From assembly GCA_944387055.1 (NCBI GenBank), contig CALXDL010000036.1:1-50018 (forward strand): 50,018 nt of DNA, read 5' to 3'. Positions within the stretch are counted from its first letter, which is position 1. Each line of letters opens with the position of its first letter. The notes beneath the pieces were generated by a model that did not search any database, was not told the DNA's origin, and worked only from the letters and a program-made list of their open reading frames with translations. Both the position numbers and the translations under genes were made by a program. Below, one piece after another: positions 1-50,018 of this stretch. This stretch comes from an uncultured Oscillospiraceae bacterium (GTDB taxonomy: Bacteria; Bacillota; Clostridia; Oscillospirales; Oscillospiraceae).

Positions 1-2
1 AG

Positions 3-185
3 CTGGCCCAGGCGATTCAAACGGATATGGCAGTAAACCGGCTCACCAAGCATTTGAATGTGAATGCCAGCCGCCTGCTGGAAGAACATCAGGTAAAGTA
101 CGAGAACAAAACTAAGCACGCCGGACGGCGTATCCGGCTGACTTACATGGTGGTGGAATCACCTGCGTTTGAAGTAATCGAGTAA
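3..185 (+). CDS. 3' end of a truncated protein of unknown function (partial)
   Basis: An open frame enters from the left edge and stops at TAA 183-185, giving the last 60 residues of a protein. The tail is charged and helical (TKHLNVNASRLLEEHQVKY), then has a basic stretch (KHAGRRIRLTYMVV) and ends SPAFEVIE. No motif identifies it. The next gene is a DUF6061-like protein common on conjugative elements, so a mobile-element replication or DNA-binding protein is plausible, but that is inference from context only. Confidence 0.5.
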   Translation: MAQAIQTDMAVNRLTKHLNVNASRLLEEHQVKYENKTKHAGRRIRLTYMVVESPAFEVIE

Positions 186-195
186 AGCGCGACGC

Positions 196-254
196 TCGCA
201 ACGGTCGCGACGGTGTTTTGAGGGGTACTCCCAGCACCGTTGCGACCGTCGCGG
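196..254. repeat. Imperfect inverted repeat after the truncated gene
   Basis: Arms CGCAACGGTCGCGACGGTG (196-214) and CACCGTTGCGACCGTCGCG (236-254) are reverse complements at 17 of 19 positions, with a 21-nt spacer. No T-run follows, so it is not a clear terminator. The stretch 186-606 holds no supportable gene; an open frame at 218-601 has repetitive, basic low-complexity content and no Shine-Dalgarno. Confidence 0.6.
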
Positions 255-450
255 AAAGGAAAAAACGTGGGGGGTATTTTGCCACCCCGCCTTCCAAAGG
301 ACATAGCAAAAGGGGTGAGCGATTCATGCACCCCTATGCTCCAAAACGGGGTACTAGGTACAGACGAAAAAGCGTTCGGAGAACACGCAGCCACAGAATG
401 AAATTCTGTGTTCAAAAGGGGCTTGGGGGCACTGCCCTCAACAAGCAGAC

Positions 451-527
451 GGCAAGCAATGCGAGTGTGTATGAACACTCGCATTGCTTGCCAGTCGTGT
501 GTGTGGCTATCCACACGCATTGCTTGC
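451..527. repeat. Inverted repeat plus third copy of CGCATTGCTTGC
   Basis: GGCAAGCAATGCGAGTGT (451-468) pairs perfectly with 475-492 across a 6-nt loop. The 12-mer CGCATTGCTTGC of the right arm recurs at about 516-527, just after a small hairpin GTGTGG-CTAT-CCACAC. The block lies 80-150 bases before the DUF6061-like gene and has no terminator T-run, so a protein-binding or replication/transfer-linked structure is possible. Confidence 0.7.
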
Positions 528-606
528 GGGTAACTAAAACAACCGAAACGGCCCTTGTGCCGCTGCGGAAAATCAACCAAAATTTAAGCATTGGGAGGTA
601 ACGAGT

Positions 607-855
607 ATGAGTAAGATTTTGTCCTGTGAGTTCAACCTGGACACTGCCTGCGTGGAGCTTCGCCTGGATGACGGGACGCTGCTCTCCATCGACTGCACCA
701 CTGTGGAGAACGAGGTGGCAAACAGTATATACCAGCGGTCGGAACTGGACTGGCTGAGCTACAACGATCCGCTGGCCTATTCCGAACTGAGTTTAAATGG
801 TGAGCCGGACAGGTATTTGAAAGTAATTACTAACCATAAATACTTAAACACTTAA
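607..855 (+). CDS. Small DUF6061-like protein, mobile-element associated
   Basis: An 82-residue acidic protein beginning MSKILSCEFNLDTACVEL. The pattern of a short beta strand, 'DDGT' turn, 'IDC' and 'YQRSELDWL' resembles the DUF6061 family that I recall from clostridial conjugative elements; its function is unknown. The start is set by GGGAGG at 594-599, 7 bases before ATG. Base composition is normal GC up to about 800, then becomes AT-rich at the C-terminal codons, coinciding with the boundary to the restriction island downstream. Function cannot be stated. The family name is from memory and moderately sure. Confidence 0.65.
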   Translation: MSKILSCEFNLDTACVELRLDDGTLLSIDCTTVENEVANSIYQRSELDWLSYNDPLAYSELSLNGEPDRYLKVITNHKYLNT

Positions 856-915
856 TTGTGTCGCGCACTATTTAAAAACTTTAACTTTTAGCCTTTCATC
901 TTTCACAAGCCCGTA

Positions 916-944
916 TTGAAGCACTAAGGCAGATATGATATAAT
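916..944 (+). promoter_or_regulatory. Sigma-70-type promoter for the XRE/restriction island
   Basis: TTGAAG (916-921), 17-nt spacer, TATAAT (939-944). It sits about 75 bases before the XRE start. A short hairpin (AACGCTGA 961-968 / TCAGCGTT 976-983) lies in the leader and could act as an operator or attenuator. Confidence 0.6.
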
Positions 945-1018
945 AGCTCAAAAGTTTGTGAACGCTGAATGGCGCTCAGCGTTTTCAGAATATATAACTT
1001 GTTGCTGAGGTGTGGAAG

Positions 1019-1231
1019 ATGGCTGTTAGTTATAAAAAGCTTTGGAAATTACTAATTGACAGAGATATGAAGAAAAAAGATCTATGTGCGGCGGCAGGAA
1101 TCAGCCATGCTTCGATGGCGAAATTAGGAAAAAATGAAAATGTTACTACAGACGTGCTGGTAAAAATCTGCACGGCTTTACAGTGTGACATTGGAGATAT
1201 AATGGAATTAACGCAGGAAACGACCAAGTAA
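1019..1231 (+). CDS. XRE-family regulator, likely controller of the adjacent restriction-modification gene
   Basis: A 70-residue single-domain helix-turn-helix protein. The HTH runs from about residue 18 to 58 (KKKDLCAAAGISHASMAKL), the classic lambda-repressor fold with recognition helix SHASMAKLGK. The ATG at 1019 is preferred over GTG 1010 because GAGG at 1007-1010 is 8 bases upstream of it. It lies 66 bp before the large restriction-modification gene on the same strand, the usual place for a controller (C) protein that delays restriction activity. The role as C protein is inference. The gene is AT-rich like its downstream partner. Confidence 0.8.
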   Translation: MAVSYKKLWKLLIDRDMKKKDLCAAAGISHASMAKLGKNENVTTDVLVKICTALQCDIGDIMELTQETTK

Positions 1232-1297
1232 AACAAGTTCAACGGTTTCAATTGAAGCCTGCTGTAAGAGAAATAATTGTGTCATGAGGGAAAAATA

Positions 1298-4200
1298 ATG
1301 TATACCGAACAATACAATCAGCTCAATCGCCAGCGCGTAGATTGGCAAACAGAAGAGGAAGTTAGACTAGGTTGGCTTACTATTTTACAGAATACGCTCG
1401 CGATCACATTTCATGCAGAGAGAGGGAGATCTGATGCTGACTACAATCAAGTTATTATTGAGTTTAAGAATGTAGGCCTATTTCATGGCAATCAAAATAG
1501 TGCTAAATTTCAGGAAGCATTAGAGGAACTCTCAAGATATATCCCTGCAAAGGCTGGTATTGAAGGTTTAGATGTACGTCATTATCAAGGAATTGCTATC
1601 GATGGTGAATCGATTGCTTTTGTTCACATTTCATCTGAAAATGGACAGCCCATTCCTGGTCCCATTATGCCACTCTCTCCAGATAGTGTGCAAATGGTGT
1701 TCGAAGCATGCCGCCAGTCTTGCCGTAGAGCAGTAACAGCAACGAATTTAATTGAAGATTTTGGTCATGGTTCAGTTGCTGGTGGTAATCTCATGCAGGC
1801 TCTTGCTACTGCGTTAATGCTATACCTTGATGATCCTAATAACAACAAAGTCAAGATGCTTTACCAAGAATGGAAAGCTTTATATGGGCAAGTAGCTGAT
1901 CTTAGTTCTTTTCAAGTGGAAGCAATTATAAACTCTATTGGTTTTACTTGTACTAGCACATCAACTGATAAGTTGTCCCGTATCCTTTTCGTGATTCACA
2001 CATTTGATTCAATTATTATTAAACTCTTATCTGCTGAGATTGTTTCTCATCTTACCGAGTTAACATCATATTCTGATTTTGCCCAAAATGCTGTGTCTGT
2101 AAGTGATTACGAGCTTATCTCGATGCTAGATTTGGATATCGAACGCTCACAACTTTATACAAGAGCAAATATACACGGTTTCGTGGAAGAGCCGTTGTTC
2201 AGTTGGTATATTGATGCATGTACCAGCAATGTATATCCTGAAGTTGTAAATGATATTGTTACATCATTAAAAGAGGTTCTGATAAAACTTTCTTTGTATC
2301 AAATGGAAGACCTGTCCCATGCTCAGACAAATGATGTGCTTAAACGATTCTATCAGAATATCGTGCCGCAAGTGTTGAGAAAGAGCTTGGGAGAATTCTA
2401 TACGCCAGATTGGCTTGTAGATGTGACTTTAGATAAAGTTGAAGGCCAATTTGATGAGCTAAAATTCCTTGACCCTACTTGTGGCTCTGCTTCGTTTTTA
2501 TTAGCAATTATAAAAAGGATTCGAGAATGCTCAAATTTGTCTGCTGTAGATCTGTTACAAAGAATTACTCAAAATGTGTGGGGATTTGATTTAAACCCAC
2601 TGGCGGTGCAAACAGCTCGTGTAAATTATCTGATTGCGATTTCTGACCTAATTGCTGAAGCTCCAGGGATACATATTGAGATTCCTATATTACTGGCAGA
2701 TGCAATCTATGCTCCGGCTCCCGATGAGGGAGATACTAGTGTGGTGAACTATGTCATAGGAAGCAACGTAGCTGATTTGACAATTACCTTGCCAACAGTA
2801 TTGTCACAAAGTAGAGATCGGCTTGATACGGTGTTTTCTATCATGGGTGAATGTGTGGAAAATGATATGGAGCCTGTTCGTATGATAGATAGACTCCTTG
2901 TGCACAATGCGATAACCGTAGAAGAAAGAGAATCTTGGGAGCCTATACTTTCATCAACTTATGCACGTGTCTTAGATCTTCATAGAAGAAATTGGAACGG
3001 GATTTGGTTCCGAATTGTCCGCAATTACTTCTGGTCATCAACCGCGGGTGAGTTTGATGTAATAGTTGGCAATCCCCCGTGGGTCCGCTGGTCAAAGTTA
3101 CCAGAACTGTATCGGAACAGAGTGGCTCCCACATGCCGTAAATATGATATTTTCTCACGCACACCTTTTTACGGCGGAAATGAGTTGGACATTTCTGGAC
3201 TTATCACCTACACAGTCTCTGACAAATGGCTCAGAAGCGGTGGGCAACTGATTTTCTTGCTTACACAAACACACTTCCAGTCAGCATCCTCGGAGGGATT
3301 TAGACGTTTTCGCATTGATGAGCATAATTTCCTTTTCCCTGAAAGTGTAGAGGATTTGAAAGCCCTAAAACCATTTCCTGATGCGGCAAATAAAACTGTG
3401 ATTTTTGTCGCAAAAAAAGGCGGAGTACAGCCTTCTTTCCCCGTTGACTATGCTGTATGGAGTAGTGCCCAAGGAAAATCACGCACAATTCCGGAGCATG
3501 CCACAAAACAAGAGGTGTTAAATCGGACTACTCGCACTTTTCTTGAAGCAAATCCAGTTCAAGGAGGCTCATCCCCTTGGGCAATCCTGCCTCCCGGTGA
3601 TTTTGACATATGCAAAAAATTAGTTGGTAAATGTACATGGACGGAGGGGCGTAAGGGAATTACATGTGATCTTAACGGTGTATACTTTGTAAATGTAGTT
3701 AATGTGTCGTACGATGGTACCCGTGTGCAAATCGAAACAAGGCCTGAAGCAGGTCGCACAAACATTGGCCCTAAACGTCGTTTTTGGGTAGAACACAATT
3801 TGCTTTATCCGGTGATTAAGGGAGCTTCCGACCTGAAGGCCTGTCAGTATAACCCGCAGCATGAGTTATATGCAATCGTCCCAAATCGCGGAATTACATC
3901 CACATGGCTATCCCAAGCAGAAACGGAAGTTGAGCAAAACAATCGGCTTTTATATGACTATTTCCGTGCATTTGAACAGCAGCTGCGGAGTCGCTCCACA
4001 TATCGGACAAGAATGCCTTCCGCTCCATATTATGCGGTATATAATGTGGGTGGCTATACATTTGCGCCATGGAAAGTAGTTTGGCCTGAACAGCCTGGTA
4101 ATAGCGGACTCCCTGTAGCGGTGGTTAATACGAGAACACTGCAAGGTGTCGGCGAGAAAATTGTTGTTCCGGATCACAAAATTTACTTTGCAGAGTTTGA

Positions 4201-4474
4201 CGATGAAACCACTGCACTCTACTTATGTGGCTTGCTTACATGCAGTCTTGTCCAAAAATTTATTGCCAGTTTTCACATCATGATACAAGTGGGCGATATT
4301 TTCAAACATATGCGGTTGCCTAAATTTGATGAAAGAAACCACCAGCATATGCACCTAGTTGAATTGGTGCGGGAAGCACACAATGAGAATGATGCTGATG
4401 TCAGAAATAATTTGTTGACTCAAATTTCTGATATTGGTAATTCAATTATTGAAACATGGACTCCGACAGAATAA
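1298..4474 (+). CDS. Type IIG-like restriction-modification protein (nuclease + N6-adenine methyltransferase)
   Basis: A 1,058-residue single chain. Near the N-terminus 'SDADYNQVIIEFKN' (residues 45-58) has the D...ExK signature of a PD-(D/E)xK nuclease. 'EFYTPDWLVD' (about 367) and 'FLDPTCGSASFL' (about 389) are the opening and SAM-binding motif I of gamma-class N6-adenine methylases, and 'IVGNPPWVRW' (about 589) is the catalytic NPPW motif IV. The remaining C-terminal 400 residues would hold the target-recognition domain. Such fusions methylate and cut from one polypeptide. ATG 1298 follows GAGGG at 1286-1290. The gene is strikingly AT-rich compared with the envelope and metabolic genes here, a sign of recent transfer. 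Specificity cannot be read from the sequence. Confidence 0.85.
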   Translation: MYTEQYNQLNRQRVDWQTEEEVRLGWLTILQNTLAITFHAERGRSDADYNQVIIEFKNVGLFHGNQNSAKFQEALEELSRYIPAKAGIEGLDVRHYQGIAIDGESIAFVHISSENGQPIPGPIMPLSPDSVQMVFEACRQSCRRAVTATNLIEDFGHGSVAGGNLMQALATALMLYLDDPNNNKVKMLYQEWKALYGQVADLSSFQVEAIINSIGFTCTSTSTDKLSRILFVIHTFDSIIIKLLSAEIVSHLTELTSYSDFAQNAVSVSDYELISMLDLDIERSQLYTRANIHGFVEEPLFSWYIDACTSNVYPEVVNDIVTSLKEVLIKLSLYQMEDLSHAQTNDVLKRFYQNIVPQVLRKSLGEFYTPDWLVDVTLDKVEGQFDELKFLDPTCGSASFLLAIIKRIRECSNLSAVDLLQRITQNVWGFDLNPLAVQTARVNYLIAISDLIAEAPGIHIEIPILLADAIYAPAPDEGDTSVVNYVIGSNVADLTITLPTVLSQSRDRLDTVFSIMGECVENDMEPVRMIDRLLVHNAITVEERESWEPILSSTYARVLDLHRRNWNGIWFRIVRNYFWSSTAGEFDVIVGNPPWVRWSKLPELYRNRVAPTCRKYDIFSRTPFYGGNELDISGLITYTVSDKWLRSGGQLIFLLTQTHFQSASSEGFRRFRIDEHNFLFPESVEDLKALKPFPDAANKTVIFVAKKGGVQPSFPVDYAVWSSAQGKSRTIPEHATKQEVLNRTTRTFLEANPVQGGSSPWAILPPGDFDICKKLVGKCTWTEGRKGITCDLNGVYFVNVVNVSYDGTRVQIETRPEAGRTNIGPKRRFWVEHNLLYPVIKGASDLKACQYNPQHELYAIVPNRGITSTWLSQAETEVEQNNRLLYDYFRAFEQQLRSRSTYRTRMPSAPYYAVYNVGGYTFAPWKVVWPEQPGNSGLPVAVVNTRTLQGVGEKIVVPDHKIYFAEFDDETTALYLCGLLTCSLVQKFIASFHIMIQVGDIFKHMRLPKFDERNHQHMHLVELVREAHNENDADVRNNLLTQISDIGNSIIETWTPTE

Positions 4475-4674
4475 TCATCAGAAAGATTCATTGGTGGCAA
4501 CACCATGGCAACAAAAAATCAGATAGCCCCTACTATCTGAATAATGAAAATAATGCCAATACCCTGAGCTAAATTCCATAAGCAAATCTGTTTAGAAAAC
4601 TTCTGACAGGAGCGAGTGGGAATGATCTCAGAAGCCCAGAAAAGCCCTGATATGGCAGGGAATGAATGATTTTA

Positions 4675-4711
4675 CCCGCAGGCCCCTTAGAGAAGGGGCC
4701 TGCGGGTTTTT
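4675..4711 (+). terminator. Rho-independent terminator (also start of repeat module copy 1)
   Basis: Perfect 14-bp stem CCCGCAGGCCCCTT / AAGGGGCCTGCGGG with loop AGAG, followed by TTTTT. It lies 200 bp past the Type IIG gene. A similar CCCGCA...TGCGGG hairpin occupies the same place in repeat copy 3. Confidence 0.85.
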
Positions 4712-4890
4712 CTGTCCGCTGCGGACTTGAGTGGGCCTTTGATCCGGAGCAGATGGAGGCGGCAGTGGAGGCCGACAAGCAGAGGGAACAGGCGGAGAAA
4801 GCCTGCAAACGGCCCCAGCGTTCCTTTGATAGGGAAAGGTGATATAAACGTTGCTATATGAACCAGGTCCTGCTATATTGGTGAATGGAT
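4675..4890 (+). repeat. Dispersed module, copy 1 (terminator + gene-tail remnant + promoter region)
   Basis: Downstream of the terminator, one frame reads WAFDPEQMEAAVEADKQRE and continues QAEKACKRPQRSFDRER to a stop at about 4840. It looks like the Ala/Glu/Gln-rich C-terminus of a lost protein. The same tail, variously mutated, recurs at about 5880, 7510 and 8590. No other content is visible in the 4475-4946 gap. Confidence 0.65.
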
Positions 4891-4946
4891 TATACTGTCA
4901 ATCATAAAGCAGAAATGTGAAATATGTAAAAGAAAGGAAATCCATT

Positions 4947-5348
4947 ATGGCATACGATCATGGTGCTTTTCGCGTCAGCAACCTAGAAAATGCAATTTGT
5001 TTCTATGTCGATAAGTTGGGGTTTAAGTTGCTGTTTACAAACCAAGCAGAGGAATATGGCGAAAAAGGAGCATTTCTTGAGTATAACGGGGCACGCCTGG
5101 AACTCCTGGAAACCATTGGAGTACCATATGTACCCAACAGGCCGGAGCGTCCCTACTGCCCACACCTATGCTTTGAAACAAATAATATGGATGAAATAAT
5201 TGAGACGCTCGCAAAAAACAATATTGAGATACTGGATGGTCCGAATGAAATACCAGGTTCTGAAAGATGGATATATTTTATGGACTTAGATTTGAATGTA
5301 TTAGAGTACATCATGTGGCTTGACAAGGAGAAGCATAGTGGAAATTGA
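4947..5348 (+). CDS. VOC (glyoxalase/bleomycin-resistance) superfamily protein, first of a pair
   Basis: A 133-residue protein with the two beta-alpha-beta-beta-beta modules of the vicinal oxygen chelate fold. It opens HGAFRVSNLENAICFYVDKLG, the usual VOC entry with a metal-ligand His at residue 5, and carries E residues at 'LELLET' and 'VLEYI' that could complete the metal site. Members act as lactoylglutathione lyase, dioxygenase, epimerase or drug-binding resistance proteins; the substrate here cannot be assigned. ATG 4947 follows AAAGGAA. It overlaps the next VOC gene by 11 bases, so the two are translationally coupled and may work together or arise from duplication. Composition is AT-richer than the main genome. 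Confidence 0.8.
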   Translation: MAYDHGAFRVSNLENAICFYVDKLGFKLLFTNQAEEYGEKGAFLEYNGARLELLETIGVPYVPNRPERPYCPHLCFETNNMDEIIETLAKNNIEILDGPNEIPGSERWIYFMDLDLNVLEYIMWLDKEKHSGN

Positions 5349-5721
5349 TCATATTGCCATGTATGTCAACGATTTAGAACTAGCGAAAGATTTTTTTGTG
5401 ACCTACTTTGGCGCAATATCCAATGAGGGCTATCACAACTTCAAAACAGATTTTCGCTCCTATTTCCTGTCTTTTGATGGCGGCACAAAATTAGAGATTA
5501 TGCAAAGGCCAGAAATGGAAAACAGCGTCAAATCTTTGGCACGAACCGGATATATCCATATTGCTTTTCACACCGGCAGTAAGGAAAACGTTGATGCGTT
5601 GACTCGTCGCCTACAAGCGGACGGATATGAAGTGGTCAGCGGCCCACGAACGACTGGAGACGGATATTATGAGAGTTGTATCGTTGGCATTGAAGGAAAT
5701 CAGATAGAGTTGACCATTTAA
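5338..5721 (+). CDS. VOC superfamily protein, second of a pair
   Basis: A 127-residue VOC protein starting at GTG 5338 (VEIDHIAMYVNDLELAKDFF); the start is decided by AAGGAG at 5325-5330, 7 bases upstream. His at residue 5, E in 'LEIMQRP', H in 'YIHIAFH' and the terminal 'IELTI' fit the four metal-ligand positions of the fold. The two VOC proteins are only loosely alike, so this is not a recent tandem duplication. The sequence 'DGYEVVSGPRTTGDGYYES' is the common second-module pattern of lactoylglutathione-lyase-like proteins. Substrate unknown. Confidence 0.8.
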   Translation: MEIDHIAMYVNDLELAKDFFVTYFGAISNEGYHNFKTDFRSYFLSFDGGTKLEIMQRPEMENSVKSLARTGYIHIAFHTGSKENVDALTRRLQADGYEVVSGPRTTGDGYYESCIVGIEGNQIELTI

Positions 5722-5804
5722 TGTTTGTAGATAGCGATCCCTGCCGGATCCGTCAAAGGTCAAGATGAACAGCTCACAAGTGCGTCGCCATTGACCGCCC
5801 CGCT

Positions 5805-6000
5805 CGGCCTTGCTCTGCGGTCATCAAGGTGGGCAAACCCCAGGTGCGCTTACCCGCCTCCTTTGATCTTGGGCTGCTATGGAGCCGACACGCAGAAAAA
5901 ACAGGCGGAGAAAGGCCGCAACGGCCCCGGCACTCCCCTGACCGGAGCGAACAGCAGAAGGGTTGAATGATAAGCGGCCATATGATATACTGTTTTCAAA
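5805..6000 (+). repeat. Dispersed module, copy 2
   Basis: TTGCTCTGCGGTCATCAAGG (5810-5829) and the following 30 bases match copy 3 (7386 on) with few changes. About 5896-5965 keeps the KQAEKGR tail remnant, and the end (GATATACTGTTTTCAA, 5984-5999) matches copy 3 at 15 of 16 bases. The module therefore delivers a promoter to the peptide deformylase gene. Confidence 0.65.
5963..5991 (+). promoter_or_regulatory. Promoter of the peptide deformylase gene
   Basis: TTGAAT (5963-5968), 17-nt spacer, TATACT (5986-5991), ending about 55 bases before the start codon. The -10 lies inside the sequence shared with repeat copy 3. Confidence 0.6.
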
Positions 6001-6046
6001 ATAATAGAGCGACAAATCGGGATTTGAATACAAGGAGGTTTTATTT

Positions 6047-6526
6047 ATGGAACGACAAATCCTGTTGCTCGGCGATCCGCAGCTCTATGAGATTTGTGAA
6101 AAGGTGACCCGGGAAGAACTGGAAGAACTTCGGCCCGTTTTCACGGATATGTTTGACTGCATCAAGGGCATTCGCCGTGATTACGGTTTTGGGAGGGCGA
6201 TCGCAGCTCCACAGATCGGAATAAAGAAGCGCCTTATATGTATTCTCACGGATAAGCCTTATGTGATCATCAACCCGGAACTTGAGTTTGTTGGTGACGA
6301 AATGATGGAATTGATGGATGATTGTATGTCATTCCCAAAACTGCTTGTGCGTGTGCGTCGTTATCGTCACTGCATACTGCGCTATTTGGACGAAAACTGG
6401 ATGCCGCAGGAAATGCGGATGGATGATGATATGGCTGAACTTATTCAGCACGAGTATGACCACCTGAATGGTATCCTTGCGACTATGCGTGCTATCGACA
6501 ATAAATCTTTTGTGATGAGGGCATAA
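6047..6526 (+). CDS. Peptide deformylase, accessory copy
   Basis: A 159-residue metal hydrolase that removes N-formyl groups from nascent proteins. All three family motifs are visible: 'GFGRAIAAPQIG' (47-58, motif I), 'DDCMSFP' (91-97, with the metal ligand Cys93; the usual EGCLS is altered) and 'QHEYDH' (134-139, the HExxH-type metal and catalytic residues). ATG 6047 follows AAGGAGG at 6032-6038. It stands alone rather than next to fmt/priA as the housekeeping def does, and its motif II divergence and location among mobile cassettes suggest an accessory paralog, perhaps giving tolerance to deformylase inhibitors or serving special substrates (inference). Confidence 0.88.
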   Translation: MERQILLLGDPQLYEICEKVTREELEELRPVFTDMFDCIKGIRRDYGFGRAIAAPQIGIKKRLICILTDKPYVIINPELEFVGDEMMELMDDCMSFPKLLVRVRRYRHCILRYLDENWMPQEMRMDDDMAELIQHEYDHLNGILATMRAIDNKSFVMRA

Positions 6527-6808
6527 ACAGCTTCCCATTGATCGAGGAGCGGTACCCCCTTCCTGGCCTGTGTAGTGCCTGAAAAAGTTGCCTGTCTTCT
6601 GTTTCTGTGATACTGTTTTGATCCTAAGAAAACGAGTTGCCTCAATAGCAGGTAAAATATTAACACATTTACGAATGTTTCACCTATGAGATCACCTCAA
6701 ATACACTCCCATATATCTGAATTTTCCGAGCGGGAGTGATTGAACGTTCTGATCTTTCGTAGTCATGTCTGATATGACCCTGAGAGGTTTCCAAGTGGAG
6801 GAGCTGCT

Positions 6809-7342
6809 ATGAAAGAAAAAATCACTGTCGCGGAATATGCAGAAAAAATTATTGAGTCCTTGCCAAAAGGCATCCTACTGAATTCGAAGTATACAAAGTT
6901 TAACAGTATGGTGATCGGGTGGGGTGGGCTTGGCACTGTATGGGGGAAATCCACATTTACAGTATATGTTCGAGAGCACCGCTATACAAAAGTGCAGCTT
7001 GATGCGACAGGAGAATTTACGATCAGCATTCCAGTGGATGGAATAATTCCATCCATAGCAAAAATATGCGGCACGCAGTCCGGGCGCGATGTTGACAAGG
7101 AAACGGCAGCACATTTGACTTTGGAGCCGCCAGAAGTGGTCCATGTACCTGGAATCAAGGAATATCCGTTGACTCTGGAATGTAGGATCCTGTATTCTCA
7201 GAAGCAGGAACTAGAAAGGATCCCAAAAGACATAAGAGAGCAGATGTATCCGCAGGATGTTGATGGGACATATTACATGGCAAATCGAGATGCACATACT
7301 GCATATATTGGCGAGATCGTTGCAGCTTACATGATCAGATAA
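6809..7342 (+). CDS. Flavin reductase-like FMN-binding split-barrel protein
   Basis: A 177-residue protein resembling the flavin-reductase-like domain family: N-terminal 'LPKGILLNS' strand, 'NSMVIGWGGLGTVWGKSTFTVYV' matching the core that normally reads N.MTI.W...G..W.KP.., and 'CGTQSGRDVDK' matching the CG..SGR.vdK motif that contacts FMN phosphate. Members bind FMN and act in reductase or redox-sensing roles; no partner is encoded nearby. ATG 6809 follows GGAGGAG. It is single and flanked by repeat-module DNA, like its neighbours. The preceding 282 bases hold no other gene that I can support. Confidence 0.8.
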   Translation: MKEKITVAEYAEKIIESLPKGILLNSKYTKFNSMVIGWGGLGTVWGKSTFTVYVREHRYTKVQLDATGEFTISIPVDGIIPSIAKICGTQSGRDVDKETAAHLTLEPPEVVHVPGIKEYPLTLECRILYSQKQELERIPKDIREQMYPQDVDGTYYMANRDAHTAYIGEIVAAYMIR

Positions 7343-7384
7343 GGTCTATCTGGAAAAATAGCTAGACTGATAGGGGCCGTCCGT

Positions 7385-7670
7385 TTTGCTCTGCAGTCAA
7401 CAAGGTGGGCAAGCCCCAAGAGTGCTTCCCGTCTTCTTTCCCGCAAGTCCTTTTTACCGGGACTTGCGGGGCTTTTATCTTCCACCGGCTATGAGCGGGT
7501 CAAGTAGAGCTTCGGCCCGGAACAAACGGAGCCGGCGGCTGAGGCTGCCAAGCAGCGGGAACAGGCTGAGGAAGGCCGCAAATAGCCCCGACGTTCCATT
7601 GATCGGGGCGGATAATAAAAGGGTGGAGCCACAAGCGGTCTTGTGATATACTATTTTCAATGATAGACCG
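7385..7670 (+). repeat. Dispersed module, copy 3 (most complete)
   Basis: Contains the shared block TTGCTCTGCAGTCAACAAGG (7386-7405), a terminator hairpin CCCGCAAGTCC/GGACTTGCGGG (7440-7470), the tail remnant FGPEQTEPAAEAAKQREQAE (about 7510-7570) ending in a TAG, and the promoter-like block GATATACTATTTTCAA (7645-7660). It shows the order terminator, gene tail, promoter that the other copies keep in part. Confidence 0.65.
7440..7476 (+). terminator. Terminator hairpin inside module copy 3
   Basis: Stem CCCGCAAGTCC (7440-7450) with GGACTTGCGGG (7460-7470), followed by GCTTTT. It would end transcription of the flavin reductase-like gene. Confidence 0.7.
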
Positions 7671-7750
7671 ATTGATCGTAAGTAATCCGTGAGAGTGGGA
7701 ATGGATAAAATCATTCGTTATGTTCTCACTATCCAATAAATCATAAGGGT

Positions 7751-7921
7751 CGTCCCACGATCAGAGGGCAAGTGTTCTGGTTAAAATATACAGGAGAAGA
7801 GCGATGCGGGATCTATGGCTGCTGGGTAGATAGCAAGAAGTTGTAACATTGTGGAAAATGCGGAAAACTTCCTTGCGATAGATTTGGCTGTCCTGATCCC
7901 ACAAAAACACCCGAAAAATAA
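7751..7921 (+). pseudogene. Decayed DUF3795-like gene
   Basis: One frame reads RPTIRGQVFWLKYTGEERCG then IYGCWVDSKKL, a TAA stop, then HCGKCGKLPCDRF and a second stop at 7919-7921. The pattern of paired cysteines ending HCGxCxxLPCDxF is the C-terminal zinc-binding-like half of DUF3795 proteins. There is no start codon or N-terminal half, and the internal stop disrupts it. It lies between the promoter block of module copy 3 and the GNAT gene, so it is probably an earlier or co-delivered cassette gene that has degenerated. The rest of 7671-7995 shows nothing else. Confidence 0.55.
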
Positions 7922-7995
7922 AAATGATCTTATCGGACAATTGGTGCAACTACATGCAATGACATGATAAAAGTATATCCAAGGGGGGGCTTTTG

Positions 7996-8490
7996 ATGGA
8001 TCTCATCGTGAGGCCATATAGACGTGGAGAAGAACAGTATGTCGCCAATCTCCATAAAAGGCTTTATTCAGAGGAATACGGCTGGGGCCCGAATTTTATT
8101 GACTATGCTGTTGAGATCGCTATGGATTTTGCAAAGAAAAGAAAGAATAGCGGAGAAGAACTGTTTGTTGCTGAGCAAGATGGAGTATTAGCAGGATGTA
8201 TCATGCTCTGTCAGACAGATACTCCTGATATTGGGCAGCTTCGCCTTTTTGCTGTAGAAAAGGATCATCGTCGCTATGGGATCGGGACAGCACTGCTCAG
8301 CGCTCTCATGAATAAAGTAAAAGAGGCAGGGTATAAAATAGTGATCCTTTGGACAGCCAGCCCGCTCACTGCCGCTATTCGGCATTATGAGAAGTTGGGG
8401 TTCCATGTCGTTGAGGAAGTTGAGAATAATACATGGAGCAATGATGGCACATCCTTATATGAAATAAAAATGGAATTGGATATTATCTAG
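7996..8490 (+). CDS. GNAT-family N-acetyltransferase
   Basis: A 164-residue acyltransferase that would transfer an acetyl group from acetyl-CoA to an amine. 'LFAVEKDHRRYGIGTALL' (about 92-109) is motif A with the acetyl-CoA pyrophosphate-binding R-x-x-G-x-G loop; 'TAAIRHYEKLGFHVVEE' is motif B with the usual Tyr general acid. ATG 7996 (after a TTG) follows the G-rich run at 7983-7989, which serves as ribosome-binding site. It is alone downstream of a decayed gene. Substrate unknown; acetyltransferases of this size include resistance and small-molecule detoxification enzymes. Confidence 0.85.
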   Translation: MDLIVRPYRRGEEQYVANLHKRLYSEEYGWGPNFIDYAVEIAMDFAKKRKNSGEELFVAEQDGVLAGCIMLCQTDTPDIGQLRLFAVEKDHRRYGIGTALLSALMNKVKEAGYKIVILWTASPLTAAIRHYEKLGFHVVEEVENNTWSNDGTSLYEIKMELDII

Positions 8491-8499
8491 ATCCTAAAT

Positions 8500-8568
8500 T
8501 CCATTGCTGTCGTTCTCGACCGTGACGCAATACGCGCCGCTGCTCCCGCTGCCGGATCTCCGCCGGCT
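8500..8568 (-). pseudogene. Fragment of an SLH-protein gene (Gly/Ser linker region)
   Basis: On the minus strand this stretch reads RRRSGSGSSGAYCVTVENDS, closely matching YRRSGGGGGSSSGSGTYRIT...VESDRNGS of the SLH protein encoded at about 14310-14230. The nucleotide sequences also match (both contain CTCGACCGTGAYGC). It is an isolated piece with no reading frame around it, directly joined to module copy 4. Confidence 0.6.
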
Positions 8569-8569
8569 C

Positions 8570-8740
8570 TGGGGGCAAACGGACCTTCTGGCCCGAAGCA
8601 AACGGATACGGCGGCGGAGGCTGCCAAGCAGCGGGGACAGGCGGAGGAAGGCCGCAAATGGCCCCGGTCTTCTATCAGCCTATGTGCGGGATAAAATGTA
8701 GGCTTGAAGATATCCTTGTAGTATATAGTATAAGATATCT
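8570..8740 (+). repeat. Dispersed module, copy 4
   Basis: Retains the tail remnant as GPKQTDTAAEAAKQRGQAEE (about 8590-8650) with a frameshift just upstream, followed by an AT-rich stretch with TATAGTATAAGATA. The 5' part of the module is replaced by the SLH-gene fragment. The gap 8491-8981 otherwise holds only hairpins, including GAGCCC-GCC-GGGCTC at 8947-8961. Confidence 0.6.
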
Positions 8741-8838
8741 TTACTGTGGAGACGGATACGGGGTCTATTTCCTCATCTCCATCGCAGGAACTCGTCGCTC
8801 CGGTCCCCATCAGCGCAAACTTTATCTAAAAAACAGGA

Positions 8839-8872
8839 AGGCAGACAATCGTCGCAAGGACATTGTCTGCCT
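8839..8872 (-). terminator. Terminator downstream of the TRAP permease remnant
   Basis: Stem AGGCAGACAAT / ATTGTCTGCCT with a 12-nt loop; read on the minus strand it is followed by TCCTGTTTTTT. It is the original terminator of the truncated dctM-like gene. Confidence 0.75.
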
Positions 8873-8981
8873 CCCTGCCTGAAAGAGGGCGTGTAATTTC
8901 TCATTCCTCGCCAAGAGATCTGCGTGAACTCCTCTCTTCAGCGATGGAGCCCGCCGGGCTCTTTATTGCGGCAGTCCCGGT

Positions 8982-9491
8982 TTAACCAAACAGCGACAGG
9001 AAGCCAAGGGAAACCGCAGGCACAAATGCCACGATCACCATCGCAATGATCAGGCCCGCCATAAAGGGCAGCGCTCTCTTGGTGAGCCCCACCACATCAA
9101 GTCCCGTCATAGACTGGGCAACGAATAGGTTGGAGGCCACCGGCGGCGCGACGAATGCGATGCACAGGGACAGCAGCATCACCAGGCCGAACTGGATCGG
9201 GCTGATGCCGAGCGGTGTGACGATCTGCAGCAGGATCGGAGAGAGGATGACCATAATGGGAGTGGTCTGCACAAACATACCCGCAATAAACAGCAGGACA
9301 AAGATCAAGCACATGATCACTACGGGGTTTTCGGAAATGCTGAAGAAGAAGTTCTGCACCATCTCACCGAAGCCAAGATACACGAACACCGCGCTCAGCG
9401 CGCCTGCCACTGCCATGGTATAGTTCATACCGCCCATGGATGCAGTGCAATCGAAAAACATATCCCAGATCTTCTTCCAGGTCAGCTCTCG
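8982..9491 (-). pseudogene. 5'-truncated TRAP transporter large permease (dctM-like)
   Basis: About 170 residues from RELTWKKIWDMFF to the C-terminal VSLGFLSLFG match only the last 40 percent of a DctM permease, including the conserved 'QFGLVMLLSLCIAFVAPPVASNLFVA' segment (family form HFGvim..nlaiG.itPPvG.nLFva). The frame continues upstream to 9608 but that part is unrelated, and the 250 N-terminal residues, dctQ and dctP are absent. It was probably cut by the rearrangement that brought in the fusion gene at 9676. An intact DctM is encoded at 40221-41513. Confidence 0.75.
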
Positions 9492-9675
9492 GCAGAGTGT
9501 ATGAGCCCGCATAGATAGAAAAGCCCCCGGCAGGCCCTGCCGAAGCAATATCTGCTGGGGGCCAGGCACCAGAGAAGTTGCCCCTATCAAGAAGCCCCTA
9601 AAGAACACGGACCCTTATTGACTTGTTCTGTGATCTTACAGGTCTTCTGCATCATCAAATCATGGAGGCATTACG

Positions 9676-10725
9676 ATGGAATTAGAAAAAAGCAGCGCTC
9701 TGCTGGTCATCGACATCCAGCAGGAAGATTTTTTGGATATGGACGAACGGAACATGGACGCTCCGGAATGGGCTTCCATCCGCAATGCAAAGCGGGTGCT
9801 GGATGTGTTCCGAAAAAAAGGGCTGCCGGTGATCCAGATCAAGGAAGCACACCGTCCTGATATGGTGGACTTTGGGCGAGAGCTGGACGGTGCTGAGGGG
9901 ATCCATTGTATCGAAACGCGCCCCGAGAGTGACTATGCCAAACTTACATATCCTGTTGACGGAGAGTATCGCATCTCCAAGCGCCGGTACAGTGCGTTCT
10001 TTGGCACGGACCTGGAGATCCTGCTCAAAGGCCTGCGGGTGGACACGCTCTACATGATCGGCGGGCTGACAAATGTATGTATCCACTATACAGCAGTGGA
10101 CGCTCACCAGAACGACTACCATATCCGAGTCGTCACGGACGCAGTCGCAGGCTCCAGCAAAGAAGCTCATGAGGCCGCCTTGCGAGCCATCCGCTATTTG
10201 CAGCGGGACGCACTCGTCACGGTGGCGGATATCGTATCTAGTCTGGAGGAGCGCGCAACATCCAGGGATATCTATCTCATGCGGGAAGCGATCCGCCTCT
10301 CTGCGCTCTCAGTCGAGCATGGCAATGAGCCGTTCGGCGCGGTGCTGGCCAAAGACGGCGAGATCGTATTCACAAACGAAAACCAGATCTACACGAAACA
10401 CGATCCGACATTTCATGGGGAAGCAGGACTGATCCGGGAGTTCTGTGCGCAGACCGCCATCACTGACCTGCACGAGTACACCTTGTACGCAAGCTGTGAG
10501 CCCTGTTTCATGTGCAGCGGTGCGATGGTATGGGTAAAGCTGGGCCGGCTGGTCTATGGCGCAAGCAATATCGACCTTGAGCATATCCTGGGCAACGAGG
10601 GCTGCAACTGCTCGAAGATGGTTTTCGACCATTCCTTCTGGCACCCCCAGGTCACAGAGGGCGTTTTGCGCGAGGAAAGTCTCGCGATCCTGAAAGCGTA
10701 TTTTGAGAAACACGAAAAGGGCTGA
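9676..10725 (+). CDS. Fusion: isochorismatase-like cysteine hydrolase + HGE-type cytidine/cytosine deaminase-like domain
   Basis: A 349-residue two-domain protein. Residues 1-190 are an isochorismatase/nicotinamidase-like hydrolase with the catalytic triad Asp13 (VIDIQ), Lys102 (ISKRRYSAF) and Cys135 (GLTNVCIHYTA). Residues 195-349 are a zinc deaminase of the CDA fold with H247-G-E249 (zinc ligand and proton shuttle) and PCFMC (Cys277, Cys280, zinc ligands). HGE rather than HAE recalls yeast-type cytosine deaminase. Together the two activities would deaminate and hydrolyse an amide or carbamoyl compound, for example in pyrimidine, nicotinamide or creatinine-like catabolism; that is inference. 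A Shine-Dalgarno-like GGAGG at 9662-9666 precedes ATG 9676. No neighbouring gene of such a pathway is present. Confidence 0.85.
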   Translation: MELEKSSALLVIDIQQEDFLDMDERNMDAPEWASIRNAKRVLDVFRKKGLPVIQIKEAHRPDMVDFGRELDGAEGIHCIETRPESDYAKLTYPVDGEYRISKRRYSAFFGTDLEILLKGLRVDTLYMIGGLTNVCIHYTAVDAHQNDYHIRVVTDAVAGSSKEAHEAALRAIRYLQRDALVTVADIVSSLEERATSRDIYLMREAIRLSALSVEHGNEPFGAVLAKDGEIVFTNENQIYTKHDPTFHGEAGLIREFCAQTAITDLHEYTLYASCEPCFMCSGAMVWVKLGRLVYGASNIDLEHILGNEGCNCSKMVFDHSFWHPQVTEGVLREESLAILKAYFEKHEKG

Positions 10726-10907
10726 TACACGTTCGATCTCGCAGCACGACCGCATCTCCCGATCGAGCGTAGAGCTCGTATGCCTGATACAGAGGCATCG
10801 ATCATGGAGATGTGGGACGCGTTTCGTTTGCCGCCCCCATCCTTTGCGGTCGCAAATGCCTTTGGTCACGGAGCTGATGCCATCCAAACGCTTTCCCATC
10901 GGGAGAC

Positions 10908-10956
10908 ATAACGATACCCTCTGGAGAATGGTGCGTTTTCCAGAGGGTATCGTTAT
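10908..10956. repeat. Perfect 18-bp inverted repeat downstream of the fusion gene
   Basis: ATAACGATACCCTCTGGA (10908-10925) and its exact complement at 10939-10956 with a 13-nt loop. No T-run follows on either strand, so termination is uncertain. The rest of 10726-11100 shows no supportable gene. Confidence 0.7.
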
Positions 10957-11111
10957 ATCTCGTTCCGTTCCTCCATGCCTTCCGCAGCCGCCTGCGGTCT
11001 GCAGCAAGTCCGGGTCCCCTTCCTGCTGTCCCTCTTTGGTCAAGAGGCGGATCTGCTGTTTATTTTGCCCTTGATCGGCCGGCAGCGCGCTGCTGTGTGA
11101 AGCGATACAAG

Positions 11112-11187
11112 GTCAACTTCATATTTTGCTTGACAGGGATGCATCTGGGTGATAACATGAAGTCAACTTCACAGGAAGTAAACTTCA
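11112..11187 (+). promoter_or_regulatory. Promoter with three operator-like repeats for the XRE/membrane gene pair
   Basis: TTGACA (11130-11135), 17-nt spacer, TAACAT (11153-11158). Three copies of a GAAGTnAACTTC-type element surround it: GTCAACTTCA at 11112-11121, the palindrome TGAAGTCAACTTCA at 11158-11171 overlapping the -10, and GTAAACTTCA at 11178-11187. They are placed to block RNA polymerase, as expected for autoregulation by the XRE protein encoded 20 bases downstream. Confidence 0.7.
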
Positions 11188-11206
11188 TATCAGCAGGTGG
11201 GAGCAC

Positions 11207-11437
11207 GTGAAGACCAGAGTAAAGGAATTCAGGACCGCAGCGGAACTGACACAGCAGCAGTTGGCTGATCTGGTCCATGTTTCATCAAGGACGATCATCT
11301 CGATCGAAAAGGAGCAGTATCGTCCGTCTCTCATGCTTGCTTACCGGATCGCCCAGGTATTTGGCGTGAGCGTTGAGGAGCTGTGCTGTTTAAAAGAGAA
11401 CAAAGAGCGGGAGGACAAGCAGTATGAAGGTCTATAA
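11207..11437 (+). CDS. XRE-family repressor, probably autoregulated
   Basis: A 76-residue protein made up almost only of an HTH_3 domain: 'MKTRVKEFRTAAELTQQQLADLVHVSSRTIISIEKEQYRPSLMLAYRIA' follows the standard R...LTQ..LA..vgvsR.tI..IE.g.y.Ps l pattern. GTG 11207 is used, with GGTGGGA upstream. Its stop overlaps the next gene by 14 bases. Small XRE proteins of this kind paired with a DUF2178-like membrane protein are common in Firmicutes and may respond to membrane or envelope signals (recalled pattern, function not established). Confidence 0.85.
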   Translation: MKTRVKEFRTAAELTQQQLADLVHVSSRTIISIEKEQYRPSLMLAYRIAQVFGVSVEELCCLKENKEREDKQYEGL

Positions 11438-11843
11438 CAAAAAGGGATTTGTTTCCGGTATTTTCATGACCGCTTTAGGCTTGTTAGATCTCATAGCAAG
11501 CATTACGCAGAACAACTTCGATATCGATTCGGTCATCTTGATCGTGGCTTTGTTGGTAGCGGGCTCCAGTACGATCATGCGAAGTGTATCGCAGAAGCTG
11601 TCCAGAGAGGACAAGTTGGCGGAGCTGGATGAACGGAACCGCTTGATTGCACTGAAAGCAAAAAGCAGATCCTTCCAGCTTACGCAGATCATATCGTTTC
11701 TGCTCATGCTCGTTCTACTGGTAATGGGAAAGGTCTCTGGCTACGACGGGTTTATTGCGATGGGTGTCGGTTCCGCATTTGTTCTCTCTATCTCAATGTT
11801 CGCAGAGATCTTCACTTACATATATTACGGATCTAAAAATTAG
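11424..11843 (+). CDS. Four-helix membrane protein, DUF2178-like, partner of the XRE repressor
   Basis: A 139-residue protein with about four predicted membrane segments (residues 8-28, 36-52, 88-106, 112-134). Between segments 2 and 3 is a cytosolic loop containing 'DERNRLIALKAKSRSF', the signature of DUF2178-like proteins. GGAGGACAAGC precedes ATG 11424, which lies inside the end of the XRE gene, so the two are co-translated. Function is unknown; the pairing suggests a membrane-linked sensor or immunity-like partner of the repressor. Confidence 0.75.
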   Translation: MKVYNKKGFVSGIFMTALGLLDLIASITQNNFDIDSVILIVALLVAGSSTIMRSVSQKLSREDKLAELDERNRLIALKAKSRSFQLTQIISFLLMLVLLVMGKVSGYDGFIAMGVGSAFVLSISMFAEIFTYIYYGSKN

Positions 11844-11949
11844 GAGGGATCAGGATCTGACACAGCTAGCCCAGTCCGAATACTCTCAGCGGTCAAACGC
11901 CTGTGAACTTAGGCTTTTGGCAAGCAGGTCCTGCCGCGCCCCAAGCGGA

Positions 11950-11988
11950 AAGAGCCGCCTGATATCCACAAATCAGGCGGCTCTTTTC
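11950..11988. terminator. Bidirectional terminator after the XRE/membrane pair
   Basis: Stem GAGCCGCCTGAT (11952-11963) with ATCAGGCGGCTC (11972-11983), flanked by TTTTCC and by an A-rich left side. The remaining gap to 12320 holds no supportable gene. Confidence 0.8.
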
Positions 11989-12320
11989 CGTTATCTAAAG
12001 GTCTTCGGGCAGCACCTGGCCCATCGGTGCTCTTGGCCGTTCTGTCAGCTTCCAGAGTAGTCTAGATACGCCATCTAAAGATGATGCCTCCCTATCCCAT
12101 CCCACACCGCCTATGTGTGCAATGCCGCTCGGCGGCCCCATCACTCTATGGCAAACGGCTGGGAGCCGTCACCTATCGCTCGTTCGAGACAGCGCTATGG
12201 CGGGCCTTCGTCCTTGTGCACCAAATCATCCATGCCCTGTCCCCATGGGGAAACGATCGGACAAGCGTCTTTGCGCTTCGACTCATATGGATATCGAGCG
12301 GCGTAAGGACTGAGCGTCCC

Positions 12321-12770
12321 TCACCTCGTCTTTATCAAGGTCTCATAAAAGCGGACGGCATCGTTGCACTCATCTCGATCCGGATGGCCTTTCGCAATGC
12401 CGCCGATCAGCTTGAATGGTCCGAACGTGTTGAATCCCAAGCAGCCGAAAGCCCCCACGACCTCTGCGCCCTTTTGTGATGTGACGGCCTCGATGGCTCT
12501 TGTGTAGCTCTCCTTTTTCACGCCATAGGTATAGAGGAAGAATACACGTTTATCCATCGGAAGATTTTCTTCTGCAAACTCCAATACCGACTTGTGGAAT
12601 TTCGAATAATATATGCCAGAAGCAAGCCCGATCAGATCATACTCAGTCAGGTCGAAGTACTTCGTTTTCGTCGCGTCGAGCAATGTGACTCCATGCTTCG
12701 CAGCGATCACGTCGAGCACTTGTTTCGTATTTTCGTGATGTCTTGAATAGTATATGATCGCAGTCTTCAT
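12321..12770 (-). CDS. Flavodoxin-family protein
   Basis: A 149-residue flavodoxin-like protein. 'AIIYYSRHHENTKQV' at residues 4-18 is the FMN phosphate-binding loop, 'YDLIGLASGIYYSKFH' the second flavin-contact strand and loop, and 'VFFLYTYG' the third. The short length fits a flavodoxin domain protein with electron-carrier or quinone-reductase-like function. GGGAG precedes ATG 12770. It is transcribed away from an HxlR regulator, the classic arrangement for a redox- or electrophile-induced flavoprotein controlled by its neighbour (inference). Confidence 0.85.
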   Translation of the reverse strand: MKTAIIYYSRHHENTKQVLDVIAAKHGVTLLDATKTKYFDLTEYDLIGLASGIYYSKFHKSVLEFAEENLPMDKRVFFLYTYGVKKESYTRAIEAVTSQKGAEVVGAFGCLGFNTFGPFKLIGGIAKGHPDRDECNDAVRFYETLIKTR

Positions 12771-12794
12771 ACCCGTTGTCTCCCTTGACTCTAC

Positions 12795-12875
12795 TTAGTA
12801 TATAAATTATACTATGTATGAAAACAGCATACAAGTACGCAGTTCAGCCATACATAGTACGAATGGATATACTAG
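12795..12875. promoter_or_regulatory. Divergent control region with repeated ATACATAGTA elements
   Basis: Between the flavodoxin and HxlR genes lie ATACTATGTATG (about 12810-12821) and its inverse CATACATAGTAC (about 12849-12860), plus partial copies TATACTA nearby. The symmetric, AT-rich sites are plausible HxlR operators overlapping both promoters. Confidence 0.55.
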
Positions 12876-12885
12876 GGGCGGCATC

Positions 12886-13266
12886 ATGAAAAAAGATATG
12901 ACAGCAGAACAGTATCTGCAAAAGATATTGACCGATGAAGTGCGTGACGATTGCCCGATGCGAAAGACATTGGAATTGTTGAGCGGGAAATGGCGCACAC
13001 ATATCATCTATGAGCTTTGCAAGCATCCAACTTGTCGTTTTGGAGAGCTGAAACGAGCGGTCCCTCGCATCACGAATACGATGCTGACCAATACCCTCCG
13101 GGATCTGGAGGAGCTCGAGATCGTCCATCGGGAGCAATTCAACGAGATCCCGCCGCACGTCGAATATTCCCTTACGGAGAAGGGGAAGGCTCTGCTCCCC
13201 GTTTTCTTTGAGTTGGCAAAATGGGGCGACACGTATCTGGCAGGATCGCAAAGCGTCGATCCATAA
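12886..13266 (+). CDS. HxlR-family winged-helix regulator
   Basis: A 126-residue protein starting at ATG 12886 after GGGGCGG. 'CPMRKTLELLSGKWRTHIIYELCKHPTCRFGELKRAVPRIT' is the HxlR signature, with Cys at about residue 25 that often senses electrophiles or disulfide stress, and 'NTLRDLEELEIVHREQFNEIPPHVEYSLTEKG' is the recognition helix and wing. It probably represses or activates the divergent flavodoxin gene. The following 13267-13485 has no gene; it ends in a strong GC hairpin (13412-13449). Confidence 0.9.
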   Translation: MKKDMTAEQYLQKILTDEVRDDCPMRKTLELLSGKWRTHIIYELCKHPTCRFGELKRAVPRITNTMLTNTLRDLEELEIVHREQFNEIPPHVEYSLTEKGKALLPVFFELAKWGDTYLAGSQSVDP

Positions 13267-13485
13267 GCTTTTCCGCAGATCACTACAAAGGACGCTGGGC
13301 AAAGGCATCCTTGCCCGTTTGCCGGTCTCTGGGCCAGATGAGAGGGGGCTCCCTCTGAGAACGAAGGGCGCGATATCTTCTGCGCCATGTGCCAAGAATA
13401 TCCAATGATGAGCCGCGCCCCTGGACTGCTGGCAGTCCGGGGGCGCGGCAAAACAAAGTGCTCAGATGCGGGATACCGCAGGCCA

Positions 13486-16400
13486 TCAGGCCTCCATGCT
13501 GCGGTAAAGGAAGGTCACGATCTGCGCGCGGGTGCAGACGTTGTTCGGTGCGAAAGTGGTGGCAGTGGCGCCCTGGGTGATGCCGTTCTCCACGGCCCAG
13601 TCCACCGCGTCAGCGTAGTAGGCGCTGGCATCCACATCACTGAACGCATTGCCGCCCGTGACCTCCGGGCTGTTCTCAGACCGCCACAGGAAGGTCACGA
13701 TCTGCGCGCGGGTGCAGACGTTGTTCGGTGCGAAGGTGGTGGCAGTGGTGCCGCCCGTGATGCCGTTCTCATACGCCCAGAGGATCGCCTCATAATTGTA
13801 GGCATCAGCAGAGACATCGGTGAAGGGGCAGTCGGTGGAAGCCGGCTCCGGCTCGCCCGCCGCTCTCCACAGGAAGGTCACCACCTGGCCGCGGGTGCAG
13901 CCAGCATTGGGAGCGAAAGTGGTGGCGGTGGTACCGTTGGTGATGCCGTTCTCCACGGCCCACATCACGGCATCGTAATAATATGCGTCCTCAGCCACGT
14001 CGGAGAACCAGACGTCCTCGTCTCCTTCTTCGCGGAAAGTCGCTTCCACTGTCACTCTGGACGCGGGCATGGTGAAGGTGTACTCCCCATCGCCGCGGTC
14101 TCTGACGCGGATCTCATCGCCATCTTGATCGGTGACCACCAGCTCATCGAGCACGTAGCCGCTGTCGGGACGGACCGTGATGGTGACGGTATCACCGCGG
14201 GAGGCATTGCGCGGAGAGACGGAGACAGAACCGTTGCGGTCGCTCTCGACCGTGATGCGGTACGTGCCGCTGCCGCTGCTGCTCCCGCCGCCACCGCCGG
14301 ATCTCCGGTAGGGACGGAGGGTACCCGTCAGGATGTTGTAGTTATCGGTATCGTCAGGGGTAAAGGTCCAGCCATAGTCGGTGTTGAGCGTCACCACGGT
14401 GGCGTCGCCGTCATCCCAGACGATGGTCCCGGAAGGCGTGATGGTCCCCACGCCCAGGTGTGCATCGGCCAGGGTCATACCGGACTGATCGATGCGGTCA
14501 TAGCTGGGCGTGCCGGTGGGATTGGCCTTCTCGATGGTGACCTCGATGACAGTCTCGGCCGGAGAGTAGGTCGCTGTGTCGTCCGGGGTGAAGACCACGA
14601 TCTTCGCGCCGCTGTCAGCCACGTTCGTGGGTGCCTCACCGGCCTTGAAGCTCCAGGTGCCTTCCACAGGGACACCGTCATACATGGCCGTGCCCTGGAT
14701 GGCCGTATCGGACACCGGCTCGCCGGTGTAAGTCAGGGTGATGTCTTCCGCATCCACCACGGGGACGAACTCATAGACCAGGTTCACGTTCATGCTCACC
14801 ATGGAGTCCTCGTAGTTGTTGGAGGTGATGATCACCGGGAAGGAGGCGCTGTCGCCAACGTTCTCCTCCGTGAGCCCCTCCGCCAGACGGAAGCTGATCA
14901 GGCCCGTGCCATCCACAGTGGGCTCTCCGCCGAGGACGGACTGGGGATCCTGTACGTCACCCAGCGCATATCCCTGGACGCCGGCGATGGCGGGCATCAA
15001 GCCGGCCACAGACCGGGTCTTTTCAGTCACGTCATCATAGCGTACATAGAGGTCCTGCGCGGCAAAGGTCTTGCCGGGCGCCTTGGTGATCTCACCGTCC
15101 TGGAGGACGATGGAGGAGCCAGCCAACACATAGTTGGACGCCACAGTGCTGTTGCGCAGCGTCACGGTGACGTTGACGGTCTTCCCTGTGCCGACGTTGG
15201 CATCGTCGAAGTTGGCGCTCACCGTGTAATCCGTGCCAAGCGCCAGCGTGTCGCCGGCCACGAGGCCCTGGAAGCTCACCGTGACATCGGCGGCCGTGGT
15301 GCCGTCATAGACCTTGGCGACAGTCTCTGCCGTCGCGGTGATCTCCTTGGGCTCGACGGTGATGACATAGCTGTCAGAGCCGGGCGCGAACTGGTCCGGC
15401 ACGGCAGCGGCCGTGGCAGTGATGGTGGTCTGGCCCACACCGGTGATGGTCACCTGACCGCTCTGGTCCACCGTGGCGACCTCCGGATCGCTGCTGGTAT
15501 AGGTGGGCAGGTTCCCGGGCACAGAGAGGTTCTGCGCAGCATCGGTGAAGCCCGCGTCACCGTAATGGACCGTCCGGTCCGAACCGTCACCGAAGGTCAC
15601 CTCCTGGACCGGCAGCAAGCTGACCTGGACCTGGAAGCTCCCCTCCGCCGCCTGGATATCCTCCGTGCCTGCGTAAGACACGGTGACGGTGGCAGTGCCG
15701 GGGGCCACGCCTGTCAGGTCCACGGTGCCCGCCGTGCTGCCAAGCGCCGCGCTGGCCACGGAACTATCACTGCTGGTGACCGTGACCGGCAGGATCTCCT
15801 GGCCGAACCGGATGGCGGCCTCCACCGTGGAGGTGGTCTCCACATAGACCGTCTCCACCGCCTGAGGAACGGTGACAGTGGGCGTAGCCTTGTCGATGAT
15901 GAAGGTCAGCGTCTTCTCGCCCCAGTTGTCCTCGTCCTCATAGCGGGCAGTGACCGTATAGGTCCCCGCGTGAGTGACCGTGTCCGACAGGCTGACCTCC
16001 CGCGGCGTGCCGCCGTTCTCGCTGAGCATATAGGTGAACTGCGCGCCGGGGATGCTGGGCAGCGTGGCCGCATCCACGAAGGTGTTCAGGGGCATGGCAG
16101 CGCCAGTGTAGGTCGTCCGGTCCAGGATGCTCTGGAACTGGATCGCATCGCTGACGTCGTTCTTTCCGGCATATGTCCACTGCGCGGTGACCGTGGTGTC
16201 CGCGGTGGGGATGAACTCGTAGTCCGTCCCCACGGTCTGCCCGTTGATCTGATAGCCGGAGAGGACATAGTCTGGCCGCGTGAACGCATAGTCACTCAGC
16301 TTGACATGATAGGGATACGCCTGGCTGACCGTGGCGCTGCCCTGTCCGTCGTACGTGCCGCCGTCGCCGTTGATGGTGGTGGTGTACGTCTTGGGATAGA

Positions 16401-17313
16401 GGTGCAGGCTGTAGGCCGTGACCGGCCGGGTGGGATACGTATAGCTGTACTCCGGGACGATGTGTTCGCCGATACTGAGCACATTGTCATATCCGCGTAC
16501 AGCTTCCAGCGCAGAGTAACGGCTGTTGCTCGCCCGCAGAGTCACATCCACTGTGCTGCCGGCGGCACCGGTCTCCTGGTTGCCGATGAGGAGCAGGTCA
16601 CCATACGCCACGGCGGCTTCATATCCGCCGCCAGTGACGGTACCGTCAGCGTCCAGGACGACCTCCAGCGCGGAGATGCCCAAGCCATTGTACCCGCCGG
16701 TGACCGTGAAGGTCCCAGCGCCTTCCCTGCCGTCATAGTGCTCCGTACCGTCCGCAGCCGTCCAGGTCTTCGAGAGCGAAGTGATCCCAGCCAGACTGCT
16801 GGCAAAGATGCCGACGCCCTCTGTGCCGCCGGTGACGTTCAAAGAGCCATCGGCAAGGCCGATCGACACCATGGCGCCATAGCTCCCATCCCGGGCGGAG
16901 ATGCCGTCGCCACCCGTGCTGCGCACGGTCATGGTCCCGTCCATCACCAAGATGGTGAGTTCCGTCCCGGGATTGGCGCTCCCATTGTCCGATGTCCCAG
17001 CCGTGACAGAGATCGCGTCATCGGCCGCGCCGCTGGACGAAACTTGGACATCGCCCATGCTGTAGATGACCAGGTCGCCCGTCACACGGATGGGACCGCC
17101 CTGATAGCCGTTCAGGACCAGGACTCTGTCCAGGCTGCCCTGTCCATCAGCAGTGTACGTCCAGCCGGGTCCGGCCATATCTCTGTCGCCGTATCCCAGA
17201 TTGATGCTGTTGCTTGCAGCCCCGGCCATACTGGGCAGGACCAATGAGCAAAGCAGCACCAACGCCAGGTTCAGCGCCAGCAGACGTACTTTGGGTCTTG
17301 TTCGTCTGTTCAT
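13486..17313 (-). CDS. Large secreted S-layer-homology (SLH) surface protein
   Basis: A 1,275-residue exported protein. Residues 1-32 form a signal peptide ending AGAA. The region to about 300 is repetitive beta-rich sequence with YDG- and Ig-like features; a MucBP/InlB-like stretch lies at about 305-385, Ig-like domains at about 480-640, and a YDG domain (VAKVYDGTTAA) at about 655-745. After a Gly/Ser linker (about 1000-1012) and a 'GSVSVSP' beta domain come three SLH repeats (about 1100-1275, each with FsDV...YY.AV.WA.enGIt.G...F.P) that bind pyruvylated wall polymer. AAGGAGGAAC precedes ATG 17313. Its start overlaps the upstream O-antigen-ligase-like gene by 4 bases. Repeats 2 and 3 share near-identical DNA. 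Confidence 0.92.
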   Translation of the reverse strand: MNRRTRPKVRLLALNLALVLLCSLVLPSMAGAASNSINLGYGDRDMAGPGWTYTADGQGSLDRVLVLNGYQGGPIRVTGDLVIYSMGDVQVSSSGAADDAISVTAGTSDNGSANPGTELTILVMDGTMTVRSTGGDGISARDGSYGAMVSIGLADGSLNVTGGTEGVGIFASSLAGITSLSKTWTAADGTEHYDGREGAGTFTVTGGYNGLGISALEVVLDADGTVTGGGYEAAVAYGDLLLIGNQETGAAGSTVDVTLRASNSRYSALEAVRGYDNVLSIGEHIVPEYSYTYPTRPVTAYSLHLYPKTYTTTINGDGGTYDGQGSATVSQAYPYHVKLSDYAFTRPDYVLSGYQINGQTVGTDYEFIPTADTTVTAQWTYAGKNDVSDAIQFQSILDRTTYTGAAMPLNTFVDAATLPSIPGAQFTYMLSENGGTPREVSLSDTVTHAGTYTVTARYEDEDNWGEKTLTFIIDKATPTVTVPQAVETVYVETTSTVEAAIRFGQEILPVTVTSSDSSVASAALGSTAGTVDLTGVAPGTATVTVSYAGTEDIQAAEGSFQVQVSLLPVQEVTFGDGSDRTVHYGDAGFTDAAQNLSVPGNLPTYTSSDPEVATVDQSGQVTITGVGQTTITATAAAVPDQFAPGSDSYVITVEPKEITATAETVAKVYDGTTAADVTVSFQGLVAGDTLALGTDYTVSANFDDANVGTGKTVNVTVTLRNSTVASNYVLAGSSIVLQDGEITKAPGKTFAAQDLYVRYDDVTEKTRSVAGLMPAIAGVQGYALGDVQDPQSVLGGEPTVDGTGLISFRLAEGLTEENVGDSASFPVIITSNNYEDSMVSMNVNLVYEFVPVVDAEDITLTYTGEPVSDTAIQGTAMYDGVPVEGTWSFKAGEAPTNVADSGAKIVVFTPDDTATYSPAETVIEVTIEKANPTGTPSYDRIDQSGMTLADAHLGVGTITPSGTIVWDDGDATVVTLNTDYGWTFTPDDTDNYNILTGTLRPYRRSGGGGGSSSGSGTYRITVESDRNGSVSVSPRNASRGDTVTITVRPDSGYVLDELVVTDQDGDEIRVRDRGDGEYTFTMPASRVTVEATFREEGDEDVWFSDVAEDAYYYDAVMWAVENGITNGTTATTFAPNAGCTRGQVVTFLWRAAGEPEPASTDCPFTDVSADAYNYEAILWAYENGITGGTTATTFAPNNVCTRAQIVTFLWRSENSPEVTGGNAFSDVDASAYYADAVDWAVENGITQGATATTFAPNNVCTRAQIVTFLYRSMEA
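13508..13734. repeat. Near-identical direct DNA repeats in the SLH coding region
   Basis: About 47 bases at 13508-13554 and 13688-13734 are identical, 180 bp apart, encoding the CTRAQIVTFL core of SLH repeats 3 and 2. Such identity at the DNA level suggests recent duplication or gene conversion. Confidence 0.8.
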
Positions 17314-18875
17314 GTTTGCTGTTCCTCCTTGTCGTTTTGATCGTTGATATCTTGATCCCGCTCACACAGTGCGAGAGATATCCAAAAGGGCGCGGCCACA
17401 GGACAGGTGTTGATGGTGAAGCACCCCTGCACCAGATGGCCCACAAGGCCCGCCAGCAAGACCGCGGCGGTCTTGCTGCGCCGTTGCCATGCCCTGCGCA
17501 GGCAGATGGCGATGCCTGCCAAATATGCCGCCAGCGCAGGGAGCCCCTGGTTCACCGCGATGTTCAAGCACTCGTTATGGGCGGCATCCACCACCGCCTC
17601 GATCGTCCCGCCCACTTCCTCGGAATAGCGGGTGAACGTGAAGGTCATCCGGGCGACCAGTGTGTCCGGTCCCCCTCCGAACAGCGGCGCCTCGCCGATC
17701 AGGCGCACCACTTCCTGCCAGATACGGATGCGGCCGGAGCCGAACGAGGGGTCGATGTTCCCATGCAGGATCTGATGGAGCTCATAGGCCGGGCCGGAGG
17801 AGAACGGGATGGCATACGCAGCAATGACCCCCACGACCGCCAGGCCGCCCAGAGCGGCCCAGAGCCAACGGGTCCGCCACAGCGGCTGGGCAGCCGCCGC
17901 TCTCCCCTGGTCCTGCCGCCGCCGCAGCAGGGCGCCAAGGGCCGCCGCACTGGCTCCCAGCACGATCGCTCCCACAGACACCGCGCCAGGCCGCAGGCAT
18001 AAAGATACGTCCCGGTCCGCATAGAGCAGTTTCCCGACGCCCAGAGCAGCCAGCAGCGTCCCAACGGCCACCATGCCGCGCCAGCAGGCGCGCCGCGTGC
18101 GGTAATAGAAGGGGATCGTCAAAAGCAGCGCCCCTAATATCCCGAGATAACCGGAATCCACATCGGCCAGAGCCAGGAGATAGCCGCCAAGGCCCATAGG
18201 CACCAGGGCCAGTTTCCGTCCCGTGGCGAGATATGCGCCATAGAATACAGGTACTGCCAGACACAAGAACGCGGAGAGGAGGTCCACGTTGCCCAGTGTC
18301 CCCATGAACGCTCCGTTATAGAGGATGAAGGCGTCGTGATAGTCGGTCCCCTCGGGGAAGAGCCACAGCGGGTTCCAGCCGGCATATTGCAGCGTCCCGA
18401 TGGCGGCGTTGACAGCCACCACGGCGCCCAGCAGATAAAGCAGCCGACTGTCCGGCCGTCCATAAGAGGAGACAGCCAGGAAGACCAGGACATACAGGCA
18501 GATGGACAGGAGCCCTTCATATCTCCCCAGTCCGATCCATACCCCCTCATAAGGGGACAGGAGCGCCGAGAGCGCGCTCCACGCTAAGTAGGCCAAAAAA
18601 CAGAGCCTGGCTGCGCGCCGCGCGCGCAAAGGGGCCAACAGCGCCCGCCCTCCGCCGTCCACCAGGGCCAGCTCCGCCGCTGTCGATACCATGGCCGCCA
18701 GGTAGAGTACCGATGCGGTGGAAAAAAATAAAAAGGCGCGGGAAGAGAGCTCCTCATATCCCCCCACGACAGGAAGGAGCGGGAAGAGCGCCACCATCAC
18801 CCAGAGATAGGCCTGTGTCACGTAGGTCAGCGCGAGCGTGTCCCGCCGCCCCTTCTTGGGACGTCGCTTATGCAA
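17310..18875 (-). CDS. O-antigen ligase/polymerase-like multispanning membrane protein
   Basis: A 521-residue protein with about 11-12 membrane helices. A large outer loop around residues 330-400 carries 'FGSGRIRIWQEVVRLIGEAPLFGGGPDTL' and later 'DAAHNECLNIAVNQGLPALAAYL', the R-x-x-x-W and H-N-x-x-L signatures of the Wzy_C/O-antigen ligase family. These enzymes join or polymerise glycans on lipid carriers at the outer face of the membrane. In a Gram-positive-type cell the likely product is a secondary wall polymer or surface glycan. ATGA overlap with the SLH gene implies co-translation, suggesting it prepares the polymer to which the SLH protein binds or glycosylates it (inference). Confidence 0.85.
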   Translation of the reverse strand: MHKRRPKKGRRDTLALTYVTQAYLWVMVALFPLLPVVGGYEELSSRAFLFFSTASVLYLAAMVSTAAELALVDGGGRALLAPLRARRAARLCFLAYLAWSALSALLSPYEGVWIGLGRYEGLLSICLYVLVFLAVSSYGRPDSRLLYLLGAVVAVNAAIGTLQYAGWNPLWLFPEGTDYHDAFILYNGAFMGTLGNVDLLSAFLCLAVPVFYGAYLATGRKLALVPMGLGGYLLALADVDSGYLGILGALLLTIPFYYRTRRACWRGMVAVGTLLAALGVGKLLYADRDVSLCLRPGAVSVGAIVLGASAAALGALLRRRQDQGRAAAAQPLWRTRWLWAALGGLAVVGVIAAYAIPFSSGPAYELHQILHGNIDPSFGSGRIRIWQEVVRLIGEAPLFGGGPDTLVARMTFTFTRYSEEVGGTIEAVVDAAHNECLNIAVNQGLPALAAYLAGIAICLRRAWQRRSKTAAVLLAGLVGHLVQGCFTINTCPVAAPFWISLALCERDQDINDQNDKEEQQT

Positions 18876-18973
18876 TCCATCGCCTCCCTGTCATACAGTC
18901 TGGGATCAGAGGACCGTCCCCGTAGGGAACGGTCCTCTTCCTGTTCCGGCGCCGGAACGCCGCGAGCTGCCGC

Positions 18974-19399
18974 TCAGGAGAGCGTCCGCTCGTTTTCGGC
19001 ATATAGCTTATCGTTGATCGCATCCAGCTCCGCATGGTGGAGGATGCCGTGGATGATGATGGCGTCCCGCTTGATCCTGGGATAGACCTGGGCATAGGAC
19101 GCCTCTTTGAGCAGCTGCTGCGTCTCCTCCAGCGTAGCCCCCATGCCGATGCAAAGACAGAGCAGGCGGTCGCGCGACGGGTTCCTCCGGCCAGCGAAGA
19201 CCTGGTGGAGATAGACCTCGCTCATCCCAGCCTTCCTGGCCAGAGCCGCCTTGGTGATCGTTTTCTTCTCATAGAGCGCTGTGAGCAGCTCCGCGATGGT
19301 CTTATTGGAAAAAAGTCCCTGATTTTCATGGATGTAGGAGTCGATGTCAGCGTCCTCCATCAGCTCCTGATCCAAATCACTGGTGGGTTTTTCCCTCAT
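18974..19399 (-). CDS. XRE-family HTH protein with extra C-terminal domain
   Basis: A 141-residue protein. Residues about 30-100 form an HTH: 'TIAELLTALYEKKTITKAALARKAGMSEVYLHQVFAGRRNPSRDRLLCLCIGMG'. The tail 'EETQQLLKEASYAQVYPRIKRDAIIIHGI' is typical of a group of clostridial XRE proteins coded beside Hanks-type kinases (recalled pattern). ATG 19399 follows GGGGGGAG. It lies divergent to the kinase gene and upstream, same strand, of the O-antigen-ligase/SLH pair (gap 98 bp with a hairpin at 18908-18938), so it may control both directions. Confidence 0.82.
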   Translation of the reverse strand: MREKPTSDLDQELMEDADIDSYIHENQGLFSNKTIAELLTALYEKKTITKAALARKAGMSEVYLHQVFAGRRNPSRDRLLCLCIGMGATLEETQQLLKEASYAQVYPRIKRDAIIIHGILHHAELDAINDKLYAENERTLS

Positions 19400-19513
19400 C
19401 TATCTCCCCCCTTTACTTCCAGGTCAAAATCATTTATAGTAATTCTACAATGCTTTTCGGGGCGATACAATATGCTCAGTGCATAGTCCACAAAGAGGCG
19501 GGAGGCGATCACG

Positions 19514-20218
19514 ATCTTTACCTGGCTGCTGCAAGTACTCCAAGAACGGTATGAGCAGATCCGGCTGATCAAGGAGGGTCCCCGGGGCAGCGTCCGGCTG
19601 ATCCGGCACAAAGCCACGGGGAAAGTGTTCATCCTGCGCCAGTTCACCGGGAACGCCGAGGTCTACCGGAAGCTGCTGGATCACTCCTGCCCCTATCTGC
19701 CCACTGTATTCGAAGTGGCCGAGCAGGACGGCACGGCCGTGGTGCTGGAGGAGTTCGTGGAGGGAGACTCCATGGGCCTGCTGCTGCAGGACGCGCTCTT
19801 TTCCCCGGAGGAGACCCGCAAGATCGTCTCCCAGGTGTGCCAAGCGCTGTGGGTGCTGCACTCCATCGGCGCCGTCCACCGGGACGTGAAACCGGAGAAC
19901 ATCCTCCTGCGCGCAGGAGACGGCGGGGCCGTGCTCATCGATTTCGATGCCGCCCGCCTCCACAAGCCAGAGCACGAGAACGACACCCAGATCCTGGGCA
20001 CGACGGGTTTCGCCGCGCCGGAACAGTACGGCCTGTCCCAGTCCGATATCCGCACGGACATCTATTCCACGGGGATCTTGATCAATGTGATGCTCACTGG
20101 CGAACATCCCTCGAAGAAGCTGGCAAAGGGGCGGCTGGGCCGGGTGGTGGACCGCTGCACCCATGTCAATCCTCAGCGCCGGTACAAGGATGCGCTGCGG
20201 CTGATGGAGGCACTTTGA
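19514..20218 (+). CDS. Hanks-type Ser/Thr protein kinase with no normal start codon
   Basis: A kinase domain of about 230 residues: 'EQIRLIKEGPRGSVRLIRHKATGKVFILRQF' (glycine loop; the VAIK lysine appears as Arg), 'HRDVKPENILL' (catalytic loop), 'LIDFDAAR' (DFG replaced by DFD, as in related clostridial kinases) and 'GTTGFAAPEQYG' (activation segment). No PASTA or membrane segment. No ATG, GTG or TTG exists in frame between TAG 19484-19486 and GTG 19625, which lies inside the domain. GGGAGG at 19500-19505 would best serve ATC 19514, taken here as start. An ATG at 19472 is in frame but is cut off by that TAG. It sits 3 bp before the zinc-ribbon protein gene, so they form an operon. Confidence 0.75.
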   Translation: MFTWLLQVLQERYEQIRLIKEGPRGSVRLIRHKATGKVFILRQFTGNAEVYRKLLDHSCPYLPTVFEVAEQDGTAVVLEEFVEGDSMGLLLQDALFSPEETRKIVSQVCQALWVLHSIGAVHRDVKPENILLRAGDGGAVLIDFDAARLHKPEHENDTQILGTTGFAAPEQYGLSQSDIRTDIYSTGILINVMLTGEHPSKKLAKGRLGRVVDRCTHVNPQRRYKDALRLMEAL

Positions 20219-20221
20219 GAG

Positions 20222-21475
20222 ATGATGACCAGACCCATGAGATCCTGTCCGCACTGCGGGGCCTCGCTGCCGGAAGAGGCTTCCTTCTGCCCTTACTGCG
20301 CCACAGACATCCATCCGCGCACGGTCCTGGAGGCGCCCCGCCCAAAGGGGAAGTTCCTGCGCCTGGGACTGGCGGCGATCCTGGCACTGGCCGCGGTCTT
20401 AGCAGGCGCGGTCCTACTCGCTCCCAACACGTACGATGCCTATGGAGAGGTGTTCTATACGGATCGGGACGGCAGCTACCAGCTGGTACTGGCTAACGCA
20501 GAAGACCGCTATCAGCCGGTCCCCGCGTGCCATCAGCGCGGCGTCGCGGGCGAGCAGTACCGCTTTCCGGTGCATCTGTATATCAACCATGTGGGCAGCG
20601 GGGCGAATGCCGGGCAGATGTTCCTGCAGAAGGTGCGCTCCGTCAGCACAGAGGTGGTCGGCCCTGCCGACGGTCCTAGTTCCATCACCTGTTCCCAGCC
20701 GGAGCCCAAGGACTTCGCGCCCCACGCCGCATTGGTCTCGCTGGTGGATTACACGGGTCAGGACGAGAGCGCACAGCTGCTGTGGACCATCCAGATGCTC
20801 AACGGCGACACCATCAAGCTCCGCCAGACGATCGAGATCCAGCTCATCGAAGTGATCGAATACCACTATCAGGACCATCCGATGGACACCATCGAAGCGC
20901 TCCAGGCTCTGGTCAATCAGATCACGGAGGAAGTCCCTCTGCCCACACAGGTGCGGATCTATCTGCCTCCGGTGGTCTACGGCGGCGGGTTGACCGTCGA
21001 GGGCCGCCCCATGGATCTCTACGGTTCCTCTGACGGGACGACGCGCACGACCTTCACTGGGACGGTGCGGGTGGCCGCCCAGGACGGTCCCATCCTCTAT
21101 TTCCATGACCTGGACTTTGCAGGCAGCGGCGAGGGAGTGGGCGTGTCTGCCTCCGCCCGGTTCTGGGCACAGGGATGCAGGTTCACCGGATGGCGCACAG
21201 GCGTCCTGGGCTATGGATATGCCTGGGTGAACGTGACCGACTGCTGGTTCGAGGACAACGAGGTGGCCTTCCACTTCAACAGTGATGACGGCAGCGTCTC
21301 CCACACCAAATTCGATGGGAACACCTTCTTGGATAACGGCACTGCCGTGCTGCTCGAGCGCGTCTCCACAGACGTGATGCTGGACTTCCAGGGCTCTCGG
21401 TTCTCCGGCAACGACACGGATATCGACAACCGCTGCGGACAGGCGATCGACATCTCCCAGGCCATCTTCCAATGA
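20222..21475 (+). CDS. Zinc-ribbon, single-membrane-span, beta-helix protein (kinase partner)
   Basis: A 417-residue protein. 'SCPHCGASLPEEASFCPYCATDI' (about 8-30) is a CxxC..CxxC zinc ribbon, followed by one membrane helix (about 44-66). The remainder is extracytosolic: an alpha/beta region, then from about 255 a right-handed beta-helix (FHDLDFAGSGEGV..., VTDCWFEDNEVAF..., GNTFLDNGTAV..., GSRFSGNDTDI) of the pectate-lyase-like/NosD kind that binds or processes polysaccharides. With the kinase 3 bp upstream it resembles clostridial kinase-zinc-ribbon modules where the kinase phosphorylates or signals through the ribbon protein; that link is inference. Substrate unknown. Confidence 0.8.
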   Translation: MMTRPMRSCPHCGASLPEEASFCPYCATDIHPRTVLEAPRPKGKFLRLGLAAILALAAVLAGAVLLAPNTYDAYGEVFYTDRDGSYQLVLANAEDRYQPVPACHQRGVAGEQYRFPVHLYINHVGSGANAGQMFLQKVRSVSTEVVGPADGPSSITCSQPEPKDFAPHAALVSLVDYTGQDESAQLLWTIQMLNGDTIKLRQTIEIQLIEVIEYHYQDHPMDTIEALQALVNQITEEVPLPTQVRIYLPPVVYGGGLTVEGRPMDLYGSSDGTTRTTFTGTVRVAAQDGPILYFHDLDFAGSGEGVGVSASARFWAQGCRFTGWRTGVLGYGYAWVNVTDCWFEDNEVAFHFNSDDGSVSHTKFDGNTFLDNGTAVLLERVSTDVMLDFQGSRFSGNDTDIDNRCGQAIDISQAIFQ

Positions 21476-21607
21476 CTTCGGCGCAGCGGCCGTGTGCAGG
21501 GCGTGTCCCGCATCGGGAGACGTGTGGGATCCACTCTATATGATAATATGATATGTCGGGGCCGCAGAGGATATCCATCCTGTATCGCAGGCGGAACGGA
21601 GCCCCAT

Positions 21608-21650
21608 CAAAAAGATGAGCGCTGCATCTGGCTCTCCAGATGCAGCGCTC
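21608..21650 (-). terminator. Terminator of the vsr/endonuclease operon
   Basis: Perfect 15-bp stem GAGCGCTGCATCTGG (21617-21631) / CCAGATGCAGCGCTC (21636-21650), loop CTCT. Read on the minus strand it is followed by ATCTTTTTGATG. Confidence 0.8.
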
Positions 21651-21689
21651 TCGCCTCGCTCCGTCTCTTCCCGGCAGGTCCGCCGTCCT

Positions 21690-22163
21690 TCACAGTTCCT
21701 CTTCTCCCTCTGTCAAGGGCGCCGCCGCAGAGCGCCGGATCGTCCGCTCCATGGCCAGCTCCACCACCGTCTCCACGCAGCCCTCCAAGTCGCGCTTCAC
21801 GTCCTTTTCCCAGAAATGGACCGGGATCCACTCCTGGTAGAGCAGGAGCTGGTCGTTCCTCCGGTCCCGTGCGATGTTCTCCTCGATCTTCTCCAGCCAA
21901 TACGCCCGGTTTTGGCGCAGCGTCTCCCTGCGGTGTTCCCAATCATATCCATGCCAGAATTCCCCATCCACGAAGACCGCGATCCGGTGTTTCCAAATCG
22001 CGATGTCTGGGGATCCGGGCAGGCGTTTGTCATTGCGCCGGTAGCGGAAGCCCTGGTGCCAGAGCGCCTTGGCCAAGGCAGACTCTGCCGCTCCGCCCTT
22101 CAAGTGGACGCGGGACATCCGCTTCGATACTTCCGGCGTGGTCTCGAACTTCGGGTGTCTCAT
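21690..22163 (-). CDS. Vsr-like very-short-patch mismatch endonuclease
   Basis: A 157-residue protein starting MRHPKFETTPEVSKRMSRV. 'GGAAESALAKALWHQGFRYRRND', 'RLPGSPDIAIWKHRIAVFVDGEFWHGY' are the characteristic Vsr motifs: the catalytic Asp in LPGSPDI and the FWHG zinc/active-site region. Vsr nicks beside T:G mismatches formed when 5-methylcytosine deaminates, so it normally accompanies a C5-cytosine methyltransferase, here the one at 23078. Start ATG 22163 overlaps the upstream stop (ATGA), so both are translated together. The last 12 residues are acidic and Ala-rich. Confidence 0.88.
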   Translation of the reverse strand: MRHPKFETTPEVSKRMSRVHLKGGAAESALAKALWHQGFRYRRNDKRLPGSPDIAIWKHRIAVFVDGEFWHGYDWEHRRETLRQNRAYWLEKIEENIARDRRNDQLLLYQEWIPVHFWEKDVKRDLEGCVETVVELAMERTIRRSAAAPLTEGEEEL

Positions 22164-22888
22164 CCCATGTCGCAGTCCAGCCCGATGATCCACATGGGGA
22201 TCTTCAGGAGCCGGCGATTCTCCCGGATCGCCTCCACCGTGCTCTGGTAGGAGACGACGCCATCGCTGAGCATGGCCAGCAAGCTGCCGCAGGCGGTGAT
22301 ATAGATGTAATAGTCGATGGCGACGGTATCTGAGGCGTTCAGGAGCCGCAGCAGGTCGTGCTTGACCAACGCCCAGTTGCCAAACTGGAGCTCGCCCACC
22401 ACTGTCAGCCGCGTCTTATCGCAGTGGACCGGCTCACCCGGCACCCCTCCAATCCGCTGGATGCGCCATTGCCAGGCTGCCGGGTCCTCACCGGCTTTTT
22501 GGTACAGGCCCCGCAGCTTCTCCTCTCCGTTGAGTTCACCGGGGGCGCCGATGAGCGCGTTGCGCAGCTGCACCAGTGCATACGTCTCATCATAGAGGGA
22601 GAAGTCGAAGCCGTTGACGCCGTTATGGAAAAAGGTCCCATATTCCACATGGGTCTCCCCATGGATCCCGGCGAGCGCGTCCGCGGCTTTCCCCCGCAGC
22701 TCCCGGTTCAGGCTCTTGGCGTCGATACCGGGACCTTTTTTCCGCGCGACGAACGTGAGGTCATACGGCTGCTCCAGCCACCGGCGGATGCCGTCCTCCA
22801 CCGGGGCACCGGCCGCGTCCTTGAGCGCTGGCAGCAGCAGCGCCCCATTGTTGAAAAAACTCTCCTCTGCGATCTTCAACCGGATCAT
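22160..22888 (-). CDS. Probable Type II restriction endonuclease (BglII/BstYI-like, ExQ catalytic motif)
   Basis: A 242-residue protein starting MIRLKIAEESFFNNGALLLP at ATG 22888, chosen because AGGAGA is 7 bases upstream. 'VVGELQFGNWALVKHDLLRLL' (residues 163-182) contains Glu166-x-Gln168, the ExQ variant of the PD-(D/E)xK active site used by BglII and BstYI. The upstream 'NGFDFSLYDE' (about 92-101) may supply the catalytic Asp. Position between vsr and a divergent C5 methyltransferase supports a restriction role. The family assignment is by motif and context; length is close to BglII (223) and BstYI (203). Recognition site unknown. Confidence 0.7.
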   Translation of the reverse strand: MIRLKIAEESFFNNGALLLPALKDAAGAPVEDGIRRWLEQPYDLTFVARKKGPGIDAKSLNRELRGKAADALAGIHGETHVEYGTFFHNGVNGFDFSLYDETYALVQLRNALIGAPGELNGEEKLRGLYQKAGEDPAAWQWRIQRIGGVPGEPVHCDKTRLTVVGELQFGNWALVKHDLLRLLNASDTVAIDYYIYITACGSLLAMLSDGVVSYQSTVEAIRENRRLLKIPMWIIGLDCDMG

Positions 22889-23077
22889 CGGCATCTCTCC
22901 TATCTCGCAAGTCCTCTGCGGCCAGTCGTCCTGCCGGGCATATCCCCGGCTTTCCCGTACGGCCCCAGGCAGGCTGCCCGCCATATCAGCGGCCGCTCGC
23001 TCAAATCAGGGCTTCAACTCCGGGGAGAACTATGGTATACTGGTTTCGATTATAGCAAAAAGCAAGGTGGAGTGAAA

Positions 23078-24319
23078 GTGACAGGACACAAAAAAGTTCG
23101 TGTTGTTGAACTTTTCGCCGGCGTGGGTGGGTTCCGCGTCGGCTTAGAGCGCTGTTCCAAGGCGTGCTTCCAGACCGTCTGGGCCAATCAATGGGAGCCT
23201 GGCCAGACAGGCCAGTGGGCCTATAAATGCTATGTGCAGCAGTTCGGCGAAAAGGTCCCCTGTGTCAATGCGGACATCGCCACCGTGCTGGAGCAGGTGC
23301 CCGAGCACGATCTGCTGGTGGGCGGCTTCCCCTGCCAGGATTACTCCGTGGCCAGCACCGGTGCCAAGGGCATCGAGGGCAAGAAGGGCGTGCTATGGTG
23401 GTCCATCGACGCGGTCATCCGCTCCCGTCAGCCCAGCTATGTCCTGCTGGAGAACGTGGACCGGCTGTTGAAATCTCCCGCCAAGCAGCGGGGACGGGAC
23501 TTCGGCATCATCCTCAAGTGTCTGTCTGACAGCGGCTACGCCGTGGAGTGGCGTGTCATCAACGCCGCCGACTACGGCAACATCCAGCGCCGTCGGAGGA
23601 CCTTCCTCTTCGCCTGCCACCGGTCCACGCCCTTTTACCGGCAGATGCAGCGGAACGCCGCCAAGGACAGTGCCGCCTGGCTCACCCAGGATGGCTTCTT
23701 CGCCAAGGCCTTCCCGGTCCAGGCCGCGTCTGTCCCGGGCAAGGAGACCCGCCTGGACTTGTCGGGATATCCGGACTTAGTGGAAGTGTCAGAACAGTTC
23801 AAAGCCTCCTTCTACAACAGCGGCGTGATGTGCGGCGGAACGGGTCTCTCCCTGGAACTGATCCCCGACTATCTGGACCCCGCCGCTGGCCGTACCGAGC
23901 GGCTGCTGCGGGAGGCTGTGATTGACGGAGACGTGGATGAGCGCTATTTCATCTCTGCGGCGGATATGTCCAAATGGACCTATCTCAAGGGCGCGAAGAA
24001 GATCTCACGGACCTCCCGCTCAGGCTTCCAGTATACGTTCACAGAGGGCACGATCCCCTTCCCGGATCCGCTGGACCGGCCGGCCAGGACCATGTTGACC
24101 AGCGAGGGCACCACCAACCGCAGCTCCCATGTGATCGTCGATCCCAAGACGGGCCGTCTCCGCCGGCTGACGCCGGAGGAGTGCGAACGGATCAACGGTT
24201 TCCCCGAAGGATGGACTGACACCGGGATGCCAGAGCGCCAGCGGTATTTCATCATGGGCAATGCGCTGGTCGTACCGCTCATCGAGAAGATGGGCCAGCG
24301 GCTGATGGATATCCTGTGA
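23078..24319 (+). CDS. DNA (cytosine-5) methyltransferase of a Type II system
   Basis: A 413-residue C5 methyltransferase starting at GTG 23078 (MTGHKKVRVVELFAGVGGFR); AAGGTGGAG lies just upstream. Motif I FAGVGGFRVGLE (about 11-22) binds SAM, motif IV 'GGFPCQDYS' has the catalytic Cys86, motif VI 'ENVDRLL' Glu125, motif VIII 'RRRRTF', and motifs IX-X 'LTPEECERINGFPEGW...GNALVVPLIEKMG' close the fold. The variable region between about 200 and 330 is the target-recognition domain. It is divergent from the endonuclease/vsr pair with a 189-bp gap containing TATACT (23036-23041), so protection and restriction are separately initiated. Confidence 0.93.
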   Translation: MTGHKKVRVVELFAGVGGFRVGLERCSKACFQTVWANQWEPGQTGQWAYKCYVQQFGEKVPCVNADIATVLEQVPEHDLLVGGFPCQDYSVASTGAKGIEGKKGVLWWSIDAVIRSRQPSYVLLENVDRLLKSPAKQRGRDFGIILKCLSDSGYAVEWRVINAADYGNIQRRRRTFLFACHRSTPFYRQMQRNAAKDSAAWLTQDGFFAKAFPVQAASVPGKETRLDLSGYPDLVEVSEQFKASFYNSGVMCGGTGLSLELIPDYLDPAAGRTERLLREAVIDGDVDERYFISAADMSKWTYLKGAKKISRTSRSGFQYTFTEGTIPFPDPLDRPARTMLTSEGTTNRSSHVIVDPKTGRLRRLTPEECERINGFPEGWTDTGMPERQRYFIMGNALVVPLIEKMGQRLMDIL

Positions 24320-24348
24320 GCGCGGCCGTGGAACGTGCAGCATAACAG

Positions 24349-24376
24349 CAGCCTGGGGCGCTCGTGCCCCAGGCTG
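24349..24376 (+). terminator. GC-rich hairpin after the methyltransferase
   Basis: CAGCCTGGGGC / GCCCCAGGCTG with a 6-nt loop, 30 bases past the stop and followed by TTCGCTTTCC. T-run is weak, so termination is likely but not certain. Confidence 0.5.
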
Positions 24377-24530
24377 TTCGCTTTCCTCGCTCCCGCTCCG
24401 GCGGCGGGGCAGACCTCTCCGCAGCAGAGCACGGTGCGGCCCGCCGTTTGTCCAGCGGGCCCCACAAGATCCCGTCATATCGGGCAGACAGCGCCCATAT
24501 CCATACAGCGGGGCTGCTTGACCAGTCAGC

Positions 24531-25136
24531 TCAGACGAGCTCCGCCGGCGGCTTCGGATGGGGATAATTGATGACCATGGCCGCGCGGGTGATCCCGTTG
24601 GACACGTTCCGGTACGTATGTCCCTGATCGGCCCGGTAATGGACCACCGAGCCCTGGGGGACTGTATAGCGCTCGTCGTGATCGTCTCCCAGCTGGATCT
24701 CCAGAGCGCCCTGGTAGACCAACACGAACTCTTCCGTCCCCTCCGCATGGGGCCGGCTCTCTGACATCGCCCCCGCATCCAGCTCCAGGTCCACGATCTC
24801 GAAGCTGCGGCCCTTCTGGGCCCGGATGACGGGATAGAGCCGGAAATGACCGTGGTCGCTGACGACAGGCCGCATCTCCGCCTCGCTGATGATGCGGATG
24901 CCCTGTTCCGCGCGTTCCATCAGCGATGTGAAAGGGACCTGTAGCCCCGTGGCAATCTTCCAGAGGGTGGAGATGGTCGGGCTGGATTCGCCCCGCTCGA
25001 TCTGGCCCAGCATGCTCTTGCTCACGCCCGTGCGCTCTGCCACTTCGCCCAGGCTCAGGTGCATGTCCTTGCGTAAAGTCTTCAAATTGTCCGCGATCAC
25101 GAGGTTCATGTCCATCGCATTCTCAAAGGATGTCAT
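24531..25136 (-). CDS. XRE-cupin transcriptional regulator
   Basis: A 201-residue regulator. Residues about 10-70 are an HTH_3 domain (NLKTLRKDMHLSLGEVAERTGVSKSMLGQIERGESSPTISTLWKIA), and residues about 120-195 a cupin barrel (RPHAEGTEEFVLVYQGALEIQLGD...VHYRADQGHTYRN) that probably binds a small effector. Such XRE-cupin proteins usually control amino-acid, polyamine or amide catabolism next to them. It is divergent from the M20 amidohydrolase (gap 388 bp), making that gene and perhaps the glycyl radical enzyme genes its targets (inference). Confidence 0.9.
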   Translation of the reverse strand: MTSFENAMDMNLVIADNLKTLRKDMHLSLGEVAERTGVSKSMLGQIERGESSPTISTLWKIATGLQVPFTSLMERAEQGIRIISEAEMRPVVSDHGHFRLYPVIRAQKGRSFEIVDLELDAGAMSESRPHAEGTEEFVLVYQGALEIQLGDDHDERYTVPQGSVVHYRADQGHTYRNVSNGITRAAMVINYPHPKPPAELV

Positions 25137-25181
25137 CGGTAAAGCCCCTTTATTCTATTCGATCCGTCTGCCCTTCCTTTG

Positions 25182-25210
25182 ATTATACTATGGGAGTTTT
25201 GGTTTTACAA
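25182..25210 (-). promoter_or_regulatory. Promoter of the XRE-cupin gene
   Basis: On the minus strand TTGTAA, 17-nt spacer, TATAAT; the -10 is at 25182-25187, 46 bases upstream of the start codon. Confidence 0.65.
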
Positions 25211-25410
25211 CTGGGACCCGTCGATCCCCCTGGGTCCCTTTTCCGCCTCCACAGCGGTCAGAGCGGATGTTATCCGCCTCATTTAGGGCAATATAACGTT
25301 CTTTTTGCCCCCAGATGGTCCCCGGCAGAGACCTGCTAGGTGATCTGTATAAATCATTGGATGCAAATATGGAGAGATATACAAAAAGGCTTCATTCCAC
25401 CGAAAACGAA

Positions 25411-25438
25411 TTGACCTTTCCGTCAAATGTGATATGAT
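25411..25438 (+). promoter_or_regulatory. Promoter of the M20 amidohydrolase gene with overlapping dyad
   Basis: TTGACC (25411-25416), 16-nt spacer, TATGAT (25433-25438). TTGAC and GTCAA (25421-25425) form a dyad over the -35 and spacer that could be the regulator's operator. The leader to ATG 25525 is about 80 bases. Confidence 0.6.
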
Positions 25439-25524
25439 GAGAATGAGGCCGTTATAGCGTACAGCCTCTTGCGCACCAACATCCAATCATCGGTCCGGAA
25501 TATGAAGAAAGAAGGTATATCGGA

Positions 25525-26724
25525 ATGGCAACGATTCGTGAACAGTGCATGGCAGTCAAGGATTATGTCATCGAAATGCGGCGGCAGCTGCACCAGATCC
25601 CCGAACTTGGCATCCATAATCCCAAGACACACGATCTTATCTGTGCCGAGCTCGACAAGATGGGGGTCCCCTATCAGAGCAATACGGTCGTGCACGATGG
25701 CGTCCAGGATACCAGTGTCGTAGCGTTCATCGAGGGCAAGAACACCGATAAGGTCCTCATGCTGCGGGCCGATGTGGACGCGCTCCCTGTCACAGAGAAG
25801 TTGGATGTGCCCTATAAGTCCCAGCACGCGGACCAGATGCACGCCTGCGGTCACGACAACCACTGTGCCATGCTGTTGGGCGCTGCCAAAGTGCTCTCCC
25901 AGATCAAAGACCAGCTCAACGGCTCTGTCAAGCTGTTCTTCCAGTCCGGCGAGGAGATCATCACCGGTGCCAAGATGGTGATCCAGGGCGGCTTTATGGA
26001 AAATCCCAAGGTCACCGCCTGCATGGGCATGCATGTGTGGCCTCTGCCGCAGTATAAGCCCGGCACCGTCGTGGTGCGGCCCGGCTGCATGATGGCCTCC
26101 GGCAACAAGTTCGACATCTACATCAAGGGTGAGGGCAGCCATGGCTCTCAGCCCGCCCTGGGCCGCGATCCCATCGCCTGCGCCGCGCAGGTCCTCTCCG
26201 CCCTCCAGAACATCACCAGCCGTGAGCTGCCCGGTGACGAGCCCCGCGTCCTGTCCATCTGCCAGGTCCACGCCGGCTCCGCCTGGAACATCATCCCCGA
26301 TCAGGCGTACATGCAGGGCACCATCCGCACCACCAGCCCGGAGACCCAAGCTTTCTATATGAAGCGGATCACCGAGGTGGTCGAGGGCGTCTCCGCCGCC
26401 ATGCGGTGCGAAGGCCGCGTGGACTGGGTGGACGGCACGCCTCCTGTCATGAACGATCCCGCTTTCACGGCGCTCGCCTCTCAGGCCGCCCGTGAGGTCC
26501 TGGGCGATGAGTTCGTCCAGCAGGACGTGCAGACCTCCATGGGCAACGAGGATTTCGCATATTATCAGGAGCTCGCCCCCGGCGCGTTCGCCTTCCTGAA
26601 CATCTCCAGCGAGGATCCCGAGACCCACTACTCCGTCCACAGCCCCACCTTCCAGGTGGACGAGGACATCCTCTGGCACGGCACTGCGCTCCATGTCCAG
26701 ACCGCCGTCGACTATCTGAAATGA
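25525..26724 (+). CDS. M20D-family amidohydrolase (N-acyl-amino-acid/hippurate hydrolase type)
   Basis: A 399-residue two-metal amidohydrolase. 'HACGHD' (106-111) supplies Cys/His metal ligands, 'QSGEE' (about 139-143) the bridging and catalytic Glu, 'MHVWP' another His ligand, and 'MGNEDFAYY' plus 'HSPTFQVDE' close the metal site. The dimerisation domain runs from about 190 to 305. Family members cleave the amide of N-acyl amino acids, hippurate, indoleacetyl-amino acids or N-acetyl-diamino compounds in the cytosol. ATG 25525 follows GAAGG. It is divergent from an XRE-cupin regulator and 282 bp before the glycyl radical enzyme gene, so it may release the true substrate of that pathway (inference). 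Confidence 0.9.
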   Translation: MATIREQCMAVKDYVIEMRRQLHQIPELGIHNPKTHDLICAELDKMGVPYQSNTVVHDGVQDTSVVAFIEGKNTDKVLMLRADVDALPVTEKLDVPYKSQHADQMHACGHDNHCAMLLGAAKVLSQIKDQLNGSVKLFFQSGEEIITGAKMVIQGGFMENPKVTACMGMHVWPLPQYKPGTVVVRPGCMMASGNKFDIYIKGEGSHGSQPALGRDPIACAAQVLSALQNITSRELPGDEPRVLSICQVHAGSAWNIIPDQAYMQGTIRTTSPETQAFYMKRITEVVEGVSAAMRCEGRVDWVDGTPPVMNDPAFTALASQAAREVLGDEFVQQDVQTSMGNEDFAYYQELAPGAFAFLNISSEDPETHYSVHSPTFQVDEDILWHGTALHVQTAVDYLK

Positions 26725-26727
26725 GCC

Positions 26728-26766
26728 GAGGGGCATCCATGGCCGCGTGCTGTGGATGCCCTTTTC
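26728..26766 (+). terminator. Terminator of the amidohydrolase gene
   Basis: GGGCATCCA (26731-26739) pairs with TGGATGCCC (26753-26761), then TTTTCC. It separates the amidohydrolase transcript from the glycyl radical enzyme gene. Confidence 0.7.
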
Positions 26767-26868
26767 CTCGTCTATCCGCTCTGTGCGGGCGTCCTTGCGT
26801 ATAAATGTACAAGATCGTGCCGAAAAAAGCGACAGATCGTTGAATTTTTTTAACTTTGGTCTCTCATA

Positions 26869-26897
26869 TTGACATTGCGCATCGGGTGTGTTACTTT
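26869..26897 (+). promoter_or_regulatory. Promoter of the glycyl radical enzyme gene
   Basis: TTGACA (26869-26874), 17-nt spacer, TACTTT (26892-26897), leaving a leader of about 100 bases. A GGGCATGGCCCCAT inverted repeat (about 26954-26968) lies in the leader. Confidence 0.5.
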
Positions 26898-27006
26898 AGC
26901 TGTAGGATGTGCGCCATAACGTACGTCTAGTGCAAGATAGCAAGTCCGTCCCATGGGCATGGCCCCATGATAAAGAACATTATCAAGATAGAAGGAGTGG
27001 ATATTC

Positions 27007-29376
27007 GTGATCACCGACCGCATCGAAAAGATCCGCCAGAATTATGTGAACTCCAAACCAGAGATCTCCTATGAGCGTGCCCTGATCTGGACCGAGTCCT
27101 ACAAGAAGACGGAGGGCCTGCCCGTCTGCATCCGCAGCGCACGGGCATTCTATGACTGCTGCGATCAGCTGGGCGTCCATATCTTCGAGGGCGAGCTGGT
27201 CGTGGGCGCCATCGGCGAATTCCGCAAGTGCGGCATCCTGACCCCCGAGTTCTCCTGGATGTGGGTGGACCGGGAGATGGACAATTTCGCCACTCGTCCC
27301 CAGGACCCCTACATCATGACCGACGAGCAGCGCAAGTTCGTCCGTGAGAACATCTTCCCCTATTGGAAGGGGAAATCCTTGGAAGAAGCGTTCCTGGCCC
27401 GTCTGCCGGAGGATACCCGCCACATCGGTGTGGACACCGGTATCATCGACAACGACTCCAAGTGGCGCCAGGCCGTCGGTGAGGTAACGCCTGACTATCA
27501 GGACGTCCTGTTCAAGAAGGGCTTTGGCGGCATCATCCGGGAGGCCCAGGAGCACATCGCCCAGCTGGACATCAGCAAGCCCGAGGACGAGGACAAGAAA
27601 GATTTCTACGAGTCCATCATCTGGACTTCCAAGGGCATCATCCGCTATGCCAACCGCTACGCCGACGAGGCGGAGAAGATGGCCGCGGCGGAGAGCGACC
27701 CCCAGCGTGCGGAAGAGCTACGCGTCATCGCCCGCAACTGCCGCCGCGTGCCGGAGAATCCGCCCCAGAGCTTCTACGAGGCGATCCAGTTCCTGTGGTT
27801 CACCCAGATCGGCGGTATCCTGTCCGAGAACCCGCTGTCTCTCAACCCCGGTCGCTTCGACCAGTACATGGATCCTTACTACGAGGCGGATCTGGCAAAG
27901 GGCGACATCACCGAGGACTTCGCCCAAGAGCTGATCGACGCCCTGTGGCTGAAGTACTCTGAATGGGTGTGGACCATCTCCGCCAACACCGCAGACTATT
28001 TCGCCGGCTACAACCAGTTCCAGAACCTGACGGTGGGCGGCAAGAAGCGGGACGGCCACGACGGCACCAATCCCATCACCTATATGGCCATGAAGGCCAC
28101 CGAAGAGGTCAAGACCCATCAGCCGGGCCTCTCCGTCCGGGTGCAGGCCGACTGCCCCAAGGAGTTCCTGGACGCCGTGACCCACCTGGTGAGCAAGGGC
28201 ACCGGCTTCCCCGCCATCCACAGCGACAGTGTGGGGTATCAGATGCTGATCAACGCCGGATATGAACCGGAGGACGCGAAGGATTGGAACAACTGTGGCT
28301 GCGTGGTCCCTCACAGCCGCAAGACCGGCGAGTGGACCGCAGCCGTCAACATGAACTTCGGCTCCGCTTTGGAGTATGCGCTCAACCAGGGCGTCAGCCT
28401 GATGACCGGTGAGAAGATGGGCCTGGACGAGAAGCCCGCCGAGCAGTTCACCTCCTACGAAGAGGTGAAGGACGCCTTCTTCAAGCAGTTCGACAATCTG
28501 TGCCGGCACTCCATCATCCTCACGGTGGAAGCGCAGCGGCTCCACAAGGAGATGATCCCCCGCCCCTTCCTGTCCTCCTGCATCGAGCACTGCATGGAAT
28601 GCGGCAAGGATCTGAGCCAGGGCGGCGCCAAGTACAACATCGGCCCCGTCATCACTGGTATCGGCCTGGCTGTGGTCTCCAACTCCCTGGCGGTCATCAA
28701 GAAGCTGGTGTTCGAGGAGAAGGTCTGCGATATGGCTACTCTCGTCAAAGCGCTCCAGGCCAACTGGGAGGGGTATGACGATCTGCGCGCCAAAGCACAG
28801 GCCTGCCCCAAATACGGCAATGACGACGACTATGTGGACGACATCGCCATCGAAGTCGCCAACCACTTCTACAACGAGATCCACCAGTACAAGGACATCT
28901 TCGGCTCTCCCTTCCTGACGGCGTTCATGGGCATCTCCAACTATATCCCCATGGGCCGTGTCCTGGGCGCCACGCCCGACGGGCGCAAGAACGGCGAGCC
29001 TTCCAGCGAGGGCGTCTCTCCCTATGTCGGCACTGACAAGTCCACGCCGCTGGCCGCCATGCGCTCCACCGCGAAGGTGAACCAGGAGCTCCACTCCGGC
29101 GGTACGCTGCTGAACCTGCGCCTCGACCACAACCTGGTGGCCACCAAGCGGGGCCAGGCCAACCTGGGCGCTATGGTCCAGACCCTGTTCTCCCTGGGCG
29201 GTTTCCACGTGCAGTTCAACTGCATCTCCTCTGAAGTCCTTCGGGACGCGCAGAAGCACCCGGAGAACTACAAGGATCTGCTGGTCCGCGTGGCGGGGTA
29301 TTCTACGCAGTTCGTGAACCTGTCCAAGTCCATGCAGGACGCTATCATCGCCCGTACGGAGCACGGCGGGTTCTGA
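27007..29376 (+). CDS. Glycyl radical enzyme of unassigned type (PFL/HypD-like fold)
   Basis: A 789-residue anaerobic radical enzyme. 'NNCGCVVPH' (428-436) is the thiyl-radical loop with Cys432, and 'RVAGYS' (761-766) holds Gly764, the radical site 26 residues from the C-terminus. Length equals trans-4-hydroxyproline dehydratase, and the order of conserved blocks (SGGTLLN, YGNDDDYVD, DGRKNGEPSSEG) is that of this superfamily. However the CxE glutamate of dehydratases, choline lyase, isethionate lyase and arylacetate decarboxylases is Val434 here, so those identities are unsafe; pyruvate formate-lyase and succinate-adding enzymes also lack it. GTG 27007 follows AAGGAG. The activase gene is 144 bp downstream with a hairpin between. 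Substrate unknown. Confidence 0.93.
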   Translation: MITDRIEKIRQNYVNSKPEISYERALIWTESYKKTEGLPVCIRSARAFYDCCDQLGVHIFEGELVVGAIGEFRKCGILTPEFSWMWVDREMDNFATRPQDPYIMTDEQRKFVRENIFPYWKGKSLEEAFLARLPEDTRHIGVDTGIIDNDSKWRQAVGEVTPDYQDVLFKKGFGGIIREAQEHIAQLDISKPEDEDKKDFYESIIWTSKGIIRYANRYADEAEKMAAAESDPQRAEELRVIARNCRRVPENPPQSFYEAIQFLWFTQIGGILSENPLSLNPGRFDQYMDPYYEADLAKGDITEDFAQELIDALWLKYSEWVWTISANTADYFAGYNQFQNLTVGGKKRDGHDGTNPITYMAMKATEEVKTHQPGLSVRVQADCPKEFLDAVTHLVSKGTGFPAIHSDSVGYQMLINAGYEPEDAKDWNNCGCVVPHSRKTGEWTAAVNMNFGSALEYALNQGVSLMTGEKMGLDEKPAEQFTSYEEVKDAFFKQFDNLCRHSIILTVEAQRLHKEMIPRPFLSSCIEHCMECGKDLSQGGAKYNIGPVITGIGLAVVSNSLAVIKKLVFEEKVCDMATLVKALQANWEGYDDLRAKAQACPKYGNDDDYVDDIAIEVANHFYNEIHQYKDIFGSPFLTAFMGISNYIPMGRVLGATPDGRKNGEPSSEGVSPYVGTDKSTPLAAMRSTAKVNQELHSGGTLLNLRLDHNLVATKRGQANLGAMVQTLFSLGGFHVQFNCISSEVLRDAQKHPENYKDLLVRVAGYSTQFVNLSKSMQDAIIARTEHGGF

Positions 29377-29410
29377 TCCGATCGTCTATCACATCGGCAC
29401 ATGTGAGCTG

Positions 29411-29443
29411 GCGTGGGGCCGGACTGCTCGTTCGGTCCCACGC
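29411..29443 (+). other. Hairpin between glycyl radical enzyme and activase genes
   Basis: GCGTGGGGCCG (29411-29421) pairs with CGGTCCCACGC (29433-29443), one G-U pair. No T-run follows. It could stabilise the enzyme message or partly attenuate transcription into the activase gene, which is needed in far smaller amounts. Confidence 0.6.
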
Positions 29444-29520
29444 CTCTCCCGCGCGCGGCGCTCTACGGTGCCGCGATCGTTCCATCCGCTATCCCTGAAC
29501 GTCATAGGAGGTCAGAGCAT

Positions 29521-30261
29521 ATGGGCGGCTATATCATGCAGCTGCAAAATTTTTCCGTCAACGACGGCGAAGGCATCCGTACCATCGTCTTCATGGCAGG
29601 CTGCCCGCTGCGCTGTGCCTGGTGCGCCAATCCAGAGGGACAGAGCGCCTGCAATCCCATGACCCATTGGATGGAGACGGAAGAGGTCCTGAAGGAATTG
29701 CGGCGGCAGGCCATCTTCTACCGCTGGTCCGGCGGCGGCGTCACATTCTCCGGCGGGGAGGCCACCGCACAGCCCGCGTTCCTCAAAGAGCTCGTGGACG
29801 CCCTTTATGATGAAGGGTTCTCTTTGGCCATCGAGACCTGCGGGCAGTTCGATTTCCAGGAGCTGGAGCCCACCCTGCGGAAGATGGACCTCATCTTCAT
29901 GGACCTCAAGCACATCGACCCGGAGAAGCACCGGGCCTTCACCGGCGTGGATAACCGGCTCATCCTGGAGAACATCATCAAGACCGCAGGCCTGGGCGTG
30001 CCCATGGTGGTGCGCATCCCCGCGATCGTGGGCGTCAACTGTGACGCTGCCGCCATGGAGGGCGCGTTCGCCTTCCTGCGGGACAACCATCTGGACGTCG
30101 ATCTGGAGTTCCTCCCCTATCACCGCTATGGTGAGGCCAAGTACAAAGAACTGGGCATGGATCTGCCCAGCGAGGATTTTGGCATCCCCACGGCCGAGCA
30201 GCTGGATGCCTGGACGAAAAAAGCGGAGTCGTACGGCCTGCGGGTGGTCTCTTACCGCTGA
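29521..30261 (+). CDS. Glycyl radical enzyme activating enzyme (radical SAM, short form)
   Basis: A 246-residue radical SAM protein that would abstract hydrogen from Gly764 of the neighbouring enzyme. 'GCPLRCAWCANPE' holds the [4Fe-4S] ligands Cys28, Cys32 and Cys35; 'FSGGEAT' (about 77-83) binds SAM. Most activases of dehydratase, lyase and decarboxylase types carry about 60 residues with eight more cysteines for two auxiliary clusters after the CxxxCxxC; here only about 40 residues separate CxxxCxxC from GGE, so it has the simple pyruvate formate-lyase activase layout. ATG 29521 follows AGGAGG. A terminator follows at 30352. Confidence 0.93.
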   Translation: MGGYIMQLQNFSVNDGEGIRTIVFMAGCPLRCAWCANPEGQSACNPMTHWMETEEVLKELRRQAIFYRWSGGGVTFSGGEATAQPAFLKELVDALYDEGFSLAIETCGQFDFQELEPTLRKMDLIFMDLKHIDPEKHRAFTGVDNRLILENIIKTAGLGVPMVVRIPAIVGVNCDAAAMEGAFAFLRDNHLDVDLEFLPYHRYGEAKYKELGMDLPSEDFGIPTAEQLDAWTKKAESYGLRVVSYR

Positions 30262-30351
30262 ACCGCACAGTCGCCGGGGCGGACGCTCCTTTACATCATC
30301 CATCAGCATCGTTCTCTGCCCAGGCCGGCGGTGTTGCAACAGATAGGCTCA

Positions 30352-30380
30352 GCCGCCCGTAAATCGGGCGGCGCCTTTTT
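30352..30380 (+). terminator. Terminator of the glycyl radical enzyme operon
   Basis: Stem GCCGCCCG / CGGGCGGC with loop TAAAT, then GCCTTTTT. Confidence 0.85.
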
Positions 30381-30447
30381 ATCTCCCCACTGCGTATAAG
30401 CCCCATCTGGCATTTCCCCGATCTGCAAGCAGGAGGTGATCGATCAT

Positions 30448-31773
30448 ATGCGTATGGCCATCGTCTTGCCAAAAACACAATCCGACATCTACTTCCAGCG
30501 ATTTCAAACGGTTTTTCAGCGGGACCACCCCGAAATAGATGTACAGTATCTCTTTTACAGCGATTACAAGGAAGCGCCGGGCCTGCTCCAGGATCATCAG
30601 CACGAATATGACGCGGTGATCTTCGCGGGTTCCGCCTCTTTTTATTATGCCCAGAGCTGCCTCCGCCAGGAGACCATCTGGCTCTACCTGCCCAGAGAAG
30701 GAAGCGCGATCTACCGCGCTCTGCTGTTGGCGCTCAAGCGTGGATGGGACATCACCCGCCTGAGTTTCGATACCTATGAGTACAGCATGCTCCTGGAAGC
30801 CTATCATGAACTGGGCTATCCTGAGGACAAGCTGCGCATCCAGTATTATACGCACCACCCCCGTTCGCCGGATTACAACAAATTGGTCCTGGACTTCCAT
30901 CGGGACTGTTTGTCCAAAGGGCTCGTCAGCGGCTGCATCACAAGGCTGACCACTGTGGCCAACATGATGGAGCGATATCACGTCCCTTACATCTTCGCTC
31001 ATCCTACCATCGACACCATCCGCGAGCAGGTGGCGTTTGGCCAAAAATTAGTGGTCGCTACGCAGGGCGGCCTGGACCAATTCGCAGTCTTAGCTGTGGA
31101 CGTCAGCCTACCGGTAGAGTCTTCCGCTTTTGCTCCAAGCGAATATTCCTTCTCTATGGATCGTCTCCACATCGCCAGGCAAGTCTACCGTTATGCAGAG
31201 CTGATCCGAGGTACAGTCTTGGAGCAAGGACCGGGCGAATATGTCCTTTTTTCTACCAAAGAGCTTTTGGAATCCCAAACAGGCTCTTATCAGCGTCTCG
31301 CTCTGCTCGATCAGCTGGTCAAAGAGTTCCCTTACTGCGTCTCCATCGGCGTAGGCTGCAGCAAGACGGCGGCAGAGGCCAGGCGGCTGTCCCTCGTCGC
31401 TCTGCGCAGGTCTATCCAGCGGCGCAAGAGCGGCGCTGTGCTCCAATTCAGCGACGGCACGTCTCTCTATATCCGTCCAGGCGGCACTGCACCGGACGTC
31501 AAAGCGACCGCCTCGGAGCAGTGGCAGGAGGCCGCCCAGCGGACCCATCTGAGTGCCAATACGATCGCCCGTATCGCAGAGCTCACATGTCGCCGCCAGG
31601 ACGACCGGTTCACTGCCCGCCAACTGGCGGAAGGCCTTGGCATCAGCCGCCGCAGCGCGGATCGTATCTTGGAGCGGTTAGAAGCCCAGGGATATGCGGC
31701 AGCTGTTGGTCAGGAGGTGTTTGGCGAGCGGGGCCGTCCTGCACGGATCATGCAGGTTTTTCTCCTCAAGTGA
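30448..31773 (+). CDS. Multi-domain transcriptional regulator with C-terminal winged helix
   Basis: A 441-residue protein starting MRMAIVLPKTQSDIYFQRF. The N-terminal 200 residues look like an alternating alpha/beta sensor domain ('YDAVIFAGSASFYYA', 'YVPYIFAHPTIDTIREQ') somewhat like PrpR_N. About 250-345 resembles a degenerate nucleotide-cyclase/GGDEF-like fold ('YCVSIGVGCSKTAAEARRLSLVALRRS'), as in some CdaR-like regulators. The end (FTARQLAEGLGISRRSADRILERLEAQGYAAAV, about 395-427) is a winged helix-turn-helix. AGGAGGTGAT at 30431-30440 decides the start. It lies between the glycyl radical enzyme operon and the membrane/peptidase operon and may control either. I cannot name the family. Confidence 0.75.
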   Translation: MRMAIVLPKTQSDIYFQRFQTVFQRDHPEIDVQYLFYSDYKEAPGLLQDHQHEYDAVIFAGSASFYYAQSCLRQETIWLYLPREGSAIYRALLLALKRGWDITRLSFDTYEYSMLLEAYHELGYPEDKLRIQYYTHHPRSPDYNKLVLDFHRDCLSKGLVSGCITRLTTVANMMERYHVPYIFAHPTIDTIREQVAFGQKLVVATQGGLDQFAVLAVDVSLPVESSAFAPSEYSFSMDRLHIARQVYRYAELIRGTVLEQGPGEYVLFSTKELLESQTGSYQRLALLDQLVKEFPYCVSIGVGCSKTAAEARRLSLVALRRSIQRRKSGAVLQFSDGTSLYIRPGGTAPDVKATASEQWQEAAQRTHLSANTIARIAELTCRRQDDRFTARQLAEGLGISRRSADRILERLEAQGYAAAVGQEVFGERGRPARIMQVFLLK

Positions 31774-31822
31774 CTGTCTGCATCCTATTTTATCTACCGG
31801 TCTCCCACGCACAGGGACACGG

Positions 31823-31850
31823 AGCCTCCCCCACAAGGGGAGGCTTTTTT
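31823..31850 (+). terminator. Terminator of the regulator gene
   Basis: Stem AGCCTCCCC / GGGGAGGCT, loop CACAA, then TTTTTT. Confidence 0.85.
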
Positions 31851-32054
31851 GGCCGAATTTTAGACATTTTCCGGCAAAGCGTCCGTATGTAGTATATCTA
31901 CTAAAGAGATGTACATCAAAGCAGGTGCGCACTGTGAAAATCGACAGAAGGGAGTGTCGTGTAGAGGGAGTGGCGGGTCATCCGCCGCAGCAGGGACAGG
32001 CGCGGCCGCGTCTTCCCTTGGGAACATCAAGCCAGCGAACGGGAGAGTATGTGA

Positions 32055-32762
32055 ATGAACGAACATCGATTCCAGCAGATCATCAATGGTCCGGATATCT
32101 GGGCAGTTTGCGGGATCGCCATCGGGATCATCGTGATCCAATCCTGTATCTTCTTGAAGAATGCCCTGCAGGAATCCGCCCGCCTGCAGATCAGTCCTGC
32201 CCGTCGGCATTCTGCGGTCCGTGCCGCCTGTATCACTGCAGTCGGGCCTTCTCTGTCCCCGGTCATCATCGCCATGAGCATGATCTCTATCGTAGGTGCC
32301 CCCAATGCCTGGCTGAACCTGAACAACATCGGCGCCGCCAGGACCGAGCTTGCCACCATCGCCATCGGCGCCTCCTTTGCCGGTGTGGAAACGCTGGGCA
32401 GCAACATCGGCCTCCCCGCTTGGAGCTGCGCATTGTGGGCCTGCGCATTGAATGGAGCCGGCTGGATGCTGGTCGTCTTTTTCCTGAACCACCGGATGGA
32501 ACGGATCTCCAGCACGCTCTACCAGCGTTATGATCCAAAGTGGATCAAGGTCCTGATGAGTACGGCGGTCACCAGTCTTTTCTGTTATCTGCTGGGAAAC
32601 CAGCTTATCGGTCAGGACTATCTCTTTTATATCGCCGCAGCGGTCTCTGGCTGCTGTATGCTGCTATTGACCCAATTGTGCAAAAAAAGTCAGATCCTGC
32701 AGGAGATCTCCCTTGGAGTCTCCATGTTGGCCGGGATGTTCACCGCGCAAATGCTCGCGTGA
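32055..32762 (+). CDS. DUF5058-like membrane protein A
   Basis: A 235-residue protein with about six membrane helices. It resembles DUF5058 proteins: N-terminal helix with 'IVIQSCIFLKNAL', then 'AVRAACITAVGPSLSPVIIAMSMISIVGAPNAW', the loop 'IGAARTEL', and 'YDPKWIKVLM' before the last helices. ATG 32055 follows GGGAGAG. The paralog B starts 44 bp downstream and shares all these blocks. Function is not known; co-location with an M20 peptidase suggests part of an uptake system for peptides or acylated amino acids (inference). The gap 31851-32054 holds only a weak promoter-like stretch. Confidence 0.75.
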   Translation: MNEHRFQQIINGPDIWAVCGIAIGIIVIQSCIFLKNALQESARLQISPARRHSAVRAACITAVGPSLSPVIIAMSMISIVGAPNAWLNLNNIGAARTELATIAIGASFAGVETLGSNIGLPAWSCALWACALNGAGWMLVVFFLNHRMERISSTLYQRYDPKWIKVLMSTAVTSLFCYLLGNQLIGQDYLFYIAAAVSGCCMLLLTQLCKKSQILQEISLGVSMLAGMFTAQMLA

Positions 32763-32806
32763 TCTCGAGAAATAGCTGAGTCAGATCAAAAAATGGAGGG
32801 AACAGC

Positions 32807-33511
32807 ATGGATATCAATGAGATCATCAACAGTCCGATTCTTTGGGTCCTCTCGGGCCTGATGGTCATCGCATCAGTCTCACAAGCCATCGTATTCCTGC
32901 GCAATTCCTTGAAAGAAGCCGATCGTTTGGGCATCGACAAGCCGCGCCGCGTCGCCAGTGTCCGTTCTGCCTGCATCACGTCTCTGGGGCCTTCTCTGGC
33001 TCCTGTGGTCTCCGTCCTGGCTCTGATCGCTGTGATCGGTGCTCCCACCACTTGGATGCGTCTTTGTGACGTGGGCGCCGCCCGGACGGAGCTGGGCGTG
33101 GTGTCCCTGATGGCAGACCTGGCAGGCGCCGAAGTGGGTGCCGAGAGCTTTGGCCTGGAAGCATTCTCCTATTCGCTCTGGGGCATGGCCCTCAATAACT
33201 TTGGCTGGCTGATCCTGGTATTCCTTCTGGTCCATCGCATGAACCGTGTGGTGGTGTGGATGGATACCAAGTATGACCCCAAGTGGATCAAGACGCTGAT
33301 GGGCGCGGCCACGATGGGCATGTTCGGCTATCTGCTGTCCAATCAGCTCTATACGTTCGATGCCACTCGCTGGGTGGCCGCAGCGGCGGGCGGCGGGATG
33401 ATGCTGCTCTTGTCCACTGCTTTCAAAAAGCACCAGCGTCTCCAGGAGCTGGCATTGGGCTTGTCCCTGCTCTTTGGTATGTTCGTGACGCAGCTCGTGT
33501 TTGGTCAGTGA
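32807..33511 (+). CDS. DUF5058-like membrane protein B (tandem paralog)
   Basis: A 234-residue paralog of the preceding protein: 'ASVSQAIVFLRNSLKEADRLGI', 'ASVRSACITSLGPSLAPVVSVLALIAVIGAPTTWMRL', 'VGAARTELGVV' and 'YDPKWIKTLMGAATMGMFGYLLSNQL' align with it end to end, but with clear divergence, so the two probably form a heteromer rather than being a recent copy. About six membrane helices. TGGAGGGAACAGC precedes ATG 32807. The next gene follows after 27 bp, indicating an operon. Confidence 0.78.
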   Translation: MDINEIINSPILWVLSGLMVIASVSQAIVFLRNSLKEADRLGIDKPRRVASVRSACITSLGPSLAPVVSVLALIAVIGAPTTWMRLCDVGAARTELGVVSLMADLAGAEVGAESFGLEAFSYSLWGMALNNFGWLILVFLLVHRMNRVVVWMDTKYDPKWIKTLMGAATMGMFGYLLSNQLYTFDATRWVAAAAGGGMMLLLSTAFKKHQRLQELALGLSLLFGMFVTQLVFGQ

Positions 33512-33538
33512 ACGTTCGGGAAAGGAAGGTTTCTATCC

Positions 33539-34201
33539 ATGTCATACGATAAAAAAGTCATCCGGAACGGCCGCATCACCATGGGCCTTGCCATCATCGC
33601 CAACTTTATCCCCGCCATCTATGTCGGTATGCATTATGACGTGATGCCCACTCTGTCCGTCATCCTCCAGATATGGGGCGTCGTGGCTGCAAGCTACGGC
33701 ATCACCTGGATCATCCAGCCCATCGCCTACTATCCCACCATGGGAGCCGCAGGCTCCTATATCGGCTGGCTGGCCGGAAGCTGCGGCGACATCCGTATGC
33801 CGGCCGCCGCGATGGCGCAGAAAGTGGCCGGAGTCGAGCCCGGCACCCATGAGGGCGATGTGGTCGGCACCATCGGCGTGGCCTGCTCTGTGCTCGTGTC
33901 CGCCTCGATGATCACCATTTTCGTCCTGATCGGTTCCTGGATCATCCCGCTGCTGCCGGAGAGCGTGACCAATTCCTTCTCGTACATCCTGCCTTCTCTG
34001 TTTGGGGCCATCTTCGTAGATAACGCCCGGAAAAATCTCAAGGCCGGCATCCTCACCCTTGCAGCCGCCATGGCGATCTTGTTCTTCGGCTCGAAGCTCG
34101 GCATCAACAGCGGGATCTTGACGCTGCTGGTCGTTCTCTGCGGCATCCTGATCTCCCGGATGTTCTTTGTCGCCGCACGCAAGAAATCGTCTGAGACCTA
34201 A
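33539..34201 (+). CDS. Third membrane component of the DUF5058-like set
   Basis: A 220-residue protein with about six membrane segments, unrelated in sequence to the two before it. It has the Gly/Ala-rich stretch 'YYPTMGAAGSYIGWLAGSCGDIRMPAAAMAQKVAGVEPGTHEGD' joining helices 2 and 3, a likely re-entrant or substrate-facing loop, and ends with a Lys-rich tail. AAAGGAAGG precedes ATG 33539. Proteins of this type seem to be coded next to DUF5058 genes (recollection), suggesting a three-part transporter. No ATPase or binding protein is nearby, so it would be a secondary carrier. Confidence 0.7.
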   Translation: MSYDKKVIRNGRITMGLAIIANFIPAIYVGMHYDVMPTLSVILQIWGVVAASYGITWIIQPIAYYPTMGAAGSYIGWLAGSCGDIRMPAAAMAQKVAGVEPGTHEGDVVGTIGVACSVLVSASMITIFVLIGSWIIPLLPESVTNSFSYILPSLFGAIFVDNARKNLKAGILTLAAAMAILFFGSKLGINSGILTLLVVLCGILISRMFFVAARKKSSET

Positions 34202-34300
34202 ACGCTATCTCTGCCGCGGTGCGGCGCTCCTGCCGGTCATCACCGCAGCGCATTTTTGGAGGATTCTTCCCTCGCGCAGCGCGGGGGAAAGGAGGAATTT

Positions 34301-35482
34301 ATGGATGTGACACACAAGCATGCGATCGAGGCCTATGTGGATGCGCATCGTGAAGAGATGCTGGCACTCTGGCGTGAGATTGTAGACCTGGAGGGCCGCT
34401 CAGAAGAGCTGGACGCTCTCCGACTGGTGGCGGAGCGCCTCAGATCGGCTTTTGAGGCCGCCGGAGTGGACTGCCGTCTCCTTCCCATGGGTGACGGAGC
34501 CCAGGATTATCTCACCGGCATCTGGGGAGCCGATCTTCCCGGCAAGCCAGTGCTCTTCTGCGGCCACTATGACACCATCTTGCCCAGCGGCAAATATGGC
34601 CCCGCGCCTTTCCGTATCGAGGAAGGTCGGGCACGCGGCCCCGGTGTATTGGACATGAAGGGCGGTATCGTCATCGCTCTATACGTCATCAAGGCACTTT
34701 CTTCCATCGGGTTCCAGGAGCGGCCCATCAAGATCTGCTTCGTTTCGGACGAGGAGTCCTGTCACGCGCACAACGATCGTGCCGGTGAGGTCATCATGAG
34801 CGAAGCCTCCGGCTGTCTTTGCGCCTTCAACATGGAGACCGGCCGCATCAACAACGACCTGTGTGTGGGGCGGAGCGCTCGCGTCAGTTTCCACGTCTCT
34901 GTCACCGGCGTCGCGGCCCATGCCGGCAACGACTTTGCTGCCGGACGGAACGCGATCGCGGAGATGTGCCACAAGGTCCTGGAGCTGGAGGCACTCACAG
35001 ACCTGGAGAGGGGCAGCACCGTCAACTGCGGCGTGATCCAAGGCGGGACCGTCGCCAACGCGGTCCCCGGCCGGTGCGATCTGCATGTGGATATGCGGTT
35101 CCTGCGGCAAGCCGAACTTGAGAAGACCGTTGCTGCCGCCCAGGCGATCTGCGCCAAGACTTACATCGATGGCACGTCCACCCAGTGCTCTTACCGGGTC
35201 GCCATGCCTGCTTTCGAGACCATCCCAGGGGTGATGGAGCTATACGAGCTGGCCAAGGAAGTCTCCGAGGCCTATGGCTACGGCTCTCCCGGAAAGATCG
35301 TCCTGGGCGGTGTCTCCGACGCCTCCTACCTGACCATGGCCGGTGTCCCGACGCTCTGTTCGTTCGGTGTGCGCGGAGAGCATAACCATACCGATGAAGA
35401 ATACGCAGTCGTAGAGTCCCTGTATGAGCGTACCAAGTGGCTCTCCGCCCTTTTCCTGCATCTGTCAGATCTCCAGAGCTGA
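34301..35482 (+). CDS. M20-family metallopeptidase (carboxypeptidase G2/ArgE-like)
   Basis: A 393-residue two-zinc hydrolase. 'LFCGHYDTILPSG' holds the first metal His/Asp, 'GPGVLDMKGG' the bridging Asp, 'FVSDEESCH' the catalytic Glu and metal ligand, and 'GEHNHTDEEY' the last His. 'SVTGVAAHAGNDFAAGRNAI' is the dimerisation-domain signature of the CPG2 group, which removes C-terminal Glu or other residues from N-acylated or folate-like compounds. GGAGG at 34291-34295 sets ATG 34301. It closes the operon of three membrane proteins and probably cleaves what they import. Confidence 0.9.
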   Translation: MDVTHKHAIEAYVDAHREEMLALWREIVDLEGRSEELDALRLVAERLRSAFEAAGVDCRLLPMGDGAQDYLTGIWGADLPGKPVLFCGHYDTILPSGKYGPAPFRIEEGRARGPGVLDMKGGIVIALYVIKALSSIGFQERPIKICFVSDEESCHAHNDRAGEVIMSEASGCLCAFNMETGRINNDLCVGRSARVSFHVSVTGVAAHAGNDFAAGRNAIAEMCHKVLELEALTDLERGSTVNCGVIQGGTVANAVPGRCDLHVDMRFLRQAELEKTVAAAQAICAKTYIDGTSTQCSYRVAMPAFETIPGVMELYELAKEVSEAYGYGSPGKIVLGGVSDASYLTMAGVPTLCSFGVRGEHNHTDEEYAVVESLYERTKWLSALFLHLSDLQS

Positions 35483-35540
35483 ACTCCCGTCCCATACGAT
35501 GCCCTTCTGTCTTCTCTTCCACCATACTCCCATTTGAAAA

Positions 35541-35580
35541 GACCGCCCCGCGGGGACATAAACGTCCCCGCGGGGCGGTC
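35541..35580. terminator. Bidirectional terminator between converging operons
   Basis: Perfect 17-bp stem GACCGCCCCGCGGGGAC / GTCCCCGCGGGGCGGTC, loop ATAAAC; TTCCCTGCTCTTC follows on plus and TTTTCAAATG on minus. Confidence 0.85.
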
Positions 35581-35591
35581 TTCCCTGCTCT

Positions 35592-36713
35592 TCATGTGCC
35601 GCTCCGGCGGCGCTCTTTTCGGCTCCTGCCGAAGGCAGAAGCGCTGTAGATGGCTTGAAGGAGCTCCCTGGCCGTGATACCAGGCGCGATGCAGTCCAGC
35701 CGGCTGCCGGGGACACATTGCCGCTGGCACCAAGCCAGAAGGTCCGTTTCGCTCACCTGATCCAGGCAGATCTCCTCCATGGTGACAGGCAGTCCCAGTT
35801 CCAGCATGAAGTCCACCAGTTCCGCCGCATCCGCCATATCGGTCTCCGGATCCAGCAGCAGCTGCGTCACGATGCCGAAGGCGACTTTCTCCCCATGCAT
35901 GACCGGATGGAGTTGGGGGATATCCGCCAGACGGGTACCCAGCACGTGGGCCGCCGCCGTCCCGCAGCTCTCCCAGCCCACGCCGGAGAGGAGGATGCTG
36001 GCCTCTGCCACCCGTTCATAAGCTGGCGTGACCACGCCGGTCTTCGCCGCCAGGACAGCCGCGGGCGCGTCCGCCCGGATGATCTCATAACAGAGCCGCG
36101 CCATCATCCGGGCCGTACAGGTCGGCAGGTATTGGAGCCGCGTGGGCATATGTGCGCGATAGCTGGGCTCAGCTTCCAGATAGGTGGCCAGCGCGTCCGC
36201 GATACCCGCCAGGAACATGCGCAGCGGTGCCTGGATGCATACCCCAGTGTCCACCACCACGATATCCGGACCGGTGGGCCAGCCCTCCGTATCGCTGAAG
36301 CTGCCGTCCTCCCGGTACCACACTGTGCACGCAGAGACCGGCGCATCGCTGGATAGGGCGGTGGGCACGACGATGTCAGGCACGCCGGCCTGATGGGCCA
36401 CGCCCTTGCTCAAGTCCAGCGCCTTGCCACCGCCCAGGCCCACCACGGCGTCGGCGCCTGCCCGCTCCAGAGCCGCCACGACCCGGGCACACTCTTCCCG
36501 CGAGCATTGGCCGGTGAGGAGATACTCCTCTGCCGTCATCCCCGCCTCCTCCAGATGCGGCAGCAGCTGTGCCTGGACGGACTTCCGGGTCCTTGCCCCC
36601 CACAGCAGCAGCGGCCGGCGGATGCTCCGCTCCGCCAGCAGTGCCGGCAAGCGCTGCAGCACGCCCTCTCCCTGGATATACCGGGAGGGCATGGCGATCA
36701 TTTTTGCCTCCAT
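35592..36713 (-). CDS. Iron-containing alcohol dehydrogenase, GldA-like
   Basis: A 373-residue NAD-dependent dehydrogenase of the glycerol dehydrogenase branch. 'GADAVVGLGGGKALDLSKGVA' binds NAD, 'GIADALATYLEAE' supplies the metal-ligand Asp, and 'HPVMHGEKVAFGIV' the metal His pair. Such enzymes interconvert vicinal diols or hydroxyketones and alcohols. It is last in the dctPQM-CoA operon (69 bp after the 3-hydroxyacyl-CoA dehydrogenase gene), with GGAGG 7 bases before ATG 36713. In this operon it may oxidise a hydroxy-alcohol precursor of the imported acid, or regenerate NAD. The C-terminal tail is very basic (GRSRKERRRSGT). Confidence 0.85.
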   Translation of the reverse strand: MEAKMIAMPSRYIQGEGVLQRLPALLAERSIRRPLLLWGARTRKSVQAQLLPHLEEAGMTAEEYLLTGQCSREECARVVAALERAGADAVVGLGGGKALDLSKGVAHQAGVPDIVVPTALSSDAPVSACTVWYREDGSFSDTEGWPTGPDIVVVDTGVCIQAPLRMFLAGIADALATYLEAEPSYRAHMPTRLQYLPTCTARMMARLCYEIIRADAPAAVLAAKTGVVTPAYERVAEASILLSGVGWESCGTAAAHVLGTRLADIPQLHPVMHGEKVAFGIVTQLLLDPETDMADAAELVDFMLELGLPVTMEEICLDQVSETDLLAWCQRQCVPGSRLDCIAPGITARELLQAIYSASAFGRSRKERRRSGT

Positions 36714-36782
36714 CCAAAGACCTCCTTCCCTCCAGACGATGATACCACGCCGCCGGACATGTGCCTAGTCCGGGCTATCCAG

Positions 36783-37634
36783 TCACTTGTTGTATTCATA
36801 AAAGCCCCTTCCGGACTTCTTGCCCAGCCGGCCCGCGTCCCGCAGGCGCTGGATCTGGGGAGAGGGACGGAAGCGATCCCCATACGCTTCGAAGAGGATC
36901 TGGTCCACGTTCATATTCAGATCATGGCCCGTCTGGTCGATCAGCTTGAAGACGCCCATGGGATGTCCCAGACCGTAGAGGCAGATCTTATCCACATCCT
37001 CCACGGTGCATACGCCCTCTTCTACCAAGCGGCATGCCTCCAGATAGAAGGCGTGGAACATCCGGTTGAGGGCGAAGCCCACCACGTCCTTCACCCGCAC
37101 AGGTTCTTTTCCGATCGCCCGCAGCAGATCGAATACCGCTCCCACCGTCTCCTCCTTCGTCTGCAGCGCTGGGATCACTTCCACCAGCTTCATGACGCTG
37201 GCCGGTGAATTGAAATGTGTTCCGATAAAGGCGCGCTCCGGGCCTACCGCTGCGGCCAACTTCGTGATGGACATGCTGGAGGTGTTGCTGGCGATGATGG
37301 TCTCCGGCTTGCAGATCATGTCCAGCTGCTTATAGACGCCAGTCTTGACCTCCAGTACCTCCAACACGGCCTCAATGATGAGGTCGCACTCCGCCATGTC
37401 GCCCAGATTGCCTGTGGGCGTCACATGGGACAATATCTCGTCCTTCCGTTCCGGCTCCAGCCGTCCCTTGGCGATCCGCCGGTCCAAGACTGCCGCTCCC
37501 TTGGCTTTTCCCTTCTCTGCCAGTTCCAGGTTGATATCGCCCAGGATGGTCTCATAGCCGTTCATGGCAAAACACAGGGCGATCTCAGAGCCCATCATGC
37601 CAGCCCCTACGACCCCGATCTTCTTCAGTTCCAT
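36783..37634 (-). CDS. 3-hydroxyacyl-CoA (3-hydroxybutyryl-CoA) dehydrogenase
   Basis: A 283-residue enzyme oxidising or forming 3-hydroxyacyl-CoA with NAD(P). 'KKIGVVGAGMMGSEIALCFAMNGYE' is the GxGxxG nucleotide fold; 'IASNTSSMSITKLA' and 'FIGTHFNSPASVMKLVEVI' carry the catalytic Ser and His. The C-terminal domain has 'VVGFALNRMFHAFYLEACRLVEEGV' and 'GLGHPMGVFKLIDQTGHD' typical of this family. Full length for a short Hbd-type enzyme. It lies 19 bp after the thiolase gene. No crotonase gene is beside it, unlike the butyrate-forming bcs operon. Confidence 0.92.
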   Translation of the reverse strand: MELKKIGVVGAGMMGSEIALCFAMNGYETILGDINLELAEKGKAKGAAVLDRRIAKGRLEPERKDEILSHVTPTGNLGDMAECDLIIEAVLEVLEVKTGVYKQLDMICKPETIIASNTSSMSITKLAAAVGPERAFIGTHFNSPASVMKLVEVIPALQTKEETVGAVFDLLRAIGKEPVRVKDVVGFALNRMFHAFYLEACRLVEEGVCTVEDVDKICLYGLGHPMGVFKLIDQTGHDLNMNVDQILFEAYGDRFRPSPQIQRLRDAGRLGKKSGRGFYEYNK

Positions 37635-37653
37635 GGTTCTATCCCCGCTCCTC

Positions 37654-38877
37654 TCACTTGCACCGTTCGATTAGCATAGCGGTACCCATACCGCCGCCTA
37701 CACACAAGGTGGCCAAACCCCATGTGAGGTCCCGTTTCTTCAGTTCATGCATCAGCGTCACCAGGATCCGCGCCCCAGAGGCAGCCACCGGGTGGCCCAG
37801 AGCGATCGCGCCGCCGTTGACATTGGTCTTTTCCAATATCTCCTCTTTGGTCATCTGATAGTGGGCGCACCACTCCTTGATACATCCAAGAGATTGGGCC
37901 GCGAAGGCCTCATTGAGCTCGATGAGGTCCACGTCCCGCAGATCCATGCCTGCCCGATCCAGTGTCTGGATGACTGCCTGCACCGGACCCAGGCCCATGA
38001 TGGATGGATCGATGCCCACCGTGGCCATAGAGACAATCCGCGCCATGGGACTCCATCCGTTGGCTTCTACCGCCTCCTCAGAGGCCACCAGCAAGACCGC
38101 AGCGCCATCGTTGAGCTGGCAGGCGTTCCCGGCCGTGACGGTCCCCCCCTCGTCGGCTCTCTTGAACGCCGTGCGCATCTTGGACAGGGTCTCATAGCTC
38201 GTGCCGGGCGTGTAGCTCTCATCTGTGTCGAAGAGGAACTCCCGCCCTTTTCGGTCCCGATACCGGATGGGTACGATCTCATCCCGGAACCGTCCGGACT
38301 CCACCGCCTGCTGTGCCAGCTTCTGAGAGCGGACGGCGAAGGCGTCTTGTTCTTCCCGTCCGATCTGCTCTTTGTCTGCCACGTTCTCCGCGGTCATCCC
38401 CATGAGATACCCGTTGAATTGGTCGATGAGGCCATCGCAATACAGCGAATCTTGGACATCCACGGAAGTGGGCCCCATCTTGGTCCCTTTGCGGACCTTG
38501 CTCGTGAGGATATAGGGTACCTGTGACATGTTCTCCACGCCGCCGACCAGTACGATGTCGCTGCCGGCCTGGATGGCGTCATACGCTAAGATCGTGGCTT
38601 TGAGCCCGCTCCCGCACTGCATGTTGATCGTCGTGGCAGGCACCTCCACGGGGATGCCTGCCTCCAGCTCCGCCCGCCGGGCGATCGATGGCCCCTGCCC
38701 GGCGGAATGTTGGTGCGCCACGAACACCTCATCGATCGCTGCCGGATCCACACCGGTCTCCTCCATCACCGCCCGCATGACCTGCGCGGTCATATCGCCG
38801 GGCTTGACGGTGGAGAGGCTGCCCAGGAATTTCCCGATGGCCGTGCGTTTCCCGTTGACGATATAGACGTTTCTCAT
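37654..38877 (-). CDS. Thiolase (acetyl-CoA acetyltransferase type)
   Basis: A 407-residue thiolase cleaving or forming 3-oxoacyl-CoA. 'TINMQCGSGLKA' contains the nucleophilic Cys, 'NVNGGAIALGHPVAASGARI' the catalytic His, and 'TLCVGGGMGTAMLIE' the second Cys. The full family length is present. 37 bp separate it from the CoA-transferase gene. Together with the dehydrogenase and the transferase it makes a complete route from a 3-hydroxy acid to acetyl-CoA. Confidence 0.93.
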   Translation of the reverse strand: MRNVYIVNGKRTAIGKFLGSLSTVKPGDMTAQVMRAVMEETGVDPAAIDEVFVAHQHSAGQGPSIARRAELEAGIPVEVPATTINMQCGSGLKATILAYDAIQAGSDIVLVGGVENMSQVPYILTSKVRKGTKMGPTSVDVQDSLYCDGLIDQFNGYLMGMTAENVADKEQIGREEQDAFAVRSQKLAQQAVESGRFRDEIVPIRYRDRKGREFLFDTDESYTPGTSYETLSKMRTAFKRADEGGTVTAGNACQLNDGAAVLLVASEEAVEANGWSPMARIVSMATVGIDPSIMGLGPVQAVIQTLDRAGMDLRDVDLIELNEAFAAQSLGCIKEWCAHYQMTKEEILEKTNVNGGAIALGHPVAASGARILVTLMHELKKRDLTWGLATLCVGGGMGTAMLIERCK

Positions 38878-38914
38878 ATGTTATCCGACCTTTCCGCTCT
38901 TTGCTCTCGTCTCC

Positions 38915-40204
38915 TCACCAGATGAGGCCCTCCTCCACCGCCTGCCGGCGCAGCTCCTCCCGGAAATCCGGGTGGGCGATGCTGATGAGCGCCTGCGCCC
39001 GTTCGCTGACCGTCTTTCCGAAGAGCTCCACAGCGCCATACTCTGTGCAGATATACTGCACATCGAAACGAGACGTGGTCACTGGGGTCCCCGTCTCCAG
39101 ATGCGGGACGATACGGGAGATCGTGCCGCCCTTCGCCGTGGAGGGCAGCGTGATGAAGGACTTCCCTCCCTTGGACATCTGGGCGCCCCTGACGAAATCG
39201 ATCTGGCCGCCGCAGCCGCTGTACTGCTTTCCGCCGATGGTGTCTGCGTTCACCTGGCCCAGCAGGTCTACCTGCAAGCAGGAATTGATCGACACCACAT
39301 TGTCGTTTTGTGCGATGATATATGGGTCATTGGTATAATCCACCGGCACCACCAACAGATCCGGGTTGTGATCGGCGAACTCGAAGAGCCGCTTGGTGCC
39401 GATGAGGAAATTGGCCACGATCTTGCCTTTGTCCAGCGTTTTCTGGCTGTTATCGATGGCGCCGGAGCGGTAGAGGTCGATGATGCCGTCTGAGAGCACT
39501 TCCGAGTGGATGCCCAGATGCTTCTTGTCCTTCAGGAACCCCAAGATCGCGTCCGGCAGGCCGCCGATCCCCAGCTGCAAGCAGGCTCCGTCCTGGATGT
39601 AAGGGACGATATGCGCGGCGATCTGCTCCTCCACTCCTCCGGTCTTGCTCTTGGTGAGTTCTGGCAGCGGCTGGTCATGGATCACGATGTAGTCCAGTTC
39701 CTCCAGGGAGACCTTGGATCCATATGTCCAGGGAAGGGAGGGATTGATCTGGGCCACCACGATCTTGGCCGCTTCCATATTGGCCACGGAATAGTCGGCG
39801 TTGAGCGCATAGCTGCAGTATCCCTCCTCGTCCGGCTCCGTCAGCATGACGAAGAACACGTCCGCAGGATGTTCCCGGTAGTACTTCGGCATCTGGAAAT
39901 AAAATGCAGGCAGCGGATCCACCCGTCCCTCCCGGTATGCCTGCCGAGTACCGCGGTCCAGGAACTGGCTCACATGACGGAAGGTACCGGCATATCGCGG
40001 TTCCAGGAAACGGGGAACTTCCCAGAGGTTATGGGCGATGACTGTGACGTCCTCCAGCTCGTCTGCCCGGTCTGTCAAAGCGTCCATAAGGTACATGGCC
40101 GTTCCGGCGGCCTGCTGGAGGACCACCGTATCCCCAGACTTGACACATTTGACCGCCTGCTGTGCAGAGACGATCCTCTCTGCGTAGATCTTCTTCCAAT
40201 CCAT
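38915..40204 (-). CDS. Acetyl-CoA hydrolase/transferase family CoA-transferase (4-hydroxybutyrate/butyrate type)
   Basis: A 429-residue CoA-transferase starting MDWKKIYAERIVSAQQAV; GGGAGG sits 8 bases before ATG 40204. 'LGIHSEVLSDGIIDL' contains the Glu that forms the covalent CoA intermediate, and 'YSGCGGQIDFVRGA' and 'GIGGLPDAI' are the CoA- and substrate-loop motifs shared with 4-hydroxybutyrate and butyryl-CoA:acetate CoA-transferases. It would activate the acid imported by the TRAP system at the expense of acetyl-CoA. It lies 16 bp after dctM. Confidence 0.9.
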   Translation of the reverse strand: MDWKKIYAERIVSAQQAVKCVKSGDTVVLQQAAGTAMYLMDALTDRADELEDVTVIAHNLWEVPRFLEPRYAGTFRHVSQFLDRGTRQAYREGRVDPLPAFYFQMPKYYREHPADVFFVMLTEPDEEGYCSYALNADYSVANMEAAKIVVAQINPSLPWTYGSKVSLEELDYIVIHDQPLPELTKSKTGGVEEQIAAHIVPYIQDGACLQLGIGGLPDAILGFLKDKKHLGIHSEVLSDGIIDLYRSGAIDNSQKTLDKGKIVANFLIGTKRLFEFADHNPDLLVVPVDYTNDPYIIAQNDNVVSINSCLQVDLLGQVNADTIGGKQYSGCGGQIDFVRGAQMSKGGKSFITLPSTAKGGTISRIVPHLETGTPVTTSRFDVQYICTEYGAVELFGKTVSERAQALISIAHPDFREELRRQAVEEGLIW

Positions 40205-40220
40205 CGTCGTTTCCTCCCGT

Positions 40221-41513
40221 TCAGGCTCCATAGCCGAAGAGCCAGGGGATCCCCAGAGAGATCACGGGGACATACGTCACCAGCACCAGTCCGATGACCA
40301 GCGCGATGAGGAACGGGACCAGCCGCTTGCAAAGCGTGGTGAACTGGATATTGCCCAGGGACGTCGCCACGAACAGGTTCAAGCCCACCGGCGGCGTGCA
40401 GAAGCCGATCGCCACGTTCAGGCACATCATGAGGCCAAAGTGGATGATATCCACGCCATAGTCAGCGGCGATGGGCTGCAGGATGGGCGCCAAGATCAAA
40501 ATCGCCGGGGTCCCGTCCATCACACAGCCGACCATCAGCAGGAAGATGTTCATCGCGATGAGCACCAGGACACGGCTGTCCGTAAGGCCGCCGATGAACT
40601 CCGCCAGCTCCATGGGGATGCGTTCCAGGGTGAGCATCCGGGCCAGCGCTGTGGCGGTTCCCACGATGACCATGATGGTGGACGTGGTGACCGCAGAGGA
40701 CGAGAGCGAGGCAAGCAGTTTCTTGAAGGTCAATTCGCGGTAGATGAAGAAGCCCACGATCAGTGCGTAGACCACTGCCACAGCGGCCGCCTCTGTGGGC
40801 GTGAAGATGCTGCCGTAGATGCCGCCCAGGATGATGACCGGTACCAGCAGTGCGCCGATGGCAGATCTGAAGCTGCTGGCCACCCGTTTCCAAGAGAACT
40901 GCAGGCCATTGCCCTCCCAGCCATTCTTCCGGCAGATGATCTGCGAGACGAAGATCAGCAGGCAGCCGCACAGGATACCAGGCCCGAAGCCGCCCAGGAA
41001 CATCGTGGCGATGGAGGCATTGGTGGCCACGCCGTATGTCACGAAGGGGATCGAGGGCGGGATCAGCACGCCCAGGACACCAGCCGCCGCGATCAGCGCG
41101 TAAGAGAACCCTTTGGAATATCCCTGCTTGATCATGGACGGCACCATGATGACACCGATCGTCGCCACGGTGGCCGCAGACGAACCAGAGATCGCCCCGA
41201 AGAACATGCAGGCCAACACGGTGACGATCGCCAGACCGCCCCGCTTATGGCCCACCATAGAATCGGCGAACCCGATGAGCCGCTGGCTCAGGCCGCCGCC
41301 CTCCATCAGCGCGCCCGCCAGGATGAACAGCGGGATCGCCATGAGCGTGAAGGAATCGCACGCGGTGAACATCGTCTGTGCCAGATAGGTCAGCGAGAAA
41401 CTGCTGGACGTGACCATATAGAGGACCACCGACATGCCGATGGACCAGGCGATGGGGACGTTCAATACCAACAGGACGAAAAAGGTCCCGATGAGGAGCA
41501 AACCTGCATTCAT
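40221..41513 (-). CDS. dctM: TRAP transporter large permease DctM
   Basis: A 430-residue protein with about 12 membrane helices. 'FFGAISGSSAATVATIGVIMVPSMIKQGYSKGFSYALIAAAGVLGVLIPPSIPFVTYG' and 'HFGLMMCLNVAIGFCTPPVGLNLFVATSL' are the conserved DctM segments. It couples sodium entry to solute uptake with DctQ and the DctP receptor. It overlaps dctQ by 4 bases (ATGA). Substrates of TRAP systems are usually carboxylic or sulfonic acids, fitting the CoA-activating enzymes downstream. Confidence 0.95.
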   Translation of the reverse strand: MNAGLLLIGTFFVLLVLNVPIAWSIGMSVVLYMVTSSSFSLTYLAQTMFTACDSFTLMAIPLFILAGALMEGGGLSQRLIGFADSMVGHKRGGLAIVTVLACMFFGAISGSSAATVATIGVIMVPSMIKQGYSKGFSYALIAAAGVLGVLIPPSIPFVTYGVATNASIATMFLGGFGPGILCGCLLIFVSQIICRKNGWEGNGLQFSWKRVASSFRSAIGALLVPVIILGGIYGSIFTPTEAAAVAVVYALIVGFFIYRELTFKKLLASLSSSAVTTSTIMVIVGTATALARMLTLERIPMELAEFIGGLTDSRVLVLIAMNIFLLMVGCVMDGTPAILILAPILQPIAADYGVDIIHFGLMMCLNVAIGFCTPPVGLNLFVATSLGNIQFTTLCKRLVPFLIALVIGLVLVTYVPVISLGIPWLFGYGA

Positions 41514-42055
41514 TCAGCGCCCTCTCCTTTCTTCATCATTTTTTCGCTTTCGGTCTCTTCCATGGGGACCAGGCCTACCAATTGTTTCACCAGGACCACC
41601 AATCGCTGGAGGGCCCGTATGATCATCATCGCAGCGCCCACATAGGGAGCCGCGTATGCAAACTGCATATTGATTCCATTGGCTGCGGAATATTGCGGAT
41701 GGGCGTTCATGCCTGCCAGGACCTGCATGCCGACATAGCAGAGCAGGCAGAAAAACGTCAGGGAGATCAAGTCGGCGATGATGTATAGTACCACCCGCGC
41801 CCGGCCCTTCAGGAGCATGGGCAGCAGGTCCACGGACATGTGGTTCCCGTTCTTCACGCCCTTACTGGCAGCCAGATAGATGACCCAGATGCACAGGTAG
41901 CGGGCACACTCCTCTGTCCAGTCCACCGGGAGCCCTACGGCCCGGAACACCACCTGGATAAAGATGATGGCGCAGGTGATGAAAAATAGCACCGCACAGA
42001 CAGTGGTCTCAAAAAAGTCCAGGATCCGGTCGATGATGTAGTCCACTTTTGCCAT
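41510..42055 (-). CDS. dctQ: TRAP transporter small permease DctQ
   Basis: A 181-residue protein with four membrane helices (about 15-40, 55-70, 88-112, 130-152). 'VFRAVGLPVDWTEECARYLCIWVIYLAASKGVKNGNHMSVDLL' is the DctQ core, with the conserved W-x-E-E-x-x-R and the following helix. It anchors the large permease; the two are translationally coupled. The C-terminus is acidic and extends into the cytosol. Confidence 0.92.
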   Translation of the reverse strand: MAKVDYIIDRILDFFETTVCAVLFFITCAIIFIQVVFRAVGLPVDWTEECARYLCIWVIYLAASKGVKNGNHMSVDLLPMLLKGRARVVLYIIADLISLTFFCLLCYVGMQVLAGMNAHPQYSAANGINMQFAYAAPYVGAAMMIIRALQRLVVLVKQLVGLVPMEETESEKMMKKGEGAE

Positions 42056-42077
42056 AGATCGAACACTCCTCTCTGAT

Positions 42078-42108
42078 GCGGCCTCCCGGGGATCTCCCGA
42101 GAGGCCGC
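42078..42108 (-). other. Hairpin between dctP and dctQ
   Basis: GCGGCCTC (42078-42085) pairs with GAGGCCGC (42101-42108) around a GC-rich loop. No T-run. Hairpins at this place commonly protect the binding-protein message so that it outnumbers the permease; that role is inferred. Confidence 0.6.
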
Positions 42109-42118
42109 GGCAGTGTAA

Positions 42119-43213
42119 TCAGCCCTTATCGGCGCCGGTGACCGCCTCCAGCTGTCCATTGGTGAATTTGTCGTTGCAGACCTGGATCTCCTCCAGATAG
42201 CGGTCCAGCTCAGGCTCCGTGCCCTGTGCCACGAACCAATCGTACACGCCTGCAGTGGCCTCCTGGAACGCCGCCCGCTCTTCGTCGGTGAGGTATGTGA
42301 TCTTCATGCCGCCCTCTTCCAACTCCTGGAAGGCAGCTTCTTCGCCGTCGGCGGAGAGCTGGAGCTGATAGGCGCAGGCCTCCTGGGCAGCCTGATCCAC
42401 AGCGGCGCGCAGGTCTTCCGGCAGGGACAGATAGAAATCATAGTTGATGGAGATCGCAGTCGCATCATAGACGGCGTTCACGTCACTGATGTATTCCTGC
42501 ACCTCGTCATAGTTTCCGGTGGAGGCCACCAGGGCAGGGTTCACCTGGCCATCGACGGTCTTTTGCTGCATGGCCGTAAACAGCTCTGAGAACGCCATCG
42601 GCATGGGGTTCGCGCCCATCTCCGTGTAGACCTCCAGCAGGATGTCGTTCTCCTGGGTGCGGATCTTCAGTCCGGATAGATCCGCCGGCGTCCGGACTTC
42701 CCGGACCGAGTTGCTGACCGCCTGCCATCCGTTTTCGAAGAACACCAGAGGATAGATGCCAGTCTCTTCCGCGATCTCCAGGGTCAGCGCCTTTCCGCTT
42801 TCGCTGTTCAAGAAATTCTGGACAGATTCCCGGCTGTTGAAGAGATACGGTAGCTGCATGAACTTGAATTTGTCAGTGAAGTTGGCCAGCACCACGGCAC
42901 CGCCCTCAGCCATCTGGATATTGCCCTGCTGGCACTGCTCGTAATATTCACGGTTCGAGCCCAGCTGACCGTTGGGATACACGTCCACTTGGATGCGGCC
43001 CCCAGAGGACTCCTCCAACAGTTCCTCGAACTTATACAGGCCGAGGGTGATCGGGTGATCCTCCGCCACGGAACCGGCGAGCTGGATATGATAGGTCTCC
43101 TCCGCATCATCGCCAGCAGGCGTATCCCCGGCCTCCTGGCTGCCGCAAGCTGACAAAAGGCCCAGGCTCAGGATCAATGCCAGGGCCGCCGCGATCGAAC
43201 GTCTTTTTTTCAT
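42119..43213 (-). CDS. dctP: TRAP transporter substrate-binding lipoprotein DctP
   Basis: A 364-residue extracytoplasmic receptor. The N-terminus MKKRRSIAAALALILSLGLL followed by SACGSQ is a lipoprotein signal with Cys as the lipid site, so it is membrane-anchored. 'LAGSVAEDHPITLGLYKFEELLEE' and 'GLKIRTQEN' (the Arg that binds the substrate carboxylate) are the family signatures. ATG 43213 follows GGAGGA at 43221-43226; a longer upstream in-frame start would put basic residues before the signal and is unlikely. It is first in the operon, 57 bases from the sigma-54 promoter. Confidence 0.93.
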   Translation of the reverse strand: MKKRRSIAAALALILSLGLLSACGSQEAGDTPAGDDAEETYHIQLAGSVAEDHPITLGLYKFEELLEESSGGRIQVDVYPNGQLGSNREYYEQCQQGNIQMAEGGAVVLANFTDKFKFMQLPYLFNSRESVQNFLNSESGKALTLEIAEETGIYPLVFFENGWQAVSNSVREVRTPADLSGLKIRTQENDILLEVYTEMGANPMPMAFSELFTAMQQKTVDGQVNPALVASTGNYDEVQEYISDVNAVYDATAISINYDFYLSLPEDLRAAVDQAAQEACAYQLQLSADGEEAAFQELEEGGMKITYLTDEERAAFQEATAGVYDWFVAQGTEPELDRYLEEIQVCNDKFTNGQLEAVTGADKG

Positions 43214-43269
43214 AATATCTTCCTCCATTCTAAATGATGGACGCACTGGCTGCGCTCGTCTATGGTATA

Positions 43270-43284
43270 GCAACCAGTGTGCCA
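43270..43284 (-). promoter_or_regulatory. Consensus sigma-54 (RpoN) promoter of the dctPQM-CoA operon
   Basis: On the minus strand TGGCACACTGGTTGC matches the -24/-12 consensus TGGCACnnnnnTTGC exactly. Transcription would start near 43258, about 45 bases before the dctP start codon. A dyad GACCC (43337-43341) / GGGTC (43351-43355) flanked by T6 and A7 lies about 90 bases upstream of the start, a usual place for the activator site. Confidence 0.9.
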
Positions 43285-43370
43285 ACTTTCTTCGTCGAAT
43301 CATGCAAAAAACGTCCTATTTTTCTGTCTCTTTTTTGACCCAACCGCGCAGGGTCGTCTAAAAAAATAGA

Positions 43371-43415
43371 AAGCCAGTCTACAGATTTAGAAATTCTAAA
43401 TCTGTAGACTGGCTT
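43371..43415 (-). terminator. Long perfect hairpin: terminator of the activator gene, possibly also enhancer
   Basis: Two perfect 22-base arms around a single A (AAGCCAGTCTACAGATTTAG... and its complement). Read on the minus strand it is followed by TTTCTATTTTTTTAG, fitting a terminator 12 bases after the activator stop. The unusual AT-rich, uninterrupted dyad lies about 135 bases upstream of the sigma-54 start, so a second function as activator site is possible. Confidence 0.75.
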
Positions 43416-43426
43416 GCGATACATCA

Positions 43427-44845
43427 TCAAGATGACCCGCGGGCTCGTTTCAATTTCTTATAAAGGCCGGACCGGCTCATCTGGAGACAGGCGGCCGTCT
43501 GCTCCACGTCTCCTCCGTTCTGTTCCAGGACCTGCTGGATATAGGCGTCCTCCAATTCCTCCATGACCGTCTTCAACGGTCGGATCTGGTCGGGCAGTTC
43601 CACCGCCCGGCCGCCGCTGCGCAGGCCGGGTGTGCTGGCCTCGGCCTCCCAGGATGGCAATTCGCCGATCAGCACGAAACGCTCGACCGCATTGCGCAGC
43701 TCCCGGATATTCCCAGGCCAGTGATAGCTACGCAGGTGCTCCATGTCTTGGGCCGAGAAGACCCGGGCCTTGCTGTGCTTGCGGTTGAACTGGGCCAGGA
43801 ACACGTTGGCCAGGCCATAGAGGTCCTGAGGCCGCTGCCGCAAAGGCGGGATCGTCACAGGCACGACGTTCAGGCGGTAATAAAGATCGTTGCGGAACAG
43901 CTTCTCCTCCACCATCTTCCGCAGGTCCCGGTTGGTAGCGGCGATGATCCGTACGTTGGTCTTTTGGGTCTTGTTCCCGCCCACCCGGCGGAATTCGCCG
44001 TTCTCCAGCACCCGCAGGAGCTTTGCCTGGGCTGGGAGCGGCAGCTCGCCCACTTCGTCCATGAAGATGGTCCCGCCGTTGGCCACCTCGAAAAGACCCG
44101 CGCGCCCCTCTTTCAGGGCCCCGGTAAAGGCCCCTTTCTCATAGCCGAAGAGTTCAGCCTCGATGAGCTCCTCCGGGATGGCGGCACAGTTCACCGGCAT
44201 GAAGATGGCATCCTTGCGCGCGCTGTGCCGCCGGATGAAATTGGCGGCCACTTCTTTTCCAACGCCGGACTCTCCGTAGAGCATGATGGTGCTGTCCATA
44301 TGAGCCAGGCTCTCCAGCGTGGAAAACACCTTGCGCGTCACAGGATCGTTGGCCACCACCTGATTCTCGGTATAGGGGTAGTCGCGCATCTCCATCGCCG
44401 CCCGATACCCCTTGAGCTTCTCCTTTTCCTGCTGCAGCTCTCTTTGGAACGTCTCCAAGATATCTAAACGGCGGCTGTAAGTGACCACCATGCACAGGTC
44501 CCCGTTCTCATCGAAGATCGGCGTACTGACACAAGCCACTTCCTGCCCGGCGATATTGAAATACGTCCCCATCGCTTGTTTTCGGGTCCGCAGGACCTCA
44601 TCCGTCATGGAATAGCTGACATACCCCTGCTCACGAAGCTGATAGATGTCCATGTCCAGCAGCTTTTCCAGCGGACAGCGTAGGACTTTCACAGAGTCGT
44701 CGTTGGCATAGATGATCTTTCCGCGGCCATCTGTGGCGAATAGATCTGCGCAGCTGTTCTCTAAGATCAGGTTGTATTCCTTCTCCGTCAGACAAGGCCG
44801 ACCGTCTCTCTTGCGCGTCGCCTTCCTCCCCCTTCCTTTCCTCAT
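43427..44845 (-). CDS. Sigma-54-dependent transcriptional activator (PAS-AAA+-Fis HTH)
   Basis: A 472-residue enhancer-binding protein. A basic start precedes a PAS domain (about 20-135: 'NLILENSCADLFATDGRGKIIYANDDSVKVL'); the AAA+ core (about 165-395) has Walker A 'GESGVGKE', the sigma-54 contact 'GYEKGAFTGALKEG' and Walker B 'GGTIFMDEVGELP'; a Fis-type HTH ends it ('GGDVEQTAACLQMSRSGLYKKLKRA'). The PAS domain would sense a ligand or redox signal. It sits directly upstream of the exact sigma-54 promoter that drives the dctPQM-CoA operon and almost certainly controls it. Promoter TTGACT-N17-TAAAAT lies at 44944-44972. Confidence 0.95.
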   Translation of the reverse strand: MRKGRGRKATRKRDGRPCLTEKEYNLILENSCADLFATDGRGKIIYANDDSVKVLRCPLEKLLDMDIYQLREQGYVSYSMTDEVLRTRKQAMGTYFNIAGQEVACVSTPIFDENGDLCMVVTYSRRLDILETFQRELQQEKEKLKGYRAAMEMRDYPYTENQVVANDPVTRKVFSTLESLAHMDSTIMLYGESGVGKEVAANFIRRHSARKDAIFMPVNCAAIPEELIEAELFGYEKGAFTGALKEGRAGLFEVANGGTIFMDEVGELPLPAQAKLLRVLENGEFRRVGGNKTQKTNVRIIAATNRDLRKMVEEKLFRNDLYYRLNVVPVTIPPLRQRPQDLYGLANVFLAQFNRKHSKARVFSAQDMEHLRSYHWPGNIRELRNAVERFVLIGELPSWEAEASTPGLRSGGRAVELPDQIRPLKTVMEELEDAYIQQVLEQNGGDVEQTAACLQMSRSGLYKKLKRARGSS

Positions 44846-44943
44846 CGTCCCGTTTCCGCTCTCTCGTCACAGATGCAGTATACCGCATCCCAGCAGCGAT
44901 CTCAAGCATTCTTCTTGCGGATAAATATCGATTTTAAATTTTT

Positions 44944-44972
44944 ATTTTATCATTTTTGTGTCATATAGTCAA
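44944..44972 (-). promoter_or_regulatory. Sigma-70-type promoter of the activator gene
   Basis: On the minus strand TTGACT, 17-nt spacer, TAAAAT; the leader is about 95 bases. Confidence 0.6.
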
Positions 44973-45077
44973 ATTCTCTTGGCTCCCGCTCTGCCAGGAT
45001 ATCTGCACAAGATCCGCTCGATCATGCAGGAAATCAGAGTTCATCTATGATCCATTGCCGTTTTTTTGATGTTTTCC

Positions 45078-45106
45078 TTACATATTTTCAAAAAATGTGG
45101 TATACT
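45078..45106 (+). promoter_or_regulatory. Promoter of the CarD-domain gene
   Basis: TTACAT (45078-45083), 17-nt spacer, TATACT (45101-45106) with TGTGG just before the -10. It lies 31 bases before the start codon. Confidence 0.55.
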
Positions 45107-45136
45107 AATTTTATCCAAGGCCAGGGAGGGACACAC

Positions 45137-45658
45137 ATGTTTCAGCCAGGAGAACTGATCGTATATGGCAATACCGGCGTGTGCCGGGTGGAGGAGATCA
45201 CCCAGCCCGTGCGGACAGGTCCGGATTGCGGCCGGCAGTATTATCTGCTCAAGCCGCTCTATCAGGACGGCATCATCTATACGCCTGTAGACAATGATAA
45301 GGTGCCCATGCGGCCCATCCTCTCCCATGAGGAAGCGGAAGCGCTCATCGACCTGATCCCCAGCCTCCAAACAGAGAACTTCTGCGATGCTACGCTCCAG
45401 GCGCTGTCCCAGCACTACCAATCTGTGATGCGCTCGTATGATCGTCGGGCCCTCCTGGTGCTGATCATGTCCATCTACGCCAAACGGCAACAGGCACAGG
45501 CACACAAACGCCGCCTGGGCGCGGTGGATGAACGGTTCATGAAGCAGGCCGAGCGCTTGCTATACAGCGAGCTCTCCATCGCGCTGGGCATCCCCTTCGA
45601 GGAAGTCCAGCCCTATATCGCTCAGCGGGTGACAGGTGGCGAGAAAGCCGGCGCTTGA
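45137..45658 (+). CDS. CarD-like/TRCF-domain transcriptional regulator
   Basis: A 173-residue protein whose first 60 residues 'MFQPGELIVYGNTGVCRVEEI...QYYLLKPLYQDGIIYTPVDN' form the CarD/CdnL RNA-polymerase-interacting domain (the RID, found also in Mfd). The rest is helical, as in CarD family members that stabilise open promoter complexes. AGGGAGGG precedes ATG 45137. It stands alone with its own promoter and a strong terminator; CarD proteins usually regulate ribosomal and growth-related promoters. Confidence 0.9.
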   Translation: MFQPGELIVYGNTGVCRVEEITQPVRTGPDCGRQYYLLKPLYQDGIIYTPVDNDKVPMRPILSHEEAEALIDLIPSLQTENFCDATLQALSQHYQSVMRSYDRRALLVLIMSIYAKRQQAQAHKRRLGAVDERFMKQAERLLYSELSIALGIPFEEVQPYIAQRVTGGEKAGA

Positions 45659-45670
45659 TGCCTGTCGGCC

Positions 45671-45720
45671 AAAGAAGAGAAGACCGTCCCGGGATTTTCC
45701 GGGACGGTCTTCTCTTCTTT
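45671..45720. terminator. Bidirectional terminator between the CarD and M23 peptidase genes
   Basis: Perfect 22-bp inverted repeat (left arm 45671-45692 beginning AAAGAAGAGAAGACC, right arm 45699-45720) with loop GATTTT. Both ends give a T-rich run on the respective strand. Confidence 0.9.
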
Positions 45721-45722
45721 TC

Positions 45723-47699
45723 TCATGGCAGATAATTGAGCGGGTTCCTGGCTACACCGTTGTAGCGGACCTCGAAGTGGCAGTGGTTGCCCGTGGAGTT
45801 TCCAGTGGAACCCACCCGGGCGATCTGCTGGCCCTTGTACACATGTTCGCCCACAGAGACCGTCAGGCTGCTGTTATGGCCATAGTAGGTCTCATAGCCG
45901 TTCCCGTGGTCGATGCGGACCAGATATCCATAACCGCCCATCCAGCCGGCGTAAGTCACCGTGCCGCCATCAGCCGCATACACCGGCGTGCCGTAACGCC
46001 CGGCGATATCGATGCCCTTGTGGTTGGTAGAGCCGATGCCTCCCGGCGAAGAACGTCCGCCGAACCGGGACGTGATCCGGCCCGTGATGGGCCAGCGGAA
46101 CGTACCGGTAGGCAGCCAGGTGGGACGCTCCTTGGTGCCCTGGAGCCGCTGCTCCGTCACCGGCTCTTTGAGCGTCACAGACGAGAGGATCGTCCGCTCC
46201 GTCTCCGTCCCATTCACATATGTGACGTTGGCCACAACATCCGCCGCGCCATACTCGCCCGCGGAGATCACCTTGTAATCGCCCTTATAGAGGTCGGCCG
46301 AGTCGGTATATTCGATCTCGAAGGGCACATCATCGATATACCGCTCCCGCTGGACCACCGTCATGGTCAGATACGGTACCGCTTCCGACAGGGTCAGCAC
46401 TTCACCGATCTGCAGCTTGTCGATGTCATAGCCCGGGTTCAGGGCCAGCATCTCCTTGGAAGTCAGGCCGTGGTCCTCTGCGATCTCAGACCAGGTGTCT
46501 CCCTGCTTCACCTCGTAAGTGACTTCGGCGGTCTTGGTGCTGTAGAGCGTCTCCGCCAAGTAACCGAGGTTCATGATCTTCTCTGTGGGGACATAGCCAT
46601 ATTCGATCTCCACATCCTCTGCGAAGGAGATCGAGATGGTGTCCGCATTGGTGGCGGAGGCCTTCATCTGCTCCAACAATTCGTCCAGGGCACCTTCATA
46701 AGGCGTCGCACCGATGAGCTCGCCGTCCACGTACAGGCAATACGCTGCAGTCACCAAGCCGATCTCTTCGGAGAGCTGCTCCTCGAACGTCTCACCATCC
46801 ACCACGTCTTGCCGCAGCAGCAGGCCGGAATCATATTGGATCTGAGTGTCATCGATGGTATAGCTCTCTCCCAGCGTCCGGGCAGTGACCTCCTCCAGAT
46901 CGGTCCTGGCCTGCTCCGCAGCGCTCCGTGAGGAGACCGTGGCTACCACTTCTCCGTCATATAGGACCGTGGTCCCGAACGTGTATGTGGAACACAGCAG
47001 CACCACAGCTGCAAGTCCGCAGGCGGTGGCCAAGAACGCCACCGGATGCAGTCTCCACCGGTCGATCCAGCTCCGCAGTCGGGCAGACCGCTGATCCGAA
47101 CGTTTCCGGCTGCCCTGGAGGATCTCCCGCAGGTGGCTGTTCAGCGCCGGCAGCATACTCCAGCCAAACAGCAGCAGCTGGATGAGGCGTCGTTCCGACT
47201 CCGGGAAGCGCTTGGCGCGTTTCTCCCGGGCGATGTGCCGCCACCGGCGGCGGGCACGCTTCGTCTCCGACTGCGCCCGACGGTACAAACGCAGGAACGG
47301 GCTATCCGTCCCCTCGGTCTCCTGCCAGTGCTGTGCGCTCCGCTTCAGCCGTTCTATCAGGTCCACCGCCGGTGTCTCCGCAGGGTCGGCAGATCGCTCA
47401 CGGTCCCAGGCCGGGATGGCCGCGCGGGCGCCATGGTGACCGGAGGCCGGCCGCTCCTGTGTGGAGACGGCGCTCGCCGCCTTTTGAGACAGCTCCACAG
47501 CGTGGGAGGTGGCAGCGAGCGGAGACCGCTCCTCCCTCCGGGAAGTACGGCCGCGGGGCATAGTCTGAGCCGCCTCCGCCGTCTGCTCAGCGCTCCTGCG
47601 GCGCTGTGCCTCCGGCTCCCGCGGTCCCTTCGCCAGCCGTTTGCCGCCGCGTGTGCCCTTCCCGCTGGTCCGTTCTACTTTTTTCGATCCATCGTTCAT
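45723..47699 (-). CDS. Membrane-anchored LysM-G5-M23 peptidoglycan endopeptidase
   Basis: A 658-residue protein. The first 235 residues are basic and Arg-rich and cytosolic, followed by one membrane helix (about 240-262). Outside: an alpha/beta region, a LysM domain ('VKQGDTWSEIAEDHGLTSKEMLALNP', about 410-450), a G5-like domain ('RERYIDDVPFEIEYTDSADLYKGD'), then an M23 peptidase with 'HKGIDIAGRYGTPVYA', 'HGNGYETYYGH' and 'HCHFEVRYNG' giving the zinc ligands and catalytic His. It would cleave peptide cross-links in the wall. The long cytosolic basic tail is unusual for the family and may bind DNA, nucleoid or a partner. ATG 47699 follows GAGGAG. Confidence 0.9.
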   Translation of the reverse strand: MNDGSKKVERTSGKGTRGGKRLAKGPREPEAQRRRSAEQTAEAAQTMPRGRTSRREERSPLAATSHAVELSQKAASAVSTQERPASGHHGARAAIPAWDRERSADPAETPAVDLIERLKRSAQHWQETEGTDSPFLRLYRRAQSETKRARRRWRHIAREKRAKRFPESERRLIQLLLFGWSMLPALNSHLREILQGSRKRSDQRSARLRSWIDRWRLHPVAFLATACGLAAVVLLCSTYTFGTTVLYDGEVVATVSSRSAAEQARTDLEEVTARTLGESYTIDDTQIQYDSGLLLRQDVVDGETFEEQLSEEIGLVTAAYCLYVDGELIGATPYEGALDELLEQMKASATNADTISISFAEDVEIEYGYVPTEKIMNLGYLAETLYSTKTAEVTYEVKQGDTWSEIAEDHGLTSKEMLALNPGYDIDKLQIGEVLTLSEAVPYLTMTVVQRERYIDDVPFEIEYTDSADLYKGDYKVISAGEYGAADVVANVTYVNGTETERTILSSVTLKEPVTEQRLQGTKERPTWLPTGTFRWPITGRITSRFGGRSSPGGIGSTNHKGIDIAGRYGTPVYAADGGTVTYAGWMGGYGYLVRIDHGNGYETYYGHNSSLTVSVGEHVYKGQQIARVGSTGNSTGNHCHFEVRYNGVARNPLNYLP

Positions 47700-47939
47700 A
47701 TGTGCTCCTCGATATCGACCGAAGTCCATCAGCAGAAAAGTTACATTTTGTTACCGTTTCACATCATACCCTTTTTCCCGGGCCGCGTCAAGCCCATTTT
47801 GCCAGAAAAGTGCCCGTTCCTCGACTTTTTGCCTGATTTCCCATAAGATGACCGGACCGGTCTCCGGTCCCTTTTGCACATTTGCTACATGTGACGGAAA
47901 AAATACGTAAATTTTTGTTGCCCAGTTTTTATTTTATAA

Positions 47940-47967
47940 TTGACCCCATCCTCCAGTCGTGTATAAT
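47940..47967 (+). promoter_or_regulatory. Strong promoter of the phosphate acetyltransferase gene
   Basis: TTGACC (47940-47945), 16-nt spacer, TATAAT (47962-47967), with an AT-rich upstream tract (47900-47940). The leader to ATG 48016 is about 40 bases. Confidence 0.75.
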
Positions 47968-48015
47968 GAAGACGGTAAAACCTTTCATCCTATTATCAAT
48001 TGGAGGAAATCGTGC

Positions 48016-48996
48016 ATGTTTGAGTTTTTGATCAACAAGCTGAAGGCGCATCCTCGCAAGATCGTCTTTACCGAGGGGACGGATCCCCGTATCCTGGAAG
48101 CGTCTGCCCGCCTCCTTTCCGGTACGTTCCTGACTCCCGTCCTGGTGGGCAAGGTCAGTGAGGTCCAGGCCGCCGCTGAGGAGATCGGCTTCAATATCCG
48201 CGGTGCGGAGATCATCGATCCCGAGACGTTCGAAGATATGGACAAGATGGTCGCCACCATGGTGGAGCTGCGCAAGGGCAAGATGACCGAAGAGCAGTGC
48301 CGCGAGATGCTCAAGCAGGCCAACTACTTCGGGACCATGCTGGTGAAGATGGGCTATGCCGATGCTCTGCTGGGCGGTGCCACCTATTCCACTGCCGACA
48401 CGGTCCGTCCGGCGCTGCAGCTCATCAAGACCAAGCCCGGCAGCAAAATCGTCTCTTCCTGCTTCATCCTGGTCCGGCCCTCCGCTACAGGCGACCGTGA
48501 GGTCCTGGCCATGGGCGACTGCGCCATCAACATCAAGCCCACGGAGGACGAGCTGGTGGAGATCGCTCTGGAGACCGCCGATACCGCCAAGGTCTTCGGC
48601 ATCGATCCCAAGGTCGCGTTCCTGAGCTATTCTACTCTGGGCTCCGGCAAGGGCGAAGACGTGGATAAGATGCGCAACGCCTGTGCCAAGGCCAAGGCCC
48701 TGCGCCCCGATCTGGAGATGGACGGCGAACTGCAGTTCGACGCCGCTGTTTCTCCCCGCGTGGCCCATACCAAGTGCCCCGGCTCTTCTGTTGCTGGTCA
48801 CGCCAACACGTTTATCTTCCCTGACATCAATGCCGGCAACATCGGCTATAAGATCTGCCAGCGCATGGGTTCCTTCGACGCGTATGGCCCCATCCTGCAG
48901 GGCCTGAATGCTCCCATCAACGACCTCTCCCGCGGCTGCAACGCCCAGGAAGTCTACTCCATGGCCATCATCACCGCCGGTCTCTGCGCGGACTGA
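48016..48996 (+). CDS. pta: Phosphate acetyltransferase
   Basis: A 326-residue enzyme converting acetyl-CoA and phosphate to acetyl phosphate, the step before ATP formation by acetate kinase. 'IVFTEGTDPRILEASARLL', 'ADALLGGATYSTADTVRPALQLIK', 'FLSYSTLGSGKG' and 'VAGHANTFIFPDINAGNIGYK' are characteristic of the short clostridial-type Pta. GGAGGA precedes ATG 48016. No ackA is in the window. It would drain the acetyl-CoA made by the thiolase route and supply energy in fermentation. A terminator follows at once. Confidence 0.95.
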   Translation: MFEFLINKLKAHPRKIVFTEGTDPRILEASARLLSGTFLTPVLVGKVSEVQAAAEEIGFNIRGAEIIDPETFEDMDKMVATMVELRKGKMTEEQCREMLKQANYFGTMLVKMGYADALLGGATYSTADTVRPALQLIKTKPGSKIVSSCFILVRPSATGDREVLAMGDCAINIKPTEDELVEIALETADTAKVFGIDPKVAFLSYSTLGSGKGEDVDKMRNACAKAKALRPDLEMDGELQFDAAVSPRVAHTKCPGSSVAGHANTFIFPDINAGNIGYKICQRMGSFDAYGPILQGLNAPINDLSRGCNAQEVYSMAIITAGLCAD

Positions 48997-49012
48997 CTTC
49001 GCTCTCCATATA

Positions 49013-49045
49013 AAAAAAGAGGACGCCTATGGCGTCCTCTTTTTT
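49013..49045 (+). terminator. Terminator of pta
   Basis: Stem AAAAAAGAGGACGCC / GGCGTCCTCTTTTTT with loop TAT, 16 bases after the stop. Confidence 0.9.
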
Positions 49046-49145
49046 GCATGTCTCCGTCATCCTATCCATTTTGTATCTTTCTTTGTTTTTATACTTTTAG
49101 TATTCACATCCTCTATCTAAAGGCGCACTTGTGGCTCCTCTCCTG

Positions 49146-49188
49146 TTTTTGCCGCAGAGCTGGCCGATAGGCAGCTCTGCGGCAAAAA
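49146..49188. repeat. Long inverted repeat between pta and eno
   Basis: TTTTTGCCGCAGAGCTG (49146-49162) and its exact complement (49172-49188), extended with interruptions by GGCTCC / GGAGCC on the outside. It is far from either gene end and has no gene role that I can see; the stretch 49046-49400 holds no supportable gene. Confidence 0.7.
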
Positions 49189-49404
49189 CCTGGAGCCCCA
49201 CTTCGGGTCGAAGGGCACTTGCCTTGCCGCCGCAAAGTCCATTCCATCCCAAGCACCTTCACAGGCGTCCCTCGCTTCCCTTTCTCGCTCTTTTTTCCCT
49301 CATCAGGTCCGCTGGCGCTTGGCTTCGGTCTGGGTCCCGCCTGCGGGCAGCAGCAAGAGGGTCTTTTTCCTACTGCGATGGGCCCCGAGGAACTGGGCGA
49401 CGGG

Positions 49405-49434
49405 AAAAAAGCAAAGCCGCCCGATCGGGCGGCT
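49405..49434 (-). terminator. Terminator of eno
   Basis: On the minus strand stem AGCCGCCC-GATC-... (49415-49434, self-complementary AGCCGCCCGATCGGGCGGCT) followed by TTGCTTTTTT. Confidence 0.85.
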
Positions 49435-49454
49435 CTGCTGCAAGATTAGGAAAC

Positions 49455-50018
<564 letters not shown>

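Follow-up and report, generated by a model that had tools for sequence, protein, structure and literature searches.

Within the window, by which we mean the whole 50,018-nucleotide stretch of DNA analysed, a glycyl radical enzyme (GRE) of 789 amino acids is encoded on the forward strand at positions 27,007–29,376, its GTG start codon being preceded by AGAAGGAG. The open reading frame carries the two expected domains (PF02901, 732 bits; PF01228, 108 bits) and its AF2 model (pLDDT 92.4) superposes on the best-ranked GREs with TM values of 0.97–0.98. Together with the thiyl Cys432 and the radical-bearing Gly764 of the RVAGYS motif (codon 29,296–29,298, + strand, from the translation and the alignment), these features provide the PFL-like barrel, thiyl cysteine and C-terminal glycyl radical loop of the superfamily. 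Translation and motif check found Cys432, Val434 and Gly764 exactly where the preliminary description of this DNA had put them. The GRE is intact and belongs to a conserved, uncharacterised group of gut and sediment anaerobes. It is adjoined by the gene of its radical SAM activase (29,521–30,261, + strand), recognised from domain and profile matches (TIGR02494 above cut-off) and keeping the CxxxCxxC motif. The listed reading frame spans 29,413–30,261; translation probably begins with the ATG at 29,521, behind the sequence AGGAGGT, and the listed GTG start is therefore about 36 codons too long. A terminator-like hairpin (30,352–30,372, + strand; 8 G-C pairs and a T tail) lies 3' of the pair, as judged only from a consensus scan which returned 12 such hairpins in the region against 6.7 expected.

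Upstream lie a cupin-HTH regulator of the XRE family (24,531–25,136, − strand) and an M20D amidohydrolase (25,525–26,724, + strand; TIGR01891 above cut-off). Downstream, all on the + strand, are found an unnamed sensor-HTH-like protein with weak HTH matches (30,436–31,773), two DUF5058 proteins (32,055–32,762, from a domain match and a membrane protein by eye; 32,807–33,511, from a domain match and locus comparison), a protein without Pfam match, also a membrane protein by eye (33,539–34,201), and an M20A hydrolase resembling glutamate carboxypeptidase (34,256–35,482), which reaches the cut-off of none of the 25 families listed for it. Counting the window, homologues of the cupin-HTH regulator are present in 31 of 61 GRE loci and in none of 29 control loci, those of the sensor-HTH-like protein in 6 of 61, and a regulator in 40 of 61. 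M20 hydrolase homologues occur in 11 of 61 loci versus 0 of 29 loci of CXE-bearing GREs (Fisher p 0.014, for one of 13 families tried and uncorrected for multiplicity or relatedness); the 50 loci where they are absent include some on short contigs. RidA appears in three of the 61 loci only (L031, where it lies downstream of the M20A gene; the L067 cluster; and L111, where the match is partial), and the M20 and RidA evidence is confined to a few lineages. An AGCS amino-acid carrier adjoins the GRE in L111, a PFOR-like gene, so named by eye, is found at L065 and L067, and ilvA/ilvE lie near some copies. The regulator and the M20 hydrolases agree with an amino-acid-derived substrate. The genes for the DUF5058 protein, its partner without Pfam match and an M20-like protein also occur together as a cassette with no GRE nearby (L161–L165, including a second copy in the window genome), so that this cassette may be a general scavenging unit. 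A taurine link via bile-salt hydrolases was considered and dropped; preprint PMC13081902 mentions glycyl radical enzyme twice but nowhere uses the term M20. The occurrence, close to some of the copies, of RidA, PFOR-like, DcuC-family and aspartate-kinase genes led us to consider the conversion of aspartate or cysteate to 2-aminoacrylate with formate or sulfite, which was not kept as a separate rival. In Mogibacterium-type loci leu/ilv or aspartate-kinase genes precede the GRE, a context that the amine model presented below does not explain.

The Cys loop of the enzyme reads DWNNCGCVVPHSRKTGEW, and codons 430–439 (28,294–28,323, + strand) specify, according to the alignments, Cys430, the thiyl Cys432, Val434 in place of the CXE glutamate, His436, Arg438 and Lys439. 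The valine two residues after the thiyl cysteine, which had been singled out at the outset, is indeed a property of the whole group: it is present in 50 of 50 aligned rows (the window and 49 orthologues), and glutamate occupies this position in 46 of 57 other aligned GREs. Cys430 is equally invariant (50/50), as are Lys152, Trp153 and Arg154 (49/49 rows with letters there), and the clade consensus can be written W-N/S-N-C-G-C-V-V-P-H-x-R-K. Among 398 genomes from the phylum, an exact DNA search for CGCVVP[H/N] gave a match in 5, the window genome counted (match at 28,294–28,314), with differing synonymous codons; the four other matches sit in GRE-like reading frames of 787–798 amino acids. Judged from these alignments, the loss of the CXE glutamate is real and invariant in a separate clade. 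According to published accounts, this glutamate is needed by the GRE eliminases characterised so far, and its replacement by glutamine abolishes activity in HypD and IslA, which argues that a natural valine here goes along with changed chemistry.

The phylogenetic analysis sets this group apart. The 17 rows of the clade are monophyletic (support 100/100) and group with CutC and the N-methyl-cis-4-hydroxyproline dehydratases (8id1 and 8iof, identities taken from PDB entry titles) at 95/93; CutC is joined to the clade at 92/82 only, and clade and dehydratases each form a separate clade at 100/100. In this tree, from which IslA, HpsG, IAD, BSS and MASS were left out, the window GRE joins none of the characterised enzymes, as the preliminary description had anticipated. 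Nor does it reach the cut-off of any of the 12 NCBIfam models that it matches, including the equivalogs of CutC (TIGR04394, 709.1 bits versus 1050), HypD, HpsG, HpfG, PflD-type, IAD and HPAD enzymes. A literature search, with most subscription journals outside its scope, found no description of the clade, no paper joining N-methyl-hydroxyproline or betonicine with a glycyl radical, and no paper on DUF5058 or on the PDB entries 8ID1, 8ID0, 8ID7, 8IOF, 9RCO and 8YJN.

A second position of the active site, whose residues are assigned in the window GRE by alignment, is Glu159 (codon 27,481–27,483, + strand), which aligns with CutC Asp216, HypD His160 and PFL Arg176. PMC8473560 describes the corresponding site as contacting substrate in IslA, CutC and HypD. 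Glu159 is invariant across the window and its orthologues (49 rows that cover the site); CutC has Asp at this position, and both 8id1 and 8iof have Glu (the 8iof chain compared starts at that residue pair). This invariant glutamate, shared with amine-acting relatives, points to a substrate that would be an amine or amino acid and to a reaction in which no ketyl would be formed. The preliminary description had left room for an equivalent glutamate in a realigned active site: the CXE residue itself is lost, but Glu159 places a carboxylate at the beta1 site, where its HypD counterpart is reported at 2.5 Å from the CXE glutamate, so that a compensating glutamate is possible.

The activase presents a distinct scenario. 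It does lack the two-cluster (dicluster) insert, as had been claimed, with 49 residues between CxxxCxxC and SGGE versus 98–110 in the 31 scored orthologues that retain it. However, the use of this absence as a sign of reaction class has to be abandoned, since within one and the same orthologue group the insert is present in 31 of 45 scored activases and absent in 14, with at least 3 changes. These figures come from a survey of 57 loci (45 scored, 1 unscorable and 11 without activase by a pattern that misses those written HDG, e.g. L132). When these 45 activases are placed in a tree after excision of the insert region, 6 changes are counted on the best topology and 5–7 over bootstraps, with 3 forced by well-supported branches. 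Because the clusters are variably present within a single orthologue group, the series offers a natural test of the role of the auxiliary iron-sulfur clusters, whose function is still described as not established in PMC11528403.

The interpretation that we favour, still tentatively, is that the window GRE is functional and has a positively charged amine as its substrate, the likeliest being an amino acid, N-methylated or not, that is released from conjugates of the N-acyl or dipeptide type. Its basis in the sequence comprises Cys432, Gly764, the adjacent activase, the often adjacent regulator, Val434, Glu159 and the place of the enzyme beside CutC and the N-methyl-cis-4-hydroxyproline dehydratases. 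The Cys432 thiyl would abstract hydrogen from the carbon beside the amine, which Glu159 would hold and deprotonate; the nitrogen lone pair would take the role of the alkoxide in CXE eliminases, and the alpha-amino radical could fragment, at a C-N, C-C or C-S bond, or rearrange with no requirement for the CXE glutamate. The imine or enamine product may hydrolyse alone or via RidA, and would probably enter central metabolism directly, given that regulator and activase are the only recurrent partners of many copies. C-C bond chemistry, raised early on for this enzyme, is among the possible outcomes. That the clade constitutes a new reaction class, in which an unhydroxylated amino acid would be turned into an enamine or imine by amine-driven fragmentation or rearrangement, with Glu159 standing in for the CXE glutamate and the substrate nitrogen for the substrate alkoxide, is a more doubtful proposition. 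The preliminary interpretation is borne out in part, by the glutamate loss, the separate clade and the missing equivalog, whereas its use of the insert-free activase and its likeness to PFL are not supported. In HypD and the N-methyl-cis-4-hydroxyproline dehydratases the site-159 residue goes with a hydroxyl leaving group, and Glu159 therefore need not bind an amine.

A somewhat unlikely competitor is that the enzyme is an ordinary GRE eliminase whose general base has shifted from the CXE position to Glu159, still eliminating a group beside a hydroxyl, the substrate being an amino alcohol or else a hydroxylated amine. The alignment of Glu159 with HypD His160, reported so close to the CXE glutamate in HypD, speaks for it, as do the alignment of Thr444 with CutC Thr502, the fact that the nearest relatives are eliminases, and L003, a GRE that comes from the window's own genus but falls in a different branch, and that also pairs Glu159 with a lost CXE glutamate (Gln). 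Yet the N-methyl-cis-4-hydroxyproline dehydratases carry both glutamates, hence Glu159 alone is no known substitute, and the sites of CutC Tyr208 and Tyr506 are Ser and Asn/Ser in the clade. Less probable again is a special case of the favoured amine reading, a lyase or isomerase of an unhydroxylated proline-type or N-methylated amine (e.g. proline, N-methylproline or pipecolate), in which the absence of a leaving hydroxyl would account for the loss of the CXE glutamate. Hydroxyprolines are the substrates of the sister branch (8id1, 8iof) and, at a greater distance, of HypD and HplG, and the loop start W-x-x-C-G-C-V is common to the clade, 8id1 and 8iof; no proline-specific gene was noticed by eye beside the GRE, however, and we know of no radical ring opening of unsubstituted proline by such an enzyme. 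A PFL-like 2-oxoacid formate-lyase working through Cys430 and Cys432 is very improbable: the loop does hold two cysteines, and PFOR-like or ilvA/ilvE genes lie near some copies, but the arrangement is Cys-Gly-Cys and not an adjacent pair, with the first cysteine also in 8id1 and 8iof, site 159 is Glu and not Arg, TIGR01255 gives 150.6 bits versus a cut-off of 994.2, and PFL sits far off on a very long separate branch, so that the likeness to PFL initially proposed is not supported. Finally, a radical C-C bond former resembling the X-succinate synthases, whose reaction requires no CXE or other general base and would suit the glutamate loss, is hardly credible, given that the profile scores of the BSS and MASS alpha chains (416 and 396 bits versus 765–909 for CutC and 8id1) place the closest kinship elsewhere and that no recurrent small-subunit gene stands out among the neighbour clusters.

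Because the active site has lost the glutamate used by its relatives, the sequence suggests that an amine or amino acid undergoes a so far undescribed reaction. A glutamate-less clade whose active site is strictly kept across several phyla of anaerobes makes new radical chemistry on amines likely, and the clade is experimentally tractable, its core unit being two genes present in type strains such as Sedimentibacter hydroxybenzoicus DSM 7310, Anaerotignum lactatifermentans DSM 14214 and Sporomusa malonica DSM 5090.

With respect to known systems, CutC is the best sequence and profile match (38% identity; TM 0.98 to the AF2 model of the window GRE). It shares with the clade an acidic site 159 and the Thr502 and Phe395 sites, the latter being a position that we take to have a functional role in CutC, but it retains the CXE glutamate, differs at both tyrosine sites and lies outside the clade. 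The N-methyl-cis-4-hydroxy-L/D-proline dehydratases 8id1 and 8iof (36–38% identity), which branch next after CutC, have the equivalents of Trp427, Cys430-Gly-Cys432 and Glu159, and are distinguished by a CXE glutamate (GCVETN) in a loop one residue longer. The GRE eliminases (glycerol dehydratase, HypD, HplG, YbiW and PflD) have the same fold and the same Cys and Gly loops, but possess the CXE glutamate and a His at site 159, or Asn in HplG. PFL, whose activase is also without the two-cluster insert, resembles the clade in having no CXE glutamate (Ser at that position), and departs from it in its Cys-Cys pair, the Arg at site 159 and a very distant sequence.

The glycyl radical enzyme (GRE) is encoded at 27007–29376 on the + strand by an ORF of 789 residues with both Pfam GRE domains, having a good ribosome-binding site upstream of its GTG start and carrying C432, V434 and G764 as stated in the preliminary description. 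The most likely activase start is at 29521, and a consensus scan places a terminator-like hairpin at 30352–30372 (+ strand), which suggests that both genes form their own unit. The window also holds, at 21690–24319, a Dcm-like cytosine methyltransferase, a Vsr-like nuclease and a third gene, by eye a restriction-modification-like set. The GRE passes no NCBIfam cut-off, scoring 709.1 bits with the CutC model (cut-off 1050), 669.6 with the PFL2-3 subfamily model (678.2) and 574.9 with the HypD model (1100). Solved structures ranking highest against its AlphaFold2 model (48-row alignment; pLDDT 92.4, pTM 0.92) are those of propanediol dehydratase, CutC and glycerol dehydratase, with 37–38% identity and TM 0.97–0.98.

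Of 575 relatives in a genome-contig scan the best 80 were kept, 51 of which share 58–86% identity over the best segment (L031–L079, L084, L085), the other 29 reaching at most 41%. Hosts of this clade, going by record titles, include Anaerotignum, Sedimentibacter, Dethiosulfatibacter, Acidaminobacter, Sporomusa, Metaclostridioides, Mogibacterium, Megasphaera, Synergistaceae and Oleispirillum, and amino-acid fermentation is the lifestyle of several of these taxa. One contig (L076), labelled Enterobacter asburiae and possibly misbinned or transferred, has a cut GRE copy adjoining insertion-element-like ORFs (by eye). In a maximum-likelihood tree of 45 GREs, with IslA, HpsG, IAD, BSS and MASS left out, the 17 clade members group together (support 100/100); CutC branches off next (92/82), and two N-methyl-cis-4-hydroxyproline dehydratases and two Synergistota sequences join below it (95/93), while HPAD-like, HypD, HplG and two others form long branches of unsure placement. 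BSS and MASS lie far lower by profile scores. The clade thus stands apart from all the characterised enzymes included in the tree. Two Synergistota loci (L082:7563-12367, L086:7516-12376) carry two different tandem GRE genes, one belonging to the latter branch.

Prevalence is low: among 390 other genomes of the class, four have a clear orthologue (a broken gene in one, scores over 1100 bits in three), and 14 more match at 670–713 bits, as judged by score. One (G014) of 59 relatives, mainly congeneric ones, has an orthologue (63% identity), and the exact Cys-loop pattern is found in GRE-like ORFs of 4/397 other genomes of the phylum. G014 also has, beside the intact copy, a fragmentary one with internal stops (C1:820607-821128, 63% identity), and the clade gene is split into two ORFs at L134:8025-10309, L075, L078 and L034, either by a real break or by assembly error.

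Alignment rows were readable for the window, its same-genus orthologue L002 and 48 of the 51 loci (L075, L078 and L084 missing). W427, C430, C432, V434, R438, K439 and T444 are present in all 50 rows, H436 in 49 (Asn in one), K152, W153, R154 and E159 in 49 of the 49 with letters there, and G764 in 48 (L034 has a gap there, and the cut L076 ORF carries a different residue at its end). Position 434, occupied in GRE eliminases by the CXE Glu, is Glu in 46 of 57 non-clade GREs of this alignment; the rest have Ser (6, PFL type), Gln (3) or Trp (2). The claimed loss of this Glu holds for all 50 rows, with the qualification that Glu159 may be its stand-in. Three GREs of the window's genus have Gln there (L003, L009, L029; GCIQPG, GCVQPG), L003 and L009 falling in the HplG branch; judged by sequence, they are a second, separate loss. 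Two further homologues (L018, L022) have odd Cys loops (PCNWGD, GCQWFC) with Trp at this position.

CXE Glu to Gln exchange is reported to leave no detectable activity in HypD or IslA (IslA: PMC8473560), and a common β1 site provides substrate-contacting residues, namely IslA Gln193, CutC Asp216 and HypD His160 (PMC8473560). This site aligns with residue 159, which is Glu in 17/17 clade members of the tree set and, in the 28 other GREs, His (17), Glu (5; four N-methyl-hydroxyproline branch rows and L003), Arg (3; two PFL rows and HPAD-like), Asn (2) or Asp (1; CutC). In PFL it is Arg176, a carboxylate binder; given this pattern, the residue found here tends to go with the charge of the substrate, and Glu159 would suit a cation. 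The claimed resemblance to PFL is dropped, considering this Arg in place of Glu and a PFL model score of 150.6 bits against a cut-off of 994.2. As a caveat to the charge reading, the same-site residue of HypD is reported to handle the leaving hydroxyl and to lie 2.5 Å from the CXE Glu, so Glu159 may replace that Glu. Compared with CutC by alignment, the clade differs at Tyr208 (Ser151) and Tyr506 (Asn/Ser448) and agrees at Thr502 (Thr444) and Phe395 (Phe338).

The auxiliary two-cluster insert, whose absence from the activase had been taken as a mark of the reaction class, is not tied to the reaction. Indeed, the same-genus orthologue (L002/L111) has an identical GRE loop, yet its activase has both clusters, and among activases scorable at 45 of 57 loci the insert is present in 31 and absent in 14. 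Mapped onto an activase tree from which the insert region was left out, the trait requires six changes, at least three of them being forced by well-supported branches; this argument is hence also abandoned. Repeated loss (or gain) is seen within one GRE orthologue group (window, L031–L079, L085, L111, L131, L133, L134).

The commonest partner besides the activase is a regulator, cupin-HTH at 31 of 61 loci and GntR-FCD at 9 others. M20A homologues occur at 7/61 and M20D at 5/61, together 11 loci against 0/29 CXE-type loci in the same scan (Fisher p 0.014), which is moderate evidence because 13 families were tried and the loci are related; aldo/keto-reductase homologues (named by eye) occur at 9/61 against 1/29. 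L031 (GRE 84% identical) keeps the window order of GRE, activase, sensor-HTH, two DUF5058, membrane protein and M20A, followed by RidA. In Sporomusa malonica (L067), GntR, GRE, activase and M20A are accompanied by two Gate-domain proteins, a PFOR-like gene (by eye), RidA, a sensor and another M20A. Dethiosulfatibacter (L056) has, ahead of the GRE, a DcuC-family carrier, two enolase-superfamily genes, M20A and a class III CoA-transferase; the one enolase-superfamily gene searched passes the model for o-succinylbenzoate synthase, an enzyme also known to act as N-acylamino-acid racemase. Elsewhere we find an AGCS carrier near the GRE (L111), an Amidohydro_3 gene with DUF5058 (L132), a 3-hydroxyacyl-CoA-dehydrogenase-like gene after the activase (L158) and, in Mogibacterium-type genomes, the GRE behind leu/ilv (L058, L061, L063, L079) or aspartate kinase (L059, L060). 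At L041:1963-6614 a YhfT gene (PF10797) lies together with genes resembling phosphotriesterase, YhfX and YhfW (by eye), immediately ahead of regulator and GRE. The M20 and DUF5058 neighbours call for caution, since the DUF5058-membrane protein-M20-like cassette also stands alone (L161–L165, in other genomes and as a second copy in the window's genome, L165) and 50/61 loci have no M20 homologue; the literature searched held no publication on DUF5058.

The clade is thus real, conserved and uncharacterised, with a changed active site; of the new reaction class claimed for it this much stands, and the new reaction itself is plausible. Beyond the observed active-site residues and their conservation, we infer substrate, bond broken and product as follows. 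Glu159 would hold an amine, and the Cys432 thiyl radical would take a hydrogen from the carbon beside it; without the CXE Glu, nitrogen rather than alkoxide would drive radical collapse, giving an imine or enamine. A precedent is found in HypD, where an amine is proposed to be deprotonated via Asp278 before hydrogen abstraction.
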